In this document: one piece after another, positions 1 through 64,000 of the stretch
How positions within the stretch are numbered: position 1 is the stretch's first letter
Layout: the number at the start of each line of letters is the position of its first letter
NCBI RefSeq assembly: GCF_040947875.1
Contig: NZ_JBFRXN010000001.1
Coordinates: 682,001-746,000, forward strand
DNA length: 64,000 nt
Reading direction: 5' to 3'
Source: Pseudomonas sp. MYb118
GTDB lineage: Bacteria; Pseudomonadota; Gammaproteobacteria; Pseudomonadales; Pseudomonadaceae
Made by a program: the position numbers and the translations under genes
Notes under the pieces: model-generated
The model's database searches: none
Told to the model about the DNA's origin: nothing
Seen by the model: only the letters and a program-made list of their open reading frames with translations

Positions 1-976
1 CGAGGTGCTGGCCATCGGTGGTGTTGATGCCGGTTTCGTCGATGGACGCGATGCCTTGTTCACGGCTGTGCAGCGTGACGTTGGGGCGGGCGAGGGCCGG
101 GTAGAGGGTGCTGGAGACGATGACCCGCTTGCAGCCGATGGCGTAGTCCGGGGTCAGTTTGCGCCGCAGCTCCGGGTCCGGCACTTGCCGCTTGAGAAAG
201 CGCAGCGCGTGCTGCTGGACCATGCGAATCGCCGGTTTCGAGTACTTGAAGGCAATCACCCGGGTTTCGAACTGCCAGTAGATCTTCCACCGCAGCAGCT
301 TGTACGCCGGTTTCAGGCCGAGCAGCCAGCGCTGTATGGGGCCGAAGGTGCGGTCGGCCCGGGGCAGCACCCAATGGGCCGAGCGCTGGAACACATGCAA
401 GTGCTCGACGTCCGGGGCAATGGTCGGGATCACCTGGGCGGCGCTGGCGCCGCTGCCAACGATGGCGACGCGCTTGTGTCGGTAGTCGTAGGTGTGATCC
501 CAGCTATTCGTATGAAAGGTCTTGCCCTTGAAGCGCTCGACGCCTTCGAAGTGTGGGATGACGGGCTGGCTCAACGGTCCTGTGGCATTGATCAGGAACT
601 GGGCGCGGAAGATGCCCCTTGCCGTGTACACCGCCCATTGCCTGGCATCCGCGTCCCATTCGACGCGTTCGACATTTGCATTGAGCTCGACCTTGTCCCG
701 CAGCCCGAAGCGTTCCACCACATGTTGGGTGTAGCGATGCAATTCCGCCTGCCCGGCGAACATCTGCGTCCAGCGATAGGGGGCGAAGGACAGCGAATAC
801 AGCGGCGAAGGGACATCGACCGCTGCGCCGGGGTAGGTGTTCTGGCACCAGGTCCCGCCGAAAAAATCGCGCCGCTCCAGCAGGCAAAAATCATCAATGC
901 CGGCCTTGAGCAAATTGATCGCCGCGCACTGCCCGCCGAAACCGCTGCCGATGATCAACACCTGGAAAGTCTGCAT
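1..976 (-). CDS. Flavin-containing monooxygenase (Baeyer-Villiger type), 3' end cut by window edge
   Basis: The start codon is the ATG read leftward from 976; the C-terminus lies beyond the window. A Rossmann FAD motif GSGFGG sits at residues 10-15, and the Baeyer-Villiger-type fingerprint FKGKTFHTNSWD (FxGxxxHTxxW) follows near residue 150, before a second nucleotide-binding motif, GSGASAAQVIP. These enzymes are cytoplasmic, use FAD and NADPH, and insert oxygen next to a carbonyl or oxidise soft heteroatoms. The substrate cannot be told from sequence. The gene stands alone on this side, followed upstream by a REP doublet. Family is confident, reaction less so. Confidence 0.85.
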   Translation of the reverse strand, partial: MQTFQVLIIGSGFGGQCAAINLLKAGIDDFCLLERRDFFGGTWCQNTYPGAAVDVPSPLYSLSFAPYRWTQMFAGQAELHRYTQHVVERFGLRDKVELNANVERVEWDADARQWAVYTARGIFRAQFLINATGPLSQPVIPHFEGVERFKGKTFHTNSWDHTYDYRHKRVAIVGSGASAAQVIPTIAPDVEHLHVFQRSAHWVLPRADRTFGPIQRWLLGLKPAYKLLRWKIYWQFETRVIAFKYSKPAIRMVQQHALRFLKRQVPDPELRRKLTPDYAIGCKRVIVSSTLYPALARPNVTLHSREQGIASIDETGINTTDGQHL

Positions 977-1111
977 GGGCGTCCTTTAGGGGGTTTGGTT
1001 TTGATTTTCCCCCTTCATGTATAGCCAAACATTTTGCAGGTGTGGCGCGGCAATAGCGTGATATTCAGCATGCCGCATAGCTCGCCACGCGGGCTTGAAT
1101 TCCCTTTTATC

Positions 1112-1213
1112 TGTAGGAGCGAGCTTGCTCGCGATGGTCTTAAGGGCGCCGCAGGGTGTCAGGTACTCCCGCGTCATCGTTGACGATCATCGCGAGCAAG
1201 CTCGCTCCTACAG
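1112..1213. repeat. REP doublet (REPIN)
   Basis: Two inverted arms, TGTAGGAGCGAGCTTGCTCG at the left and its complement at the right, flank a spacer of about 50 bases. Each arm can form its own hairpin (GAGC...GCTC), and the two arms can also pair. It lies between the 5' side of the monooxygenase gene and the 3' end of the oxaloacetate decarboxylase gene. No RAYT transposase is present in the window, so mobilisation would be in trans. Confidence 0.9.
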
Positions 1214-1231
1214 GGGAAGGGGTGCTGAGTT

Positions 1232-2101
1232 TTATTCCTTCACGCTCATGAATTCTTCCGCGAAGCGGATGTATTCCTCGGGCTGCGTGTAGGTGTGGGT
1301 CAGTTCCGTTGCGCTCAGGTCCGAGGCCTGGGTGAAGATCTGCCGTTGTTCGCGCAGGCTGTCGTAAGTCGCCTTGATGGCCGCGAAGTACGCACCGTGC
1401 CCGTCGATGACCACGCGCACGCCCAGTTCCGCCAGGCGATTGTCGTCGCGCAGCAGCGGGTTGCCATAGGTGACCAGCATCAGCGGCACGCTCAGGTGCT
1501 CGGCAATCTGTTCCAGATGATCGAAGTCACGCACGCCGACCATGCAAATGCCGTCCGCACCGGCGTTCTGGTACTGCCGGGTACGGCTGATGACTTCCTG
1601 CACCGGCAGGATGCCGGCGTTGGTGCGGGCGACGATGGCCATCTCGGTATCGACCCGGGCTTCCAGCGCGGCGCGGATCTTGCCGACGCCTTCGGCGACG
1701 CCGATCAGGTCGGTGGATTTGCGGCCGAATTGCGCCGGCAGCAGGGTGTCCTCGATGGTCAGGGCGGCCACGCCGGCGCGCTCCAGCTCGACGATGGTGC
1801 GCATCACGTTGAGCGCGTTGCCATAGCCGTGGTCAGCGTCGGCGATGAACGGCAATTGGGCGACGCGGCCGATGCGGGTGGCCTGCTCGGCGAATTCAGT
1901 GAGGGTGATCAGGGCGAAGTCGGGGGCGCCCAGTACCTGCAACGAGGCCACCGACCCCCCGAGAATCCCGACCTCGAAACCCAGGTCGGCAGCGATGCGC
2001 GCGGACATCGGGTCGAACACCGATGCGGTGTGATAGCACTTGTTGGAAGCGAACAGTTCACGGAAGTTGCGGCGCAAATCTTGATGGGAAAGCCTGGACA
2101 T
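1232..2101 (-). CDS. Oxaloacetate decarboxylase-like, isocitrate lyase/PEP mutase superfamily
   Basis: 289 aa. The metal-binding stretch DADHGYG lies at residues 88-94 and EDTLLP at 117-122. Where isocitrate and methylisocitrate lyases carry the catalytic KRCGH loop, this protein has TLLPAQFG, so it is unlikely to be a lyase. It closely resembles the Pseudomonas protein characterised as a soluble oxaloacetate decarboxylase (PA4872 type), which converts oxaloacetate to pyruvate and CO2 with Mg2+. I chose ATG 2101 over an in-frame start 25 codons upstream because the [10 protein letters not shown] start matches the family and is preceded by GGTGG. It lies downstream of aruG-like on the same strand, 151 bases away, so it may be a separate transcript. 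Confidence 0.82.
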
Positions 2102-2252
2102 ATAAGTTCCACCAATACAAAGGAATGGAAAGGCTTGAGCAAGAGTGTCAACGCCGAAGACGCAAAAGGCTATCACGCCGCGGGGGCAATTATGATGACG
2201 AATTTGTCGGACTTTTCATTTTCACTCCTCCCCGTGGCAACGGGGCACGGCT

Positions 2253-3287
2253 TCAGGCGGCCACGGCCTGCTGTTGCTGACACAGCAACGGCACCGCGCG
2301 AACCGAGTCCCCCGGCTGCAATTGCAGGCGTTTGGCGGTGAGTCGATCGACCATCAGGCTGCTACCCACTCGCCTGGCGGGAGCGGCGGTGATACGGCAG
2401 TTTTCCAGGCGGCGATTGTGGATCAACCAGGTTGGCGCCTGGTCGTCCGGCACGCCGATGGCCAGCAGCAGCGCCTGGCTATCCCGTACGCTGCGGATTT
2501 TCGACAGCGGCGCCTCGATGACCGGGCCGGCGTCGAAGATGTCGATGTAGCCTTGGTGGGTAAACCCTTCGGCCGTGAGGATCTTCATCGCCGGTTCGGT
2601 GTTGGGGTGTGCCTTGCCGATCACCGCCTGGGCCTGTTCGGTGAGCAGGCAGGTGTAAAGCGGTTGGCGGGGCATCAGCTCGGCGATCAGCGCTTTGCTG
2701 CCCAGGCCCGACAGGTGATGGGCGTGGCTGAAGTCCATCTTGAAGAAGTGCCGGCCCAGGCTGTCCCAGAATGGCGAGCAGCCTTGTTCATCGGCGCTGC
2801 CGCGCAGTTCCGCGATGATTTTCTCGCCGAACAGTTCGGCGAACTCCGCCACGAACAGCAGGCGTCCCAGCGACAGTAACCGGCCGTTGCTGCCCTGGCG
2901 CTGGTCGGGTTGCAGGAACAGCGAGCCCATTTCCGATTGACCGGTCATTTCGTTGTTGAGGAACAGTGTCGGGATCTGCCGCTGAATGCCCAGGTCGGGT
3001 GAAGAGCTGACGGTCAGCCCGAGTCGATAGTTGTACCAGGGCTCGCGCAACCCGATGGCCCCGGTCAGGGCACTGATGCCCACGACCTGCTGATCGTCGT
3101 CTTCGAGCACGAACAGGTAATCGGCGTCCGCGCGCTCGATCTGCCCGGCGAAGGTCCTCTGTGTCCAGCGCAGACGATGGGCCAGGCGTTCCTCATTGTC
3201 GGGCAGGGTGGTCGATCCCGGACCCGCCTGCCGCGCCAACGCCAGCAGCGCAGGGAGATCGGTGGTTTGAGCCGCACGCACGATCAT
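2253..3287 (-). CDS. aruG: Arginine/ornithine N-succinyltransferase beta-type subunit (AruG/AstA-like)
   Basis: 344 aa. The protein begins MIVRAAQTTDLPALLALARQ and carries the family blocks YLFVLEDDD, GLREPWYNYR, SPFWDSLGRHFF and GYIDIFDAGP. AstA/AruG enzymes transfer succinyl from succinyl-CoA to the alpha-amino group of arginine, the first step of the AST pathway. The start at 3287 removes a 31-residue shadow extension and aligns with AruG. It follows aruF-like by 61 bases in the canonical F-G order, but aruC, aruD, aruB and aruE are absent here. The pair may therefore be a paralogous copy of the main aru operon. Subunit assignment is by resemblance from memory. Confidence 0.85.
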   Translation of the reverse strand: MIVRAAQTTDLPALLALARQAGPGSTTLPDNEERLAHRLRWTQRTFAGQIERADADYLFVLEDDDQQVVGISALTGAIGLREPWYNYRLGLTVSSSPDLGIQRQIPTLFLNNEMTGQSEMGSLFLQPDQRQGSNGRLLSLGRLLFVAEFAELFGEKIIAELRGSADEQGCSPFWDSLGRHFFKMDFSHAHHLSGLGSKALIAELMPRQPLYTCLLTEQAQAVIGKAHPNTEPAMKILTAEGFTHQGYIDIFDAGPVIEAPLSKIRSVRDSQALLLAIGVPDDQAPTWLIHNRRLENCRITAAPARRVGSSLMVDRLTAKRLQLQPGDSVRAVPLLCQQQQAVAA

Positions 3288-3348
3288 GAAACACCCGCCT
3301 CTGCGGTTGAGCGCCTGTCGAACCGTTGCGCCGCCGCGGCTTGGGCAC

Positions 3349-4365
3349 TCACAGGGCGACCAACCGCACCGGGCTGCCATCTGTCACGTTGAGGGCGACG
3401 CACATTTCGGGGCTCAATGCCACCGGGGCTCCTTGTCGATAGTCCAGGTCGGCGACGATGGCGCGGTAACCGTTCAACGACTCGTTACTGATCAGGTAGC
3501 GACCGCGTGCATCGCAGGTGTCGCTCGGTAGGGCGGTGCCGGTCTGGCTTTGCGCGATGGAACGGATGTCGGCCAGACGGGCGTACAACGTCGGGCCGCC
3601 GTCGAACAGGTCAATGTAGCTATTGGTTTCAAAGCCTTCGCGTTCAAGGATATCGAAAGCGTCCTGGCCATCCGGGTGGATGCGGCCGATGCAATCCTGG
3701 GCCGGCTGGGGCAGCATCGGTACGTAGATCGGGTATTGCGGCATCAGTTCGGCGAGGAACGTGCGGCTTTCCAGCCCGCAAAGGCGTTCGGCCTCGGCGT
3801 AGGGCAGGTCGAAGAAGTGTTTGCCCACCGCGTCCCAGAAGGGTGAGTGGCCTTGATCATCGCTGTAGCCGACGATTTCGGTTATCACCGCGTCGGCAAA
3901 ACGCTGCCTGTGGGCGGCGATGAACATCAGTCGCGCCCGCGACAGCAGTTCCGAAGCCGGCGAACGCGCCAGCGCCGCATCAATGTGAAACCCGCGCAGC
4001 AGGGTGTGGCCATTGAGGTCATGGCACAGGGACAGGGCCGGCACACCATGTTCGATGTTCAGTTCCCGCGAAGCACTGGTGAAGTGGCGGTTGCGCAGGC
4101 TGTAGAACGGTTCTTCGAAACCGGCTGTGGCAAGGATTTCCGAACAGCCGACCAGACGCTGGTCGCTCGAGTCTTCCAGCACGAAAAAGTAGTTCTCCGG
4201 TCCGTGCGCCTCGACGGCTCGATCAAATGAGGTGCAGGAATCGAGAATTCGCTCGCGCAGGCGTTCGGTGTCGTCCGGCAGCGATGTGACACCGACCAGA
4301 CTCTCGCGAGCCAGTCGCTGCAATTGCGGCAGGTCGGTTAACTCCACTGGGCGTATGACCAGCAT
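3349..4365 (-). CDS. aruF: Arginine/ornithine N-succinyltransferase alpha-type subunit (AruF-like)
   Basis: 338 aa, start MLVIRPVELTDLPQLQRLAR with an AGGAGTG ribosome site just upstream. Family blocks seen are YFFVLEDSS, EPFYSLRN, GYSDDQGHSPFWDAVG and SYIDLFDGGPTLYA. It belongs to the AstA-like fold and forms a heteromer with AruG in pseudomonads, succinylating arginine and ornithine. Both subunits have the SPFW and DxFD(A/G)GP blocks, as expected for paralogues. First gene of a two-gene unit. I saw no convincing ArgR box upstream. Confidence 0.85.
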   Translation of the reverse strand: MLVIRPVELTDLPQLQRLARESLVGVTSLPDDTERLRERILDSCTSFDRAVEAHGPENYFFVLEDSSDQRLVGCSEILATAGFEEPFYSLRNRHFTSASRELNIEHGVPALSLCHDLNGHTLLRGFHIDAALARSPASELLSRARLMFIAAHRQRFADAVITEIVGYSDDQGHSPFWDAVGKHFFDLPYAEAERLCGLESRTFLAELMPQYPIYVPMLPQPAQDCIGRIHPDGQDAFDILEREGFETNSYIDLFDGGPTLYARLADIRSIAQSQTGTALPSDTCDARGRYLISNESLNGYRAIVADLDYRQGAPVALSPEMCVALNVTDGSPVRLVAL

Positions 4366-4903
4366 GGATGCACTCCTGTATCAAAGGGTTCGGCATTGGG
4401 CACGAACCTGACTATCACTGTCGGTTTCCACGCGTTGAATCGGCGATCGCTTGATATCTGGACAGCGCCGCTCTTGTTTTATTTTATTGTTGATCGGGAA
4501 GGCACTGCGTCGACCACCGGTTGTAGTGTGGCCGGTCGGTCAGTTGGCGACGCAGTCGATGATTCAGGTGACTGGGAGAGGGCATCCGGGCTCCTGCTGG
4601 ATGAAGGTATTGTTTATATTTCATAATCCGTTACAGCAGTATTTATTTATCCCGCGCCGCCTGTCCAGTGAATTTTTGCGAGGTTGTTTACAGCATTAAT
4701 GGCAGGCGAAATGCCCGTCAGTCGGGGGCTACCTGCTTGTCGGCGGGTCTTGTAGGCTGACGCTGACGAGGGTGTCGGACGTTGCCGTATTCGTCGCAGG
4801 TAAACCTGATTTCCTTATGGAATGAGGCGCTTGTGAACACTTTTCTTACGGCACAATCATGGCGCTACCCGCTGTTTGTGTTTTTTTAACAGAGTGATCT
4901 TTC
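4366..4903. other. Gene-free stretch between divergent aruF-like and phosphatase genes
   Basis: 538 bases, more A+T-rich than its surroundings in the middle (4470-4680). It should hold the promoters for the leftward aruFG pair and the rightward phosphatase-cobF pair. Because cobF follows I looked for a cobalamin riboswitch and found no B12-box-like sequence. The short open frames here have poor codon use and no homology I recognise. Confidence 0.6.
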
Positions 4904-5476
4904 GTGCAGTCGACCCGTTTGACTTTGTTATGTCATGCCAGAACCGTCGCACAAAAAGTGGCACGCTTTCCTACGGATGAGCCACTGGAAATGGATTGGC
5001 AAGCGGCGAGCGGCAGCCTGGGTCGCCGGTTCCGCAAACCGCCACTGCTTTTCTGCGCACCGGAACTGCGGACCCGGCAAACGGCGCGTTTGTTCGGCAG
5101 CGATGCGGTGATCGTCGAGGCGCTGAGGGACTGCGACTTCGGGCGATGGTGCGGCGAGCGGATCGGCGATTTGCAGGCGACCGAGCAGCAAGCGCTGCAG
5201 GCCTGGTTCGATGATCCGCAGGCGGCGCCTCATGGTGGTGAATCGGTGGCACAACTTGGTCAGCGGGTCGCGGCATGGCTGACCACGCTGGAAGCCACAC
5301 CGGGGCATATCGTGGCCGTCACCCATCCCTTTGTCATCCGTGCGGCCTTGACCCAGGTGTTGTGCAGTCCGGCATTCAATCTGATCGACGTCGAGCCGCT
5401 GTCGTCCATCGAGCTGCGGTTCAGCGGCCGCTGGCGCCTGCGGTTGGCGGAATCTGACCTGGAGGGTCGCAGTTGA
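4904..5476 (+). CDS. Histidine phosphatase superfamily protein, non-canonical RHG motif
   Basis: 190 aa, GTG start at 4904 behind AGAGTGA. The usual N-terminal RHG motif reads LLCHART, so the phospho-accepting His is kept but the preceding Arg is Cys. The second His is in AVTHPFVIRAA. An ELRTRQTA segment matches the branch-2 position. It overlaps the cobF start by one base (TGATG), so the two are translationally coupled. A CobC-like phosphatase in cobalamin assembly is an attractive guess from context, but the altered motif makes activity uncertain. Confidence 0.72.
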   Translation: MQSTRLTLLCHARTVAQKVARFPTDEPLEMDWQAASGSLGRRFRKPPLLFCAPELRTRQTARLFGSDAVIVEALRDCDFGRWCGERIGDLQATEQQALQAWFDDPQAAPHGGESVAQLGQRVAAWLTTLEATPGHIVAVTHPFVIRAALTQVLCSPAFNLIDVEPLSSIELRFSGRWRLRLAESDLEGRS

Positions 5477-6231
5477 TGAAAAAATTGATGGTCATCGGTA
5501 TCGGCGCCGGCAACCCCGACTACGTCACGATGCAGGCCGTGAAGGCGCTGAACCGCGTGGATGTGTTTTTTCTCATGGACAAGGGCCAGAGCAAGGACAA
5601 GCTGATCGACCTGCGGCGCGAAATCTGCGAGCGCTACATCAGCGATCATGCCTACCGCTTCGTTGAAGCGCACAGCCCCGAGCGCGAGCGTGGTGATGTG
5701 GACTACACGTCCAGCGTGGGGGATCTGAACCTCGCCAAGCAGGCGACCTTCGAACGGCTGATCAACGAGGAGCTGGCCGACGACCAGTGCGGCGGCTTCC
5801 TGGTGTGGGGCGACCCGGCGTTGTACGACAGCACGATCCGGATTCTGCGGGCCATTCTCGCCTCGGGCCACTGCGAGTTCGAGTTTGAAGTGATTCCCGG
5901 CATCACCAGCGTGCAGGCGCTGGCGGCGCAGCATAAGGTGCCGCTGAACAGCATTGGTCGCTCGATCGAGATCACCACCGGACGACGCCTGGCAGCGGGG
6001 CAGGTGAGTGATGCTGACAGTCTGGTAGTGATGCTCGACGCAGAAGATTCCTACCAGCAGGTGGCCGATCGGCAGACAGAGATTTACTGGGGCGCTTACC
6101 TGGGGACGCCGGACGAGATCCTCATCAGCGGTCGGCTGGAGGAGGTGGCGGATGATATCGAACGGGTGCGCAAGGCGGCGAGGTTGGCCAATGGGTGGAT
6201 CATGGATACCTATTTGTTGCGCAAGCCTTGA
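5476..6231 (+). CDS. cobF: Precorrin-6A synthase (deacetylating), CobF
   Basis: 251 aa. The tetrapyrrole methylase fold is clear: VIGIGAGNPDYVTMQAV at the start, LVWGDPALYDSTIRI in the middle, and IPGITSVQALAA. CobF methylates C-1 of precorrin-5 with loss of the acyl group, giving precorrin-6A in the aerobic cobalamin route. I chose ATG 5476 rather than the in-frame TTG three bases earlier because it overlaps the upstream stop. No other cob genes are in the window. In pseudomonads cobF is commonly detached from the main cob operons. Confidence 0.9.
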   Translation: MKKLMVIGIGAGNPDYVTMQAVKALNRVDVFFLMDKGQSKDKLIDLRREICERYISDHAYRFVEAHSPERERGDVDYTSSVGDLNLAKQATFERLINEELADDQCGGFLVWGDPALYDSTIRILRAILASGHCEFEFEVIPGITSVQALAAQHKVPLNSIGRSIEITTGRRLAAGQVSDADSLVVMLDAEDSYQQVADRQTEIYWGAYLGTPDEILISGRLEEVADDIERVRKAARLANGWIMDTYLLRKP

Positions 6232-6251
6232 ATGGGAGGATCGGGTTGAAG

Positions 6252-6330
6252 CCATCGCGAGCAGGCTCGCTCCCACAGAGGATTTGTGTCGTCCGCAGGT
6301 CAGTGTGGGAGCGAGCCTGCTCGCGATGAG
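6252..6330. repeat. REP doublet in reversed (back-to-back) arrangement
   Basis: Left arm CATCGCGAGCAGGCTCGCTC, right arm GAGCGAGCCTGCTCGCGATG. In all other doublets here the GGAGCGAG ends face outward. In this one the CATCGCGAG ends face outward. It sits between cobF and the convergent GlxA-type regulator, ending two bases before that gene's stop, and may serve as a two-way terminator. Confidence 0.85.
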
Positions 6331-6331
6331 C

Positions 6332-7297
6332 TCATGATGCCCCTCGCCCAAACCGCTCCCGATACACCGAAGGCGGCACCCCCACCACCGTACGAAACGC
6401 CACCCGGAAACTCTCCGCCGAACGATACCCGCACTGCTGGGCAATCTGCTCGGTGTTATGTCCGGTGCTTTCCAGCAATTCACGAGCCCGCGCCAGGCGC
6501 TCATGCTGCAACCAGGCCTTGGGCGGCAGGCCGGTCGCTTCGGTAAACCTTCGCAGGAAGGTTCTTTCGCTCATGGCCGCCTCGCTCGCCAGCTCACGCA
6601 CTTCCAGCGGTGCGTGCAGGCGTTGTCGTGCCCATTGCATGACCCGTGAGAGATCGCTGCGCGGCGTAGGGCTGACCGGTGTCGGAATGAACTGTGCCTG
6701 GCCGCCGGTGCGTTGCGGCGACATCACCAGTCGTCGCGCCACGGTGTTGGCCACTTGCGTGCCGAAGTCTCGCGCCACCAGGTGCAGGCAGGCGTCGATG
6801 CCGGCGGCGCTGCCGGCAGAGGTGATCAACTGGCCCGAATCGACATACAGCACGTCCGGGTCGACCAGAATGTTCGGGAACCGTTCGGCCAGTTCCGCGG
6901 TGTAGCGCCAATGGGTGGTCGCGCCGTGGCCGTCGAGCAAACCGGTGGCCGCCAGCACGAACACCCCGGAGCAGATCGACAGCAACCGTGCCCCGCGGGC
7001 ATGGGCCTGGCGCAGGGCGCAGATCAACGCCTCAGGCACCGGGGCGCTGCGATCACGCCAACCGGGAATGATGATGGTGCGGGCGTCGGCGAGCAGTTCC
7101 AGGCCGCCATCGGCCAGCACCTGGATGCCGCCCATGGCACGCATCGGGCCCTGATCGACGGCGGCAATGCGGTGTTCATACCAGGGAAAGTCGAATTCCG
7201 GCCGCGCCAGGCCGAAGATCTCCACGGCAATGCCGAACTCGAAGGTACACAGGCCATCGTAGGCCAGGATGGCGACCGCTCCAGGGGTTGGCTGCAT
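6332..7297 (-). CDS. GlxA/FtrA-type transcriptional regulator (DJ-1/PfpI + AraC HTH)
   Basis: 321 aa. The N-terminal DJ-1/PfpI-like half runs from VAILAYDGLCTFEFGIAVEI, with the nucleophile-elbow-like SICSGVFVLAATGLLDG near residue 115. The C-terminal AraC helix-turn-helix pair ends in AESFRVAFRTVVGVPPSVYR. The PfpI half is a ligand sensor, usually without protease activity. Start 7297 gives the family-like MQPTPGAVAILAYDG; an in-frame start 32 codons upstream lies in the promoter region. It diverges from the rhodanese gene 101 bases away and resembles FtrA, which commonly controls an adjacent rhodanese gene in pseudomonads. Confidence 0.88.
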   Translation of the reverse strand: MQPTPGAVAILAYDGLCTFEFGIAVEIFGLARPEFDFPWYEHRIAAVDQGPMRAMGGIQVLADGGLELLADARTIIIPGWRDRSAPVPEALICALRQAHARGARLLSICSGVFVLAATGLLDGHGATTHWRYTAELAERFPNILVDPDVLYVDSGQLITSAGSAAGIDACLHLVARDFGTQVANTVARRLVMSPQRTGGQAQFIPTPVSPTPRSDLSRVMQWARQRLHAPLEVRELASEAAMSERTFLRRFTEATGLPPKAWLQHERLARARELLESTGHNTEQIAQQCGYRSAESFRVAFRTVVGVPPSVYRERFGRGAS

Positions 7298-7398
7298 TTG
7301 GCGGAAAGTTCCCGGTGAGTGTCTTGTGCGCCACTGTAGCCATAAGTCATGCGCGGATAAAGTCCTCTCATCCCCAACGAGACTCTGGAGCACCGCCC

Positions 7399-7833
7399 AT
7401 GACCAGCCTGGTTCGCATGATTCCCGCCGCCCCGTCAGCCATTGCCCTGATGCATTTCAGCAACCGTCTGACCTTTGAAACCGATTGTTCCGACGTCCAC
7501 GCCAGTCAGCAGGCGGGCGAGGTGGATTTTGTCCTCGTGGACACCCGCGGCCCGTTGGCGTTCGAGCGCGGCCATGTGCCGGGGGCGATCAACCTGCCGG
7601 GGCGGCTGCTCTGCGCCGAGCAACTGGCCGGTTACGCGCCGTCCACGTTGTTCGTGGTCTATTGCGCGGGGCCGCACTGCAACGGAGCGAACAAGGCGGC
7701 GGTGAAACTCGCGGCATTGGGCTACCCGGTCAAGGAAATGATCGGCGGGGTAACCGGCTGGCTGGACGAGGGGTTCGAGCTCGACACGCCAGCGCAGGAG
7801 CCAGTGGTCCGTACCGTCAGCTGTGACTGCTGA
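7399..7833 (+). CDS. Rhodanese-like domain protein
   Basis: 144 aa, single rhodanese domain. The active-site loop is YCAGPHCNGANKA, with the first Cys in the catalytic position. FVLVDTRGPLAFERGHVPGA is the CH2A-like region. Such proteins transfer sulfane sulfur or bind oxyanions. Cytoplasmic, no signal peptide. It diverges from the FtrA-type regulator, which is its likely controller. A CDC ending adds two more cysteines at the C-terminus. Confidence 0.88.
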   Translation: MTSLVRMIPAAPSAIALMHFSNRLTFETDCSDVHASQQAGEVDFVLVDTRGPLAFERGHVPGAINLPGRLLCAEQLAGYAPSTLFVVYCAGPHCNGANKAAVKLAALGYPVKEMIGGVTGWLDEGFELDTPAQEPVVRTVSCDC

Positions 7834-8038
7834 TCGTCGGGGTTGAGTCAGGTTCAACGACGAATTGCATCATTACACTACTCGCATTTTTTATAACTAT
7901 TTGTCGCCTGTGCGCAATTTGCCCGTCCGCAGCCGCTCTAGACTGCCGGCCACTTCGGTCTTCTCGAATAACAAGGCTCTGACCGAAAGCTGACAATCGA
8001 ATGCTGCCAATAAAAGCCTCCGCACACGGGAGTTATAA

Positions 8039-8818
8039 ATGAAGAAGCTAGTGATGTTCGGTGCCCTGGCACTGTCGATGTTGTCCCTGACCGCCGTGGC
8101 CGACGACGCCAAGCCGATCCGCATCGGTATCGAAGCCGGTTACCCGCCATTCTCGATGAAAACCCCTGACGGCAAACTCACTGGTTTCGACGTCGACATC
8201 GGTGACGCACTGTGCGAGCAGATGAAAGTCAAATGTACCTGGGTCGAGCAAGAGTTCGATGGCCTGATCCCGGCGCTGAAGGTCAAGAAAATCGACGCGA
8301 TCCTGTCGTCCATGACCATCACTGACGATCGCAAGAAGAACGTCGACTTCACCATCAAGTACTACCACACCCCGGCGCGCTTCGTGATGAAGGAAGGCAG
8401 CGGCGTGAAAGACCCGTTGACCGAGCTCAAGGGCAAGAAAGTCGGTGTACTGCGCGCCAGTACCCACGACCGCTACGCCACCGAAGTGCTGCAACCGGCC
8501 GGTATTACCCTGGTACGTTACGGCTCGCAGCAGGAAGCCAACCTGGACATGGTGTCCGGTCGCATCGACGCGATGCTGGCTGACTCGGTCAACCTGAGCG
8601 ACGGCTTCCTGAAAACCGACGCCGGCAAGGGCTTCGAATTCGTCGGCCCGACCTACGAAGACGCCAAGTACTTCGGCGGCGGCGCCGGGATCGCGGTACG
8701 CAAGGGTGATACAGCCCTGGCAGACAAGTTTAATGCCGCCATCACCGAAATCCGCGCCAACGGCAAGTACAAGGAAGTGCAGGACAAGTACTTCGACTTT
8801 GACGTTTACGGCCATTAA
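8039..8818 (+). CDS. Periplasmic basic amino acid-binding protein, AotJ/ArgT-like
   Basis: 259 aa. The Sec signal peptide ends near TAVADDAK. Family 3 solute-binding signature: [18 protein letters not shown], then [20 protein letters not shown]. It is close to the Pseudomonas arginine/ornithine binding protein AotJ along its length. No permease (aotQ, aotM) or ATPase (aotP) gene follows. The message ends at a strong terminator 15 bases downstream, so the protein must use a transporter encoded elsewhere. ATG follows ACGGGAG. Confidence 0.88.
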
Positions 8819-8833
8819 TACGCTGTAGAAAAA

Positions 8834-8868
8834 AGTGGCCACCGTTGACGCGGTGGCCACTTTTTTAT
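8834..8868 (+). terminator. Rho-independent terminator of the aotJ-like gene
   Basis: A perfect 11-base stem (AGTGGCCACCG / CGGTGGCCACT) with a 6-base loop is followed by TTTTTT. An upstream run of A could make it work on the other strand too. Confidence 0.9.
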
Positions 8869-8910
8869 TGTTTGTTCTCTATCAAAATGAGAACCCTGTT
8901 GAAAGTCCCT

Positions 8911-8981
8911 TGTGGGAGCGAGCCTGCTCGCGATAGCGGTTTGACTGACTCACCGCTATCGCGAGCAGGCTCGCTCCCACA
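8911..8981. repeat. REP doublet (REPIN), short spacer
   Basis: Arms TGTGGGAGCGAGCCTGCTCG and complement flank a spacer of about 20 bases; the inner bases CGATAGCGGT / ACCGCTATCG extend the inverted match. It lies between the aotJ-like and aotO-like genes, where aotQ would be expected in a complete aot operon. Confidence 0.9.
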
Positions 8982-9032
8982 GGTGATCTCTTACAGATGA
9001 TCTTGTGTTTTTCCAGTTTTCAGGAGTTTCCC

Positions 9033-10145
9033 ATGCAACGCATCGACCACCCACTCCCCTGGAGCCACCTCGGCACCGAGCGCACCCTCAGCGTGTTTCG
9101 CTATGGTGCCGGCGAGCGCAAGGTCTACATCCAGGCCAGTCTGCATGCGGACGAACTGCCGGGGATGCGCACGGCCTGGGAGCTGAAAAAACGCCTGGCC
9201 GAACTCGAAGCCCAGGGGCAGCTGCAAGGCGTGATCGAGCTGGTGCCGGTGGCCAACCCCATCGGGCTCGACCAACACCTGCAAGGCAGCCACATGGGCC
9301 GTTTCGAGTTGGGGAGTGGCAAGAACTTCAATCGCTCGTTCGTGGAACTGAGCGCGCCGGTCGCTGAATTGATCGGTGATCGCCTGGGCGCCGATGCCCA
9401 GGCCAACATCGCGCTGATCCGCCAGACCATGGGCCAGGTGCTCGACTCTCTGCCAGCGCCGGCGTCGCAACTGGAAGCCATGCATCGCCTGTTGTTGCGT
9501 CACGCCTGTGACGCCGACATCACCCTTGATCTGCATTGTGATTTTGATGCGGCCATTCATATCTATGCCTTGCCGCAGCATTGGCCGCAGTGGCAGTCGC
9601 TGGCGGCGCGGTTGAAGGCGGGCGTTGCCTTGCTGTGCGAAGACTCGGGTGGCAGCTCGTTCGATGAGTCCTGCTCTTCGCCATGGCTGCGTCTGGCCAG
9701 GGCTTTCCCGCAAGCGGCGATTCCACCGGCCAACCTGGCGACGACCCTGGAGTTGGGCAGCATGGGCGATACCCGGGTCGATCAGGCCCAGGCCAACTGC
9801 GAGGCGATCCTCGGGTTCCTGGCCGAGCACGGTTTCATCCAGGGCACCTGGCCAGCGGCACCGGAGGAGTGCTGCGAGGGTATGCCGTTCGAAGGCACGC
9901 AGTATCTGTTTGCCCCACACCATGGCGTGGTCAGTTTCCTGCGCGAGGCGGGTGAGTGGGTAGAGCAGGGCGATGCGCTGTTTGAAGTGGTCGATCCGCT
10001 GAGCGACAAAGTCACCACCGTGTGCGCCGGGACCAGTGGCGTGTTGTTCGCCATTGATCGCGGGCGCTACACCCAGCCGGGCACCTGGCAGGCGAAAGTC
10101 GCGGGGCGTGAGCCGATCCGCGTCGGGAAGTTGATCAACGATTGA
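9033..10145 (+). CDS. Succinylglutamate desuccinylase/aspartoacylase family (AotO-like)
   Basis: 370 aa, M14-type zinc amidohydrolase. The first ligand block is YIQASLHADELPG (H and E), and LDLHCDFDAAIHIY carries a further His. The C-terminal domain has a biotinyl/lipoyl-like stretch, HHGVVSFLREAGEWVEQGD. It resembles the protein called AotO in the Pseudomonas arginine/ornithine transport operon, whose role in transport is unclear. It could deacylate N-acyl amino acids. ATG 9033 follows CAGGAG; an earlier in-frame start lacks one. Adjacent to an aotJ-like gene but separated from it by a terminator and a REP doublet. Confidence 0.85.
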   Translation: MQRIDHPLPWSHLGTERTLSVFRYGAGERKVYIQASLHADELPGMRTAWELKKRLAELEAQGQLQGVIELVPVANPIGLDQHLQGSHMGRFELGSGKNFNRSFVELSAPVAELIGDRLGADAQANIALIRQTMGQVLDSLPAPASQLEAMHRLLLRHACDADITLDLHCDFDAAIHIYALPQHWPQWQSLAARLKAGVALLCEDSGGSSFDESCSSPWLRLARAFPQAAIPPANLATTLELGSMGDTRVDQAQANCEAILGFLAEHGFIQGTWPAAPEECCEGMPFEGTQYLFAPHHGVVSFLREAGEWVEQGDALFEVVDPLSDKVTTVCAGTSGVLFAIDRGRYTQPGTWQAKVAGREPIRVGKLIND

Positions 10146-10251
10146 GGCTGACGGTGATCGCTCCTGCAGGTTGTGTGGGGGCGGTCATTTGCCGGTCCGC
10201 TTCACAGTGTTAGGCTCTGGGCCGAATCCTGCGCTCTGTGAAGGAAGGCTC

Positions 10252-10968
10252 ATGTTGAAGGTTCTTGCACTGCTCACACTCCTGGTGTCTGCCGCCGTCC
10301 ACGCCCAAACCCCACTGCAAACCGACCTGCCGCTCCGGTACCTGGAGCAGGTCAATGCTGATTCCGTCGATCAACCCCTGGTCATCTTCCTCCACGGCTA
10401 TGGCAGTAACGAGGAGGATCTGTTTGGCATCAAGGACGAGTTGCCAGAGCGCTACACCTATCTGTCGGTGCGTGCACCGATGGTGTTGCAGGAGGGCAGT
10501 TATCAATGGTTCCGCAAGAAGGGCGAGGGTGCCTACAACGGCGAGACGGATGACCTGAAAACCAGCGGCCAGATGCTGCTGGATTTCATCGCACAGGCTG
10601 CAAAGAAATATCACACCCAGCCGGACAAGGTTTATCTGGTGGGTTTCAGCCAGGGCGCGATCATGTCCTATGAAGTGGCCTTGCGTCACCCCGAGGCCGT
10701 GGGCGGGATTGCCGCGTTGAGCGGCAGGATCCTGCCGGTGCTGAAATCCGAACTCAAGCCCGATACCAGACGCCAGTCCCTGGCGATCTTCATCGGGCAT
10801 GGCACGGCGGATAAACGCTTGCCCTTCAACGATGGCACCGAGGCGGACAGCCTGTTGAAGAGCCTGTCACTCAAGCCTGAGTTTCATGCCTACCCAGGTG
10901 TCGGGCACACCATCAGTGCCGCTGAAATGCAGGACCTGAGCGCCTGGTTGCGTCGCCTCAACCCCTGA
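10252..10968 (+). CDS. Exported alpha/beta-hydrolase (carboxylesterase/phospholipase-like)
   Basis: 238 aa with a Sec signal peptide ending AAVHAQ. The nucleophile elbow is GFSQG, the oxyanion region is IFLHGYGSNEEDL, and the acid and His are carried by GHGTADKRLPF and VGHTISAAE. The fold is that of YpfH/carboxylesterase 2 proteins. Substrate unknown; short-chain esters are likely. The start has AAGGAAGG upstream. Convergent with the next gene, two bases between the stops. Confidence 0.85.
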   Translation: MLKVLALLTLLVSAAVHAQTPLQTDLPLRYLEQVNADSVDQPLVIFLHGYGSNEEDLFGIKDELPERYTYLSVRAPMVLQEGSYQWFRKKGEGAYNGETDDLKTSGQMLLDFIAQAAKKYHTQPDKVYLVGFSQGAIMSYEVALRHPEAVGGIAALSGRILPVLKSELKPDTRRQSLAIFIGHGTADKRLPFNDGTEADSLLKSLSLKPEFHAYPGVGHTISAAEMQDLSAWLRRLNP

Positions 10969-10970
10969 AC

Positions 10971-11537
10971 CTATTTGCCCGAGACAATCTGCTTGATCAG
11001 CGCCTCATGGCCGGCATTGTCGCTGAGACGGGAAATCACCTGAACCAGCGCCATGCGCGTACCCGAGGCAGCCATCAGCGTGGTGTCGAGGGTCTTGCCG
11101 CCACCCTGGGTGGCGGTGCTGTCGATCTGCCGCACACCCAGGCCGGTGTCTTTTTGCGTGAAGCTTTTCTCACTGAGCTTGGTGAAGTCCGGCAGCGCCT
11201 TGGCCTGCTCGGTGGCAAAGTCAGCGGCCGTGGCGTCGAGGAACGGGCCGTCGTTGTCCTTGGCGTTGACGCCGCCCGGAATGGTGTTTTCGGCGACGAT
11301 GACCACGGTCTTGCTGGTTTCGTTGGTGTACATGGTGCCGCTCGCGCCGGTCGGGCTCGCTGGCAGGGGGTTGGCAACGAAGCCCTTGGGCAGGGTGAAC
11401 TTGAATTTGTTGCCCAGCAACGAAACCTTCGGCGCCGGTCCCGTATCGGCTGCCTTGGCGGCGTAAGCATTCAAAGACCCCAGGCTGGCCACCGCCGCCA
11501 GTAGCAGTACAACGGCTTTTTTACTCAACAGTGACAT
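10971..11537 (-). CDS. Exported protein of unknown function (DcrB/PsbP-like fold possible)
   Basis: 188 aa with a Sec signal peptide ending NAYAAKA. The mature part starts with KFKFTLPKGFVANPLPASPT, the pattern of DcrB/DUF1795-type periplasmic proteins, but I cannot confirm the family. No cysteines in the mature part. Single gene, convergent with the esterase. No function is proposed. Confidence 0.7.
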   Translation of the reverse strand: MSLLSKKAVVLLLAAVASLGSLNAYAAKAADTGPAPKVSLLGNKFKFTLPKGFVANPLPASPTGASGTMYTNETSKTVVIVAENTIPGGVNAKDNDGPFLDATAADFATEQAKALPDFTKLSEKSFTQKDTGLGVRQIDSTATQGGGKTLDTTLMAASGTRMALVQVISRLSDNAGHEALIKQIVSGK

Positions 11538-11637
11538 TCGGCATCTCCAGGGTGGGCTCGCGGTGGGGGGCGATCATCCCATGGAGGTTGTGACATGTTC
11601 CAGCACGGGCTAACGGACGGTCAGGTGCTTGTGGGGT

Positions 11638-12132
11638 TCACGCGCACCTCACCAATCGGGTATCCAGCCCAAAACGTTGCTGAGACACCAGTTGATAGTG
11701 ATCTGCCGCCAGATCGCAACTGACCAGAAGGTTCCAGGAACAGCCGTTCACTGCCGAAGGGATGAGCACAAAGGGATGCTCGGCCAACAGCCTGTCGGCG
11801 AACTGCTGTTGATTGGGAGAAGGACGGGATGGCGTCAGCCAATTGGGGTTGGGCAGTTCTTCGGGTTGGACGATCTTGATCAGTGCTGAATCCAGCACTT
11901 CGAAACGCGTCATGACATGGGGCACCCGGTCGATCAGGTCAAACCCGGCGTGGGCTGCCACCTCCAGAATGGCTGTGGAAGGGTCCGCCGACGCATAGAT
12001 GATCCGGCGCCCTGGCGGATTCCAGCGGCCACCGGCCCTTTGCGCACCGACCCCGGTGGCCCAGGTGTTTTTAAAGGCCTCGCGATCCAGGCGCCAGGCA
12101 TGCCATTTACCATCCCAGGGCAGAGGGTTCAT
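11638..12132 (-). CDS. RES-domain toxin of a RES/Xre-type toxin-antitoxin pair
   Basis: 164 aa. The RES family pattern is clear: WHAWRLDREAF at the start, RAGGRWNPPGRRIIYAS in the centre, then ILEV, giving the conserved Arg, Tyr and Glu of the fold. RES toxins such as MbcT and Res degrade NAD+, by phosphorolysis or hydrolysis, and stop growth. The true start is ATG 12132, which overlaps the antitoxin stop by four bases (ATGA). A 40-codon upstream extension is a shadow inside the antitoxin gene. Confidence 0.9.
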   Translation of the reverse strand: MNPLPWDGKWHAWRLDREAFKNTWATGVGAQRAGGRWNPPGRRIIYASADPSTAILEVAAHAGFDLIDRVPHVMTRFEVLDSALIKIVQPEELPNPNWLTPSRPSPNQQQFADRLLAEHPFVLIPSAVNGCSWNLLVSCDLAADHYQLVSQQRFGLDTRLVRCA

Positions 12133-12371
12133 TGATAGACCCCGTATTCGATACGGGTCAAAAAACCTTCGACTTGCTCTAAACCGAGCGCGTTGTCGAG
12201 GAGTTCCAAAGGGATCTGGCCTTCCAGCTGCTTGCAAGGACTCTTCAGCCATTGCTCGGCAAATGGTTTGCCGCCAAACACGCTACAGGCGTGATCGAGG
12301 ACCTGAGCATACTGAAAGGCTACGGGGTTTTGCTGCTGATTCAACTGCATGGTGGCGTTCTCCTTGGCCAT
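12129..12371 (-). CDS. Short MbcA/ParS/Xre-type antitoxin (DUF2384)
   Basis: 80 aa from ATG 12371, which has AGAAGG upstream; an in-frame start 25 codons earlier is less well supported. The DUF2384 region runs ACSVFGGKPFAEQWLKSPC to NALGLEQVEGFLTRIEYGVY. This is the C-terminal toxin-binding domain; the N-terminal Xre-like helical domain of most RES antitoxins (about 140-150 aa) is missing. Antitoxin comes first and toxin second, with coupled translation. How it would bind DNA for autoregulation is unclear. Confidence 0.85.
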   Translation of the reverse strand: MAKENATMQLNQQQNPVAFQYAQVLDHACSVFGGKPFAEQWLKSPCKQLEGQIPLELLDNALGLEQVEGFLTRIEYGVYQ

Positions 12372-12506
12372 ACCTTCTTCTGTGGTGACAACGCTACGCT
12401 TTGGAGATCTGACGGCCAACCGGAAAAACATGTGGGAGAAATTCACGAATCAGGGGTTTCTGTCGTCACTTGTGGGAAGGGTAAAAGGCCTCAGGATGAG
12501 CAACCC

Positions 12507-13280
12507 TTATTCCGTCCGGGCTGGCCGGGTTAACAGGCGTTTAGTTACACCCAGCATCGCCACCGATACCGCAATACCGAGCGCGAAGCCACCGCCCAAG
12601 CCCAGTCTCGGCAAGGCCAGTGCCACCACCAGGCAGAACGCGGCAAACGAGTACATGCCGGTCGCCGTCGCCCGCAGCAGGGCGGCCGTGAAGGCTGGCC
12701 CGCGACTTTGCTGGGAGAACACCGCCATCACGCTGCCCAACACCGGAAACACCGCGAGCAGACCGCTCCAGCGTTCACCGACGGTGCTCGCCAGCCAGGT
12801 GACGGCAAGGGTCAGCAGGGCGCCTGCGATCATGCGCAGCAGCAGTTTGTCGGATTTCGGCGCAGGGCCCGACACCACCGGTTGCACGGCGGGGAACAGG
12901 TACGGTGCCGCCAGCAGGGCGGTTGCCGCCGCAATCACCGAGATCACCAGGGACGCCGGTATCAGTGACAGCACCCAGGCTGCCGTCGCCCAGACCAGCA
13001 ACGAAACCGTCAGCGCCCGCGGCCATCCGGCACGTTGGGCGACCTGGGCGTAGCAGATGCAGAAGGCGATCATCGCAAACATCGCCGACAAGGCGGCCGT
13101 CGCCGACTGCGCGGCGAACGCATCGCCCTGTTCGACGGCGAGGAAAAACAGAATCGGCCCGACGACCACCGGCAAACCCGACAACCAACCCGCAACACTC
13201 GGACCCCAGCGTTTACCGGCGAGTGAAATCAGCAGCAGAAAACCGGGAATGACCAACAGTTTGAGCAACAGCACGCGCAT
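12507..13280 (-). CDS. Polytopic membrane protein, unknown function
   Basis: About 257 aa, mostly hydrophobic, with about eight predicted membrane helices and an internal-repeat look (LLVIPGFLLLISLAGKRWG and, later, ALLTLAVTWLASTVGERWSG). The two halves share an (R/E)RW(G/S)...SG.(L/A)..(F/V)P pattern, resembling GlpM-like or small transporter halves. GGAGG ends one base before ATG 13280, so the GTG two codons later, at correct spacing, may be the real start. Divergent from mntH across the REP triplet. Possible transporter; substrate unknown. Confidence 0.7.
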   Translation of the reverse strand: MRVLLLKLLVIPGFLLLISLAGKRWGPSVAGWLSGLPVVVGPILFFLAVEQGDAFAAQSATAALSAMFAMIAFCICYAQVAQRAGWPRALTVSLLVWATAAWVLSLIPASLVISVIAAATALLAAPYLFPAVQPVVSGPAPKSDKLLLRMIAGALLTLAVTWLASTVGERWSGLLAVFPVLGSVMAVFSQQSRGPAFTAALLRATATGMYSFAAFCLVVALALPRLGLGGGFALGIAVSVAMLGVTKRLLTRPARTE

Positions 13281-13347
13281 ACCTCCGACCTGTGAGTCGG
13301 CAACGTTAGCACCGTGACGAATGGATTGCTCTATATCCACATTAATT

Positions 13348-13357
13348 TTGTATACAA
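13348..13357. promoter_or_regulatory. Palindrome TTGTATACAA, possible operator
   Basis: A perfect 10-base palindrome in an A+T-rich patch, between the leftward membrane-protein gene and the REP triplet before mntH. FCD-type GntR regulators bind sites of this look, but no GntR gene is in the window. A chance occurrence is possible. Confidence 0.25.
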
Positions 13358-13366
13358 CATACCCCC

Positions 13367-13700
13367 TGTAGGAGCGAGCTTGCTCGCGATGCAAGACCAA
13401 ACACCGCAGGGTGTCAGGTGTTCAGCGTTATCGTTGACGCCCATCGCGAGCAGGCTCGCTCCCACAGAGGTAGGCGATCATCCTGTAGGAGCGAGCTTGC
13501 TCGCGATGGAGGATCAAACACCGCAGGGTGTCAGGTTTTCAGCGTTATCGTTGACGACCATCGCGGGCAAGCCCGCTCCCACAGAGGTCGGCGATCATCC
13601 TGTAGGAGCGAGCTTGCTCGCGATGGAAGACCAAACACCGCGGGGTATCAGGTGTTCAGCGTTATCTTTGACGCCCATCGCGAGCATGCTCGCTCCTACA
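13367..13700. repeat. Three tandem REP doublets, about 117-base period
   Basis: Units at 13367-13466, 13484-13583 and 13601-13700. Each has a TGTAGGAGCGAGCTTGCTCG left arm, a conserved spacer with CAAACACCGC.GGGT.TCAGG and AGCGTTATC.TTGACG, and a right arm that varies (CAGGCTCGC, GGGCAAGCCCGC, CATGCTCGC). Units are joined by AGAGGT.GGCGATCATCC linkers. Conserved spacers and linkers indicate segmental tandem duplication rather than three insertions. An open frame reading across them is an artefact of the repeats. Confidence 0.92.
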
Positions 13701-13773
13701 GGGCGTTGTACCTTTGTCCGAGAGGCGCGAAACGTCTAAGCTGCCCCCTCCCGCCCGTTTCTGGAATGCCTGC

Positions 13774-15093
13774 GTGAAATTCAGTTTGCCCAAAATCGCC
13801 ACTGCGCCGTTTTGTCCGCCGGAAGTGGCGGGCAGTGTGGCCGTCGATCCCCGTGCCTCGTTCTTCAAGCGTGTCCTGCGTTTTGCCGGCCCCGGTCTGC
13901 TGGTGTCGATCGGCTACATGGACCCGGGCAACTGGGCGACCGCCATCGAGGCCGGGTCGCGGTTTGGCTACAGTCTGTTGTTCGTGGTGCTGCTGGCGAG
14001 CCTGGCGGGGATGGTGGTGCAATGCCTGTGTTCGCGCCTGGGCATCGCCACCGGGCGCGACCTGGCGCAGTTGTCGCGCGAGCGCTACAGCACCCGCACC
14101 GCGCGTACCCAGTGGGCGCTGGCGGAAATCTCGATCATCGCCACCGACCTTGCCGAAGTGCTCGGCTGCGCGCTGGCGTTCCACCTGCTGCTGGGTTGTT
14201 CGCTGAGCGTCGGCATTGCCCTCACGGCGTTCGACACCTTGCTGGTGCTGGCCTTGCAGAACCGTGGTTTTCGCCGATTGGAGGCGATCATGCTGGTGCT
14301 GGTGGCCACCATCGGCGCGTGTTTCTTCGTCGAGCTGCTGTTGATCAAGCCGTACTGGCCGGACGTCGCCAGCGGCTTCACGCCGTCGCTGTCGGCGATT
14401 GGCGAGGCCGCGCCGCTGTACCTGGCCATCGGCATCCTCGGCGCCACGGTGATGCCGCATAACCTGTACCTGCACACCTCGATCGTTCAGACGCGGATGA
14501 TCGGCAAGGATCTGGCCAGCAAACAGGACGCGGTGAAGCTGGCGCGTATCGACACCATCGGCTCCCTCGCACTGGCGCTGCTGGTCAACGCGGCGATCCT
14601 GATTCTCGCTGCCGCAGCCTTCCACAAGACCGGACACACTGACGTGGTGGATATCCAGGACGCCTACCATCTGCTCGACCCGCTGGTGGGCGGGGCGCTG
14701 GCCAGCGTGTTGTTCGGCGTCGCCTTGCTGGCGTCCGGCCAGAGTTCGACCTTCACCGGCACCATCGCCGGGCAGGTGATCATGGAGGGTTACCTGAACC
14801 TGCGGATCCCTTGCTGGCAGCGCCGCTTGATCACCCGTGGGCTGGCGCTGATCCCGGCGTTCATCGGCGTGTGGTTGATGGGCGACAACGCGATTGGCAA
14901 GTTGCTGGTACTGAGCCAGGTGGTGCTGAGCCTGCAATTGCCGTTTGCCCTGTACCCGCTGATTCGCATGACCAACGATCGCCAGTTGATGGGGCCCTTT
15001 GTGAATCGCCTGCCGACGCGGGTGTTGGCCTGGGGGTTGTTCGTGGTGATCAGCGCGGCCAACAGCTGGTTGATCCTGCAGTTTCTGGGGTAA
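13774..15093 (+). CDS. mntH: NRAMP-family divalent metal transporter MntH
   Basis: 439 aa, 11 predicted membrane helices. Helix 1 has the metal-site motif MDPGNWATA and helix 6 has MPHNLYLH, whose Met is typical of manganese and iron carriers. NRAMP proteins import Mn2+ with H+ across the inner membrane. I chose GTG 13774 (reading MKFSLPKIATAPF) because it matches other Pseudomonas MntH starts. An upstream in-frame TTG at 13714 adds 20 residues of low quality next to the REP triplet. No MntR or Fur site was clearly seen. Confidence 0.92.
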   Translation: MKFSLPKIATAPFCPPEVAGSVAVDPRASFFKRVLRFAGPGLLVSIGYMDPGNWATAIEAGSRFGYSLLFVVLLASLAGMVVQCLCSRLGIATGRDLAQLSRERYSTRTARTQWALAEISIIATDLAEVLGCALAFHLLLGCSLSVGIALTAFDTLLVLALQNRGFRRLEAIMLVLVATIGACFFVELLLIKPYWPDVASGFTPSLSAIGEAAPLYLAIGILGATVMPHNLYLHTSIVQTRMIGKDLASKQDAVKLARIDTIGSLALALLVNAAILILAAAAFHKTGHTDVVDIQDAYHLLDPLVGGALASVLFGVALLASGQSSTFTGTIAGQVIMEGYLNLRIPCWQRRLITRGLALIPAFIGVWLMGDNAIGKLLVLSQVVLSLQLPFALYPLIRMTNDRQLMGPFVNRLPTRVLAWGLFVVISAANSWLILQFLG

Positions 15094-15104
15094 TCCCCTG
15101 TCCC

Positions 15105-15283
15105 TGTAGGAGCGAGCTTGCTCGCGATGGAGGACCAGGCACCGCGGGGTGTCAGTTTGCCTACGTCATCGTTGACGACCATCGCGAGCAAGCTCGCTCC
15201 TACAGAATGGGAGACCAGGCACCGCGGGGTGCCAGGTAGCCAGCGTTATCGTTGACCACCATCGCGAGCAAGCCCGCTCCCAC
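15105..15283. repeat. REP doublet followed by a half unit
   Basis: A full doublet at 15105-15204 is joined directly to a second spacer (GACCAGGCACCGCGGGGTG at 15212) and one right arm ending at 15283, with no second left arm. The two spacers are near-copies of each other and of those in the 13.4-13.7 kb triplet. The structure suggests duplication followed by loss of one arm. Confidence 0.88.
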
Positions 15284-15311
15284 CGGGGGGCAGGTGAGGA
15301 TCCAGCGTCAG

Positions 15312-15350
15312 AAAAAAAGAACCCGGTGACACCAAACGGTGCACCGGGTG
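15312..15350 (-). terminator. Rho-independent terminator after the thiolase gene
   Basis: Read leftward, CACCCGGTG pairs with CACCGGGTT around an inner loop and is followed by a run of T (complement of the A run at 15312-15318). It ends the leftward CoA-transferase/thiolase operon. Confidence 0.85.
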
Positions 15351-15410
15351 TTTTGCCAGGCTGCGGCGGTTCTTCGTGGATCCCCGTGCAGCCTGTCGAA
15401 CGCGGTGGGC

Positions 15411-16592
15411 TTACGCCCGTTCCAGAGCCAACGCCACGCCCTGGCCACCGCCGATGCACAGGGTGGCGAGGCCTTTTTTGGCGTCGCGCTTGAGCATTTC
15501 GTGCAGCAGGGTCACCAGCACGCGGCAGCCCGAGGCACCGATGGGGTGGCCGAGGGCGATGGCGCCGCCGTTGACGTTGACCTTGTCCAGGTCCCATTCC
15601 AGGTCCTTGGCCACCGCCAGCGATTGGGCGGCGAAGGCTTCGTTGGCTTCGATCAGGTCCAACTGGTCGATGGACCAGCCGGCCTTGTCCAGGCAGCGGC
15701 GGGTGGCCGACACCGGGCCGATGCCCATGATCGCCGGATCGACGCCCGCGTTGGCATAGGCGGCGATCTTCGCCAGCACCGGCAGGCCCAGGGCCTTGGC
15801 TTTTTCCGCACTCATCAGGATCACGGCGGCGGCGCCGTCGTTGAGCGACGAGGCGTTGCCGGCGGTCACCGAACCGTCCTTCTTGAAGGCCGGCTTGAGC
15901 TTGCCAAGGGATTCGGCGGTGGTGCCGGCCCGTGGCTGCTCGTCGGTGGCGAAGGACAGTGGGTCGCCCTTGCGCTGGGGGATCAGGATCGGCGTGATTT
16001 CATCGACGAAACGCCCGGCTTCGATAGCGGCCGTGGCTTTCTGCTGCGAGGCGGCCGCGAAGGCATCCTGCTGCTCGCGGCTGATGTCGTATTTCTCCAC
16101 CAGGTTCTCGGCGGTGATGCCCATGTGGTAGTCGTTGAACGCATCCCACAGGCCATCGCTGATCATGGTGTCGACGATCTGCGCATGGCCCATGCGCAGG
16201 CCGGTGCGTGCGCCGGGCATCACGTAGTTGGCCAGGCTCATGTTTTCCTGGCCACCGGCAATGATCACCTCGGCGTCGCCGCAGCGGATCGCCTGGGTGG
16301 CCAGGTGCAGGGCCTTGAGGCCCGAGCCGCAGACCTTGTTCAGGGTCATGGCCGGCACGGCGAAGGGCAGGCCGGCCTTGACCGAGGCCTGGCGCGCGGG
16401 GTTCTGCCCGGCACCGGCGGTCAACACCTGGCCCATGATCACTTCATCGACTTCGGCCGGGTCCAGGCCGGTTTGCGCCAGCAACTGACGGATCACCGCG
16501 GCGCCCAGGTCCACGGCGGACACATTGGCCAGCGAACCCTGGAAACTGCCGATGGCGGTGCGCGTGGCGGCAACAATGACGACTTCTTGCAT
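15411..16592 (-). CDS. atoB: Acetyl-CoA C-acetyltransferase (thiolase)
   Basis: 393 aa. The acyl-accepting Cys is in KVCGSGLKA near residue 88, the base His in [14 protein letters not shown], and the second Cys in LCIGGGQG. It catalyses acetoacetyl-CoA + CoA to two acetyl-CoA. It is the last gene of a leftward operon after both CoA-transferase subunits, so it completes breakdown of acetoacetate. ATG 16592 follows GAGGAA; the five-residue extension upstream is not supported. Confidence 0.93.
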
Positions 16593-16603
16593 GGAATGAT
16601 TCC

Positions 16604-17269
16604 TCACTGGTCAGCGAACTGCATCTCTGGAACGTGGTCCGGGACGATCAGTTTACCGGCGGTTTTGGCGATGATCTCTTCAACGCTGACACCTGGCGCA
16701 CGTTCCTTGAGAATGAACGCACCGTTTTCGATTTCCAGGTAGGCGAGGTCGGTCAGCACGCGCTTGATGCAGCCGGCGCCGGTCAACGGCAGGCTGCACT
16801 GGGACAGCAGTTTGGACTCACCGTCCTTGGACGCGTGGGTCATGATGACGATGATGTTCTCGGCACCGGCCACCAGGTCCATGGCGCCGCCCATGCCCTT
16901 GACCAGTTTGCCGGGGATCATCCACGAAGCGATGTTACCTTGCACATCCACTTCGAAGGCGCCCAGCACGGTCAGGTCGACATGCCCGCCGCGGATCATC
17001 GCGAAGGATTCGGCCGAGGAGAAGATCGACGCGCCGGTGCGCGCGGTCACGGTTTGCTTGCCGGCGTTGATCATGTCGGCATCAATGGTTTCTTCGGTAG
17101 GAAACGGACCCATGCCCAGCAGGCCGTTTTCCGATTGCAGCATGACTTCCATGCCTTCGGGAATGTAGTTGGCGACCAGGGTCGGAATGCCGATGCCCAG
17201 GTTCACGTAGAAGCCGTCCTGCATTTCACGGGCGACGCGTTGAGCCATTTGTTCGCGGGAAAGTGCCAT
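16604..17269 (-). CDS. 3-oxoacid CoA-transferase, subunit B
   Basis: 221 aa. The catalytic Glu lies in [12 protein letters not shown], followed by [19 protein letters not shown]. With subunit A it moves CoA from succinyl-CoA or acetyl-CoA to acetoacetate. The names ScoB, AtoA and DhcB are all used for such proteins, and the acyl-CoA donor cannot be read from sequence. It starts 36 bases after subunit A and ends 11 bases before the thiolase start, so it is the middle gene of the operon. Confidence 0.92.
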
Positions 17270-17305
17270 TGTTGTTATTCCTTCATTCGGTCCGGGGGCA
17301 GGGGA

Positions 17306-18004
17306 TCACTTGCGTACGGTGCGTTGTTCGATGCGTTTTTCGAACGTGCCGCAGATGATCCGGTCGACGTAGATGCCAGGGGTGTGGATCTGCGTCGGGT
17401 CCAGCTCGCCGGGTTCGACGATTTCTTCGACTTCGACCACGGTGATCTTGCCGGCGGTGGCGGCGAGCGGGTTGAAGTTCTGGGCGGTGTGGCGATAGAT
17501 CACGTTGCCGAAGTGGTCGGCTTTCCAGCCTTTGACGATGGCGAAGTCGCCGGTGATGGACTCTTCCATCAGGTATTTGCGGCCGTGGAATTCACGGGTT
17601 TCCTTGCCTTCTGCGACCGGGGTGCCGACGCCGGTGGCGGTGAAGAAGGCCGGGATGCCGGCACCACCAGCGCGCATTTTTTCAGCGAGGGTGCCTTGCG
17701 GGGTCAGGATGACTTCGATTTCGCCCTTGAGCAGTTGCTCTTCGAACAGCTTGTTCTCGCCGACGTAGGAGGCCACCACCTTGCTGATCTGCCGATCGGT
17801 CAGCAGCACGCCGAGGCCGAAACCGTCGACGCCGCAGTTGTTGGAGACCACGGTGAGGTCGCGTGTACCCTTGCGCTTGATCTCGGCGATGAGGTTTTCC
17901 GGAATGCCGCACAGGCCGAAGCCGCCAGCGATCACGGTCATGCCGTCTTCAAGACCTGCCAGGGCTTCCTCGTAGGAACTCACGCGCTTGTCGAAACCTG
18001 CCAT
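17306..18004 (-). CDS. 3-oxoacid CoA-transferase, subunit A
   Basis: 232 aa. CoA-transferase family I subunit A signature: [16 protein letters not shown], then [17 protein letters not shown] and [21 protein letters not shown]. It partners the next gene in activating acetoacetate. ATG 18004 follows AGAGGTG; the upstream extension of 39 codons runs through the shared promoter region and is rejected. It is the first gene of the operon, divergent from a LysR gene 150 bases away. Confidence 0.92.
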
Positions 18005-18154
18005 ATGCACCTCTTTTATTCTTTGTGGGCGGCTGGCTAGCCGTATGGGATGAAGTGTCTCGCCGGGATATTCATTTGTTAAGTTGATTTTTAAGGTTGA
18101 TTGATAGATAAAACTCACCAATCAGTCATTGTTATTACGTTGGAGGCACCGGCC

Positions 18155-19039
18155 ATGACAGTCAAGCAGATCCGCGCCTTCCTGGCCGTGGCGCAGAGCC
18201 TGAGCTTTGCCGTGGCCTGCGAGCGCCTGCACCTCTCGCAATCGGCGCTGAGCCTGACCATCAAGGCGCTGGAGGAGGGCCTGGGCGGGCGGCTGTTCAC
18301 CCGCAACACGCGCAACGTGGCGCTCACCGCCGAGGGTGAAGCGCTGGTGCCGCTGGCCCGGCGCCTGATCGCCGACTGGGACAACGCCGAGGATGAACTG
18401 CGCCAGCGCTTCACCCTGCAACGCGGGCGCGTGACCCTGGCGGCGATGCCGTCCTTTGCCGGCAACCTGCTGCCGCCGATCCTCAAGACCTTCCGCGCCC
18501 GCTACCCGAACGTCAACGTCACGGTCAATGACGTGATCAACGAGCAGGTGCTGGAGCTGGTGCGCGACCGTCAGGTGGAGCTGGGGGTGGCGTTCGAACC
18601 GAGCATAACCACTTCGCTTGCGTTCACGCCGTTGTATCGCGACCGCTTCGTCGCCGTGGTGCCACTGGATTCGCCGTTTGCCAGCCGCCAGGACATCGAC
18701 TTCCAGACACTGCTGGAACAACCGTTCATCACCCTGCAGCGACCCTCGACGGTGCGGGTGATGCTCGAAGAACATTTGCAGGCGCGGGGCATGAAACTGC
18801 CGGTGGAGTTCGAGAGCCATCAACTGGCGACAGTGGGGCGCATGGTCGCCAGCGGCCTGGGGGTGAGCGCGGTGCCGGCCTTGTGTGCCGGGCAGATGCG
18901 TGAGCTGGGCGCGCGCTGTATCACTTTGCAGGAGCCGGTGGTGGAGCGGGCGATTGGCGTGTTGACCAAACCGGGGGTGGAGTTGTCGGCGGCGGCGCAG
19001 GCGTTGTTTGATGTGCTTAGGGAGTCGTGGAACCAGTAA
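18155..19039 (+). CDS. LysR-type regulator, probable activator of the ketone-body operon
   Basis: 294 aa. The N-terminal helix-turn-helix spans FLAVAQSLSFAVACERLHLS and QSALSLTIKALEEGLGGRLF, followed by a substrate-binding-like effector domain. LysR proteins typically control the divergent neighbour, here the CoA-transferase/thiolase operon. ATG 18155 follows TTGGAGG. The 150-base intergenic region should hold its sites; the T-N11-A motifs are too degenerate for me to single one out. Confidence 0.9.
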   Translation: MTVKQIRAFLAVAQSLSFAVACERLHLSQSALSLTIKALEEGLGGRLFTRNTRNVALTAEGEALVPLARRLIADWDNAEDELRQRFTLQRGRVTLAAMPSFAGNLLPPILKTFRARYPNVNVTVNDVINEQVLELVRDRQVELGVAFEPSITTSLAFTPLYRDRFVAVVPLDSPFASRQDIDFQTLLEQPFITLQRPSTVRVMLEEHLQARGMKLPVEFESHQLATVGRMVASGLGVSAVPALCAGQMRELGARCITLQEPVVERAIGVLTKPGVELSAAAQALFDVLRESWNQ

Positions 19040-19052
19040 TCACCGTTCCCCC

Positions 19053-19140
19053 TGTAGGAGCGAGCTTGCTCGCGATGGCGGAGTGTCAGCCAATACAGTG
19101 TTGTATGACACACCGCATCGCGAGCAAGCTCGCTCCTACA
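19053..19140. repeat. REP doublet (REPIN)
   Basis: Arms TGTAGGAGCGAGCTTGCTCG and complement, with an inner spacer containing TGTCAGCCAATACAG and TATGACACACCG. The same spacer family recurs at 20057, 21355 and 24656. Located between the convergent LysR and sirtuin genes. Confidence 0.9.
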
Positions 19141-19154
19141 GGGGAATGGTGAAT

Positions 19155-19997
19155 TCAGGTATTGAGTCGCTGCGCCAACAACGGCAACAGCTGCTCGCAC
19201 GACCCTTCGATTTTCAGGTCCAGCAAGTCATCCGCCCGAGTCTTGCCCAGGTTGATTGCGATCAGCGGCTTGCCCTGGTCGGCCACCGCCCGGCACAGGC
19301 GAAAGGCCGAATAGGCCATCAGCGATGAGCCGACCACCAGCAGCCCGGCGGCTTTCTCCACGGTGGCCATGGCCCTGGCCGCCGTCTGTTGCGCGACGTT
19401 CTCGCCGAAAAACACCACATCCGGTTTCATCCGTTCCCCCGCGCAGTGCGGGCAATGCGGCACCTGGAAGCGCGCCTCGAACGCCGTATCGAGCAGGGTG
19501 TCGCCATCCGGTGCCTGCACGGCGTCGACCCCGGCCAGGTAAGGGTTTTGTGCCTCCATCAACTGCTGGATCGAGTCGCGCTCGCTGCGCTGGCCGCAAT
19601 CCAGGCACAGCACCCGATGCAGGCTGCCGTGCAGTTCGATCACGTCGCGGCTGCCGGCCTGGTCGTGCAGGGTGTCGACGTTCTGGGTGATCAGGCCTTC
19701 GATCTGGCGGGTGCCCTGCAGCATGGCCAGGGCTTCGTGCGCCGCATTCGGCTGGGCCAGGCGCACCCGCGGCCAGCCGAGCATCGCCCGCGCCCAGTAG
19801 CGGCGCCGGGATTCCGGGGCGCCGAGAAACTCCTGGTACATCATCGGTTGCCGCCCCCGGCGCACGCCCTGGTTGTCGCGGTAGTCCGGAATCCCCGACG
19901 GGGTGCTGATGCCCGCGCCGGTGAGGACGGCGAATGGCTGTTCGGCCATGAACTGCTGGAGGCGATCGAGCTGGTCATGGATCGGACGGTCGAGCAT
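19155..19997 (-). CDS. NAD-dependent protein deacylase (sirtuin)
   Basis: 280 aa. Sirtuin motifs in order: TGAGISTPSGIPDYR, LITQNVDTLHDQAGS, the catalytic His in IELHGSLH, a four-Cys zinc site (CLDCG and CPHCAG, separated by an unusually long insert of about 55 residues), FFGENV, and VVGSSLMAYSAF. It removes acyl groups from lysines with NAD+. ATG 19997 has GGAG at eight bases; a GTG three codons upstream is possible. The deacylated substrates are unknown. Confidence 0.92.
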   Translation of the reverse strand: MLDRPIHDQLDRLQQFMAEQPFAVLTGAGISTPSGIPDYRDNQGVRRGRQPMMYQEFLGAPESRRRYWARAMLGWPRVRLAQPNAAHEALAMLQGTRQIEGLITQNVDTLHDQAGSRDVIELHGSLHRVLCLDCGQRSERDSIQQLMEAQNPYLAGVDAVQAPDGDTLLDTAFEARFQVPHCPHCAGERMKPDVVFFGENVAQQTAARAMATVEKAAGLLVVGSSLMAYSAFRLCRAVADQGKPLIAINLGKTRADDLLDLKIEGSCEQLLPLLAQRLNT

Positions 19998-20056
19998 GTT
20001 CAACACTCCGGGGGCACCTTGAATCCATGCACATTAACACCTCAACCCTCCATTCC

Positions 20057-20144
20057 TGTAGGAGCGAGCTTGCTCGCGATGGCGGTGTATCAGCCAATAC
20101 AGTTTTGAATGACACACCGCATCGCGAGCAAGCTCGCTCCTACA
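20057..20144. repeat. REP doublet (REPIN)
   Basis: Same arms and spacer type as at 19053, with CAGCCAATACAGTTTTGAATG in the loop (first 20 bases named). It lies between the sirtuin start and the methyltransferase end, so two near-identical doublets flank the sirtuin gene about 1 kb apart. This could promote recombination across the gene. Confidence 0.9.
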
Positions 20145-20163
20145 GGGGCGGGGAGGGTATGGG

Positions 20164-21210
20164 TTATTTTCTCGCCTCAAGAATCAGGTTGAACGGCGTC
20201 TGCGTCGCCCGGCGGAAGCGGGAAAACCCGGCTTCGGTGAACACTTTGCGCAGCCGCGCCTCGCCGGCCTGGGCGCCGAGCCCCAGGCTGACTTCCTGGG
20301 ACAGCGAGTTGGGTGTGCAGATGAAGGTCGAGGCGGCGTAGAACAGGCGGCCGACCGGGGTGACGTTGTCATCGAGCCGGTCGTTGGCGAAGGGTTCCAC
20401 CAGTAGCACTGTGCCGTCCGGCTTCAGCGACTGATAGGCGTGGCGTGCCGCGCCCACCGGGTCGCCCATGTCGTGCAGGCAGTCGAAGTAGCAGACCAGG
20501 TCATAGTCGTCGCCGGGGTAACTCTTCGCCGTGCCCTGAAAGAATCGCGCCCGCCCGGACACGCCACCTTCTTCGGCGCGCTGGGTGGCGACGGTGATGG
20601 AAGGGGCATGGTAGTCGAAGCCGACGAAGTGCGAATCGGGGAATGCCTGGGCCATGATCACCGTCGAAGCGCCATGGCCGCAGCCGATGTCGGCGACCTT
20701 GGCGCCGGCCTGCAGCTTGGCAACCACACCGTCCAGCGCCGGCAGCCACTCGGCGATCAGGTGTGCGCGGTAGCCGGGGCGGAAGAAGCGTTCGGTGCCG
20801 CTGAACATGCACGGGTGATGGTCGCCCCAGGCCAGCGCGCCATCGCCGCGCATGGCCTTGATCAGTTTGTCCTTGTCATGGAAAAACGAGGCGACCACCG
20901 AGGCACCGCCGGCCACATAAACGGGCGAGTCCTCGACAGCCAATGCCAGCGCCTGTTCTTCCGGCAGGCGGAACTGGCCGTCCTGATGTTCCATATAGCC
21001 GGATGCGGCGTGGGCACTGAGCCATTCACGCAGCAGGCGGGCGTTGCAGCCGGTCTTGTCGGCCAGGGCTTCGGGAGTGATCGGCTGGCTGTCGGCCATG
21101 GCCCGGTACAGCCCGAGTTCCTCGCCGAGAATGACGTTGGCGAGCATGGCCGCGCCGCCCATGTCGTTCACCAGTTTGCCCATGAAATCGTTGAGTCTGG
21201 CCTCGTCCAT
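20164..21210 (-). CDS. SAM-dependent methyltransferase with N-terminal winged-helix/dimerisation domain
   Basis: 348 aa. The N-terminal third resembles the dimerisation domain of O-methyltransferases (EELGLYRAMADSQPITPEAL). The class I SAM-binding motif VADIGCGHGASTVIMAQAFP is near residue 175, with the acidic loop VGFDYHAPS and LVCYFDCLHDMGDP after it. Methyl acceptor unknown. ATG 21210 has AGGAG at a good distance. It stands alone between two REP doublets. Confidence 0.85.
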   Translation of the reverse strand: MDEARLNDFMGKLVNDMGGAAMLANVILGEELGLYRAMADSQPITPEALADKTGCNARLLREWLSAHAASGYMEHQDGQFRLPEEQALALAVEDSPVYVAGGASVVASFFHDKDKLIKAMRGDGALAWGDHHPCMFSGTERFFRPGYRAHLIAEWLPALDGVVAKLQAGAKVADIGCGHGASTVIMAQAFPDSHFVGFDYHAPSITVATQRAEEGGVSGRARFFQGTAKSYPGDDYDLVCYFDCLHDMGDPVGAARHAYQSLKPDGTVLLVEPFANDRLDDNVTPVGRLFYAASTFICTPNSLSQEVSLGLGAQAGEARLRKVFTEAGFSRFRRATQTPFNLILEARK

Positions 21211-21354
21211 CACGTGCGCTCCTGTGGCAGTGTCCAGGGTCAAGGTGATACAGGCAGCCGGCTCTGGGCGGTGGTTGGGGGTTCACTAAGTTTAGTTCGC
21301 AGGGGGGGTGCAGATGGGCGAGGCGACGAAAGTGCCAAGCTGACACTGGCCCCC

Positions 21355-21442
21355 TGTAGGAGCGAGCTTGCTCGCGATGCGGTGTGTCATTCAAAACTGT
21401 ATCGCCTGACCCACCGCCATCGCGAGCAAGCTCGCTCCTACA
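21355..21442. repeat. REP doublet (REPIN)
   Basis: Arms TGTAGGAGCGAGCTTGCTCG and complement, spacer GGTGTGTCATTCAAAACTG in the reverse sense of the 20057 copy. Located 18 bases before the operator-like site in front of the acetamidase-family gene. Confidence 0.9.
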
Positions 21443-21459
21443 GGGGAACCGGTCGCTCA

Positions 21460-21495
21460 TGTATCGCAGTGTATCCAGACACCCTCTCGATACAC
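21460..21495. promoter_or_regulatory. Operator-like site, copy A (TGTATC family)
   Basis: TGTATCGCAGTGTATC is followed after 13 bases by GATACAC. TGTATC repeats directly at 10-base spacing, the arrangement favoured by OmpR-family response regulators. The GATACA half-site starts exactly 29 bases after the first base, as in the three other copies. It lies 101 bases before the acetamidase-family start codon. A further GATACAAACCTGCGATC at 21533-21549 is an inverted, looser match. Confidence 0.7.
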
Positions 21496-21595
21496 TCCGC
21501 ACCATTTCCCGCTCGCCCCCGAACACAGCCCAGATACAAACCTGCGATCAACTGGCCGGGCCGTTTGGCGCCCTATAACCGTCCAGGGGATAACA

Positions 21596-22930
21596 ATGAG
21601 CACGCTCCAGCCTGAAACAGACCGCAAATCCACGCCCGTCGAGTACCTGCGCGTCGAGCAATACACATCCGGCATCATCGGCCCCAGCCAGCCGATGCTC
21701 GGCCCGTTGGCCGACGGTGGCACCCTGATCACCGGCACGCCGCCGGGCTGTTGGGGGCCGATGATCACGCCGGCCTTCGAGGGCGGTCATGAGGTGACGC
21801 AACCGGTGGCCATCGCCGGCGCCGAGGTGGGCGATGCGGTGGCGATCCGGATCAAGCGCATGCGCGTGACCTCCCAGGCCACGTCTTCGGGCGTGATGAG
21901 CTTCGTCGAAGGCCGTTATCACGGTGACCCGTTCGTTTCCAAATTCTGCTCCCAGTGCGGCACCGAGCACCCGGCCAGCCACGTCGAAGGCATCGGCGAG
22001 GACTCGATCCGCTGCAACACCTGCGGCGCCGAGGTCAGCGCCTTTCGTTTCAGCCACGGCTACGTGATCGTGTTCGATGCGCAGAACCAGGTCAGCCTCA
22101 CCGTTAACCAGGACATCGCCAACCGCCTGGCCGGCCATGCGCCGCAAATGTCGGCATTGCCGGAACTGGCCGCCCAGCACTCGATCCTGTCGCTGGCCCG
22201 CGCCGACATGCCCGGCGTCGCCGCCCATATGCGGCCGTTCCTCGGCAACATCGGCACCACGCCGTCCCGTGACTTGCCGGATTCGCACAACTGCGCCGAC
22301 TTCGGCCAGTACCTGATCGGCGCGCCACACCGCTTCGGCATGACCCGCGAAGAACTGCACGCAGCCAAGACCGATGGCCACATGGACACCAACTCGATCC
22401 GGGAAGGCTGCGTGCTGATTTGCCCGGTGAAAGTACCGGGTGCCGGGGTCTACATGGGCGACATGCATGCCCAGCAGGGCAACGGTGAAATCGCCGGGCA
22501 CGCCACCGACTGCTCCGGGGAAACCGAAGTGCAGGTGCAGGTGATCAAGGACCTGACCCTGGAAGGCCCGATCCTGCTACAGAACCTCGATGACCTGCCG
22601 CCCATGGCGCGGCCGATGACCGCCGAGCAACGGCAGAAAGTCCGCGAGCTGGGCCAGCGCTGGGGCCAGACCGAGATCGAGCAAAGCGGCCCGATCACCT
22701 TCATCGGCAGCGGCGAAAACCTCAACGTGGCGGTGGAAAACGGCTTGCAACGCGCCGCCAGCGTCACCGGCCTGCCGTATGACGAGGTGCTCAACCGCGC
22801 AACCATCACCGGTTCGATCGACATCAGCCGCTTGCCAGGCACCGTACGCGTGACGTTCCTGTGCCCGATGGCCGTACTCGATCGCCTCTGCATCGGCCAA
22901 TTGGTGCGTGAGCAATACGACCTGGCGTAA
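21596..22930 (+). CDS. Acetamidase/formamidase family protein with zinc-ribbon insert
   Basis: 444 aa. FmdA/AmdA family features include TGTPPGCWGPMITP, the region DAVAIRIKRMRV, DLPDSHNCADFGQ and GVYMGDMHAQQGNGEI. Two CxxC pairs, CSQCG at about residue 120 and CNTCG about 20 residues later, form a probable zinc ribbon that the simplest family members lack. Members hydrolyse small amides to ammonia and acid; the substrate here is unknown. RBS AGGGGA. An operator-like site precedes it and another follows it, before DUF692. Regulation together with the MNIO genes is inferred. Confidence 0.82.
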   Translation: MSTLQPETDRKSTPVEYLRVEQYTSGIIGPSQPMLGPLADGGTLITGTPPGCWGPMITPAFEGGHEVTQPVAIAGAEVGDAVAIRIKRMRVTSQATSSGVMSFVEGRYHGDPFVSKFCSQCGTEHPASHVEGIGEDSIRCNTCGAEVSAFRFSHGYVIVFDAQNQVSLTVNQDIANRLAGHAPQMSALPELAAQHSILSLARADMPGVAAHMRPFLGNIGTTPSRDLPDSHNCADFGQYLIGAPHRFGMTREELHAAKTDGHMDTNSIREGCVLICPVKVPGAGVYMGDMHAQQGNGEIAGHATDCSGETEVQVQVIKDLTLEGPILLQNLDDLPPMARPMTAEQRQKVRELGQRWGQTEIEQSGPITFIGSGENLNVAVENGLQRAASVTGLPYDEVLNRATITGSIDISRLPGTVRVTFLCPMAVLDRLCIGQLVREQYDLA

Positions 22931-22946
22931 GCCACGCCGGCCGGTC

Positions 22947-22982
22947 TGTATCGCAGTGTGTACAGGCCGGCCGACGATACAC
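22947..22982. promoter_or_regulatory. Operator-like site, copy B (TGTATC family)
   Basis: TGTATCGCAGTGTGTA, then GATACAC starting 29 bases after the first base. It is 91 bases before the DUF692 start. A second, looser element GATACAC...TGCGATC at 23019-23045 parallels the one after copy A. This indicates that the DUF692-DUF2063 pair has its own promoter. Confidence 0.7.
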
Positions 22983-23072
22983 AGGCGGTGATTTTGCCGC
23001 GGCTCGCCACACATCCCCGATACACCGGTTCGATTAACTGCGATCACCTCCTGACGACTTGAGATCGACATC

Positions 23073-23912
23073 ATGCAAACCTCTTTCACCACTTCCAAGG
23101 CCAGTGTCGGCCTGGGCCTGCGGCGTGGCTTGATGCAAGACCTGCTGGCGGCACCCACCGGCGCTTTCGACTTCCTGGAAGTTGCCCCGGAAAACTGGAT
23201 CGGCATCGGCGGCGCCCATGGCGCGGCGCTGCGGACCCTGGCCGAGCGTTATCCGTTGTCCTGCCACGGTTTGTCGTTGTCGCTGGGCGGGCCGGCCCCT
23301 CTGGACGTCCAGTTCCTGAAAGAAGTGCGGGTGTTCCTCGATCACCACGACGTGCCGCTGTACAGCGAGCACCTGAGTTATTGCAGCGATGACGGTCACC
23401 TCTACGACCTGTTGCCGATGCCCTTTACCGAAGAGGCGGTGCAGCACGTCGCCGCCCGCATCCGCCAGGCCCAGGACATCCTCGGCCGGCGCCTGGCGGT
23501 GGAGAACGTCTCCTACTACGCCGCACCCCGGCAGGACATGGACGAAGTGACCTTCACCAACGCGGTGCTGCGCGAAGCCGATTGCGACCTGCTGCTGGAC
23601 GTCAACAACGTGTACGTCAACTCGATCAACCATGGCTTCGACCCGCAGGTGTTCCTGGCCGGTATCGACGGTAGCCGGGTGGTGGCGATGCACGTGGCCG
23701 GGCATTTCGATGAATCGGACACGCTGAAGATCGACACACACGGCGCCTCGGTGAAACCGGTGGTCTGGTCGTTGCTGGCCGAGGCTTATGCGCGCTTTGG
23801 TGCGCAGCCGACCTTGCTGGAGCGGGATTTCAACTTCCCGGCCTTCACCGATCTGGTCGCCGAGTTGCAGACCATCCGCCGTTTGCAGAACGAGGGCTCG
23901 AATCGTGGCTAA
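23073..23912 (+). CDS. DUF692 / MNIO family enzyme (BufB/MbnB-like)
   Basis: 279 aa, normal for the family, TIM-barrel type. Candidate metal ligands are H65 (SCHGLSLS), E99/H100 (YSEHLSYC), E144 (AVENVSYY), D176 ([10 protein letters not shown]), H187, H207 and H211 (MHVAGH), H223 (DTHG) and E250 (LLERDFN), the pattern of multinuclear iron oxidative enzymes. Characterised members modify cysteines in precursor peptides such as methanobactin and bufferin. It overlaps the DUF2063 gene by eight bases, but no DUF2282 precursor gene adjoins it. The substrate may be encoded elsewhere. Confidence 0.88.
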
Positions 23913-24660
23913 ACCAGCGCTGTTCGACGAGCAGAACACCCTCGGTCGGTACCTGCGCGACCCCGAGCACTGTGCGCCGCCCGCCGGGATGGACGTGGCG
24001 CGGGTGCAGGTCTATCGCGACCTGATTTTCAACAACCTGTCGCTGTTGCTCAGTGGCACGTTCCCGGTGCTGATCAGGATCCTCGGCGATGAGCGCTGGC
24101 GTTCGCTGATGCGCATGTTCCTGCGCGACTACCGTGCGCGCACACCGAAGTTCGGCGAGATCGCCCAGGAGTTCGTCGAGTTCCTCGCCTCGCAGCCTGC
24201 GGCCTTGAACGAGGGCCCATGGCCGCCGTTCATGGTGGAGCTGGCGCATTACGAATGGGTCGAGATGGTATTGCAGCAGTCCGACGCCGAGCCGTTGCCC
24301 GGCGGAGATGCTGCACCGTTGCTGGGCTGCACCTTGCAGGTGTCGGCACTGGCGTGGCCTCTGGCCTATGCGTGGCCGGTGCATTTGGTGGGGCCTGACT
24401 ATCAACCTGAAACCCCGCCGGCCCAGCCGACTTTGTTGCTGGTGCAGCGCGCAGAAGACTGGCGAGTGAAGTTTTCCGAGCTGAGCCCGTTGGCGTGGCG
24501 GTTGTTGCAGCGCATCGGCGAGTTTCCGGCATTGACGGGGGCAGAGCAGTTGCAGGGCTTGGCGGTGGAGGCGGGCGCGGTGGGGTCGGATGAGTTCATC
24601 GACAACGGCGCGGCCTTGTTGGGGCAGATGCAGGCCGAAGGTGTAGTAAGCCCCCTGTAG
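23905..24660 (+). CDS. DUF2063 protein, MNIO partner (BufC/HvfC-like)
   Basis: 251 aa from GTG 23905, inside the end of the DUF692 gene. The DUF2063 N-terminal domain is visible: [17 protein letters not shown], then [20 protein letters not shown] and [12 protein letters not shown]. In known MNIO systems this partner binds the precursor leader and presents it to the enzyme. The stop codon TAG is the third to fifth base of the following REP doublet (TGTAGG), so insertion of the repeat set the present C-terminus (SPL). Confidence 0.86.
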
Positions 24661-24756
24661 GAGCAGCCGGTCGACGCTCGATTGCTCGCGATGCGGTGTG
24701 TCATCTAAAACTGTATTGGCTGACACACCGCCATCGCGAGCAAGCTCGCTCCTACA
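24656..24756. repeat. REP doublet with a 17-base insert in its left arm
   Basis: The left arm should read TGTAGGAGCGAGCTTGCTCG. Here GAGC is replaced by AGCCGGTCGACGCTCGA between TGTAGGAGC and TTGCTCGCGATG. The right arm is intact. A related insert is found in the right arm of the 41716 doublet. The first bases supply the stop codon of the DUF2063 gene. Located between convergent genes. Confidence 0.88.
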
Positions 24757-24769
24757 GGTGACAGCGTGG

Positions 24770-25717
24770 TCACGTCACCGAAAAGAAATACCGCGTCAGG
24801 TGAAAGAAAATCGGCGCCGCAAAGCAGATCGAGTCCATGCGGTCGAGCATGCCGCCGTGGCCCTTGATCATGGTGCCCCAGTCCTTGGCGCTGAGGCTGC
24901 GCTTGATCGCCGACATCACCAGCCCGCCAAGAAAACCCATGACGACGATGACAAACGACATCAGCAGCGACTGCCAGAAATTGAATGGGGTCATCCAGAA
25001 CATGCAGCCGCCGATCAAGGTCGCCGACAGCCCACCGCCGACCAGGCCTTCCACGGTTTTTGACGGGCTCACCAGGGGCGCGACCTTGTGCTTGCCAAAC
25101 AGTTTGCCGAACACGTATTGCAGCACATCGCTCAGTTGCACGACGAACACCAGGTAGAACAGCAGCAAGGCGTTCTGGCCCCGGAAGCCTTCGAGGTCGA
25201 GCAGCAACAGCGCTGGCGCATGACTGATGCAGTAGATGCAGATCATCACCCCCCACTGGATCTTCGCGCTGCGTTCCAGGAATGCCTCGGTGTCCTGGCT
25301 CAGCACCGCAATCGCCGGCAGCAACAGGAAGGCATACACCGGAATCAGCAGGGTGAACATCGAGTACCAGTGCGTGCCGATCAGCAGGTATTGCAGCGGG
25401 ATCAGGATGAAAAACGCGGAAAACAGCGCGTTGTGGTCGCCCGGCCGGGTGGGCGTCAGGGTGATGAATTCCCTGAGCGCGAACAGCGAAATGAAAGCGA
25501 ACAACACCACCGTGGCATTCCCGCCCAACTGGTAGGACACGAAGAAGATAATCACCATCCCCCACCAGGCGTTTACCCGCTGGTTGAGGTTTTCCACGGT
25601 CGACACCGCGCTTTCCGACGTCGCACGCTTTGCCAGCACATGGCCGATGATCGAGGCCACTGCCAGCAGGCAGGCAATGGCGAAAAAGAACCACAGGAAC
25701 TTGGCTTCAAGACTCAT
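24770..25717 (-). CDS. Phosphatidate cytidylyltransferase-like (CdsA family)
   Basis: 315 aa, about eight membrane helices. The CdsA C-terminal signature is seen as SPSKTVEGLVGGG, then KDWGTMIKGHGGMLDRMDS. It makes CDP-diacylglycerol from phosphatidate and CTP in the inner membrane. Third gene of a leftward operon behind an acyltransferase and a CDP-alcohol transferase-like protein. The start overlaps the acyltransferase stop by four bases. The housekeeping cdsA of pseudomonads sits with dxr and ispU, so this is likely a second copy for a special lipid. Confidence 0.88.
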   Translation of the reverse strand: MSLEAKFLWFFFAIACLLAVASIIGHVLAKRATSESAVSTVENLNQRVNAWWGMVIIFFVSYQLGGNATVVLFAFISLFALREFITLTPTRPGDHNALFSAFFILIPLQYLLIGTHWYSMFTLLIPVYAFLLLPAIAVLSQDTEAFLERSAKIQWGVMICIYCISHAPALLLLDLEGFRGQNALLLFYLVFVVQLSDVLQYVFGKLFGKHKVAPLVSPSKTVEGLVGGGLSATLIGGCMFWMTPFNFWQSLLMSFVIVVMGFLGGLVMSAIKRSLSAKDWGTMIKGHGGMLDRMDSICFAAPIFFHLTRYFFSVT

Positions 25718-26313
25718 TTCGACAGCCTCACGATGGCGTCACGGGCACGCTCCAGGAACATTTCCTTGTCCTCAGCGGCGATACGTTCCAGCGGGTTGCC
25801 GATGCGGATGGTGCAGATGATCGGCAACGGCACGTGTTTGCCCTTGGGCATCGAGCGGTGCAGGTTTTCCAGGTAGATCGGCACCAGGTCGACGTCGGGG
25901 AACGTCTGCGCCAATCGGTACAGCCCCGATTTGAACGGGCCGGGCAGGGCCTGGCTGGAGCGCGTGCCTTCGGGGAAAATGATGATCGAATGGCCGGCGC
26001 GCACCACCTCGAAAATCGGCTCCAGCACATTGACCCCCGGCGCCGGGTTGCGCTCGATCAGCACGGCGTTCAGGCCCTGCTGCGAGATGTACGACAGGAA
26101 GCGGTTCTTGCCCCAGTAGTCGGCAGCGGCCACCGGTTTCACATTCCGGCGTGCCTCCGGGGGCAGGGCGGCGATGATCGCCAGGGTGTCCATGTGGCTG
26201 GTGTGATTGGCGAAGTAGATGCGCTGGCGCGACAGGTCCGGCGGGCTTTCCCAGCGTGCCGTGACGCCGATGAGAAAGCGCAGGACGGAAATCAATGCGT
26301 TACTGATCAACAT
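25714..26313 (-). CDS. 1-acylglycerol-3-phosphate acyltransferase-like (PlsC family)
   Basis: 199 aa. The HX4D motif appears as NHTSHMD near residue 36, and the acceptor motif as FPEGTRSSQALPG. PlsC-type enzymes acylate lysophosphatidate at position 2. The gene overlaps both neighbours (14 bases with the CDP-alcohol transferase-like gene, four with cdsA-like), so the three are a tight operon. In combination they could make CDP-diacylglycerol and attach an alcohol head group. Confidence 0.86.
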   Translation of the reverse strand: MLISNALISVLRFLIGVTARWESPPDLSRQRIYFANHTSHMDTLAIIAALPPEARRNVKPVAAADYWGKNRFLSYISQQGLNAVLIERNPAPGVNVLEPIFEVVRAGHSIIIFPEGTRSSQALPGPFKSGLYRLAQTFPDVDLVPIYLENLHRSMPKGKHVPLPIICTIRIGNPLERIAAEDKEMFLERARDAIVRLSK

Positions 26314-26932
26314 GGGCAGCCCCCTTGAGTTGCCGGGCGATGGCCAGCGTGCGCGTGACGCAGGTGGCGACCGAGCCTGCGGCGATGATGATCAGCGCGA
26401 TCAACAGCAGGTAGTGACTGGCGTAAAGCGTGGCTTCGACGGCATTGAGCAGCAGCGCCACGGTCATCACCGCCATGCGGTGCTGCTTGGCCATCGGGCC
26501 GATGAAACTCTGCGCCAAGCCGATGGAGCCACCGAACACCCGTACATAGGCGGTCAGCGCCGCCGCCAGCGCAGCGAACCAGCCAAGATCCGGGTAGCCG
26601 ATGGCATAACCGAGCCCGACCAGTAGCAGGCTGTCGGCGATGCGGTCGGGAAACTCGTTGTACAGGCTGCCGATGTCCGATTTCCTGCCGCCCTCGATCG
26701 CCACCATGCCGTCGAACAGGTTGCACAACAGACGCAGTTGAATGCCGATGGCACAGAGGATCGAACCGATCACGCCGTTGTCGATGTTCAGCGCGATGAT
26801 GCCGATCAGGGCGAAAACGATGCTCGCCACGGAGATCTGATTGGGGGAGAGGTCGCGTTTGACCAGAAGGTCGGTGATGTATCTGGCCCATCGCGCAGAA
26901 CGCGTCTTGATGGGCCTGCGGTTTTCATCCAT
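26300..26932 (-). CDS. CDP-alcohol phosphatidyltransferase-like protein with altered catalytic motif
   Basis: 210 aa, about six membrane helices. The family motif DxxDGxxAR(x8)GxxxDxxxD is present with correct spacing but reads NLFDGMVAI, eight residues, then GSLYNEFPD. The first and third Asp are Asn and the Arg is Ile. A further Asp follows in DRIAD. This may be a distinct subfamily or an inactive partner. ATG 26932 has AAGG at eight bases; the ATG two codons upstream is too close to it. First gene of the phospholipid operon. Confidence 0.8.
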   Translation of the reverse strand: MDENRRPIKTRSARWARYITDLLVKRDLSPNQISVASIVFALIGIIALNIDNGVIGSILCAIGIQLRLLCNLFDGMVAIEGGRKSDIGSLYNEFPDRIADSLLLVGLGYAIGYPDLGWFAALAAALTAYVRVFGGSIGLAQSFIGPMAKQHRMAVMTVALLLNAVEATLYASHYLLLIALIIIAAGSVATCVTRTLAIARQLKGAAHVDQ

Positions 26933-27011
26933 TGGCATGTCCTTGGCAATGATGAATGGGGGGCTGGTGTTTCAATATAGAGGCTTTCCGTGGCCTCTGC
27001 TTTTTGCCCAC

Positions 27012-27111
27012 TGTGGGAGCGAGCCTGCTCGCGATGGACATCAATGTTCATGATGTCTGTCTGAATGCCCGTGGTGTCTGAACCACCATCGCGAGCAGGC
27101 TCGCTCCCACA
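27012..27111. repeat. REP doublet (REPIN)
   Basis: Arms TGTGGGAGCGAGCCTGCTCG and complement, with an inner spacer containing CATCAATGTTCATGATGTCTG. Located between the promoter side of the phospholipid operon and the end of the sensor kinase gene. Confidence 0.9.
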
Positions 27112-27125
27112 GGTGTGCAAAGGTT

Positions 27126-28439
27126 TCAGTGGTTCTGCAATTTTGCGGGCAACACCAACTCCGCACACAACCCACCTCCTTCACGATTGCTCAGGGTCAG
27201 CGCACCGCCGAGTGCCAGGGCCAGTTGCTGGGCGATCGCCAGGCCCAGGCCGGTGCCGCCGGTGCTGCGGTTGCGCGAGTTTTCCACGCGGTAGAACGGT
27301 TCCATCACGTGGGCCAGGTCTTCTTCGGAAATGCCCGGGCCGCGGTCCATGACTTTCACCGACAGCTTGCCATCAGGCTTGGCCTGCACCTGCAACTCGG
27401 CAGCACCGGCGAACTTCAGCGCGTTATCGGTGAGGTTCACCAGCACCCGGCGCAGGGCGTGGGGGCGGGTGTCGATCACCGCCTCACTCTTGCCGGTGAG
27501 CTGCACGTGCTTGTTCATGTCCTGGTAGTCGAACACCAGGCTGTCGAGGAACGAGTCCAGGTTGGTGCGACGGGTTTCCTCGGTGGCGCCGTGCACGCTG
27601 CGGGCATAGGCCACGCCTTCGCGCACCAGGTGTTCCATTTCGCTGAGGTCGTTCCACAGTTTGTCTTTTTCGACGCAGTCGTCCATGAACTCGGCGCGCA
27701 GTTTCATGCGGGTGATCGGCGTTTGCAGGTCGTGGGAAATCGCCGCCAGCAACTGCATGCGCTCCTTGAGGTACGCGGCGATGCGCGCCTGCATGGCGTT
27801 GAAGGCGCGGGCGGCATGGGCCACTTCGGTCGGGCCGGTTTCATCCAGGTGGATCGGATGGGTGTTGGGGTCCAGGGTCTCCACCGCCTGGGACAGGCGG
27901 GTGAGGGGGCCGATGGCGATGCGCACGGCCAGCCAGGTGCAGATGATCAACAGCGTCAATTGCCCCAGCAACACGAACGGCAGCCATGGCGACAGCGGCA
28001 CCATGCTCGGGCGCACGTCGATGGTCACCGGGCTGCCATCGGCCAGGTTCAGGTGCACCTGAAAGCGCTTGATCGGTCCGGGAATGTCGGTGACGGTCAT
28101 CGGGTAATCCATGCCGATGGCGTCCTTGATCGAGGTCACTGCAATCGGCGTATCGCTCAAGGCAGTACCCGGCGAGCCTTTGTCGAGCAGGTAGCGGTAG
28201 TTGCGTCGGTCCAGTTGCGGCAGCCAGCTGGCACGCTCGTCTGCCGGCAGGCGGTCGAGGATGGCGATTGACGTCGAAACGTCGGTTTCCAGGTTGCCGA
28301 GCATGGTGTTCTTCGCGCTTTCGTAGCGCTCGTAGTACTGCGCGCCGAAGGACAGGGCCTGGGCCAGGATCAGGCCGATCAGGAAGATCAGCGACAGGCG
28401 CGAGGCGAGGGTACGGGGCCAGCGCAGGGTTGTGTTCAT
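27126..28439 (-). CDS. Sensor histidine kinase of an EnvZ/OmpR-type pair
   Basis: 437 aa. Membrane helix at about 15-35, a periplasmic region of about 110 residues, second helix near 155-175, and HAMP. The phospho-accepting His lies in AAISHDLQTPITRMKLR. The ATPase has an N box (NLTDNALKFA), MDRGPGISEEDL, and STGGTGLGLAIAQQLA. The signal is unknown. The adjoining DUF2790, cysteine-peptide and thiol-reductase genes suggest a metal or redox stress of the periplasm. The start overlaps the regulator stop (TGATG), so the pair is co-translated. Confidence 0.92.
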   Translation of the reverse strand: MNTTLRWPRTLASRLSLIFLIGLILAQALSFGAQYYERYESAKNTMLGNLETDVSTSIAILDRLPADERASWLPQLDRRNYRYLLDKGSPGTALSDTPIAVTSIKDAIGMDYPMTVTDIPGPIKRFQVHLNLADGSPVTIDVRPSMVPLSPWLPFVLLGQLTLLIICTWLAVRIAIGPLTRLSQAVETLDPNTHPIHLDETGPTEVAHAARAFNAMQARIAAYLKERMQLLAAISHDLQTPITRMKLRAEFMDDCVEKDKLWNDLSEMEHLVREGVAYARSVHGATEETRRTNLDSFLDSLVFDYQDMNKHVQLTGKSEAVIDTRPHALRRVLVNLTDNALKFAGAAELQVQAKPDGKLSVKVMDRGPGISEEDLAHVMEPFYRVENSRNRSTGGTGLGLAIAQQLALALGGALTLSNREGGGLCAELVLPAKLQNH

Positions 28440-29176
28440 CAGAGTTCATCCAAAACTTCGACCGGCAGGGAGAACACATAGCCCTCACTGCGCACGGTCT
28501 TGATGTAGGCCGGTTCCCGCGCGTCGTCGAGCAAACGCTGACGCAAGCGGCTGACCAGCAGGTCGATGGAGCGGTCGAACAGGTCGGCGTCGCGACCCTG
28601 GGTCAGGTTCAGTAACTGATCGCGCGAGAGTACCCGTTGTGGGTGGTCGAGGAACACCCGCAGCAGGCGATATTCCGCGCCACTCAAGGCGACCATGGTG
28701 TCGTCCTTGTCCAGCAGATGGCGGGCCGAGGTGTCCAGGCGCCAGCGGCCGAAGCCCAGCATGCGTCCGCTTTCGGTGACGACCAGGTTGGGTGGCAGCA
28801 TGCGCGTGCGGCGCAGCACGGCGTTGATCCGCGCCAGCAGTTCGCGGGCGGCGAACGGCTTGACCAGGTAATCGTCGGCACCCATTTCCAGGCCGATGAT
28901 GCGGTCGGTTTCGTCATTGCGCGCGGTGAGCATCAGCACCGGCGTGGCCTTGTGTTTGCCGGCGCGGATCTCGCGGCACAGCATCAGGCCATCATCACCC
29001 GGCATCATGATGTCGAGCACGATCAGGTCCACCGGTGTCGATTCCAGGAACGTGCGCATCTGGCGGCCGTCCGCGACCACCGTGGTGCGCAAGCCGTTCT
29101 TCTTCAGGTAGTTGCCTACCAGTTCTCGAATCTCGCGGTCATCGTCCACGATGAGAATGTGATCGACGTGTTCCAT
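28439..29176 (-). CDS. OmpR-family response regulator
   Basis: 245 aa from ATG 29176. The receiver domain has the acidic pair VDDD, the phospho-accepting Asp in LIVLDIMMPGDDG, and the Lys in DDYLVKPFAARELLARI. The winged-helix domain ends SLRQRLLDDA-like, with YIKTVRSEGYVFS. An 87-residue upstream extension runs through the operator-like region and is rejected. It is first in its operon. Two copies of the TGTATC-family site lie just upstream, so autoregulation and control of the 21.5-23 kb genes are likely. Confidence 0.92.
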   Translation of the reverse strand: MEHVDHILIVDDDREIRELVGNYLKKNGLRTTVVADGRQMRTFLESTPVDLIVLDIMMPGDDGLMLCREIRAGKHKATPVLMLTARNDETDRIIGLEMGADDYLVKPFAARELLARINAVLRRTRMLPPNLVVTESGRMLGFGRWRLDTSARHLLDKDDTMVALSGAEYRLLRVFLDHPQRVLSRDQLLNLTQGRDADLFDRSIDLLVSRLRQRLLDDAREPAYIKTVRSEGYVFSLPVEVLDEL

Positions 29177-29245
29177 GGGGCATGTCTCTGCAAAGGGGGA
29201 TGACACGCAGTCTATAGAGGCTTTTGCGGCTCTCCCGCAACGATT

Positions 29246-29281
29246 TGTATTGCAGTGTATCTGGCGTATCGAGGGATACAC
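29246..29281. promoter_or_regulatory. Operator-like site, copy C1 (TGTATC family)
   Basis: TGTATTGCAGTGTATC, 13 bases, then GATACAC, with the same 29-base offset as copies A and B. It lies in the 298-base divergent region between the response regulator (70 bases from its start) and the DUF2790 gene. Confidence 0.72.
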
Positions 29282-29313
29282 GCGGACAAAAAAACCACGA
29301 AATCCAGGGGTTT

Positions 29314-29349
29314 TGTATCGCTGTGTATCTACAGGCGTTCTGGATACGT
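29314..29349. promoter_or_regulatory. Operator-like site, copy C2 (TGTATC family)
   Basis: TGTATCGCTGTGTATC, 13 bases, then GATACGT, at the same 29-base offset. It is 68 bases downstream of copy C1 and 126 bases before the DUF2790 start codon. Two copies in one divergent region would allow control of both transcripts. Confidence 0.7.
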
Positions 29350-29474
29350 ACCGATTTACACGCGCTGATTCTCGACACAGACGAGATACCTCGCAGGTTT
29401 TAAATGGCTTCCATCGAGGCAACGCAAACCGCCTCACTCGAAGAAACCATCATTGAAACCTGGAGATAAGCACC

Positions 29475-29735
29475 ATGAACACTAAAGCCATCTACGCCGC
29501 CTGCCTGTTTGCCGCCCTGAACATCTGCACCCTGTCGGCCCGTGCCGAAGCCGATGTCAGCGAGAAAACCTACTCCTACGGCACCCACCTGGACATCAAG
29601 AAAGTCGTCTCGCTGTCCCAGGCCAGCGGTGATTCCTGCGGGATCGTCGATGCCAAGCTGACCTACCTGGACTCGCAGAACAAGACCCAGGTCCTGGACT
29701 ACCGCAAATTCGGCGAATGCGCCTCGGACAACTAA
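29475..29735 (+). CDS. DUF2790 small exported protein
   Basis: 86 aa with a Sec signal peptide ending ARAEA. The mature part has the DUF2790 pattern YSYGTHLDIKKVVS, CGIVDAKLTYLDS and LDYRKFGEC, with two cysteines (C55, C82) that could form a disulfide. DUF2790 proteins are common small periplasmic proteins of pseudomonads, often induced with two-component systems. Their function is unknown. RBS TGGAGA. First gene after the operator pair and divergent from the response regulator. Confidence 0.88.
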   Translation: MNTKAIYAACLFAALNICTLSARAEADVSEKTYSYGTHLDIKKVVSLSQASGDSCGIVDAKLTYLDSQNKTQVLDYRKFGECASDN

Positions 29736-29775
29736 GACCGGCTGACCCCATCACTTTCGAGACAGGAGCACGATC

Positions 29776-29988
29776 ATGACCAACATCACCCGTTTCCTTA
29801 CCGCCGCTGCCTTCGCTTTCGCCGGCGCCGCCGCCCACGCCAACGCCGCCGTTGAGCAAAGCAGTTGCGGCAGCAGCACCTGCTTCCAGCTGACCCCGGT
29901 GAAAAACCAGGGCGCCCATGACTTCCTGGCACAGGACGGCACCAGCCGTACGCCGCAGGGGCAGTTGCTCGATAACCAGATGGCGTGA
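29776..29988 (+). CDS. Small exported two-cysteine peptide, unknown function
   Basis: 70 aa with GGAG seven bases before ATG. The Sec signal peptide is clear (FLTAAAFAFAGAAAHA), leaving a mature peptide of about 48 residues. Its only cysteines form SSCGSSTCF (C31, C36). The tail is polar and ends DNQMA. I do not recognise a family. It lies 40 bases after the DUF2790 gene, so it is probably in the same transcript, before dipZ. The size, signal peptide and Cys pair make it a candidate MNIO substrate or a thiol-redox client. This is inference. Confidence 0.75.
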   Translation: MTNITRFLTAAAFAFAGAAAHANAAVEQSSCGSSTCFQLTPVKNQGAHDFLAQDGTSRTPQGQLLDNQMA

Positions 29989-30013
29989 TGTTGGATGTAC
30001 GCCACAAATCCCC

Positions 30014-30103
30014 TGTGGGAGCGAGCCTGCTCGCGATGAGGGAGTGTCAGCCAACCTCGCTGTTGAATGTACTGGCCTCATCGCGAGCAGGCTCGCTCCC
30101 ACA
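30014..30103. repeat. REP doublet (REPIN)
   Basis: Arms TGTGGGAGCGAGCCTGCTCG and complement, spacer with GTGTCAGCCAACCTCGCTG. It separates the small peptide gene from dipZ by 155 bases, so dipZ may be partly uncoupled from the upstream promoter. Confidence 0.9.
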
Positions 30104-30143
30104 GGGGGAAAGATGTGATGTCTAATTCACCAAGGTGATCACC

Positions 30144-31373
30144 ATGTTCCTCATCGCTTTCCTGGGCGGCATCCTCACCGTCCTCAGCCCGTGCATCCTG
30201 CCGGTCGTGCCGTTCCTGTTCGCCGGTGTTGACCGCAGCCGTTCCTCGATCCTGCTCACCCTGGGCGGCATGGTCCTGACCTTCGCCCTGGTTTCCAGCC
30301 TGGCCGTGGTCAGCAGTGAGTGGGTGATCCAGGCCAATAACACCGGTCGCCATATCGCCCTGATCGTCATGGCGCTGTTCGCCCTGTCGCTGATTTCCGC
30401 GCGGGTCGGTGGCTGGCTGGCACGTCCGTTCGTGCTGCTGGGCAACCGCCTGGACCCGAGCACCCGCAAGATGTCCGGCCCGCTGGGCTCGCTGATGATC
30501 GGCGTCGCCACCGGCCTGCTGTGGGCGCCGTGTGCCGGGCCGATCCTCGGGGTGATCCTCACCGGGGCCATGCTGCAAGGCGCCAACGCACAAACCAGCC
30601 TGTTGCTGGTGGCGTATGGAGCGGGCAGCGCGCTGTCGCTGGGCACCCTGATTTTCGCCGGGCGTGGCCTGGTCAATCGCCTGAAAGCGTCGATTCCGGT
30701 CACCGGCTGGCTGCGTCGCGGTGCGGGCTTTGCCGTACTCGGCGCTGCGCTGGTGATTTCCACCGGTGCCGACAAGACCCTGCTGGCCGGTACGTCGTCC
30801 GAAGGCGTCAGCACCCTGGAGAAGGGCGTGCTCGAAGGCGTGCCGAAAGTGGTCGATTACCTGGTGAGCAAGGTCCAGGCCGACACCACCCAGGACAACG
30901 CCAAGGGCGCGATGCCATCGCTGAACGGTGCCGTGGAATGGATCAACTCGCCGGCGCTGAGCAACGAATCGCTCAAGGGCAAGGTCGTGCTGGTGGACTT
31001 CTGGACCTTCGACTGCATCAACTGCCAGCACACCCTGCCGTACGTGAAGGACTGGGCGCAGAAGTACGAGAAGGATGGCCTGGTGGTGATCGGGGTGCAC
31101 ACCCCGGAATACGGCTTCGAGCGCATCATCGACAACGTCAAGGCTCAGGTGAAGAAGCTCGGGATCACCTACCCGGTGGCCATCGACAACAACTATGCGA
31201 TCTGGCGCAACTTCGACAACCAGTACTGGCCGGCGCATTACCTGATCGACGCCAAGGGCCAGGTGCGCTACACCCACTTCGGTGAAGGTCGCTACGACGC
31301 CCAGGAAAAAATGATCCAGCAACTGCTGCAAGAGGCCAAGGCCGACGCCAAGGCCGCCACACCTGCCGCGTAA
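30144..31373 (+). CDS. dipZ: DipZ-type thiol-disulfide reductase (CcdA-like membrane domain + thioredoxin domain)
   Basis: 409 aa. The N-terminal CcdA-like membrane domain has the redox cysteines in LSPCILPVVP (C17) and LLWAPCAGPI. A periplasmic thioredoxin-like domain follows with FDCINCQH (C291, C294) and the cis-Pro region in YWPAHYLIDAKG. It carries electrons from cytoplasmic thioredoxin to periplasmic thiols. ATG 30144 has AAGG at a good distance; a GTG three codons upstream is an alternative. In this context it could keep the two-cysteine neighbours reduced. Confidence 0.9.
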   Translation: MFLIAFLGGILTVLSPCILPVVPFLFAGVDRSRSSILLTLGGMVLTFALVSSLAVVSSEWVIQANNTGRHIALIVMALFALSLISARVGGWLARPFVLLGNRLDPSTRKMSGPLGSLMIGVATGLLWAPCAGPILGVILTGAMLQGANAQTSLLLVAYGAGSALSLGTLIFAGRGLVNRLKASIPVTGWLRRGAGFAVLGAALVISTGADKTLLAGTSSEGVSTLEKGVLEGVPKVVDYLVSKVQADTTQDNAKGAMPSLNGAVEWINSPALSNESLKGKVVLVDFWTFDCINCQHTLPYVKDWAQKYEKDGLVVIGVHTPEYGFERIIDNVKAQVKKLGITYPVAIDNNYAIWRNFDNQYWPAHYLIDAKGQVRYTHFGEGRYDAQEKMIQQLLQEAKADAKAATPAA

Positions 31374-31384
31374 AACGCAAACAT

Positions 31385-31425
31385 CAATGGCTCAGAGGTT
31401 TCGCACCATGAGCCATTGTTGTTTT
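31385..31425 (+). terminator. Terminator between dipZ and the GNAT gene, overlapping the GNAT 3' end
   Basis: CAATGGCTCA pairs perfectly with TGAGCCATTG across a 14-base loop and is followed by TTGTTTTT. The hairpin contains the last codons and stop of the convergent GNAT gene. Confidence 0.85.
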
Positions 31426-31853
31426 TCCCAGGCGGTAAAACCTTCCAGCAGCGTCCAGCCACGCTTGGCGTAGTAGGCGTGCTTGTCCTGGGTGTGCAGG
31501 TAGATTTTCCCGGCTCCGGCCGCCTTGGCCTGGGCGCAGATGCCCTCGATCAACCGTTCGGCCAGGCCCTGGCCGCGCGCCTCTGGGCTGACGAACACGC
31601 AGGCCAGCCATGGCCCCAGGTCCGGGCGGCTGGCCAGGTCGGCCCGGGCCAATGCCGCACCGCCCAGCAGTTGCTCGCCGTCCAGGGCAATCAGGCATTT
31701 CCAGTCGCCATTGTGTTGGCCTTCCGCAAATTCGCGTTGCCAGTCAACCAGCGGCTGTTCGGCGTACTCGTAGTGAAACTGCCGATGAATCCACGCCGCG
31801 AAGGTGTCGCTGTGCTGCGGGTGATCGGCCAGCCATTCCAGGCGCGTTGCCAT
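31392..31853 (-). CDS. GNAT-family N-acetyltransferase
   Basis: 153 aa. The acetyl-CoA motif A is VFVSPEARGQGLAERLIEGI, with the R/Q-x-x-G loop RGQGLA. IYLHTQDKHAYYAKRGW is the usual C-terminal motif B. The acceptor is unknown. Single gene, convergent with dipZ, with the last codons inside dipZ's terminator. Confidence 0.87.
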   Translation of the reverse strand: MATRLEWLADHPQHSDTFAAWIHRQFHYEYAEQPLVDWQREFAEGQHNGDWKCLIALDGEQLLGGAALARADLASRPDLGPWLACVFVSPEARGQGLAERLIEGICAQAKAAGAGKIYLHTQDKHAYYAKRGWTLLEGFTAWEKQQWLMVRNL

Positions 31854-31896
31854 ACTTGAATCCTTTCAATGGGAGGGGTGGCACATAAGAGCCGAT

Positions 31897-32886
31897 TCAC
31901 GTCGCGCCGGCAATCCCGACCTCGTTGCGTGACCCTGCCTGGCCCCGTCGCCACGCCGCCGGTGGCGCGCCGAACTCACGACGAAAAGCCCGGCTGAAGG
32001 CCGTGTCGGTCTGGTAACCCACCTCTTCGGCAATACGCAGCAGCGAACTGTTGCTGCTGCGTAACAGGTTGGCCGCCAGCAGCATTCGCCATTGCGTCAG
32101 GTATTGCATCGGCGAAATCCCCACCAGTTGCTGGAAGCGCTCGGCCAGCACCGACCTCGAGGTGCCGGCGGTGCGCGCCAGTTCTTCCAGGGTCCAGGTG
32201 TGACAGGGCTTTTTGTGCAGGGCGTTGAGCGCGGCGCCGACGATCCGGTCGCCCACGCCCGCCAGCCAGCCGGTACGGCCTTCGCCTTGCTGGTGCATGT
32301 ACAGGCGCAGCACCTCGATGAACAGCACCTCGGCCAGCTTGGCCAGCACGCCTTCGCCGCCGGGGCGGGGCGAGCGGGCCTCGGCCAGCGCATAGCGCAC
32401 CGAGGATTCCAGCCACTTGCCGGCATTGGAGCCGCGCACATTGACCCGCACGATGGTCGGCAGCCCGGTCAGCAACATGCCCGCCAGCCGTGTGTCGCAC
32501 GCCAGATAGCCGCACACCAGGCGGCAGACCGTGCCGCCACCGCCGTAATTGAGCTGGCGCGGCCGGCGCGCGAGGATTTCGTCCAGGCGCGCGCTGGTGG
32601 CCGGTTTCAAGCCGGGCCCGGAACTCATGCGGTGGGCATCGCCCTGGGGAAACAGCACCACGTCGCCGGCCTTCAGCAGCAGGGGCGGTTCATCCCCGAG
32701 TTCGACGTAGCACTCGCCTTCGGTAATCAGGTGAAAGATCACCACCCGCTCGGCGTCAGGCTCCAGGAACGGCGCGGCGGTGTCGGCGCGGGGCGATTGA
32801 TAGCACCAGGGCGCGCTGAACCGCGCATTGATAAAGATCGCACCGACCAGGCGGACGACGCGCAGGGTCTGGGACAGGGCGTCCAT
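31897..32886 (-). CDS. AraC-family regulator with N-terminal cupin sensor
   Basis: 329 aa. The cupin_6-like sensor spans VVIFHLITEGECYVELG and LKAGDVVLFPQGDAHRM. The C-terminal helix-turn-helix pair includes LAERFQQLVGISPMQYLTQW and IAEEVGYQTDTAFSRAFRRE. Such regulators often sense small aromatic or electrophilic compounds and act on the divergent neighbour, here DUF4242 plus a methyltransferase. Stop at 31897. Confidence 0.9.
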   Translation of the reverse strand: MDALSQTLRVVRLVGAIFINARFSAPWCYQSPRADTAAPFLEPDAERVVIFHLITEGECYVELGDEPPLLLKAGDVVLFPQGDAHRMSSGPGLKPATSARLDEILARRPRQLNYGGGGTVCRLVCGYLACDTRLAGMLLTGLPTIVRVNVRGSNAGKWLESSVRYALAEARSPRPGGEGVLAKLAEVLFIEVLRLYMHQQGEGRTGWLAGVGDRIVGAALNALHKKPCHTWTLEELARTAGTSRSVLAERFQQLVGISPMQYLTQWRMLLAANLLRSSNSSLLRIAEEVGYQTDTAFSRAFRREFGAPPAAWRRGQAGSRNEVGIAGAT

Positions 32887-33070
32887 GACGGTTTTCCCCG
32901 ATTTGGCGAAATGCCCTTGATTGTGAGCCTGTTACGCCTCCTGCGGAAACCGGCGGACGATCGGTCAGTCTTGAGCGACGATCGGGCAGGACGCTCCCGG
33001 CCCGCGGCGCGATAGTGGACGCACAGGGTCTGCCGGCCCTGTCCAACTAAAACAAGAATGAGAGGTTGTC

Positions 33071-33340
33071 ATGCCCAAGTTCGTCATTGAACGCGAGATT
33101 CCAGGTGCTGGATCGCTGTCGGAACGGGATCTGAAAGCGGCTTCGCAAAAGTCCTGCCGGGCGTTGCGCGATTTGCCTCAGGTGCAATGGCAGCAGAGCT
33201 ATGTCACCGGCGACAAGCTCTACTGCGTGTACATCGCCCCTGACGAAGAGGCGATCCGCGAACACGCAAGGCAAAGCGGTTTCCCCGCCAACAGCATTGC
33301 CCGCGTCACCACCATCATCGATCCCACCACGGCCGATTGA
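33071..33340 (+). CDS. DUF4242 small protein (nickel-binding SCO4226-like fold)
   Basis: 89 aa. The ferredoxin-like DUF4242 pattern is seen in FVIEREIPGAGSLSERDLK, QWQQSYVTGDKLYCVYIAPD and IREHARQSGFPANSI. A Streptomyces member binds nickel, but function in pseudomonads is unknown. RBS GAGAGG. First of a pair with the methyltransferase, divergent from the AraC gene that probably controls it. Confidence 0.85.
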   Translation: MPKFVIEREIPGAGSLSERDLKAASQKSCRALRDLPQVQWQQSYVTGDKLYCVYIAPDEEAIREHARQSGFPANSIARVTTIIDPTTAD

Positions 33341-33380
33341 GCCCTCGACTCGCCACCCATAACGAAAACGGAGCGTTTCA

Positions 33381-34196
33381 ATGAGTACCCCTATTGATCT
33401 TACTGCCTTGAAAAACCGTCAGATGGCCTCCTGGGCCAGCGGCGACTACGCCGTGATCGGCACCACCTTGCAACTGGTCGGCGAGCAACTGGCCGAAGCC
33501 TGCGACCTGTTGTGCGATGAACGCGTGCTGGATGTCGCCGCCGGTAACGGCAACGCCACGCTGGCGGCCGCGCGGCGTGGCGGTCGCGTGACGTCCACGG
33601 ACTACGTGGCAGCATTGCTGGAGCGCGGCCAGGACCGCGCCCGGGCAGAACGCCTGGAGGTGGATTTCCAGGTGGCCGATGCCGAGGCACTGCCCTTTGC
33701 CGACGGCAGTTATGACCTGGTGTTGTCGACTTTCGGCGTGATGTTCGCCCCGGACCAGCCCAAGGCGGCTGCCGAACTGGCGCGGGTGTGCCGGCCCGGT
33801 GGACGCATCGGCCTGGCCAACTGGACACCGGAAGGTTTTGTCGGGCAGATGTTCAAGACCCTTGGCCGTCACCTGCCGCCACCACCGCCGGGGGCGCAGC
33901 CACCGTCGAACTGGGGCAGCGAGGCGTGGTTGCACACGCACTTCGATGAGCGCAATTTCCTGACCCAGGTGACCCGGCGGTTCTTCAACTTCCGCTATCG
34001 TTCGGCGGCGCATTTCATCGACACCTTCCGCACCTGGTATGGCCCGGTACACAAGGCCTTCGCCGCGCTGCCACCCGAGGCCGCCCAGGCCCTGGAAGCC
34101 GACCTGACCGAACTGATCAACCGCTCGAACCGTGCCGGTGATGCCTCGCTGGTGGTGCCGAGTGAGTATCTTGAGGTGGTGATTACGCGGCGTTGA
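33381..34196 (+). CDS. Class I SAM-dependent methyltransferase
   Basis: 271 aa, UbiE/ArsM-like. SAM motif VLDVAAGNGNATLAAARRG near residue 50, then DAEALPFADGSYDLVLSTFG and RVCRPGGRIGLANWTPEG. Substrate unknown. It starts 40 bases after the DUF4242 gene with GGAG upstream, so the two are likely co-transcribed under the AraC regulator. Confidence 0.87.
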   Translation: MSTPIDLTALKNRQMASWASGDYAVIGTTLQLVGEQLAEACDLLCDERVLDVAAGNGNATLAAARRGGRVTSTDYVAALLERGQDRARAERLEVDFQVADAEALPFADGSYDLVLSTFGVMFAPDQPKAAAELARVCRPGGRIGLANWTPEGFVGQMFKTLGRHLPPPPPGAQPPSNWGSEAWLHTHFDERNFLTQVTRRFFNFRYRSAAHFIDTFRTWYGPVHKAFAALPPEAAQALEADLTELINRSNRAGDASLVVPSEYLEVVITRR

Positions 34197-34218
34197 TGGG
34201 ATTTATGTAGAGATCCAC

Positions 34219-34307
34219 TGTGGGAGCGAGCCTGCTCGCGATAGCGGTGTGTCAGTCAAAGACAATGTCGACTGATTCATCGCTATCGCGAGCAGGCTCG
34301 CTCCCAC
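34219..34307. repeat. REP doublet (REPIN)
   Basis: Arms TGTGGGAGCGAGCCTGCTCG and complement, with inner bases CGATAGCGGT / TCGCTATCG extending the pairing as at 8911. Located between convergent methyltransferase and DUF488 genes. Confidence 0.9.
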
Positions 34308-34334
34308 AGGGGGCAGGGTAGGTGGTGACAGGTT

Positions 34335-34721
34335 TTACTGCAATTTCGCCCCACGCTCCTGGAGCAACTCCCGCAACACCGACCGGTGACAATGCGCCTC
34401 ATCCTCGCAATAACAGCCCACCGCCATGGACGTCTGGTGGGACAGGGCGGCCAACAAATCGAGCAAGTGGCTGGCCGCAGGCTGTTTCATCTCGGCCTTG
34501 AACTTGCGCCGGAAATGATCCCACGCCTTGTAATCCTCGGCGGCCTGGGCCTCGGCCACCAGTTCCGGGCTGGGTGACAACAGCGGTTGCCACACGTCAT
34601 AGAAATTCCGTCGGGCGAATTCGGTCTTCGGCACGCCCCGTGGCGGGCGGCGCACGGTGCCGATGCGCAGGCCTTCGTCGGGCGAGCGCGGCGAGCCCAG
34701 GCGCACGATATGGATCGGCAT
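34335..34721 (-). CDS. DUF488 family protein
   Basis: 128 aa. DUF488 features: RIGTVRRPPRGVPK, ARRNFYDVWQPLLSP and the Cys-His cluster VGCYCEDEAHCHRSVL. The function of this family is unknown; the Cys/His cluster may bind metal. It starts one base after the pcs stop, so it is co-transcribed with phosphatidylcholine synthase, though no functional link is known. Confidence 0.85.
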   Translation of the reverse strand: MPIHIVRLGSPRSPDEGLRIGTVRRPPRGVPKTEFARRNFYDVWQPLLSPSPELVAEAQAAEDYKAWDHFRRKFKAEMKQPAASHLLDLLAALSHQTSMAVGCYCEDEAHCHRSVLRELLQERGAKLQ

Positions 34722-34722
34722 C

Positions 34723-35445
34723 TCAGCGGTGCCGCGCTTCGTCGAACCATTCCAGCGCCGTGCGCCAGATGCAGATGCCCAGGAAGTAGGCCGACATCAG
34801 CAGCCACAGGCCCATGACCAGTGGGTTGATCACCGGATGGTTGATCACCAGCGACAGGCTGCACAGCAACCAGATGGCGGTCACGGCGATGTTGATCGGC
34901 ATGAACCGGCGCACGCGAAACGGGTGCAGGAACTTCATCCGGGTCACGGTCAGCAGGGCCAGGCCAATCACCGTGAGCAGGGTGATCCAGGGGGATGGCG
35001 CGATGATGTACAGACACAGCGCGACCACGTTCCAGGCGGCGGGGAAGCCCTGGAAGTAGTTGTCCTTGCTTTTCATGTTGACGTTGCAGAAGCAGAACAG
35101 CGACGACACCAGGATCAGCGACACGGTAAGCAGCAGCGTGTAGTCCGGCAACGGAATATAGCGATAGATGAACAGGGCGGGGATGAACACGTACGTCAGG
35201 TAGTCGATCACCAGGTCGAGGATCGACCCGTCGAAGCTGGGCAGCACCGACTGCACATTGACCTTGCGCGCCAGCGCGCCGTCCAGCCCGTCGACGATCA
35301 GGGCGACGCCCAGCCACAGCAGGCAGTTGGTCGGCTGGTTTTCCAGCAGGGCCAGGGTGGCGAGGAAGGCGGTGACCACGCCGGTGGCCGTGAAACCATG
35401 GGCGCCCCATGCTTTGAGCCTGGCGATGTGTAGGGTCGAAATCAC
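34723..35445 (-). CDS. pcs: Phosphatidylcholine synthase
   Basis: 240 aa, about seven membrane helices. The CDP-alcohol transferase motif is complete: DGLDGALARK, then DGSILDLVIDY. Pcs makes phosphatidylcholine from CDP-diacylglycerol and choline in the inner membrane. I chose GTG 35445 (VISTLHIARLKAWGAHGFTA) because GGAG lies nine bases upstream and the length fits the family. An ATG 12 codons upstream is possible. The much longer open frame is a shadow of the opposite-strand glycine-rich gene. Confidence 0.9.
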   Translation of the reverse strand: MISTLHIARLKAWGAHGFTATGVVTAFLATLALLENQPTNCLLWLGVALIVDGLDGALARKVNVQSVLPSFDGSILDLVIDYLTYVFIPALFIYRYIPLPDYTLLLTVSLILVSSLFCFCNVNMKSKDNYFQGFPAAWNVVALCLYIIAPSPWITLLTVIGLALLTVTRMKFLHPFRVRRFMPINIAVTAIWLLCSLSLVINHPVINPLVMGLWLLMSAYFLGICIWRTALEWFDEARHR

Positions 35446-35722
35446 GGGCGCGTTCTCCAGAAAATGAAACAAGCCAATCATCACCCTCGGCGTTCGAGGG
35501 CGGCGGCAAACCGGGTCGGGTTGCAGGTATCGACCGAAAATCCGTGAATAAGGTTCACCCTCAGTAAATCTTAGCTGGACCGCGAAAAAACACTGCGGAT
35601 TAATCCGGGCGGGTCCTGCACGGGATATAAGGCGCTTTTTCACCGGCCAAACGGTGCTGGCGCATTGGCGCACGGGGTCTATCGTTGCCAGACGGAATGC
35701 TCCGTTCGATGAGGACGTCGTC

Positions 35723-36448
35723 ATGAACACCAGCGATTTGCTCGAACAACTGCTGCGAGCCGGCCAGGGCTCGATGAACCGCCCCAGCGGCGGCGCAACC
35801 CAGGGTGGCATGGGCGGCGATCTGGGTGGTTTGCTCGGCGGCCTGTTGGGCGGTGGCGGTGGGGCTGGCAGTGCTGCTGGCGGTGGCCTGGGTGGCTTGC
35901 TCGGTGGGCTGCTCGGTGGCGGGTCCGGGCTGGGTGGTTCGCCCCAGGGACGTTCGGGCGGTGGCACCAATTACGCCGCCCTGGCCTCGCTGGGCATGAT
36001 GGCTTTCCAGGCCTACCAGGCCTGGCAGCGCAGCCAGGCCGCCGCTGCACCACAACAGGCACTGCGCACCGCCGATCTGCTGGCCGGCCCGGAGGTCGAG
36101 AGCCACAGCCATGCGGTGCTGCGGGCATTGATTGCCGCCGCCAAGGCCGACGGGCGGATCGACGAGGCCGAAAAGCGCATGATCAGCACGGAAATCGGTC
36201 GTCACACCGATGACCCCGAGCTGCAGCAGTGGCTGGACGACGAAGTGGCCAAACCGCTGGATGCCCAGGAGGTGGCGCAATCGGCGACCGACCCGGCCAT
36301 GGCTGCGGAAATGTACCTGGCCAGCGTCATGGTGGCCGGTGACCAGCAAGGCGCCGAGCGCGACTACCTGGATGAACTGGCGGCGGCATTGCAGATCGAC
36401 CCGGATTTGCAGGTGCATCTGGAGCAGCAGGCGAGAGGGGCAGGCTAA
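35723..36448 (+). CDS. DUF533 / TerB-like protein with glycine-rich N-terminus
   Basis: 241 aa. Residues 28-85 are a low-complexity Gly/Leu stretch built of GGLLGGLLGGG-type repeats. The C-terminal half is the helical TerB-like DUF533 domain (LRALIAAAKADGRIDEAEKR, ASVMVAGDQQGAERDYLDEL). Location may be inner membrane or cell envelope. Function is unknown. ATG 35723 follows GAGGA. The repeat DNA creates long shadow frames on the opposite strand. Confidence 0.85.
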   Translation: MNTSDLLEQLLRAGQGSMNRPSGGATQGGMGGDLGGLLGGLLGGGGGAGSAAGGGLGGLLGGLLGGGSGLGGSPQGRSGGGTNYAALASLGMMAFQAYQAWQRSQAAAAPQQALRTADLLAGPEVESHSHAVLRALIAAAKADGRIDEAEKRMISTEIGRHTDDPELQQWLDDEVAKPLDAQEVAQSATDPAMAAEMYLASVMVAGDQQGAERDYLDELAAALQIDPDLQVHLEQQARGAG

Positions 36449-36480
36449 GCCTCCATATAGAAGGTTGGCCCTGCTGCTTT

Positions 36481-36563
36481 TGTGGGAGCGAGCCTGCTCG
36501 CGATGGTGTGTCAGCCAACACACATGCCACTGATAAACCATCGCGAGCAGGCTCGCTCCCACA
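36481..36563. repeat. REP doublet (REPIN)
   Basis: Arms TGTGGGAGCGAGCCTGCTCG and complement, spacer GTGTGTCAGCCAACACACATG. Located 32 bases after the DUF533 stop. Confidence 0.9.
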
Positions 36564-36712
36564 AAGGTCTCCGCTGATCCGAGTGTTTCAACACACCCGT
36601 CCATCCCCACATCCGCAAACCCGATTGAATTTTTGCCCCGGCGCATCGCTCTGCTGAGGTAGAGACGTTGTTCCAGCGTCCTGCCACCGGCCACAGACCG
36701 AGAGACGCGCCC

Positions 36713-38083
36713 ATGACTGCCCTGACCCGTATCCAATCCGAGCAAGCCATCCCCCGCACCGGCGGCCTCAAACAGACCTACGAACAACTGCTGCTGGGTG
36801 ACGACCCCGAGCAGCGTCGCGCACTCGGCCAGACGTTCCTCGAAGGCCAATTGCAGCAGGCTGCTGACCTGCCCGACGAATTGCCGCAGGACCTCTCCAC
36901 CCTGCAGAGCTTCGTCGAACAGCATTGTACCGACGTGGCGAGCCAATACGCCGAGTACCTCGAAGCCCGCAAGCAAGGCGGGCCGCGCCAGTTTTTCTGC
37001 AATAAGGCGCATGCGCTGTTTTTCCTGCAAGCGGTCAGCCCGACCAAACTGGTGGACGGCGCCTGGTTGTACGGCTTGTTGCGGCACTGGCGCGACCCGC
37101 GTTTCGACGGGCTGATCTGCACTTATCTGGAAGAACTGGGCGATGGCAATCCGGCGCAGAACCACGTGCTGATCTATCGCAAGCTGCTGGCGGCGCACGG
37201 CCTGGACAGTGCGGCCATCCCGGATGAGTACTACCTGCAAGGCACCCTCCAACTGGCGTTGGGTGAGTGTGCCGAGCAGTTCCTGCCCGAAGTGATCGGC
37301 TACAACCTTGGCTACGAGCAACTACCGCTGCACTTGCTGATCAGTGCCTACGAACTGGCCGAACTGGGCATCGACCCGTACTACTTCACCCTGCACGTCA
37401 CCATCGACAACGCCAGCACCGGGCATGCGCATAAAGCCGTGCAGTCGATGTTGCAGCTGCTGCCGATCGAGGGTGATCGCCAGGACTTCCTGCGTCGGGT
37501 GTCGCTGGGTTATCGGCTCAATGACCTGGGGCAGGGCAGTCGCGCGATTATCGAATCATTCGACCTGAATGCCGAAGTGATGAACATGCTCGAACGCAAG
37601 CGCCCCTTCGGCCAGCACATGCATTCCGATTACTGCCGTTTCGAAGGGCAGACGGTCAACCAATGGCTGGCCAGGCCTGAACAGTTGCCGGGCTTTCTCG
37701 CGGCGCTGGAAAACAAGGGCTGGATCAAGCGTCACCAGGACCCCCGGCAAAGCCGCTTCTGGCAATTGATCGACGGCGATGGCGCGGCTATGTTCGGGGT
37801 ATTCAGCCCCTATGAGAAACAACTGCTGCACGACTGGATCGCTGGCGACTGGACACCTGCATGCCGGTCGCCAGCGGTTCGGTGGGGAAGCCACACCAGC
37901 GGCGAGCCTGTGGCGCACGTCGATGATCCGGATCTGAACCGCTTGCAAGCGGCACTGGAGGGGTTACCCGCCGGCGAGCAAATGCCGGTGTTGATGCCGT
38001 GGCTGTCGGCCCATCGTCACGCTCACCCCGCCGGGCTGATGGCCACCCGACGTTTCATCGAACTCAAAACCAGCCTGCGATAA
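36713..38083 (+). CDS. Iron-containing redox enzyme family (haem-oxygenase-like di-iron fold)
   Basis: 456 aa, larger than single-domain members. The central part has ICTYLEELGDGNPAQNHVLI and LGYNLGYEQLPLHLLISAYE-like helices with the Glu and His residues typical of the PF14518-like fold. The C-terminal 120 residues (from VMNMLERKRPFGQHMHSDYC) are separate. Members oxidise fatty acids or amino acids with O2; the substrate here is unknown. ATG 36713 starts MTALTRIQ. It begins a three-gene operon with a methyltransferase 10 bases later and ligD. Confidence 0.75.
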   Translation: MTALTRIQSEQAIPRTGGLKQTYEQLLLGDDPEQRRALGQTFLEGQLQQAADLPDELPQDLSTLQSFVEQHCTDVASQYAEYLEARKQGGPRQFFCNKAHALFFLQAVSPTKLVDGAWLYGLLRHWRDPRFDGLICTYLEELGDGNPAQNHVLIYRKLLAAHGLDSAAIPDEYYLQGTLQLALGECAEQFLPEVIGYNLGYEQLPLHLLISAYELAELGIDPYYFTLHVTIDNASTGHAHKAVQSMLQLLPIEGDRQDFLRRVSLGYRLNDLGQGSRAIIESFDLNAEVMNMLERKRPFGQHMHSDYCRFEGQTVNQWLARPEQLPGFLAALENKGWIKRHQDPRQSRFWQLIDGDGAAMFGVFSPYEKQLLHDWIAGDWTPACRSPAVRWGSHTSGEPVAHVDDPDLNRLQAALEGLPAGEQMPVLMPWLSAHRHAHPAGLMATRRFIELKTSLR

Positions 38084-38093
38084 GGAACGGCGC

Positions 38094-39086
38094 ATGAATC
38101 ATGAATCGACTCTGAGCCCTGCCGACCTCGCCCTGGTGCAACTGGGGCGCCGCTTGCAGGCTGACGGTTATCGCTTCATCACCCCCACGCCGTTGACGCA
38201 TCAGCGGGTCAATGATCGAACCTTCGGCCAGAGCGCGCGCAACCTGCGTGAGGTGTTTGGCTGGTCACGGGCATTCCAGCCAGGCCTGCTGTCACCGGAC
38301 GAAGAGCGGCAGTTGCAGCAGGCCGGCGTGCTTGAAGAGAGCAATGGCCACCTGAAAAGCCTGGTGCGCTGGTCGAGCCTGGACGATCTGCTGTTCGTGC
38401 ATTCGGGGTTTCCCACCGAGGCAGCCGATTCGGTGTTCTTCGGGCCCGATACCTATCGTTTCGCCCAATTGATTCACAACCATCTGCAACAGTCGTTTAC
38501 CCAGGTCAGGCGCGCCGTGGACATTGGCTGTGGCGCCGGGGTCGGGGCCATCGTGATTGCCCGGGCACGGCATGAAGCGCAGGTGCTGGCGGTCGACATC
38601 AACCCGGCGGCGTTGCGCATGACCGCGGTCAACGCGGCGCTGGCCGAAGTGAATAACGTGAGGGTCGAGGCCAGTGATGTGTTGCGGGATGTCGATGGCA
38701 GTTTCGACCTGATCGTCGCCAACCCGCCGTACATGGCCGACCCGGCCGGGCGCGCCTATCGCCATGGCGGCGGGGCGCTGGGCGCGCAATTGTCGGTGCG
38801 CATCGTCGAACAGGCGCTGAAGCGCCTTACCCCTGGCGGTTCCTTGGTGTTGTACACGGGCGTGGCCATGGTCGATGGCTGCGATCCGTTTCTCGATGCC
38901 CTGGCGCCTTATCTGGATTCCCTGCGCTTTGGCTGGACCTATCGGGAAATCGACCCCGATGTGTTCGGCGAAGAACTGCTGACCCCCGGTTACCAACGGG
39001 TCGAGCGCATCGCCGTGGTGGCGCTGATTGTCACGCGCATGGGCGCCGACACGGGCGGGATTCATCAATCCGTCGCAGGTGAGTGA
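38094..39086 (+). CDS. Methyltransferase of the HemK/RlmG-like NPPY class
   Basis: 330 aa. SAM motif AVDIGCGAGVGAIVIARA near residue 145, LAVDINPAALRMTAVNAA, and the catalytic-type motif IVANPPYMADPAG, seen in enzymes that methylate planar amide or amine nitrogens. The N-terminal 130 residues are an uncharacterised domain. Substrate unknown. It is 10 bases after the iron-redox gene and three bases before ligD. Confidence 0.85.
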   Translation: MNHESTLSPADLALVQLGRRLQADGYRFITPTPLTHQRVNDRTFGQSARNLREVFGWSRAFQPGLLSPDEERQLQQAGVLEESNGHLKSLVRWSSLDDLLFVHSGFPTEAADSVFFGPDTYRFAQLIHNHLQQSFTQVRRAVDIGCGAGVGAIVIARARHEAQVLAVDINPAALRMTAVNAALAEVNNVRVEASDVLRDVDGSFDLIVANPPYMADPAGRAYRHGGGALGAQLSVRIVEQALKRLTPGGSLVLYTGVAMVDGCDPFLDALAPYLDSLRFGWTYREIDPDVFGEELLTPGYQRVERIAVVALIVTRMGADTGGIHQSVAGE

Positions 39087-39089
39087 GCC

Positions 39090-41690
39090 ATGAACAAGAA
39101 CCTGGATGACTACAACCGCATGCGCGACTTCTCGGCGACTTCGGAACCTGCCGCCAGGCGTTCGGGCAAAAAAGCTGCGCCCGCGCATGCCTTGCAGTTC
39201 TGCATCCAGAAACACGACGCCTCACGCCTGCACTATGACTTTCGCCTGGAGCTCGATGGTGCGCTGAAAAGCTGGGCGGTGCCCAAGGGGCCGTCGCTGG
39301 ACCCCACGGTCAAGCGCCTGGCGGTGCATGTCGAGGATCATCCCATCGACTACGCCACGTTCGAGGGCAGTATTCCCGAAGGCCATTATGGCGCCGGTGA
39401 CGTGATCGTCTGGGACCGTGGTGTGTGGATTCCCCAGGAAGACCCGGCCCAGGCCTACGCCAAGGGCAAGCTCAAGTTCGAATTGCAGGGCGAGAAGCTC
39501 GCCGGATTGTGGAACCTGGTGCGCACGCACATGCCGGGCAAGCAGGAGCAATGGTTTCTGATCAAGCACCAGGACAGCGCGGCCAAGCCTGAAAGCGACT
39601 ACGACGTGGTCGCCGCCGAGCCGGACAGCGTCCTCAGCGACCGTACGATTGTGCCGAAGAAGGCCAGGACGGCGACCCAATCCAAGCCGGTCAAAAAGCC
39701 GGCGCGCGCCGCCCCCGCAAAAAAACCGTCGGCGCAGCTGACCGGCGCGCACAAGGCGAAACTGCCGGACACCCTCAAGCCGGAGCTAGCGACACTGGTC
39801 GAAAAGGCACCAGACGGCGAGTGGAGTTACGAAATCAAGTTCGACGGCTACCGAATCATGGCGCGCCTTGACCATGGCGAGGTCAAGCTGTTTACCCGTA
39901 ACGGCCACGACTGGACGCACAAACTGCCCGCGCAAGCACGGGCGCTGGCTGCGTTGCAGCTGGAGTCAGCGTGGCTTGACGGTGAGATGGTGGTCACCAA
40001 CGAGCAAGGTGTGCCGGATTTTCAGGCGTTGCAGAACGCTTTCGACAGCGCCCGTAGCGAAGTCATCCTTTATTACCTGTTCGACATGCCGTACCTCAAT
40101 GGTGTGGATCTTCGCGAGGTGCCGGTCGAAGAGCGTCGCATGGCGTTGGCGACGGTGCTTAAACCGAGCGACGACCCGATACTGCGTTTTTCCGACGCGT
40201 TTTCCGAAGCGCCCGACGCCTTGCTCAACAGTGCCTGCCAAATGCAGATGGAAGGGCTGATCGGCAAACGGCTGGGTTCGCCCTACGTGTCCCGCCGCAG
40301 CAGCGACTGGATAAAGCTCAAGTGCAAGCATCGGCAGGAGTTCGTGGTGGTCGGTTATACCGATCCCAAAGGCGCGCGTAGCGGTTTCGGCGCGCTGTTG
40401 CTGGGGTTGCATGACAAGGACAGTGGGCAACTGCGGTATGCGGGCAAGGTGGGCACCGGGTTTAATGAAGCCACGTTGATGCGTATTTATGGGCAGCTCA
40501 AGCCGTTGCAGGCCAAAAAGGCCTCGGTGGTCAATCCGCCGAGCGGTTTCGATGCCAAGGGCGTGCACTGGCTCAAACCCACCTTGCTGGCCGAAGTCGC
40601 CTTTGCGGAAATGACCAAGGAGGGCTCGGTGCGCCACGCCGTCTTCCATGGCCTGCGCAACGACAAGCCGGCCAAGGCGATTACCGAGGAGCGCGCTGCC
40701 GTGGTGACCAAGACTGCCAAACCCAAGCCGGTCGCCGGCAAGAAGGCGACCGCCGCGAAAAAGGTGGCGGAAAAAGCCACCCCGGCGCCGTCCCAACTGG
40801 GTCTGGAGCAGGGCAAGGTGCGCATTACCCACCCCGAACGGGTGATTGATGCCAGCAGCGGCACCACCAAGGTGCAACTGGCGGAGTATTACGCCAGCGT
40901 CGCTGAATGGATCCTGCCGGAATTGAAAGACCGTCCGGTGGCATTGGTGCGCGCGCCGGACGGAATTGCCGGCGAACTGTTTTTCCAGAAAAACGCTGAG
41001 CATCTGGCCATTCCCGACATCAAGGTGCTGGACAAGGCACTGACCGGGCAGCCGATGATGATCATCAACAACGCGGAAGCGCTGATCGGCGCCGTGCAGA
41101 TGAGCACGGTGGAGCTGCACACCTGGAACGCCACCTCGGCCAGCCTCGAAAAACCCGACCGCTTTGTCCTCGACCTCGACCCCGATCCGGCGCTGCCGTG
41201 GAAAAGCATGGTCGAGGCGACTCAGCTGACCCTGTCGGTGCTCGACGAACTGGGGCTCAAGGCGTTCCTGAAAACCAGCGGCGGCAAGGGCATCCACCTG
41301 GTCGTGCCACTGACCCGCAAACTGGGCTGGGATGAGGTGAAGGATTTCAGCCACGCCATTGTCAGCCACATCGCCAAATTACTGCCGGAGCGCTTTTCCG
41401 CCGTGTCGGGGCCGAAGAACCGGGTCGGGCGAATCTTCATCGACTACCTGCGCAACGGTCTTGGCGCCACCACCATCTGTGCCTACGCCGCCCGGACCCG
41501 CGAAGGCATGCCGGTGTCGGTGCCGATCTTTCGCGAAGAAGTGGCCGAGCTCAAGGGGGGCAATCAGTGGACCATTCATACCGTACAGGAGCGCCTGGCC
41601 GAAGTGGGCAACGAGCCTTGGGCTGACATGAAGAAAACCCGTCAGGCCATCACCGCCGACATGCGCCGGCGGGTCGGGATGAAGAAGTAG
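39090..41690 (+). CDS. ligD: Multi-domain non-homologous end-joining DNA ligase LigD
   Basis: 866 aa. In order: 3'-phosphoesterase domain (about 35-190, with HYDFRLELDG and EGSIPEGHYGAGDV); a Lys/Ala/Pro linker; ATP-dependent ligase (about 230-545, nucleotidyl Lys in EIKFDGYRIMAR, K250); a second Lys-rich linker; and polymerase/primase domain (about 575-866, with FVLDLDPDPALPW). It joins DNA double-strand breaks together with Ku. The PE-Lig-Pol order is that of Pseudomonas LigD. No ku gene is in the window. RBS AGGTGAG. Confidence 0.95.
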   Translation: MNKNLDDYNRMRDFSATSEPAARRSGKKAAPAHALQFCIQKHDASRLHYDFRLELDGALKSWAVPKGPSLDPTVKRLAVHVEDHPIDYATFEGSIPEGHYGAGDVIVWDRGVWIPQEDPAQAYAKGKLKFELQGEKLAGLWNLVRTHMPGKQEQWFLIKHQDSAAKPESDYDVVAAEPDSVLSDRTIVPKKARTATQSKPVKKPARAAPAKKPSAQLTGAHKAKLPDTLKPELATLVEKAPDGEWSYEIKFDGYRIMARLDHGEVKLFTRNGHDWTHKLPAQARALAALQLESAWLDGEMVVTNEQGVPDFQALQNAFDSARSEVILYYLFDMPYLNGVDLREVPVEERRMALATVLKPSDDPILRFSDAFSEAPDALLNSACQMQMEGLIGKRLGSPYVSRRSSDWIKLKCKHRQEFVVVGYTDPKGARSGFGALLLGLHDKDSGQLRYAGKVGTGFNEATLMRIYGQLKPLQAKKASVVNPPSGFDAKGVHWLKPTLLAEVAFAEMTKEGSVRHAVFHGLRNDKPAKAITEERAAVVTKTAKPKPVAGKKATAAKKVAEKATPAPSQLGLEQGKVRITHPERVIDASSGTTKVQLAEYYASVAEWILPELKDRPVALVRAPDGIAGELFFQKNAEHLAIPDIKVLDKALTGQPMMIINNAEALIGAVQMSTVELHTWNATSASLEKPDRFVLDLDPDPALPWKSMVEATQLTLSVLDELGLKAFLKTSGGKGIHLVVPLTRKLGWDEVKDFSHAIVSHIAKLLPERFSAVSGPKNRVGRIFIDYLRNGLGATTICAYAARTREGMPVSVPIFREEVAELKGGNQWTIHTVQERLAEVGNEPWADMKKTRQAITADMRRRVGMKK

Positions 41691-41715
41691 CGGCTCAAGT
41701 CTCAACCAAAACAAC

Positions 41716-41817
41716 TGTGGGAGCGAGCCTGCTCGCGATGCGTAGTGTCAGACGAAGCTGCACCGCCTGGCACGCCGCATCGCGAGCAGGTCGAATCGTC
41801 GCACCGTCGCTCCCACA
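41716..41817. repeat. REP doublet with a 16-base insert in its right arm
   Basis: Left arm TGTGGGAGCGAGCCTGCTCG is normal. The right arm reads CATCGCGAGCAGG, then TCGAATCGTCGCACCG, then TCGCTCCCACA. The insert resembles, in complement, the one in the left arm of the 24656 doublet. It is the last REP element; none occurs from here to the right end. Confidence 0.88.
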
Positions 41818-41846
41818 GTTGTTCCTTGTGTTCTCACAAGATGGTT

Positions 41847-42260
41847 TCAGGCATCGCGCAACAGGTCATTGGCGTTCAGCAACGCGTAGGCGATTTCCGG
41901 CCGCTTCTCCAGGCCGCGACGGATGGCGGTGGGGATCGCCTGGCGGGTCTTGCGACACAGGCCCGGCAGTTCGTCGATGGTGATGGCGATGCCGCGCATG
42001 GTGCGCACCTCGTTGAAACCGGGAGCGACCTCCACTCGAATACCCAGCTGCTGGTACATCTTTTGCTGCATGCCCTCCAGGTCGCTCAGGCTCTTGAGGT
42101 TTTCCAGGCGCTCGATCAGGCGCTTTTCCTCGCTGCGCGTCAAAAACAGGATGCGCAGGTCGGCGCCTGGCGTCTCCAGCAGGGGTTCACGCTCGCAGAT
42201 GCAGGCACCGGGCGGACAAGGTTGGCGTATCGGCAGAGAGTTCGTCATGGGCTCCATCAT
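41847..42260 (-). CDS. Conserved pseudomonad protein of unknown function
   Basis: 137 aa, no signal peptide or membrane helix. Near the N-terminus is a cysteine cluster CPPGACICERE, then a helical middle (RSEEKRLIERLENLKSL), and a conserved-looking C-terminal block DELPGLCRKTRQAIPTAIRR. The cysteine cluster could bind metal. ATG 42260 has AGGG six bases upstream; ATG 42248 is an alternative. It diverges from the exopolysaccharide locus. I know similar hypothetical proteins in pseudomonads but no function. Confidence 0.7.
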   Translation of the reverse strand: MMEPMTNSLPIRQPCPPGACICEREPLLETPGADLRILFLTRSEEKRLIERLENLKSLSDLEGMQQKMYQQLGIRVEVAPGFNEVRTMRGIAITIDELPGLCRKTRQAIPTAIRRGLEKRPEIAYALLNANDLLRDA

Positions 42261-42459
42261 AGAGCGCCCTGCGACAGTTTGCCCATAGTGGCGCAGGCCA
42301 CGGTTTTACCCGTCTGGACGCCTTCGGGTCGGGGCGCAAAACAGCACTTTCGAATCAATTCATAGGCATAGCGCAGGTATCGGCAAATGTCCTTTAAAGT
42401 CGAGATTTTGACGTCATTCGCGCTGGATTTTTATTTTTCACCGTTGAGGTGACGGGCCA

Positions 42460-42486
42460 TTGACGTAATGGCGATGTGCTTATAGT
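42460..42486 (+). promoter_or_regulatory. Possible sigma-70-like promoter before the EPS locus
   Basis: TTGACG at 42460 and TATAGT at 42481, with a 15-base gap that is short of the ideal 17. It lies 70 bases before the first gene of the polysaccharide locus. The surrounding 42261-42555 region is A+T-rich and without genes. Low-confidence reading. Confidence 0.3.
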
Positions 42487-42555
42487 CTGCTGAAAAACCG
42501 GTCAAGATTTCCTTCACCCGACAACAGAAATATCCGCTCAGCAGGGAGGCGGTTC

Positions 42556-43053
42556 ATGCGCAAATCACTCGTCTTTAAATGCGTTTTGTTGTCGGTGCTC
42601 TCTAATGGTGCAGCAGTGGTGAGCGCGCAGGCGAGCAATTTGGCCTATGAAATTAGTCGCATAGGCGGCTCCTGTGAAGAAGCCGCGCCGCAACGGGGCA
42701 CGGCGGTCGAGGAACAGAGTGGCGCACCTTTCACCCTGGGTGTCAGCTCGGCAATCCCGGCGGGCGCCAACGAAACCAACTTGGCCGCTAACACTAAACA
42801 GCAGTTCAATATTCTTGTTGAATCTGCAGCCAAAGTGAGCGCTTCCGTCAATACTTCCTCCTGCGACGGATTAATGGCGCAACTTGCCCAGGGTAAATTT
42901 CTGGCAAATTCCGATACTCCGACTAAGGTGTTGAGTGCTGGCACCGAAGTCTTTACCAATCAACCGATTGCAGTCTCCTTGCCGGCCGCGGCGTGGTTGT
43001 TTTCGTCTGCATTGTTTGGTTTCGTAATGGTCGCCAATCGCCGCAAGGTTTAG
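42556..43053 (+). CDS. Exported protein with PEP-CTERM/VPLPA-like C-terminal sorting tail
   Basis: 165 aa, with AGGGAGG before ATG. The Sec signal peptide ends VVSAQA. The mature part has two Cys (GGSCEEA and TSSCDG) and Ser/Ala/Asn-rich stretches. The last 25 residues read VSLPAAAWLFSSALFGFVMV followed by ANRRKV: a P-containing motif, one hydrophobic helix and a basic end, the layout of exosortase substrates. PEP-CTERM proteins are typically encoded with exopolysaccharide genes, as here. No exosortase is in the window, so processing is inferred. Confidence 0.72.
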   Translation: MRKSLVFKCVLLSVLSNGAAVVSAQASNLAYEISRIGGSCEEAAPQRGTAVEEQSGAPFTLGVSSAIPAGANETNLAANTKQQFNILVESAAKVSASVNTSSCDGLMAQLAQGKFLANSDTPTKVLSAGTEVFTNQPIAVSLPAAAWLFSSALFGFVMVANRRKV

Positions 43054-43229
43054 CGGTAATGGGTGCGCATGCGCTGGTAGAACAATAATTAGTTGATATC
43101 AATTTGATGTGCTGATGATGGCACTCAAGTTGACGGGTTATATAGTGGGTGTTTGGCGATGTAGTTGCTGAATGACGGGTACTTATTATTAAAGTGCTAC
43201 TAATTTGGCGGGTATGCATCGGGGGTAAT

Positions 43230-43427
43230 ATGTTTGACTGCACGTTGTTGTTAAATAAGAAACTTCCTTCGCAAAAGCCTGCCCGTCAGGGGATTTTTAC
43301 GCCGGCGCGCCAGACACCGGTCGCCGCCAGGCGCAAGCAATCCCGTGGTGAGCAATTTCTCGATGTGCGCAGGGGTGAGCGTGATTTGCTCCCCGTTTTA
43401 TGCAAAGCTTCTTACATGGCTATCTAG
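43230..43427 (+). CDS. Possible small basic protein before the export gene
   Basis: 65 aa, ATG 43230 preceded by GGGGGTAAT, ending 14 bases before the export-protein start. It is rich in Arg, Lys and Gln (RQTPVAARRKQSRGEQF) with no signal peptide. The region before it (43054-43229) is A+T-rich and gene-free. The well-spaced position supports a real leader gene, but codon use is only fair. It could be spurious. Confidence 0.35.
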   Translation: MFDCTLLLNKKLPSQKPARQGIFTPARQTPVAARRKQSRGEQFLDVRRGERDLLPVLCKASYMAI

Positions 43428-43441
43428 GCGGAGGGACCCCG

Positions 43442-43996
43442 ATGTCACGTTTCTTGCTACCCGTATTTTGTGCGCTGGCTGTTCTGCCCAGCGTTTCCAG
43501 TGCCGCTGAAAATAACGCCTACCATTTGAACCAGGGCGATCGAATCGCGATTTCCGTCTGGGGCGAAGACAAGCTCAAGGAAGAAGTCACCGTGCTTCCC
43601 GATGGCAGCATCACTTTCCCGCTGACAGGCAAGGTCGATGTCCTGGGGCTGGACTCCACCGCCGTCGAAGAGCGGCTGGCCGCCAAGCTCGAGAAGTTCA
43701 TACCCGATCCGCAGGTCAGCGTGGTCGTCACCGGCACTGCGGGCAACATCGTCTACGTGCAAGGCAAGGTGCTCAAGCCTGGCACCGTGCCGATGGTGGG
43801 CCCGACCACCGTGCTGCAAGCGTTGAGCCTCACCGGTGGCTTGGACAAATTCGCCGACAAGGGTGAAATCAAGGTGGTCCGGAACAAGGGGGGCGCGCAG
43901 CAGATCCTTCCGGTGAACTACAGCGACCTGATGTCCGGACGTGACATGTCTACCAACATCCAATTGCAGGCCGGCGATACGCTGGTCGTGCCATAG
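43442..43996 (+). CDS. Short OPX polysaccharide export protein (Wza/GumB family)
   Basis: 184 aa with a signal peptide ending VSSAAEN. The polysaccharide export domain is AYHLNQGDRIAISVWGEDKL to VLPDGSITFPLTGKVDVLG, and one SLBB domain follows (IVYVQGKVLKPGTVPM, LTGGLDKFADKGEIKVVR). The second SLBB and the C-terminal outer-membrane helix of Wza are missing, and no lipobox is evident, so it cannot itself span the outer membrane. The beta-barrel encoded next may do that. RBS GGAGGG. Confidence 0.88.
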   Translation: MSRFLLPVFCALAVLPSVSSAAENNAYHLNQGDRIAISVWGEDKLKEEVTVLPDGSITFPLTGKVDVLGLDSTAVEERLAAKLEKFIPDPQVSVVVTGTAGNIVYVQGKVLKPGTVPMVGPTTVLQALSLTGGLDKFADKGEIKVVRNKGGAQQILPVNYSDLMSGRDMSTNIQLQAGDTLVVP

Positions 43997-44025
43997 CCTT
44001 GCGCCAAGTATTGGGTGTGACCTTG

Positions 44026-45141
44026 ATGGCGCTGAGAACAACCGGAGTAGCCACGGCAATCTTTGTCCTGCCGTGCTCCGGTGTGGCCTACGCTGCGACC
44101 TGGCAGTCGGCGATCACCGTGCCCACGATGGTCGAATACGACAGCAACCCGACGTTGGCTACCAGCAACGAAAAGGGGGTGACGCGCTACATCCTTGCGC
44201 CGGACGCCATCCTCATCGGGACAGCCGATCAGGATGAATTCCAGTTCGGTCTTGGCGTGTATGCCGTGCGTTCCTCGGACACGGACATCGTGACCGACCG
44301 CGAGGACCCGCGACTCAAGCTGGGTTGGCAGCGCGAGACCGAAACCGGCGCTTTCGGCCTCACGGCCCGGTATGAGGAAAGCTCCACGTTGTCCTCGACC
44401 GTCCAGGAAACCGGCGTGGTGGTGCCCGATGGCACACAGAAAATGACCTCGCTGGAAGGCAACTGGCGCTCGGCCCTGAGCGAACGCGGCACCCTGACCA
44501 ACGACATCGAGTACCGCCATGTCACCTACGACATCGACTCGCTGACCAACTACGACGAGCTGTCGAACCGCCTGGGCTATACCTATGCCTGGAGCGAACG
44601 CATGGAGCTGTTCACCCGTCTGGGCGTGAAACGCTACAAGCCTGATTCCGGCTCGACCCTGGCGGAGTCCTCGAACAGCTACACCCCGGACGTCGGCGTG
44701 AACTACCAGTTCTCCGAAGAGTTGCGCGGTACGGTGTATGTCGGGGTCAACGAAGAGTCCAATGCCGACAGCGGGCCGAGTGCCCAGGGCGGCATGTCGC
44801 TGAACTTCAGCGGCGAGCGGGTGGATGCGGGCATCGACGCCAGTCGCAACACCATCGCCAGCGGCGATGGCGGTTTCGTCGAAGTGGACAGCGTGAGCGG
44901 TATCTGGAGCTACGCGATAGACGAGACCCGGCGCGCAGGTGTGGCGGCATCCTGGCAGGATTCCAAGGGGCAGACGCCTAACACCCTGTACAACTACAGC
45001 GCCTGGTTCAGTCAGGAACTCTCGCCTTTTTGGATGGCGCGCCTATCCTACACATACAAAGAACGCCAGCAAGATGGCTTGCCGGATGCTACCGCAAATG
45101 TCGTCGGGTTGACGCTGACTTATAGCTACCCCGGTTTCTGA
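44026..45141 (+). CDS. Outer-membrane beta-barrel protein of the EPS export system
   Basis: 371 aa from ATG 44026, or 380 from TTG 43999. The signal peptide ends VAYAATW. The rest alternates polar and hydrophobic residues in strand pairs (VEYDSNPTLAT, FGLTARYEESSTL, RMELFTRLGVKRYKPDS), ends in a strand, TLTYSYPGF, with a terminal Phe, and has no helix-rich domain. This suggests a 16-18 strand barrel. YDSNP near the N-terminus is common in the barrels of PEP-CTERM/EPS loci. It probably forms the outer-membrane channel with the short OPX protein. Confidence 0.8.
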   Translation: MALRTTGVATAIFVLPCSGVAYAATWQSAITVPTMVEYDSNPTLATSNEKGVTRYILAPDAILIGTADQDEFQFGLGVYAVRSSDTDIVTDREDPRLKLGWQRETETGAFGLTARYEESSTLSSTVQETGVVVPDGTQKMTSLEGNWRSALSERGTLTNDIEYRHVTYDIDSLTNYDELSNRLGYTYAWSERMELFTRLGVKRYKPDSGSTLAESSNSYTPDVGVNYQFSEELRGTVYVGVNEESNADSGPSAQGGMSLNFSGERVDAGIDASRNTIASGDGGFVEVDSVSGIWSYAIDETRRAGVAASWQDSKGQTPNTLYNYSAWFSQELSPFWMARLSYTYKERQQDGLPDATANVVGLTLTYSYPGF

Positions 45142-45161
45142 AATTCCGTAGTGTGAGAAAT

Positions 45162-46721
45162 ATGGCCTCTGAATACGAAATGTCGGTCAACGACTACCTG
45201 GCTATCGCCAAGCACCATGCCTTGCTGATCATCCTCAGTGGCGCGGCCATCCTTGGCGTGTGCCTGGCGGTCGCGCTTTCTCTGCCGCCGACCTATGAGT
45301 CGTCCGGCACGATCCTGGTCGAGTCGCAGCAGATTGCGACGGACCTGGTGGGGCCCAACAACAACTCCTTCGCCGATGAGCGCATCGAGGTCATTCGCCA
45401 GCGCGTGATGACCCGTGAGCACCTGGAAGGGATCATCGACAAATACAATCTTTTCTCGTCGCAGAGCCGGCAACTGAGCCTCAGCGAAAAGATCGAGGAA
45501 ATGCGCAACGCCATCACCATCTCCCTGGTCAGCGCCGACGTGAAAGGGCGGGGCGAGGTGACGATTGCGTTCCGGCTGGGCTTTGAGCACCGCCAACCGG
45601 AAATCGCCAACAAGGTGGCCAACGAACTGGTCACGCTGTTTCTTGACGAAAACATCAAGCAACGCACCGAACGCGCCAGTGAAACGACGGAATTCCTGAC
45701 CCAGGAAGCGGACAAGCTGCGCGTCGAGCTCGAAACCCTGGAAAACCGCCTGGCGGACTTCAAGCAAGCGCACAGCAATGCGCTGCCCGAGCACCAGGAA
45801 CTGCGCATGAATATGCTGACGCGCGCCGAAACCGAGCTCAAGGAAGTCGACCGCGACTACAAGTCCGTTCGGGAAGAAATGCGTTTCAACGATCTGGAGC
45901 TCTCCGCCGCCAACTCTGGCCAGTCGACCAAGCCAGGCCTGGCCGGCGCCGCTGCCGACAAGCCGCAGGACCTGGGCAGCCTCAAAGCCGAATACGCCCG
46001 TCTGATGTCGCTGTACACCGAAGCCCACCCCGACGTCCGTGCGGTCAAGCGCAAGATTGCCGCCCTTGAGGCCCAGGGTTCCTCCGGTTCAACGCTGCCG
46101 GCCAACCTGGATGTCGCCAAGGCCCAGGCCCGGATCGCCGCTTCTGAGGCACGGATGCAGTCGCTTGCGGATCAAAAGCAGCAGATCCTCAAAAAGATCT
46201 CCACCTACGAAGCGCAGATTCTCGAGACGCCGCAAGTCGAGCGTGGCCTGGTCACGCTGATGCGCGACCACGAAAACGCGCGCAAGAAATACGAGGAAAT
46301 CCGCACCAAGGAAATGAGTGCGAAGATCTCCGAAAGCCTTGAGCAGGAAAACAAGGCCGAGCGCTTCGTGCTCCTGGAATCGCCGCTGATGCCGGAAAAA
46401 CCGATCAAGCCCAACCGCAAGAAAGTGGTCGCCATGGGCCTGGTCCTGGCTCCGGTGGGCGCGGGCGCCCTGGTCATGCTGCTGGAACTGATCAACCCGC
46501 GTGTGCGTGGTGCCGAAGCACTGGCCAGCGTGCTGGGCAAACGGGTACTGGTCTCGATTCCCTATATTCACACCCGAGCGGAACTGGCACGCCGCAAGCA
46601 ATGGCGAGTGCGCCTGGTCATCATAGGGCTCGTGATCTTCACGATCTTCCTGGTGCTCGTGCACTTCCTCTACATGCCCCTGGATCTTTTGATGATCAAA
46701 GCTCTGGGCCGGTTTGCATAA
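45162..46721 (+). CDS. Chain-length determinant / co-polymerase (Wzz/GumC family)
   Basis: 519 aa. Membrane helix near 22-42, a long periplasmic region with coiled-coil at about 150-390 (TEFLTQEADKLRVELETLEN), and the Pro-rich signature PLMPEKPIKPNRKKVVAMGL before the C-terminal helix region. It sets polymer length and bridges the inner membrane to the OPX protein. The kinase domain is a separate gene directly after it, as in the split CapA/CapB layout. ATG 45162 is preferred to GTG 45153. Confidence 0.9.
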   Translation: MASEYEMSVNDYLAIAKHHALLIILSGAAILGVCLAVALSLPPTYESSGTILVESQQIATDLVGPNNNSFADERIEVIRQRVMTREHLEGIIDKYNLFSSQSRQLSLSEKIEEMRNAITISLVSADVKGRGEVTIAFRLGFEHRQPEIANKVANELVTLFLDENIKQRTERASETTEFLTQEADKLRVELETLENRLADFKQAHSNALPEHQELRMNMLTRAETELKEVDRDYKSVREEMRFNDLELSAANSGQSTKPGLAGAAADKPQDLGSLKAEYARLMSLYTEAHPDVRAVKRKIAALEAQGSSGSTLPANLDVAKAQARIAASEARMQSLADQKQQILKKISTYEAQILETPQVERGLVTLMRDHENARKKYEEIRTKEMSAKISESLEQENKAERFVLLESPLMPEKPIKPNRKKVVAMGLVLAPVGAGALVMLLELINPRVRGAEALASVLGKRVLVSIPYIHTRAELARRKQWRVRLVIIGLVIFTIFLVLVHFLYMPLDLLMIKALGRFA

Positions 46722-46733
46722 GGAAAGACAGCG

Positions 46734-47516
46734 ATGGACATTCTCAAACCCGATGCCGACAAGGCCGAGCAACCGGCCTCCTCGAAGGCCATGACACCGA
46801 CCGGTTCGGGGCTCAATGCACTCAGTTATGTACAGACACGGGTGGTGCCGCTGCGGTATGACCACCTGGAGCGCAACCGTATTGTCGCTTACAACAAGAA
46901 CTCCAGCATGGGCGGGGCCTTTGACCTGCTGCGTACTCAGGTCCTGAAGACCATGGACGAAAATGGCTGGCGCACGCTGGCCATTACCTCGCCGACCCCG
47001 GAAGCGGGCAAGACGGTGCTGGCGATCAACCTGGCCATGAGTATCGCCCACCACACCACCAAGACCGCCTTGCTGGTGGACTTCGACCTGCGTCGGCCGA
47101 AGGTGGGCAGTTGCCTGGGCCTGTCGATGGAAAAATCGCTCAATGAGCTGCTCAGTGATGAGGCTGAGTTGCAGGACGTGCTGGTCAACCCGACATTGCC
47201 GCGTTTCGTGGTATTGCCGACACGTGAGCCGATTCCGCTGTCCACCGAGGTGCTGTCTTCGCCGCAAGTCAGCAACCTGATCGTCGACCTGCGCGAACGC
47301 TATGACTCGCGCATCGTGATTTTCGACTTGCCGCCGATCCTCAGTTCGGACGATGTGATCACCGTCCTGCCGAAATTCGACTGCGTGCTGCTGGTCGTGG
47401 CCAACGGCATGAACAGCAACAAGGAAATCGAGGAAAGCCTGCACCACCTGGACGGTGCCAATATCGTCGGTACGGTGTTGAACAAGGCCGAACCGCAAAA
47501 CCGCACCTACTACTGA
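46734..47516 (+). CDS. Cytoplasmic tyrosine-kinase-like ATPase (CpsD/CapB family)
   Basis: 260 aa. Walker A-like SPTPEAGKTVLAINLA (the first Gly replaced by Pro), Walker A' LLVDFDLRRPKVG, and Walker B IVIFDLPPIL. The C-terminus ends NRTYY, so only two tyrosines remain of the usual cluster. BY-kinases phosphorylate themselves and cycle oligomers to control polymerisation. It starts 12 bases after the chain-length gene, its activator partner. It resembles the autokinases of PEP-CTERM-associated EPS loci. Confidence 0.88.
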   Translation: MDILKPDADKAEQPASSKAMTPTGSGLNALSYVQTRVVPLRYDHLERNRIVAYNKNSSMGGAFDLLRTQVLKTMDENGWRTLAITSPTPEAGKTVLAINLAMSIAHHTTKTALLVDFDLRRPKVGSCLGLSMEKSLNELLSDEAELQDVLVNPTLPRFVVLPTREPIPLSTEVLSSPQVSNLIVDLRERYDSRIVIFDLPPILSSDDVITVLPKFDCVLLVVANGMNSNKEIEESLHHLDGANIVGTVLNKAEPQNRTYY

Positions 47517-47525
47517 CGTGCTGCT

Positions 47526-47559
47526 TCTCGGCGCTGGGCGTGACGGCGCAGCGCCGAGA
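47526..47559. terminator. Hairpin between convergent kinase and galE genes
   Basis: TCTCGGCGCTG pairs perfectly with CAGCGCCGAGA across 12 bases. There is no T-run on either side, so it may be a roadblock or a two-way weak terminator rather than a classic one. Confidence 0.45.
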
Positions 47560-47562
47560 CAC

Positions 47563-48540
47563 CTACTGCCAGGGGTGTTTCTGTTCCCACGCCCAGGCGT
47601 GCCTCACGATCTGCTCAAGTGAAGCGAACTGCGCTCGCCAGCCCAGAATCGCCTGGGCCCTTGTCGGGTCAGCGACCAGGCGCGGTGGGTCACCGGCGCG
47701 GCGCGGCGCCTCACTGACGCGGATCTCCTTGCCTGTCACCCGACGCGCCGTGTCGATCACTTGCTGCACCGAGAAACCCTGACCGTTGCCGAGGTTGAAC
47801 GCCGTGCTCTCGCCGTCGTCCAGCAGGTAATCCACGGCCAGGGCGTGGGCAGCCACCAGGTCGCTGACGTGCACGTAGTCGCGGATGCAGGTGCCATCAG
47901 GGGTGTCGTAGTCGCGGCCATAGATGGTGATGGATTCGCGCCGCCCCGAGGCCGCCTGCAGGATCAGGGGCAGCAGGTGGGTTTCCGGTTCGTGGCGCTC
48001 GCCCAACTCGCCGTCCGGGTCCGCACCGGCGGCGTTGAAGTAGCGCAGGCAGACCGATTTGAGCCCGTAGGCACGATCGAAATCTTCCAGCATCTGCTCG
48101 ACCATCCATTTGCTGCGCCCGTACGGGTTGATCGCGGCTTTCGGATGATCTTCGTCGATAGGCACGTACACCGGGTCACCGTAGACGGCGGCGGTCGAAG
48201 AAAAGATGAAGCGTTTGACGTCGGCCCGGATCATGGCTTGCAGCAGGGTCAGGGTGGCGGCCAGGTTGTTCTGGTAGTACTTGGCCGGCTCGCTGACGGA
48301 TTCGCCCACCTGTATGAACGAGGCGAAATGGAATACTGCGTCAAACGCATGCGCGGCGAACAGCCGGTCGAGGGCCTGTGCGTCGGCGATGTCCAGCTCC
48401 ACCAGCGTCGCGCCCATCAGGGCGCTGCGGTAGCCCGTGGAAAAGTTATCGGCCACCACCAGCTCGTGGCCGGCGCGTCGCAACTGTTTGACCATGTGCG
48501 AGCCGATGTAGCCTGCGCCGCCAACCACCAGAAAATTCAT
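47563..48540 (-). CDS. galE: UDP-glucose 4-epimerase
   Basis: 325 aa. The NAD motif is VVGGAGYIGSHMV at the N-terminus. The catalytic Ser-Tyr-Lys set is seen as SSTAAVYG and NPYGRSKWMVEQ, and the substrate region as LRYFNAAGADPDGELGERH. It interconverts UDP-glucose and UDP-galactose, supplying precursor for the polymer. It is the last gene of the leftward block with wzy and the hydrolase, opposite to the surrounding export genes. Confidence 0.94.
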   Translation of the reverse strand: MNFLVVGGAGYIGSHMVKQLRRAGHELVVADNFSTGYRSALMGATLVELDIADAQALDRLFAAHAFDAVFHFASFIQVGESVSEPAKYYQNNLAATLTLLQAMIRADVKRFIFSSTAAVYGDPVYVPIDEDHPKAAINPYGRSKWMVEQMLEDFDRAYGLKSVCLRYFNAAGADPDGELGERHEPETHLLPLILQAASGRRESITIYGRDYDTPDGTCIRDYVHVSDLVAAHALAVDYLLDDGESTAFNLGNGQGFSVQQVIDTARRVTGKEIRVSEAPRRAGDPPRLVADPTRAQAILGWRAQFASLEQIVRHAWAWEQKHPWQ

Positions 48541-48586
48541 CCTGCCCTCCTGGGCGAGTGTTGCTGTGTAAACGCGGATTGTGCCA

Positions 48587-51199
48587 TCAACGCGCGGTAT
48601 TTTTCCTTAAAAACAGCCAGTTGGCGGTCTGCAACCCATCGAGCTTGATGGTGTAGCGGCCATCCGCATAGGTGGCGGGCAGCTTTTTCTGCTGTGCCAG
48701 GATGCCCTGCGTGAACAGGGTCAGGCCCGGCGGCGCCTGAATCGTCAGCGTGCCGGCCAGGGGCTCGACGAAGTAGGGCGGTCTTTCCTCGTCATTGGGC
48801 AGGGCGCGTGCGCCGAGGGAGATCATCAGGTCTTCGGACTGACCCAGCGGCGTGTCATTCAGGCTTTGCACCACCACGCTGGCGTTGGCGGTCTTCGCAT
48901 TGACCTGAATGTTGCCGAGACTGATCGACTCGCCGCCGATCCAGCCGGTTGCCGCCTGGGTGCGCGGTGTGTCGATGGTGTAGACGCCGCGTTTCCAGTT
49001 GCGCTTGAGCTCACCGGAGTCGGACGTGGATTCGCTGGCATTGGCCTCCAGCAGCGACTGGTCGGGATCGTGGAACACCTGGGTCTTGCCCGTCGTCGCG
49101 CCGGTTTGCAACCAGGGCAATGCGGGCGTCTGCGGCATGGCGATCTGTAACTTGCCCTTTTCCATGGCGGTGCGCAGCAGGGCCGATGTGCTCGGGGTAA
49201 TGGCCTGGCCGAACAGGGTGTCCGGGGTAGGCGCGAACACATAAGTGGTCTTCGCCTCGCTGACGTCGCCACGTCGGAACAGCAGCGCGGCTGCAGGGAA
49301 GGTGGACAGCGGCGCAGGGTCGTTATAGAGGTTCCAGTTGCCGGTGGTTCGCCAGCCGTCGGAGAGCCCTTCCTGGCTGTAGGCGTATTGCATCAGCGCG
49401 TCCCAGCCCTGATAGCTGGCCGTGCCGGCGATGAACAGCGGTACCCCGTGACGATCGGGGGTAGGGAAGGGCTCGCTGTTCCACTCGGTGACGGTCACCG
49501 GTTTGCCTGTGACCTGGCCTGCGCCGATCCAGTTGGTGATGCCGGCGCTGGACAGCGGGTTTTTCTCCAGTTGGCCGAGGCCGCCATAGCTGTGTACGTC
49601 GATGATGTCGCCGGACGTCAATGCGGGCAACGACAGCAGGCCGTCGCCGCCCCAACTGTTGGTCGTGGCGATGGGCACCTTCACACCCAGATCGCGCAGG
49701 TGCTTGATCATGTCGACGTTGAAGCTGCGCTCCAGATCATTGAGAAACATTTTCGAGGCGCCGAATTCCCAGGCGCGCCAGGTCTGGTTCGCCGACAGGT
49801 TGTGCTGCCGGGCGAACGCTTCGGCCTCGGCCATGTAGACCTTGCTGTGCTTGGGCACGTCTTTGTCGCCCAGCAGGGCATTGCCAAAGTGGTTGGTGAT
49901 GTCGTTTTCGTTGGTGATCAACACGGCGGCAATCGCCGGTTCATCCTTGTACGCCAGGCCGGTGTAGCTGTTGACGTGGTTCAGGTAGGCCGCGGCAAAA
50001 CGCTTCATCGCTTGCTGGATGGTGATGTTGACGTAGTTGTAGCCTTTGAGCCCGGCGTTGCCATGCTCATCCTTGGGCAGCTCATCGAAGCCGTAGATGT
50101 TGTCCTTGGCGGTGAAGGCCCGTTCGACGTGCAGGTCGAGCCAGACATAAATGCCTTCGTCCTTGAGGCTCTTGATCCACAGGTCGATTTTTTTCAGCGA
50201 ATCCGGGCTCGGTTGCAGGGTATTGGCATTGGGCGCCGGGCCAAAGATGTTCGGGCTGACCCAGGGCGAGTCGTGGTGGTGCAGGCGTACCAGGTTGACG
50301 CCCAGGCCGGACAGGCGTTTGGCCTGCTTTTTGATGTCTTCGTCCGGGGTACTGAACAGCGCGTAGGCCGATACGTTGGTGCCCCAGAAGCGCGCCGGGG
50401 TGTTGTCGGCGAACACCAGTCGCTCGCCGGCGGCCTTGACGAAGCCGCGCTTGCCGGCGGGTTTTTCGTTGGCATTGAGGAACGACAGATCGACCGGCGA
50501 GGTTCGCCAGTCGAGTTTGTCCGTCGGCCAGGTTTTCGGGTCCACCAGGCCGAAGCGCTCGCCGGTGGTGGGGCCGAGGTTCACATCACCGGACACGCTC
50601 AGGGTCGCCTTGAAGTTCTGCCGGCCGGGCTTGATCGCGTCCTTGTAGAAAAATGCACGGATCTCCGAGCCGTCGCCCGGTTCGATGAACACCCTGGCCA
50701 GGGCCGGTTCGAAGCGCATCTCGATGCGTCGGCCCTGGGCATCGCCCCACGCCCAGCCCTTGTTGCCGGGCAGCAATTGCGGCTGGCCCATGGCGCCCTG
50801 GAACAGGGCCGGGTCGAAATTGAACACGAAGCCGCCACCGATGACGTTCGGCTTGGCGCTGCGCGCTTCTACCGAGACGTCCCAGGTCAGTTGCTGCTCG
50901 CCGGGTTTCTGGATGTTGGCCGTCAGGTCGAAGTCCAGCGTCTGGTTCTGCCCGACCAGGGTGTAGCTGTACGGGCCCTTGGTCGTGAATTTGGTGGGAA
51001 AGGCGGTCCAGCCATAGTCGGCCTCGAAAAACACGAACGAAGACGCCAGGGCCGGGCTGCCGCCCTGCGTCAGGGCGGGCAGGCCGCTTTTTTCATCGAC
51101 ATTGGCCACCCAGTCGGACGCCCAGGCGTGCAGCGGCAGGATCACGACAGACAAGACAACCGGGAGCAGCAGACGTGTGCGGCGGACAATGTTGAGCAT
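48587..51199 (-). CDS. Large exported glycoside hydrolase-like protein (GH5-type catalytic core)
   Basis: 870 aa with a signal peptide ending LHAWAS. An N-terminal beta-rich part (about 1-270) precedes a TIM-barrel with LGVNLVRLHHHDSPW, GIYVWLDLHVERAF, ITNENDITNHFG (acid Glu near 430) and VTVTEWNSEP (nucleophile Glu near 573), then beta-sandwich regions. This fits a clan-A hydrolase acting on the cluster's own polysaccharide in the periplasm or outside. It starts five bases after the wzy stop, so the two are coupled. Substrate unknown. Confidence 0.8.
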   Translation of the reverse strand: MLNIVRRTRLLLPVVLSVVILPLHAWASDWVANVDEKSGLPALTQGGSPALASSFVFFEADYGWTAFPTKFTTKGPYSYTLVGQNQTLDFDLTANIQKPGEQQLTWDVSVEARSAKPNVIGGGFVFNFDPALFQGAMGQPQLLPGNKGWAWGDAQGRRIEMRFEPALARVFIEPGDGSEIRAFFYKDAIKPGRQNFKATLSVSGDVNLGPTTGERFGLVDPKTWPTDKLDWRTSPVDLSFLNANEKPAGKRGFVKAAGERLVFADNTPARFWGTNVSAYALFSTPDEDIKKQAKRLSGLGVNLVRLHHHDSPWVSPNIFGPAPNANTLQPSPDSLKKIDLWIKSLKDEGIYVWLDLHVERAFTAKDNIYGFDELPKDEHGNAGLKGYNYVNITIQQAMKRFAAAYLNHVNSYTGLAYKDEPAIAAVLITNENDITNHFGNALLGDKDVPKHSKVYMAEAEAFARQHNLSANQTWRAWEFGASKMFLNDLERSFNVDMIKHLRDLGVKVPIATTNSWGGDGLLSLPALTSGDIIDVHSYGGLGQLEKNPLSSAGITNWIGAGQVTGKPVTVTEWNSEPFPTPDRHGVPLFIAGTASYQGWDALMQYAYSQEGLSDGWRTTGNWNLYNDPAPLSTFPAAALLFRRGDVSEAKTTYVFAPTPDTLFGQAITPSTSALLRTAMEKGKLQIAMPQTPALPWLQTGATTGKTQVFHDPDQSLLEANASESTSDSGELKRNWKRGVYTIDTPRTQAATGWIGGESISLGNIQVNAKTANASVVVQSLNDTPLGQSEDLMISLGARALPNDEERPPYFVEPLAGTLTIQAPPGLTLFTQGILAQQKKLPATYADGRYTIKLDGLQTANWLFLRKNTAR

Positions 51200-51203
51200 G
51201 GGG

Positions 51204-52730
51204 TTACCGGAGTTGGAGGTGGGCACTGGCCGCCACGGCTGGCGAGGTGTGTTTGAGATTGCGCGCCATGCGCACATAGGCAACGCCCAGCCCGGCGACC
51301 GACCAGTACACCACCGGGATGATCGTGATGCTGCTGACGGTGAAGATGGTCACGAGGATGCCGACCAGTGTCGCGAACAATGCCCGCCCGAGCCTTCGGG
51401 CCTCATCGTCCTTGTCGGGGAACGAGCGCATGGTCTTGCGGATGCCCAGCAGTACGGCGGCGAAAAAGGCCACGAACACCGCCAGGCCGATCAAGCCATA
51501 GGACAGGGCCACACCGATGTAGGTGTTGACGATATCAATGATGCCTTCGCCCTGGATCATCGCCTGCATTTCCGGCGCCTTGCGATAATCGAAGGTGCCC
51601 AGCAGCGGGTTGCGCTGGATCACCAGGATCGAGTTGTCGATCAGGCGCTGGCGGTAGGTGATGTTTTCCACCTCGACGTTGCCGACGAACGGCAGCAGGT
51701 CGAGCACCTTCTGCCCGCCCGGCACGACGGTCAGCACGGGGAGGGCGAGTATGCCGGCGAACGCCAGCAGCATGATGCGCTTGACCACCTTCTGGCCGGT
51801 GGCGATGTACACCAGCAACATGGCGGCGGCGCCGATCCACGGGCCCCGCGACAGCGGCGCGAACAGCCCGCCGGCCAGCAGCAGGGCGCCAAGCCGGCGT
51901 TGCATCTTGCTGCGCACGCCTTCCTGCAGATACAGGTAAAAGCCGATGGCCGTGCTGATCACCAGCCCCAACGCGATGGCCTGGCCGGTGGTCACGCTGG
52001 CACGCAGCAAGCCGCCGCGGCTCAGGTAACTGGACATTTCCCACTGCATGCCCATGGCGCCGATCAGTGCGCTGTACAGCAGCCAGCCGCGGGCGAACTC
52101 GAAGAAGCCGATCAGCGCCATCACCATCGCCGCGAGGACGAAGCCCAGCAGGGCGTCCTTGAAGTCGCTGAGGTTCTTCAGCGCCCGGCTGGCGACGTAG
52201 TACGGCAGGAACACATCGGTGAACTGGTAGAGCGTCTGGCGCAGGGTATCGGTGACCGTGGTTTCGCGCAGCAGGAGCAGGCTGGTCAGCACCAGGTAGG
52301 CGGCGAGGAATTTATCCGGCCAGGTACGCCCGAATCCCTGGGTGTCGGCTTGCCGGCGCAGCGAGAAAAACGCCGGCAGCAGCACGCACAGCGACAGCAG
52401 CCGGACATAGTTGAGGTCGAAAAAGTAGTTCATCAGGCCGAAGCCTGGAATGCGCGCCTGCGCCGGCGGCACCAGGAACGCCAGGATGAAGAACAGCGCG
52501 ACGGGGTTGTGTTCGCGTTTTCGGGCGATGGTCAGGAGGATCGTGGTCACGGCCACATAGATCCAGAAACTGTGCGAGACGAAGGCCAGGATGGTCAGCA
52601 CGAACCACAGGTTGCGCCGACGGCTGAAGTCGTGGGCAGGGATCAGGTCGCTGGCGGGCCGGCGTGCCATGAAAAAAACCACGCCGGCAAGAACGAGAAT
52701 GACGACTAACGCGCGAAAGTGCTCAGGCAT
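51204..52730 (-). CDS. O-antigen ligase/polymerase-like membrane protein (Wzy candidate)
   Basis: 508 aa, about 12 membrane helices. A large periplasmic loop in the C-terminal half carries the Wzy_C-like stretch RNPLLGTFDYRKAPEMQAMI and VNTYIGVALSYGLIGLAVF. In a locus with a Wzx flippase and chain-length protein it is the natural polymerase, linking repeat units in the periplasm. First gene of the leftward block (wzy, hydrolase, galE), divergent from the first flippase with 99 bases between. Confidence 0.82.
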   Translation of the reverse strand: MPEHFRALVVILVLAGVVFFMARRPASDLIPAHDFSRRRNLWFVLTILAFVSHSFWIYVAVTTILLTIARKREHNPVALFFILAFLVPPAQARIPGFGLMNYFFDLNYVRLLSLCVLLPAFFSLRRQADTQGFGRTWPDKFLAAYLVLTSLLLLRETTVTDTLRQTLYQFTDVFLPYYVASRALKNLSDFKDALLGFVLAAMVMALIGFFEFARGWLLYSALIGAMGMQWEMSSYLSRGGLLRASVTTGQAIALGLVISTAIGFYLYLQEGVRSKMQRRLGALLLAGGLFAPLSRGPWIGAAAMLLVYIATGQKVVKRIMLLAFAGILALPVLTVVPGGQKVLDLLPFVGNVEVENITYRQRLIDNSILVIQRNPLLGTFDYRKAPEMQAMIQGEGIIDIVNTYIGVALSYGLIGLAVFVAFFAAVLLGIRKTMRSFPDKDDEARRLGRALFATLVGILVTIFTVSSITIIPVVYWSVAGLGVAYVRMARNLKHTSPAVAASAHLQLR

Positions 52731-52776
52731 GGAGAGTCAGGCTTACCAATGGGTGAATGACAGATACTAGTAGAAT

Positions 52777-52802
52777 GGCAAAGTGCGACTATAGTACGTT
52801 TT
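52777..52802 (+). promoter_or_regulatory. Upstream element of the first flippase gene, duplicated at 57150
   Basis: GGCAAAGTGCGACTATAGTA... with the -10-like TATAGT at 52790. The same element, with three differences, lies at the same place before the second flippase. No good -35 is seen. It may be a promoter with an activator or an antitermination-type leader. Confidence 0.5.
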
Positions 52803-52829
52803 TGAGTAGTTGAGTCCGGGGTTGTTCTG

Positions 52830-54206
52830 ATGCCACCAGCTGATATCTCGCCATCGTTGAGCCTTCGCAGGCGAGCCATATTTGCCGGGGCATGGAATCT
52901 TGGTGCGCTGATCACCTCCCAGGCCATCCGGCTGGGCGGCAATCTCATTATGGCCCGCCTGTTGATGCCGGAAATGTTTGGCATCATGGTCATCGCCACC
53001 ACCGTGTCGGTGGTGCTGCACCTGCTGTCCGATGTCGGCTTTCGCCAGAACATCATCCAGAGCCCGCGAGGCGACGATCCGGCCTTCCTCAATACCGTGT
53101 GGACGGTGCAGATCATCCGCGGCTTCATTCTGTTCGCCTTCACCCTGCTGATCGCCGGCTGTTCGTGGTTCACCCAGCTTCTGCACCTGTGGCCGGATCA
53201 GTCCACCTACGCCGCGCCGCAATTGCCCCTGGTGCTGGCCGTCACCGGTTTTTCCGCGATCATCTACGGCTTCCAGTCGACCAAGGTCGATGTGGCCGTG
53301 CGCGACTTCCAGCAGAAGAAGGTCGTGCTCGCCGAATTCATCTCGCAACTGGCCGGCCTGCTGACCATGTTGGTGATCGGCTATTTCACCCGGTCGATCT
53401 GGGCGCTGGTCGGCTCCGGGCTGGTTGCCGCGCTGGCGATGACCTTGCTCGGGCACTTCTGGTTTCCCGGGGTGCGCAACCGCCTGCACTGGGACCGTGC
53501 CGCGCTCCAGGAAGTGGTGGTCTTCGGTCGCTGGATGCTGTTGTCATCGGCGGTGGGCGTGCTGGCCATGAACGGCGACCGCATCTGGTTCGGCGGCAGC
53601 ATGTCGGCCAATGAACTGGGGGTGTTTTCCATTGCCGTGCTGATTCTCGGTGCCTTGCAACTGGGCATGGCGCGCTTGCTCGGGGCCGTGGCGCTGCCGG
53701 CGTTCAGTGAGGCGGCGCGAGTCAACGACAAGGAGCGCTTGCACCTTTTGTATGACCGCTTCAAATTGCTCTTCGATGGGGTCTCGCTATTCATCTGCGG
53801 GCTGTTCTGGGTCATCAGCCCGCTGCTCATCAGCATTTTGTACGATGAACGCTACGCCGAAGCCGGCCACATGCTGGCGATTCTTTCATTGTCGTTTTTC
53901 ACCTGGCGCTTTGCCGTGGCGCATCAGGTCTGGCTGGCGTTGGGGCTGACCAAATACCAGGCCATGGACAACATCATCCGTGCCGTTTCGTTGTGGGTGC
54001 TGCTGCCACTGTTGCTGGCCATCGGCGGCGTGCATTATGCGATCTGGGGGGTTGCCCTGCATGCGTTGCCGACGGTGTTCCTGGTGGTGTACGTCAATCG
54101 CAAGGTGGGGTTGTTCGATCTCAAGCGTGAACTGGTGGTGCTGCCCCTGGCGTTGGTAGGCGTCGTCTGCGGGGAAGTGGTGCTGGAGATTGCCGGCTGG
54201 TTTTGA
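52830..54206 (+). CDS. Polysaccharide repeat-unit flippase (Wzx, MOP superfamily), copy 1
   Basis: 458 aa, about 12-14 membrane helices. It begins MPPADISPSLSLRRRAIFAG; the family region LGGNLIMARLLMPEMFGIMV follows. It moves lipid-linked repeat units across the inner membrane. It is nearly a copy of the protein at 57203 over its whole length, including VDVAVRDFQQKKVVLAEF and NGDRIWFGGSMS. The start codon and the upstream element are also duplicated. One copy may be specialised for a different unit. Confidence 0.9.
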   Translation: MPPADISPSLSLRRRAIFAGAWNLGALITSQAIRLGGNLIMARLLMPEMFGIMVIATTVSVVLHLLSDVGFRQNIIQSPRGDDPAFLNTVWTVQIIRGFILFAFTLLIAGCSWFTQLLHLWPDQSTYAAPQLPLVLAVTGFSAIIYGFQSTKVDVAVRDFQQKKVVLAEFISQLAGLLTMLVIGYFTRSIWALVGSGLVAALAMTLLGHFWFPGVRNRLHWDRAALQEVVVFGRWMLLSSAVGVLAMNGDRIWFGGSMSANELGVFSIAVLILGALQLGMARLLGAVALPAFSEAARVNDKERLHLLYDRFKLLFDGVSLFICGLFWVISPLLISILYDERYAEAGHMLAILSLSFFTWRFAVAHQVWLALGLTKYQAMDNIIRAVSLWVLLPLLLAIGGVHYAIWGVALHALPTVFLVVYVNRKVGLFDLKRELVVLPLALVGVVCGEVVLEIAGWF

Positions 54207-54231
54207 CTGGGTCGTCGGGGAGCCTTGAATC

Positions 54232-54426
54232 ATGCACGAACCTGATTTGAATACGTCTGCAATGGATCGCAGGGATTTCCTCCAGGCATTTGCGCTGTTG
54301 AGCCTCGGGGGGCTCGTCTTTGGCTGTTCCACTGCGCTTGCCCGGCCCGTCGCGGCCAAGTCCGGGTACTTCGTCGTCAACGGATGGGTCTTGCCGGCCC
54401 AACACTTTCAGCCAGCGCAAACATGA
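54232..54426 (+). CDS. Mini Tat-signal protein paired with the GMC oxidoreductase
   Basis: 64 aa. The Tat motif is MDRRDFLQAFALLSLGG, followed by LVFGC, a possible imperfect lipobox, and only about 30 further residues (GYFVVNGWVLPAQHFQP). The stop overlaps the start of the GMC gene (ATGA). Known GMC-type dehydrogenases such as gluconate dehydrogenase have a small Tat-exported subunit, which this could mimic in reduced form. It could also be a decayed remnant of one. Confidence 0.65.
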   Translation: MHEPDLNTSAMDRRDFLQAFALLSLGGLVFGCSTALARPVAAKSGYFVVNGWVLPAQHFQPAQT

Positions 54427-55865
54427 TCAAAGACTACCAATCGCAGAAAGAACTGCGCGAGGCCTATGACATCTGCATCATCGGCGCGGGCCCGGCCGGT
54501 ATCACCCTGGCGTTGCGCCTGGCCGGGCAGGGCAGGCAGGTGTTGTTGCTCGAGGGCGGTGGGCGCGAGTACTCGCAAGACTCGCAAGATCTCTACCAAT
54601 GCCCCTCCACGGGCCTTGAGGTCTATGCCGAAGAAACCCGCCTGCGTTATCTGGGCGGGACGTCCAACCATTGGTCCGGGCGCTGCCGCCCCTTCGAAGC
54701 CTCCGACTTCAACACCGGCCCGCCCGTGCGCCTGCCCGGCTGGCCCATCGCGTTTGCCGAAATGCAGCGGCATCTGGCCGAAGCGATGGCCATTGTCGAT
54801 CTGGCGCCGAATGCCAGTTTCAAGGCGATCAACGCTTCCCTGGACGGTGCCGACTTTGAAGCGGATCGCTTTCTGCTCAGCCCGCCGACCCGTTTTGCGA
54901 CGAAGTACGCCAGGGAACTCAATGAAACCGAGGGCCTGGAAGTCTTCATTCATTGCAACTGCGTCGACCTCGAGTTCGACAGCGGGACCGGGCGCATTGC
55001 GGCCATCGTCGTTTCGGACTACCAACAGCGGCGCGAGCGGGTCAAGGCGCGGCAGTTCATCCTGGCCACCGGTGCGATCGAGAATGCCCGGCAACTGCTC
55101 AACAGCGAGTCGCTGGCGGCGGGCGGCATCGTCACCGAGGGCGGGCTGGTCGGCAAATGTTTCATGGAACACCTGAACGTCGAACTGGGCACCTTTATCC
55201 TCAAGGACGGGCAGGAAAAGAACTCCCGGGAGTATTTCACCACCGATGCCTTCGTCGCCCAGCATCGGGCAGGCAAGGGCAACGTCGCCATTTCGCTGGT
55301 CTCGGAAGTCAAGACCTATGGCCGTACGGCGGCGATCAAGAGTTTCTTCGAAAACCTGATCTGCGATATCGGCGTGGAGCAGAAGATCGAGTTCATCACC
55401 AAGTTCGATTGCCCGGGCGATGGGGTGATCGGCACGCTGATCGAGCAGTTTCCCAACCTCAACAGCCGCGTCTCGCTGGGACCCGAACGGGATGCCCTGG
55501 GCATGCGCAAGGCCACGGTGCATTGGGAGCTGAGCCCGGCGGACCGTGACACCGTCAAGTCCATCGGCCTGGAAATGGCCAAATGCTTTGCCGACACCGG
55601 CCTGGGCCTGGTCAAGCTGGAGCAGTGCGTCTATGACGAGACCGTGCCACTGAAGCTCAACCCCCATGCCCATCACATGGGGACTACGCGCATGGCCTCG
55701 GCGCCGGAGTTCGGCGTGGTCGACGAGAACTGCAAGGTCTTCGGCGTCGAGAACCTGCATATCGCCGGCAGCAGCGTTTTTGCGACCGGCGGTGCGAGCA
55801 ATCCGACCATGCCGCTGTTACAACTGACACTAAGACTGGCGGAGCACATTAATAGTATAAGTTAG
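54423..55865 (+). CDS. GMC-family FAD-dependent oxidoreductase
   Basis: 480 aa. FAD motif IIGAGPAGITLALRLAGQGR, then LGGTSNHWSGRCRPF. The C-terminal GMC region has NPHAHHMGTTRM with the catalytic His, and GGASNPTMPLLQLTLRLAEH. It oxidises alcohol groups, so a sugar in the polymer or its precursor is plausible. It has no signal peptide of its own; export would need the co-translated Tat mini-protein as a hitchhiker partner, which is speculative. Such a gene is unusual within an EPS locus. Confidence 0.87.
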   Translation: MIKDYQSQKELREAYDICIIGAGPAGITLALRLAGQGRQVLLLEGGGREYSQDSQDLYQCPSTGLEVYAEETRLRYLGGTSNHWSGRCRPFEASDFNTGPPVRLPGWPIAFAEMQRHLAEAMAIVDLAPNASFKAINASLDGADFEADRFLLSPPTRFATKYARELNETEGLEVFIHCNCVDLEFDSGTGRIAAIVVSDYQQRRERVKARQFILATGAIENARQLLNSESLAAGGIVTEGGLVGKCFMEHLNVELGTFILKDGQEKNSREYFTTDAFVAQHRAGKGNVAISLVSEVKTYGRTAAIKSFFENLICDIGVEQKIEFITKFDCPGDGVIGTLIEQFPNLNSRVSLGPERDALGMRKATVHWELSPADRDTVKSIGLEMAKCFADTGLGLVKLEQCVYDETVPLKLNPHAHHMGTTRMASAPEFGVVDENCKVFGVENLHIAGSSVFATGGASNPTMPLLQLTLRLAEHINSIS

Positions 55866-55990
55866 CGCTCAAATTGGATTTTCTGGCTGGTGCTCGTCAG
55901 GGTGGCTTGATCACGGCTCACCTGGCTGGATGTGCATCGGAATTTGGTAGCCAGCCTCCGGATCTGCGGAGGGGGAATGGAGATAGTCTG

Positions 55991-57118
55991 TTGAAAGTGA
56001 CTTTTGTTCTGAGTGTGGCGAGCATGTCGGGCGGCATCCGCGTGGTGACCATCTATGCCCAGGCACTGGCTGACGCCGGCCATGATGTAACACTCGTTTC
56101 GCTGCCTTATCCCGCAATTCCGCTGCGCAGAAAGATCAAGAGCTTTGTCACCGGCAAGGGCTGGCTGGAAACACCGGTCATTCCTTCCTACCTGGACGAC
56201 ATGGACCTCGACCATCGGGTGATCGAAAAATACCGGCCGATCGTGGAATCCGACGTGCCGGATGCCGATGTGGTCATCGCCACCTGGTGGGAAACCGCCG
56301 AGTGGGTCAACGACCTGAGTCCGGCCAAGGGCGAGAAAGTGTATTTCGTGCAGGGGCACGAGATTTTCCCGTTCTGCCCGACAGACCGGGTCATCGCCAC
56401 CTATAACAAGCTGCCGTTGCACAAGATCACCATTTCCCGCTGGCTGGCGGATCTGATGCGCGTGGAGTACGGCGACGCCGATGTCGACCTGGTGCCCAAC
56501 AGTGTCGATCATCAGCAGTTCTTCGCCGCGCCCCGGGGCCGGCAGCAGCGCCCGACCCTGGGCTTTCTGTACCACGAAACCCCGTTGAAGGGCCTCGACG
56601 TGACGCTCGATGTAATCCGCGCCCTGGAGAAAAAGATCCCGGACCTGCGCGTCATTTCCTTTGGCAGCTTCGCACCCACGGGGGCGTTCGAGGTGCCGGC
56701 GAGTGTCGAATTCCACCTGGCGCCCGATCAGGAGCACATCCGCGACCTGTACACCCAATGCGATGTGTGGCTCGCCTCCAGTCGCAGCGAAGGCTTCAAC
56801 CTGACGGCCATGGAAGCCATGGCCTGTCGGACGCCCGTGGTCTCGACCCGCACGGGTTGGCCGCTGGAAGCCATCACCCCGTTCAAGAACGGCGTGCTGG
56901 CAGACATTGATGACACCGAGGCGCTGACGGCGGGCGCCGAACACCTTCTGACCCTGGATGACGCGCAATGGCGTGAGGTTTCCGAAGCGGCCCACCAGAC
57001 CGTGGCGGCCAGCTCCTGGGAACACTCGGCGAAGCTGTTCGAAGCGGCATTGGTCAAGGCGGTCGGCAAGCGCCCGTCCGGGCAACGTTCGGCCAAGACC
57101 GCCTCTTCCGTGGTGTAA
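55991..57118 (+). CDS. Glycosyltransferase family 4-like
   Basis: 375 aa from TTG 55991, which has GGAG eight bases upstream and reads LKVTFVLSVASMSGGIRV. The longer upstream frame lacks a ribosome site. GT-B features are VVIATWWETAEWV, YFVQGHEIFPF, LVPNSVDHQQF, and the donor-site ASSRSEGFNLTAMEAMACRT with its EX7E-type glutamates. It adds one sugar to the lipid-linked unit in the cytoplasm. Donor unknown. It follows the GMC gene and precedes the second flippase. Confidence 0.85.
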   Translation: MKVTFVLSVASMSGGIRVVTIYAQALADAGHDVTLVSLPYPAIPLRRKIKSFVTGKGWLETPVIPSYLDDMDLDHRVIEKYRPIVESDVPDADVVIATWWETAEWVNDLSPAKGEKVYFVQGHEIFPFCPTDRVIATYNKLPLHKITISRWLADLMRVEYGDADVDLVPNSVDHQQFFAAPRGRQQRPTLGFLYHETPLKGLDVTLDVIRALEKKIPDLRVISFGSFAPTGAFEVPASVEFHLAPDQEHIRDLYTQCDVWLASSRSEGFNLTAMEAMACRTPVVSTRTGWPLEAITPFKNGVLADIDDTEALTAGAEHLLTLDDAQWREVSEAAHQTVAASSWEHSAKLFEAALVKAVGKRPSGQRSAKTASSVV

Positions 57119-57149
57119 CAGCGGTGTGCCTGCCAGATTCCAGTGGTAG

Positions 57150-57175
57150 GGCAAACGGCGACTATAGTACCTTTT
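57150..57175 (+). promoter_or_regulatory. Upstream element of the second flippase gene, copy of the one at 52777
   Basis: GGCAAACGGCGACTATAGTA... with TATAGT in the same place relative to the start codon. Homology between the two loci runs from here, through the GGGGTTGT before the start codon, into the gene, so the duplication included the control region. Confidence 0.5.
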
Positions 57176-57202
57176 CGTGCCATTGATTTTGGGGTTGTAG
57201 TG

Positions 57203-58588
57203 ATGCCACCAGCTGATGTATCGCCACCGTTGAGCCTGCGCAGGCGAGCGATATTCGCCGGGGCATGGAATCTGGGGGCGCTGGTGGCATCCCAGGGCAT
57301 TCGCCTGGGTGGCAACCTGATCATGGCGCGCCTGCTGATGCCGGAAATGTTCGGCATCATGGTCATCGCCACCACCGTGTCGGTGGTGCTGCACCTGCTG
57401 TCCGATGTCGGCTTTCGCCAGAACATCATCCAGAGCCCGCGTGGCAACGATCCGGCCTTCCTCAATACCGTGTGGACCGCGCAGATCATCCGCGGCTTCA
57501 TCCTTTTCGCCTTTACCCTGCTGATCGCCGGCTTCGCCTGGTTCGCCCAGTACATCCATATGTGGTCGGAGCATTCCACCTATGCCGCGCCCGAATTGCC
57601 ACTGGTGCTGGCCCTGACCGGCCTGTCCGCGATCATCTATGGCTTCCAGTCGACCAAGGTCGATGTGGCGGTGCGCGACTTCCAGCAGAAAAAAGTCGTG
57701 CTCGCCGAGTTCGCCTCGCAGATCGCCGGCCTGCTGACGATGCTGGTGATCGGTTACTTCACCCGTTCGATCTGGTCGCTGGTGGGGGCCGGCCTGGTGT
57801 CTGCCCTGGTCATGACGCTGCTGGGCCATGTGTGGTTTTCCGGGCCTGCGAACCATCTGCACTGGGAGCGCCGCGCGCTGCAGGAAGTGGTGGGCTTCGG
57901 TCGCTGGATGCTGCTGTCGTCGGCGGTGGGCGTACTGGCGATGAATGGCGACCGCATCTGGTTCGGCGGCAGCATGTCGGCGGCCGAGCTGGGCGTCTAT
58001 TCCATCGCTGTCCTGTTTCTCGGGGCGCTGCAAATGGGCATGCAACGCTTGCTCGGCGCCGTGGCGTTGCCGGCCTTCAGCGAAGCGGCGCGGGTCAATG
58101 ACACGGCGCGACTGCACGCGCTGTACGACCGCTTCAAATTGCTGTTCGACCTGATCTCGCTGTTTCTCTGCGGATTGGCCTGGGTTCTCAGCCCATTACT
58201 GATCCACATTCTGTACGATGAGCGTTATGCCGGTGCTGGCCACATGCTGGCGATTCTTTCACTGTCTTTTTTCACCTGGCGTTTCGCCGTGGCGCATCAA
58301 CTCTGGCTGGCGCTGGGGCTGACCAAGTACCAGGCGATGGACAACATCATCCGCGCCATCTCGCTGTGGGTGCTGTTGCCGCTGCTGCTGGCGGTTGGCG
58401 GCGTCGAGTACGCGATCTGGGGCGTTGCCCTGCATGCGTTGCCGACGCTGATCCTGGTGGCCTACGTCAATCGCAAGGTGGGCTTGTTCGATATCCGCCG
58501 CGAGCTGATGGTCTTGCCAATGATGCTGGTCGGGTGGTTATGCGGGGAGTTGGTGTTGGCGCTGTTTCACTGGTTTGACTGGGTGTGA
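57203..58588 (+). CDS. Polysaccharide repeat-unit flippase (Wzx, MOP superfamily), copy 2
   Basis: 461 aa, beginning MPPADVSPPLSLRRRAIFAG at ATG 57203; the 20-codon upstream extension covers the control element and is rejected. It is a close paralogue of the 52830 protein, with changes scattered and more frequent in some loops (WFAQYIHMWSEHS against WFTQLLHLWPDQS) and at the C-terminus. Both copies are intact. Together they suggest duplication by unequal recombination with later divergence. Confidence 0.9.
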   Translation: MPPADVSPPLSLRRRAIFAGAWNLGALVASQGIRLGGNLIMARLLMPEMFGIMVIATTVSVVLHLLSDVGFRQNIIQSPRGNDPAFLNTVWTAQIIRGFILFAFTLLIAGFAWFAQYIHMWSEHSTYAAPELPLVLALTGLSAIIYGFQSTKVDVAVRDFQQKKVVLAEFASQIAGLLTMLVIGYFTRSIWSLVGAGLVSALVMTLLGHVWFSGPANHLHWERRALQEVVGFGRWMLLSSAVGVLAMNGDRIWFGGSMSAAELGVYSIAVLFLGALQMGMQRLLGAVALPAFSEAARVNDTARLHALYDRFKLLFDLISLFLCGLAWVLSPLLIHILYDERYAGAGHMLAILSLSFFTWRFAVAHQLWLALGLTKYQAMDNIIRAISLWVLLPLLLAVGGVEYAIWGVALHALPTLILVAYVNRKVGLFDIRRELMVLPMMLVGWLCGELVLALFHWFDWV

Positions 58589-58700
58589 CAACCACGTGTC
58601 GAATCTCGGCGCGGGGGCTACGCTTAGTGACACGAATCGAGAATCAGGGTGAATCGAACCCTGGCACAGATGTTTACTGGATTTTTTTGGGGCTGACAGG

Positions 58701-59318
58701 ATGATTGGTCTACTGAAACGCGCGATTGCTTGTTTCGCCATGAAAACGGGACGTTTAACCTGGCTCTACAAGCGATTCTGTCAACCGGACGGCCTGCAAT
58801 GGGCGATCCACATGGCTCGCTGGGGCGGGCTGCACTCCATCGGCAAGAACGTGTGGATCAATCTGGGCTGCAACATCGCTGACCCGACGCTGGTGCGCCT
58901 GGGCAACAACGTCGGCCTGTCCGACTGCACGCTGTTCGGTCACGACGCCACCGTCGCCCTGCTCAATGTGCGCTACGGGACGAAGCTCGATTCGGTCGGC
59001 CCCATCGACATCCTCGACAACTGTTTCATCGGGCATGGCGCGATCATCCTGCCGCGCGTGACGATTGGCCCGGACTCGGTGGTGGCGGCCGGCGCCGTGG
59101 TGCTCCGCGATGTGCCGCCCGGCGTGGTGGTCGGAGGCAATCCGGCCAGGGTCATCTGCACGATGGAAACGCTGTTGAAGAACTCCCAGGAGCGCTGCGC
59201 CGCCTACCCGTGGATGGACCTCATCCGTGAGCGCGACGGCGAGTTCGACCCCGAACTGGAAGTGAAGCTGCGAGCCATGCGCGTCGAATATTTCTTTGGT
59301 GAAAAATCCAATGGTTAA
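58701..59318 (+). CDS. Left-handed beta-helix acyltransferase
   Basis: 205 aa. Hexapeptide repeats are visible: IGKNVWINLGCNIADPTLVR, IGHGAIILPRVTIGPDSVVA, AGAVVLRDVPPGVVVGGNPA. Such enzymes O- or N-acylate sugars using acyl-CoA and act as trimers in the cytoplasm. Probable job: decorating the polysaccharide or its precursor. RBS GACAGG. Its end overlaps the next glycosyltransferase start by eight bases. Confidence 0.88.
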   Translation: MIGLLKRAIACFAMKTGRLTWLYKRFCQPDGLQWAIHMARWGGLHSIGKNVWINLGCNIADPTLVRLGNNVGLSDCTLFGHDATVALLNVRYGTKLDSVGPIDILDNCFIGHGAIILPRVTIGPDSVVAAGAVVLRDVPPGVVVGGNPARVICTMETLLKNSQERCAAYPWMDLIRERDGEFDPELEVKLRAMRVEYFFGEKSNG

Positions 59319-60267
59319 CGCGTCTCTCGATGTGCTGGTGGTCAACTACAACACGGCGGGCCTGTTGCAGCCGATGTTCAATGCGCTGCGCCAGCCCGAC
59401 AGCGTGGACCGTGCGCGCTACCTGGTGGTGGATAACGCCTCGGTCGACAATTCGCTGGAGTGCCTGGCGACGGTCTGCCCGCAGGCCGTGCTGCTGAGCA
59501 ACAAGGACAACGTCGGTTTTGGCCGGGCCAACAACCAACTGGTCGAACACCTGCAGGGCAAGTACGCGCTGCTGCTCAATACCGATGCCTTCGTCGCGGC
59601 GGACACCCTGAGCAAGACCCTCGACTATATGGAAGCGCATCCCGATTGCGGCATCCTGGGCGTGCGGCTGGAGGGCCGGGAAGGGGACTTACAGCCATCG
59701 TGCCGTTATTTCCCGACGCCATTGAACGTGTTTCTGTCGCGCACCGGGCTCGAGCGTTTCTTCCCGATGGTCAAGCGCGTCGACGACATGCAGTGGGATC
59801 ACGCCTCGGTCCGTGAGTGCGACTGGGTGCCGGGCTGCTATTACCTGATCCGTCGCGAAGTGATCGACACGGTGGGGCTGTTCGATCCGCGCTACTTCCT
59901 TTATTACGAGGAAGTCGATCACTGCAAGCGGGTGAAGCAGGCCGGCTGGAAAGTGATCTTCTACCCGCACACCACCGTGGTGCATATCGGCGGGGAAAGC
60001 GCCAAGTCCGTGGATGAACTCAATGCCGCCAGCCGGCAGATACCCCGCCTGCAAATCGAGAGTGAGCTGTTGTATTTCCGCAAGCACCACGGCGTGGCGG
60101 GCCTGGCCTGGCACATGGCGCTGGTTTGCGTCGGCGACCTGATCCTGGCGCTCAAGGCCTTGCTCAAGCGCCGTGGCAGGGCCGCCATCGGTGCATGCTG
60201 GGAGCATGCCCGGGTTACCTGGGCGCTGTTGCGTGACACCAAATTCGCCACCCAACCCACACGGTAG
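59311..60267 (+). CDS. Glycosyltransferase family 2 (rhamnosyltransferase-like)
   Basis: 318 aa. GT-A fold: VLVVNYNTAGLLQPMFNALR, VVDNASVDNS, LLLNTDAFV in the DxD position, CDWVPGCYYLIRREVIDTVG, and YYEEVDHCKRVKQAGW with the catalytic-base region. It adds a sugar, perhaps rhamnose. ATG 59311 has GGTGA upstream; TTG 59296 is an alternative. Translationally coupled to the acyltransferase. Confidence 0.89.
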   Translation: MVNASLDVLVVNYNTAGLLQPMFNALRQPDSVDRARYLVVDNASVDNSLECLATVCPQAVLLSNKDNVGFGRANNQLVEHLQGKYALLLNTDAFVAADTLSKTLDYMEAHPDCGILGVRLEGREGDLQPSCRYFPTPLNVFLSRTGLERFFPMVKRVDDMQWDHASVRECDWVPGCYYLIRREVIDTVGLFDPRYFLYYEEVDHCKRVKQAGWKVIFYPHTTVVHIGGESAKSVDELNAASRQIPRLQIESELLYFRKHHGVAGLAWHMALVCVGDLILALKALLKRRGRAAIGACWEHARVTWALLRDTKFATQPTR

Positions 60268-60275
60268 AGCCATTC

Positions 60276-60800
60276 ATGTTCGACAACATTCGCGCGGATC
60301 TGCGGGCTTACAACGGTGACTGGGGCGCCCAGGGTTTCTGGGTGATGCTGGTTTACCGCTTCGGGCGCTGGCGTTATGGCGTACGTCCGGCGCTGTTACG
60401 CAAAGTGTTTTCGTTCATCTATAAAGTGCTGTTCAAACTGGTGCAGATCCTGACGGGCATCGAGCTGCCGTGCGAGGTGGCGGTCGGGCGCAATTTTGTC
60501 ATCGACCACTTCGGCGGCATCGTCGTCAGTGGATACGCGCAGTTTGGCGATGATTGCCGGATCCGCAATGGCGTGGTCGTCGGCCTGAAGAATGTCAGCG
60601 AACCCATTGCCCCGGTGATCGGCAACAACGTCGACATTGGCTCCGGCGCCAAGGTGCTGGGCAATATCCGCATCGGCAACAATGTGGTGATCGGTGCCAA
60701 TGCCGTGGTCCTGACCGACGTACCGGACGACTGCGTGGCCGTGGGTGTGCCTGCGGTCATCAAGCAACGCAAGCCTGCACAGGCAAAGGAATGCTCATGA
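60276..60800 (+). CDS. Serine acetyltransferase-like sugar O-acetyltransferase
   Basis: 174 aa. The CysE-like region RNFVIDHFGGIVVSGYAQFG is followed by hexapeptide repeats (IGNNVDIGSGAKVLGNIRIG, NNVVIGANAVVLTDVPDD) and the end VGVPAVIKQ. Proteins of this short type in polysaccharide loci acetylate sugars rather than serine. Its stop overlaps the ATG of a tiny open frame leading into the next glycosyltransferase. Confidence 0.87.
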   Translation: MFDNIRADLRAYNGDWGAQGFWVMLVYRFGRWRYGVRPALLRKVFSFIYKVLFKLVQILTGIELPCEVAVGRNFVIDHFGGIVVSGYAQFGDDCRIRNGVVVGLKNVSEPIAPVIGNNVDIGSGAKVLGNIRIGNNVVIGANAVVLTDVPDDCVAVGVPAVIKQRKPAQAKECS

Positions 60801-60826
60801 ACGTTTTCGCTATCCGGCTCGGGTGA
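60797..60826 (+). other. Nine-codon open frame bridging two genes
   Basis: ATG at 60797 overlaps the acetyltransferase stop (ATGA). Its product would be MNVFAIRLG, and its TGA overlaps the GTG start of the next glycosyltransferase (GTGA). It could carry ribosomes from one gene to the next. Nothing shows that the peptide has a role. Confidence 0.35.
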
Positions 60827-61809
60827 ATGCCTTGATCAATGACATGGGCGTCGTGGTCATCGGCCGCAATGAAGGCCAGCGCCTGGAGCGTTGCCTGGCG
60901 TCGCTGGCCGCAACGGCGCAGCAGATCGTCTACGTCGATTCCGGGTCCACCGATGGTTCGGTGCAGCTGGCCCGTGCCCGCGGGGTGGCGGTGGTGGAGC
61001 TGGACATGAGCATCCCGTTTACCGCCGCGCGCGCACGCAACGAAGGGTTCGCCTGTGTGCAACGGCTGTTGCCGACGTTGCGGCATGTGCAGTTCGTCGA
61101 CGGTGACTGTGAAGTGGTTGCCAGCTGGCTGCCCCAGGCCCGGGCGTTTCTCGATGCACGGCCCGACGTGGCGGTGGTGTGTGGACGGCGCCGTGAGCGT
61201 TTTCCAGAGCGCTCGGTGTACAACCTGATGTGTGACATCGAATGGGATACGCCGGTTGGCGAGACCCGGGCCTGTGGCGGCGATGCGCTGATGCGTGCGG
61301 ATGCGTTTGCCGCCGTGTCGGGCTTTCGTGCCGACCTGATCGCGGGCGAAGAGCCGGAGTTGTGCGTGCGCCTGCGGGCCAAAGGCTGGAAGGTCTGGCG
61401 CCTGGACGAGGAAATGACCTTGCATGATGCGGCCATGACCCGTTTCGGCCAGTGGTGGAAACGCACCTTGCGCGGTGGTCACGCCTTCGCCGAAGGGGCT
61501 TCGTTGCACGGTGGTACGGCCGAGCAACATTGGCGCCGTGAATCGCGCCGGGCCTGGTTCTGGGGCCTGGGCGTGCCGCTGGCCACGCTGTTCGCCTGCG
61601 CGATACTGGGGGCGGCGGGGCTGTTGATCCTGCTGATCTATCCCTTGCAGGTTGCGCGCCTGGCTCGCCGGGGCGGCAGATCGGCGCGGCAGAACTGGCA
61701 ATTGGCGTTCTTCCTGGTGCTGGGCAAGTTTCCCGAGATGCTCGGGCAGGTCAAATTTCTATTGAGCAGATTCGGCGCCGGCAAGTCGGCCTTGATCGAA
61801 TACAAGTGA
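60823..61809 (+). CDS. Glycosyltransferase family 2 with C-terminal membrane segment
   Basis: 328 aa. GT-A features: VVVIGRNEGQRLERCLASLA, VYVDSGSTDGSV, VQFVDGDCEVVASWL (DGDC in the DxD position), and ACGGDALMRADAFAAVSGFR. A hydrophobic stretch at about 255-280 (VPLATLFACAILGAAGLLIL) anchors it to the inner membrane. GTG 60823 is chosen because it overlaps the stop of the mini frame; ATG 60844 is an alternative. It assembles the repeat unit; sugar unknown. Confidence 0.88.
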   Translation: MNALINDMGVVVIGRNEGQRLERCLASLAATAQQIVYVDSGSTDGSVQLARARGVAVVELDMSIPFTAARARNEGFACVQRLLPTLRHVQFVDGDCEVVASWLPQARAFLDARPDVAVVCGRRRERFPERSVYNLMCDIEWDTPVGETRACGGDALMRADAFAAVSGFRADLIAGEEPELCVRLRAKGWKVWRLDEEMTLHDAAMTRFGQWWKRTLRGGHAFAEGASLHGGTAEQHWRRESRRAWFWGLGVPLATLFACAILGAAGLLILLIYPLQVARLARRGGRSARQNWQLAFFLVLGKFPEMLGQVKFLLSRFGAGKSALIEYK

Positions 61810-61816
61810 GGCGCAC

Positions 61817-62812
61817 ATGGATTATTGGCTCACCCTCGCAAGCCTGCTGAAGCTCAATGCCGGCGTCACGCCCAGGGCTTTCAAGAATCAGCTCAAGGTG
61901 CCGCTGCTGGTGGCGAACAACCGGCCGGCGCTCGAGCGGTTCTCCTCGCGCATGACCACGGCGCTGGGCGCCAACGGCCTGCAAAAACTGGGGACCGATT
62001 GCCTGGGGGTGGTGCAATGGCCCTATCTCAGCAAGCGCTGGGAGGCCGAAGAGCGGCTGGCAGCCATCGCGGCGCATTACGAAGTGGTCAGCCAGGGCTG
62101 TCCGCAATTGTTGTTGTCGGGGCGCAATGAAAGCCTGACGTTGGCCGACCTGTCCGAGTGGGCCGAGCGTTGCTCACTGGTGCTGGATCGGCCGAAATGG
62201 TTCATGCGTGAAGGGGAGTTGGTGCTGAACCTGTTCCAGGACGATCTGCGCATCGCCTCGCTGGCCTTCACCCTGGGCCGCACCGAGGCCGGGATGTGTC
62301 TGTTCATCGGCGCCGTCCAGGGCATTCACAAAGGCGTGGACAGCGACACTTCCCTGACCATTTACCGTGACCTGACCAAGGCGTTCGAAGGGTTGCGCCC
62401 GCGCAGTCTGCTGATCGAAGTGCTCAAGCACATGGCGGTCCGACTGGGTGTCGACAGGCTGTACGCCGTGACCGATGAACATCGTCATCACCGCCACCCG
62501 TACTTCGGCGCGAACAAGGCCCAGGAACTGGCGGCCAACTATGACGTGATCTGGCTGGAGCACGGGGCGACACCGTCCGACCGTGAAGACTTCTTCGAGC
62601 TGCCCATGGCGCCGTCGATCAAGCCGCTGGACACCATCGCCGCGAAAAAGCGCGCCATGTACCGCCGTCGTTATGAGTTGCTGCAAAGCACGTTCGGCAA
62701 AGTCGACAGCCTGTTGCTCGGCAGCGGCACGGCCGCCACGCCGGTGGCGGGCACTGATCCGCAGGCCGGCGTGGCATTGCCTGCCGCCGCCACTACCTCC
62801 AACGATCTTTAA
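61817..62812 (+). CDS. VirK/YbjX (DUF535) family protein
   Basis: 331 aa. The family pattern is RTEAGMCLFIGAVQGIHKGV, LIEVLKHMAVRLGVDRLYAV, HRHHRHPYFGANKAQ and KKRAMYRRRYELL. Members are linked to virulence or membrane modification in enteric bacteria but have no known reaction. It is eight bases after the glycosyltransferase stop and 11 bases before the next glycosyltransferase, so it belongs to the operon. The C-terminal tail is Ala/Thr-rich and probably disordered. Confidence 0.85.
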   Translation: MDYWLTLASLLKLNAGVTPRAFKNQLKVPLLVANNRPALERFSSRMTTALGANGLQKLGTDCLGVVQWPYLSKRWEAEERLAAIAAHYEVVSQGCPQLLLSGRNESLTLADLSEWAERCSLVLDRPKWFMREGELVLNLFQDDLRIASLAFTLGRTEAGMCLFIGAVQGIHKGVDSDTSLTIYRDLTKAFEGLRPRSLLIEVLKHMAVRLGVDRLYAVTDEHRHHRHPYFGANKAQELAANYDVIWLEHGATPSDREDFFELPMAPSIKPLDTIAAKKRAMYRRRYELLQSTFGKVDSLLLGSGTAATPVAGTDPQAGVALPAAATTSNDL

Positions 62813-62823
62813 GCCCGGTCCCT

Positions 62824-64000
62824 ATGCGCATCGCTTATTTCATCAATCAATACCCCAAGGTCAGCCACAGCTTCATTCGTCGCGAGATCCTGGCGCTGGA
62901 GCGTCAGGGGTTCGAGGTCCAGCGCATTGCCTTGCGCGGCTGGGATGCCGAGCTGGTGGACGCCGAGGACGTGTCCGAGCGTGACAAGACCCAGTACGTG
63001 CTGCAAGGCGGCGTCAAGGCGCTGCTCAAGCCTGTGCTGCAGGTGTTGCGCGAGCGGCCACGGGCGTTTTTTTCCGCCTTGTGGCTGGCGCTGCGCATGG
63101 GGCGGCGTGCCGATCGCAGCTGGCCTTACCACTTGATCTACCTGGCGGAAGCCTGCCGTATGCTGCCCTGGCTGCAAGCCTGCGGACATGTGCATGCGCA
63201 TTTCGGCACCAACTCCACTGAAGTGGTGATGCTTGCCAATGCCCTCGGCGGGCCGGCCTACAGCTTCACCGTGCACGGGCCGGAAGAGTTCGACAAACCG
63301 CAGTTCATTCATCTGGGCGAAAAGGTCCGGCGCTCGGCGTTCGTCGTCGCCATCAGTTCCTACGGGCGCAGCCAGTTGTATCGCTGGGTCGATCACGGGC
63401 ACTGGAGCAAGGTCAAGGTCGTGCACTGTGGGCTGGAGCAGGCGTTCCATGACGTGCCGGCGGTGCCGATGCCGTTCCTGCCGCGCCTGGTTTGCGTGGG
63501 GCGCCTGTGTGAGCAGAAAGGCCAGTTGTTGCTGATGGAGGCTGCGCGCATCCTCGCGGCCAAAGGCGTGGCGTTCGAAATCGTCCTGGCGGGTGATGGT
63601 GAAATGCGTGGGCAGATCGAGGCGCTGATTGCCCGGCACGGCCTGCAGGCGCACGTGCAGATCACCGGCTGGATCAGCAGCGAGCAGGTGCGCGCGCATA
63701 TTCTCGGGGCGCGGGCCATGGTCCTGCCCAGCTTCGCCGAAGGCTTGCCGGTGGTCATCATGGAAGCCATGGCGTTGCGCCGGCCCGTGCTGACCACCTA
63801 CGTCGCCGGTATTCCCGAACTGGTGCGCCACGGCGAAAACGGCTGGCTGTTTCCCGCCGGCGCCGTGGCAGAATTGGCGGACGTGCTGGAAGACTGCCTG
63901 GCGCAACCGGACGACGTCTTGCAGCGCATGGGCGAGGCCGCGTATCAACGGGTGCTGGAGCGACACGACATCGACACCGAAGCGGCCAAGCTGGCCGCGC
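62824..64000 (+). CDS. Glycosyltransferase family 4, 3' end cut by window edge
   Basis: At least 392 aa, start MRIAYFINQYPKVSHSFIRR. GT-B features: HVHAHFGTNSTEVVMLANAL, SFTVHGPEEFDKPQ, VVHCGLEQAF, LPRLVCVGRLCEQKGQLLLM and the donor motif PSFAEGLPVVIMEAMALRRP with EX7E. It resembles colanic-acid-type transferases. Little of the C-terminus can be missing. The open frame reaches the last base of the window. Confidence 0.88.
   Translation, partial: MRIAYFINQYPKVSHSFIRREILALERQGFEVQRIALRGWDAELVDAEDVSERDKTQYVLQGGVKALLKPVLQVLRERPRAFFSALWLALRMGRRADRSWPYHLIYLAEACRMLPWLQACGHVHAHFGTNSTEVVMLANALGGPAYSFTVHGPEEFDKPQFIHLGEKVRRSAFVVAISSYGRSQLYRWVDHGHWSKVKVVHCGLEQAFHDVPAVPMPFLPRLVCVGRLCEQKGQLLLMEAARILAAKGVAFEIVLAGDGEMRGQIEALIARHGLQAHVQITGWISSEQVRAHILGARAMVLPSFAEGLPVVIMEAMALRRPVLTTYVAGIPELVRHGENGWLFPAGAVAELADVLEDCLAQPDDVLQRMGEAAYQRVLERHDIDTEAAKLAA

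Follow-up and report, generated by a model that had tools for sequence, protein, structure and literature searches.

What sequence recurs four times with fixed spacing in the window (the whole 64-kb stretch of DNA analysed here), which regulator reads it, and what do the genes behind it have in common? The first-pass annotation had described four copies, each with a GATACR half-site at one exact distance, and this description held: the pattern TGTATYGCWGTGTRTM-N13-GATACR matched with 0 mismatches at 21460, 22947, 29246 and 29314, and the half-site began 29 bases after the first one in all four, although the pattern is 35 nt long and not 36 bases as given there. At ≤3 mismatches the window contained no match beyond these four, and the whole genome (6,579,872 bases, 4 contigs) contained seven, i.e., the four and three more, with none for the reversed pattern; in dinucleotide shuffles of the window the 35-nt pattern did not occur (0/100). 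The four-site observation is far beyond chance. The gene context was also as described, with 21460 located before an FmdA/AmdA-family gene, 22947 before the DUF692 (MNIO) gene, and both 29246 and 29314 between the response regulator and the DUF2790 gene. The first site (21460..21494, + strand) consists of a TGTATC repeat at a 10-base step and GATACA at +29; the second (22947..22981, +) keeps the step but reads TGTGTA in the second repeat, so the TGTATC repeats reported earlier are correct in spacing and not in every unit. The remaining two form a tandem pair (29246..29280 and 29314..29348, both +), and each carries a reverse-strand GATACAnnGC, which in the first member faces the regulator.

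The 35-mer covers no more than the distal half of the operator; the full operator is about twice the length given earlier and is newly described here. Downstream of three of the four window sites we observed a second box in the opposite orientation, accompanied by a -10-like hexamer, with the proximal GATAC at +73 (site 21460), +72 (22947) and +71 (29314). These mirrored boxes with their hexamers lie in the promoter of the FmdA_AmdA gene (AACACA-N5-GATAC; 21522..21553, +; 1 mismatch to the proximal pattern), that of the MNIO gene hvfB (CACACA-N5-GATAC; 23008..23039, +; 1 mismatch) and that of the DUF2790 gene (GACACA-N5-GATAC; 29374..29405, +; 0 mismatches), whose distal half is the site at 29314; the site at 29246, the first of the tandem pair, is followed by no such box between +69 and +75. 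Among 103 deduplicated sites, for which the box had not been selected, GATAC was found at +71 or +72 in 79 (0.1 expected per position). The proximal box was present at ≤1 mismatch in 85 and absent from 18, and 11 of these 18 are likewise the first of a tandem pair. Alignment on the proximal box revealed a hexamer with T in 95% of the sites at the first base, A in 100% at the fourth and T in 100% at the sixth. A genome scan restricted to the proximal half yielded eight matches and 0 in reversed form; six coincide with known operators, and one further match is the promoter that precedes the second of the two EGKCG precursors discussed below. The eighth (C1:852760), which by eye lacks a distal box and is followed by an ORF that looks unrelated, may be chance. 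Because a mirrored box occupies the -35 position and a -10-like hexamer follows at a fixed distance, an arrangement of tandem half-sites over -35 that recurs in 85/103 sites with the -10 predicted from sequence, the regulator is most likely a class II OmpR/PhoB-type activator. As a pattern to search with, the fixed promoter geometry is also more specific than the half-sites published so far.

A palindromic REP-like pair lies immediately 5' of site 21460, and the sites could on that account represent a mobile or REP-like repeat instead of operators. We regard this as extremely improbable and reject it, because the copies are too few and are tied to promoters: the genome holds only seven, none of them outside promoters at ≤3 mismatches, and the boxes and the -10 stay constant across sites while the DNA between them varies. 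In a scan of named genomes (at least 119 stretches), 140 of the 148 exact sites among the matches listed had, ≤480 bases downstream, a gene from a small panel that recurs behind the sites and was drawn from earlier ones, which runs against hits scattered without relation to such genes. The commonest gene behind these sites was DUF2790 (83/148 among the matches listed).

The first-pass annotation knew of no description of such a site. However, when read on the other strand the site is GATACA-nn-GC, matching the footprinted box of BfmR from P. aeruginosa (GATACAnnGC; ChIP motif TACAA-N3-GATACA; PMC4148453, PMC8025907). The exact reverse-strand box is present in three of the four window sites, the exception being 22947 with TACACActGC, and in 66/103 deduplicated sites, and the relaxed form KAYACAnnGC in 85/103. 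BfmRS of P. aeruginosa (PA4101-PA4102) is autoregulated, and its strongest targets include bfmR, PA4103-04 and PA4107-06-05, the last being an EF-hand/DUF692/DUF2063 operon (PMC4148453, PMC8025907), so that BfmR control of such an operon had also been published. RhpR of P. syringae, whose kinase RhpS is named as a BfmS homologue, binds the inverted repeat GTATC-N6-GATAC (PMC4191427, PMC6426608); here both half-sites are present in both orientations at spacings other than this one. One paper assigns BfmR another motif, CGTAC-N0,5-CGTAC, and siderophore targets (PMC10924945), and a response-regulator site written as a TGTATC direct repeat was not found in the literature, where the site appears as GATACA or GTATC. 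The four sites most likely belong to the already described sensor system BfmRS/RhpRS. Like BfmRS, the system here combines an OmpR-type regulator, a kinase and the GATACAnnGC box; unlike there, hvfBC are apart from their precursors, and fmdA, DUF2790, DsbD-TlpA and hydrolase genes carry the operator. The published BfmR sites cover between one half and one quarter of the array found here, and a RiPP or copper pathway is not discussed in the available text of those reports (PMC4148453, PMC8025907). RhpRS of P. syringae and P. savastanoi is similar in its GTATC and GATAC half-sites, and RhpR activates its own promoter, but the site described for it is one inverted repeat, and the published focus is type III secretion repression (PMC4191427, PMC6426608). 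What is new here is the full operator array, its promoter geometry and the linking of scattered pathway genes by the operator; the box itself was already published.

The candidate reader of these sites is an OmpR-family response regulator, the putative BfmR/RhpR orthologue (28439..29176, - strand; Response_reg and Trans_reg_C), followed by a BfmS/RhpS-like sensor histidine kinase (27126..28439, -; HATPase and HAMP, with HisKA just below cut-off) that adjoins it in most orthologous loci. The window regulator is 94% identical to that of another locus (L040) in which regulator, kinase, a PF01794 protein and HvfX are followed on the other strand by hvfC, hvfB and an EGKCG/EF-hand gene, which is the order of the published P. 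aeruginosa bfmRS locus; this synteny points to the window two-component system being the BfmRS orthologue. The recognition helix FDRSIDLLVSRLRQRL is common to the regulators of the window, of locus L037 and of two Caballeronia loci (L153, L171). A CopR/CzcR-type heavy-metal regulator was considered and rejected (142.8 bits, vs. 246.2 on the OmpR model, both below cut-offs). DsbRS was considered because the regulator neighbours a DsbD-like gene, but the literature gave brief mentions only, and synteny pointed to BfmRS.

The earlier proposal that the regulator at 28439-29176 controls all these genes was upheld in one part: a single OmpR-type regulator very probably controls them, judging from co-occurrence across genomes. 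Among 199 genomes of the genus, 103 had both a regulator orthologue and sites, 4 the regulator only, 2 sites only and 90 neither; genomes lacking the regulator are therefore almost free of sites. Of the exact-site stretches not titled Pseudomonas, 13 of the 15 listed also hold a regulator 68–85% identical to that of the window, and regulator and site also adjoin in Caballeronia. The window regulator may not be the sole controller, because the genome encodes an orphan paralogue (C4:758038-758769) that is 89% identical and has the same recognition helix. This paralogue, alone or together with the window regulator, might act at the sites. It has no kinase homologue in the surrounding 14.7 kb and no operator before it at ≤3 mismatches, and in three genomes (G005, G002, G016) a similar regulator copy adjoins a repeat-protein gene and its site. 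We nevertheless consider its involvement rather unlikely: many site-bearing genomes list one regulator match only, and the sites abut the window regulator, a pairing kept as far as Caballeronia. Control by the paralogue would in any case leave the identity of the box unchanged.

The exceptions among the relatives were followed individually. Four regulator-bearing genomes lacked a site at ≤2 mismatches; when the search was relaxed, G180 yielded a 1-mismatch site, G072 sites with 3 mismatches only, and G009 and G107 nothing, the control at 3 mismatches being four reversed-pattern matches in the same 6 genomes (for another looser pattern, three reversed matches in 57 genomes, one of them in the genus). 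P. ribeironis (L118) has the full operator and no regulator above 50%. In G022, which has sites and no regulator, the promoter is complete (L088) but no ORF ≥90 aa lies within about 600 bases behind it. In G203, only the first 54 residues of HvfB remain, and the 16 kb around this remnant gave no match at E 1e-5 to the regulator, kinase, FmdA or DUF2790. These two genomes look like decayed regulons. A G203 hydrolase behind another site seems, by eye, to end in a different frame than in relatives.

Which pathway, then, do the sites connect? Behind site 22947 lie the sole HvfB of the genome, an MNIO of the DUF692 family (hvfB, 23073..23912, +; NF003818 420.7 bits, cut-off 360), and its sole HvfC, an RRE-type partner of the DUF2063 family (hvfC, 23905..24660, +; NF050145 261.5 bits, cut-off 142). 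The genome encodes only two EGKCG precursors, both outside the window: hvfA, accompanied by hvfX (C1:1188 kb), and an EF-hand EGKCG precursor (C2:840 kb). Both score above the cut-off for EGKCG/KCGExKCG precursors (NF050137; 24.7 and 24.8 bits, cut-off 19.5) and do not reach that of the HvfA equivalog (NF050188; 20.2 and 23.5 bits, cut-off 95); by these scores they classify as HvfA-type and not as HvfA proper. HvfX directly follows hvfA (NF050144 151.5 bits, cut-off 80). The operator is thus carried by the sole HvfB, the sole HvfC and both EGKCG precursors, and these scattered genes look like one pathway for copper-binding peptides. Across genomes, precursor genes carried the operator in 18/18 cases where the regulator was present vs. 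0/15 where it was not, with mismatch limits that were read off afterwards (proximal ≤4 vs. ≥5; distal ≤4 vs. ≥7); at ≤2 proximal mismatches, a level reached by 1 of 4000 shuffled windows, the comparison was 15/18 vs. 0/15. The genomes compared are related, hence these counts are not independent. In one of the three regulator-free precursors from the genus (G011) no signal peptide is visible, and the gene may be a remnant.

In P. putida-group loci (L165), the precursor, hvfB, hvfC, DoxX, kinase, regulator, DUF2790 and TlpA genes lie side by side. The pathway resembles oxazolin (hvfABCX, Haemophilus influenzae) and the captophorins in having an EGKCG precursor with a signal peptide, an HvfB MNIO, an HvfC partner and a DoxX-like HvfX (PMC13419390, PMC13097082); it differs in that those genes form one operon, whereas here three loci share an operator and the modification is a prediction. 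For this class of products an absorption near 305 nm is reported (PMC13097082). The term 'two-component' has 0 occurrences in the available text of PMC13419390, PMC13097082 and PMC12452194. The second precursor is similar to EfhP (PA4107) and the Buf_EGKC/EF-hand fusions, in which EGKCG repeats are joined to EF-hands (PMC4053335, PMC11559002, PMC12452194). The efhP gene adjoins DUF692/DUF2063 in P. aeruginosa and is separate in P. fluorescens Pf0-1, as in the present genome; EfhP has been studied as a calcium and iron protein, and an operator link to a distant MNIO is not made in the available portions of these papers (PMC4053335, PMC11559002, PMC12452194).

Other genes carry the operator as well, and at least four operator-bearing loci lie outside the window. 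The acetamidase/formamidase-family gene (FmdA_AmdA; 21596..22930, +; PF03069 146.7 bits, cut-off 27) falls far below the formamidase equivalog (31.5 bits, cut-off 500). The DUF2790 gene encodes a small secreted protein (29475..29735, +; PF10976 61.7 bits, cut-off 27) and is followed by a 70-aa secreted peptide with CGSSTC and no family (29776..29988, +), which is probably part of the DUF2790 operon; a homologue of the peptide adjoins DUF2790 in several relatives. As an MNIO precursor this peptide was rejected, since it has no KCG repeat and belongs to no family, and two EGKCG precursors exist. Further downstream, a DsbD-like membrane domain is fused to a TlpA-like thioredoxin domain (30135..31373, +; Redoxin and AhpC-TSA above cut-off, DsbD_TM just below).

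Taken as a whole, the explanation that the sites are BfmR/RhpR boxes, that the window regulator activates from them in class II fashion and that a scattered HvfABCX-type pathway is thereby co-activated has, in our estimate, a probability of roughly 0.87. The kinase (27126-28439) would phosphorylate the regulator (28439-29176), whose dimers would bind the distal box (tandem TGTATC half-sites at a 10-base step plus a single reversed half-site at 29) and also the mirrored tandem box GACACA-N5-GATAC 71–73 bases in, where a -35 would be; activation would occur at the -10-like hexamer (T-N2-A-N-T) starting 15 bases after the GATAC of the mirrored box. Jointly activated would be hvfB-hvfC in the window, hvfA with hvfX at C1:1188 kb and the EF-hand precursor at C2:840 kb, and further targets would include fmdA, DUF2790 with DsbD-TlpA, a secreted hydrolase, a repeat protein and probably the regulator's own operon. 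Observed directly in this analysis are the sites with their spacing, the promoter geometry, the co-occurrence and the synteny. Binding and activation by BfmR/RhpR, as well as the thiooxazole and copper chemistry, come from the literature on other species and by analogy may hold here; we infer that HvfBC modifies both precursors.

What the system senses is a separate matter. The RhpRS signal is given as unknown in a review (PMC7691447), and most discussion of BfmRS/RhpRS treats them as switches of virulence or metabolism. The regulon might answer general envelope, osmotic or nutrient stress, with the copper-peptide genes as one output and a signal other than copper or thiol stress, to which we assign nearly even odds. 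Published links connect BfmRS with osmotic stress and siderophores (PMC10924945), as well as with biofilm and quorum sensing, and RhpRS with nutrient state and type III secretion; a metal site in the sensor region of the kinase was considered and rejected, as no Cys/His/Met cluster was conserved by eye in 20-odd aligned kinases. On the other hand, the operators found here lie repeatedly before genes for MNIO enzymes, EGKCG precursors, HvfX and thioredoxin-like proteins, and the MNIO operon is among the strongest P. aeruginosa BfmR targets. The promoters most conserved in this analysis stand before the genes of the copper-peptide pathway and before periplasmic thiol genes; this suggests a class of signals open to testing.

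The signal peptides of the Cys-free repeat proteins resemble those of the EGKCG precursors. With a common operator as guide, MNIO precursors can be paired with their enzymes even where the genes are not adjacent, as in this genome, where both EGKCG precursors are far from the sole hvfBC. More tentatively, and at somewhat less than even odds, BfmRS/RhpRS may at root be an envelope metal- or thiol-stress system, whose older output would be a periplasmic thioredoxin-like protein kept from Burkholderiaceae and Massilia to Pseudomonas, and to which the thiooxazole metallophore pathway would have been added in Pseudomonas; the operator could then be used to find partners and substrates of scattered MNIO enzymes, possibly including the Cys-free repeat proteins.

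The four copies of TGTATYGCWGTGTRTM-N13-GATACR that the first-pass annotation had claimed at 21460, 22947, 29246 and 29314 were all recovered with 0 mismatches. With up to 3 mismatches allowed, the pattern occurred nowhere else in the window and in none of 100 dinucleotide shuffles, and a search of the whole MYb118 genome (contigs C1–C4) returned 7 matches, against 0 for the reversed pattern. Of the three extra sites, C1:931777 precedes a secreted alpha/beta hydrolase gene, C1:1188366 a small EGKCG peptide with a DoxX protein behind it, and C3:653768 a secreted repeat protein. REP-like palindromic pairs of the CGCGAGCAAGCTCGCTCCTACAGG type were also seen at 21357-21452, 24650-24757, 27010-27111 and 30013-30105, the first of which stops immediately ahead of site 21460.

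The window's HvfB (the DUF692 enzyme; NF003818, 420.7 bits; cut-off 360) and its DUF2063 partner HvfC (NF050145, 261.5 bits; cut-off 142) were each the only copy found in a genome-wide protein search of MYb118; the gene preceding them belongs to the acetamidase/formamidase family, yet is distant from formamidase proper. Two EGKCG precursors exceeded the cut-off in this genome: one of 67 aa at C1:1188048 (signal peptide, then AEGKCGEGKCGAGE), with an HvfX-family protein encoded next (151.5 bits; cut-off 80), and one of 132 aa at C2:840457, with EGKCGEGKCG fused with EF-hands. Neither reached the HvfA equivalog (20.2 and 23.5; cut-off 95). The C3:653768 repeat protein weakly matched the N-terminal model of PtrA (PA2808; 33.2 bits versus 31), with no single stretch passing on its own. 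Between DUF2790 and DsbD-TlpA, 29776-29988 encodes a 70-aa secreted peptide with CGSSTC, of no known family, which is kept beside DUF2790 in several relatives. Another stretch, L093, encodes two adjacent secreted repeat proteins (2455-2883 and 3112-4068). One has AEGGSDR/AEGGADRLQELRERV units, an upstream operator, a weak PtrA match and a signal peptide closely resembling those of EGKCG precursors; the other has AADGADKVGANKL units and no family in Pfam or NCBIfam. One idea is that the AEGGSDR-type protein could represent a second class of MNIO substrate.

All four copies were exact as reported, but the operator proved longer. We took 223 distinct sites (≤2 mismatches) and collapsed them at 75% identity, which left 103. 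GATAC recurred downstream at +71 in 36 and +72 in 43 of them (0.1 expected per position), with ACACA ten bases ahead (+61 in 30, +62 in 37). With one mismatch allowed, this proximal box was present in 85/103 sites, and 11 of the 18 sites without it were the first of a tandem pair. It is the mirror image of the distal (reported) box: tandem half-sites with a 10-base step. When the 85 sites were aligned on it, a −10-like hexamer began 15 bases past the proximal GATAC (T, 95%; fourth base A, 100%; sixth base T, 100%); the search pattern had imposed neither element. OmpR/PhoB-type regulators that activate in the class II manner bind at the −35 position; judging from sequence, the proximal box occupies the expected −35 position, a geometry consistent with class II activation. 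Searched alone against MYb118 (≤1 mismatch), the proximal half gave 8 matches and 0 reversed: 6 known operators, the promoter of the EF-hand EGKCG precursor, which was located in this way and then confirmed by a separate protein search, and one unexplained match (C1:852760-852791) with no distal box seen, representing either chance or an unrecognised target.

We also selected loci by protein: in the genus sample, every EGKCG precursor locus (21), and in the 12 matching genomes of other orders, one locus each (G038 had a second, which was left out). An upstream box was present at 18/18 precursors in genomes with the regulator (proximal mismatches: 0 in 7, 1 in 4, 2 in 4, 3 in 2, 4 in 1; distal box at ≤4 mismatches and the right spacing), and at 0/3 within and 0/12 outside the genus where the regulator was lacking (proximal ≥5, distal ≥7 mismatches). 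At ≤2 proximal mismatches, the counts were 15/18 versus 0/15.

The first-pass annotation had inferred control of these genes by the OmpR-type regulator at 28439..29176, which lies on the minus strand. Across 199 genus genomes (orthologue E ≤1e-110; sites ≤2 mismatches), 103 had both, 4 the regulator alone (G009, G072, G107, G180), 90 neither, and 2 (G022, G203) sites without the regulator; none of the 199 contained the reversed pattern. Under a looser search, G180 proved to have one good site, G072 had only weak ones, and G009 and G107 had none. With a slightly looser pattern in a 57-genome set, the 36 genus members comprised 20 with both, 1 with the regulator alone, 1 with sites alone and 14 with neither; 2/21 non-genus genomes had a 2-mismatch match, and the reversed control gave 3 hits across the 57. 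Target genes were truncated or missing in the regulator-less G203 (L292, L238) and G022 (L027/L088), whose regulons look to be decaying. Sites that depart from the looser pattern by 2 mismatches precede a RidA-like gene in G034 (L067, 3001) and a cupin gene in G002 (L082, 3035), and the regulon may thus be wider.

MYb118 also encodes an orphan regulator paralogue (C4:758038-758769; L037:9001-9732), 89% identical to the window regulator, with no kinase homologue in the 14.7 kb around it and no operator before it at ≤3 mismatches. The recognition helix is identical in both and in two Caballeronia regulators; therefore both MYb118 copies may share sites. In L039, a copy similar to the orphan is followed by a kinase remnant matching over part of its length only.

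An exact-site scan of named genomes matched at least 119 stretches. Among the matches listed, 104 of 119 were Pseudomonas-titled (counted by eye), and 13 of the other 15 carried a regulator 68–85% identical in the same stretch (Caballeronia, one Burkholderia- and one Paraburkholderia-titled record, Massilia, a Rhodocyclales MAG and one Pantoea-titled record); most of the listed Caballeronia stretches have the site flanked by the regulator and a TlpA/DsbD-type gene. For L115 the regulator lies elsewhere in its genome, and no regulator above 50% identity was found in that of L118 (Paraburkholderia ribeironis), where a full operator with proximal box (7336-7822) lies upstream of a DUF4148 gene. 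The Pantoea-titled L136 (NZ_VWXI01000001.1, Cy-639), with operator, DUF2790, TlpA and a regulator 85% identical, looks like Pseudomonas DNA. Of the exact sites listed in the 119 stretches, 140/148 had a panel gene ≤480 bases downstream, a recurrence rather than an independent discovery, as the panel was drawn from earlier sites (DUF2790 83, TlpA 27, hydrolase 12, DsbD-TlpA 5, HvfB 4, PtrA-like 3, EGKCG/EF-hand 2, FmdA 2, DUF4148 1, DoxX 1). The other 8 had no panel gene assigned, several of them being cut by the stretch end.

The first-pass annotation knew of no description of this site; the literature provides one. GATACAnnGC, the footprint box of P. aeruginosa BfmR, whose direct targets are bfmR, PA4103-04 and PA4107-06-05 (PMC4148453), was found exactly in the reverse complement of the distal box in 3/4 window sites and 66/103 deduplicated sites. 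ChIP-seq gave the BfmR motif TACAA-N3-GATACA, with bfmR, pa4103 and pa4107 the three most enriched regions, and that study reports efhP up 11,268-fold (PMC8025907); PA4106 is DUF692 and PA4105 is DUF2063 (PMC4053335). The L040 locus encodes a regulator 94% identical to that of the window and keeps the order of the published P. aeruginosa bfmRS locus: regulator, kinase, ferric reductase-like gene (PF01794, as stated for PA4103) and HvfX, and then, on the opposite strand, hvfC, hvfB and an EGKCG/EF-hand precursor. In P. monteilii (L165), precursor, hvfB, hvfC, DoxX, kinase, regulator, DUF2790 and TlpA stand all together. The P. syringae RhpR site is GTATC-N6-GATAC (PMC4191427), and RhpS is named in the literature as a BfmS homologue. 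We conclude from these findings that the site was already described; counting against the identity, one paper gives another motif for BfmR (PMC10924945). Our literature search found no paper treating BfmR and MNIO together; a paper on EfhP brings up BfmRS control as well as EGKCG repeats, and puts forward a role in iron sensing (PMC11559002). A connection between BfmR and a thiooxazole pathway is thus implicit in print, and is not drawn explicitly within the literature searched.
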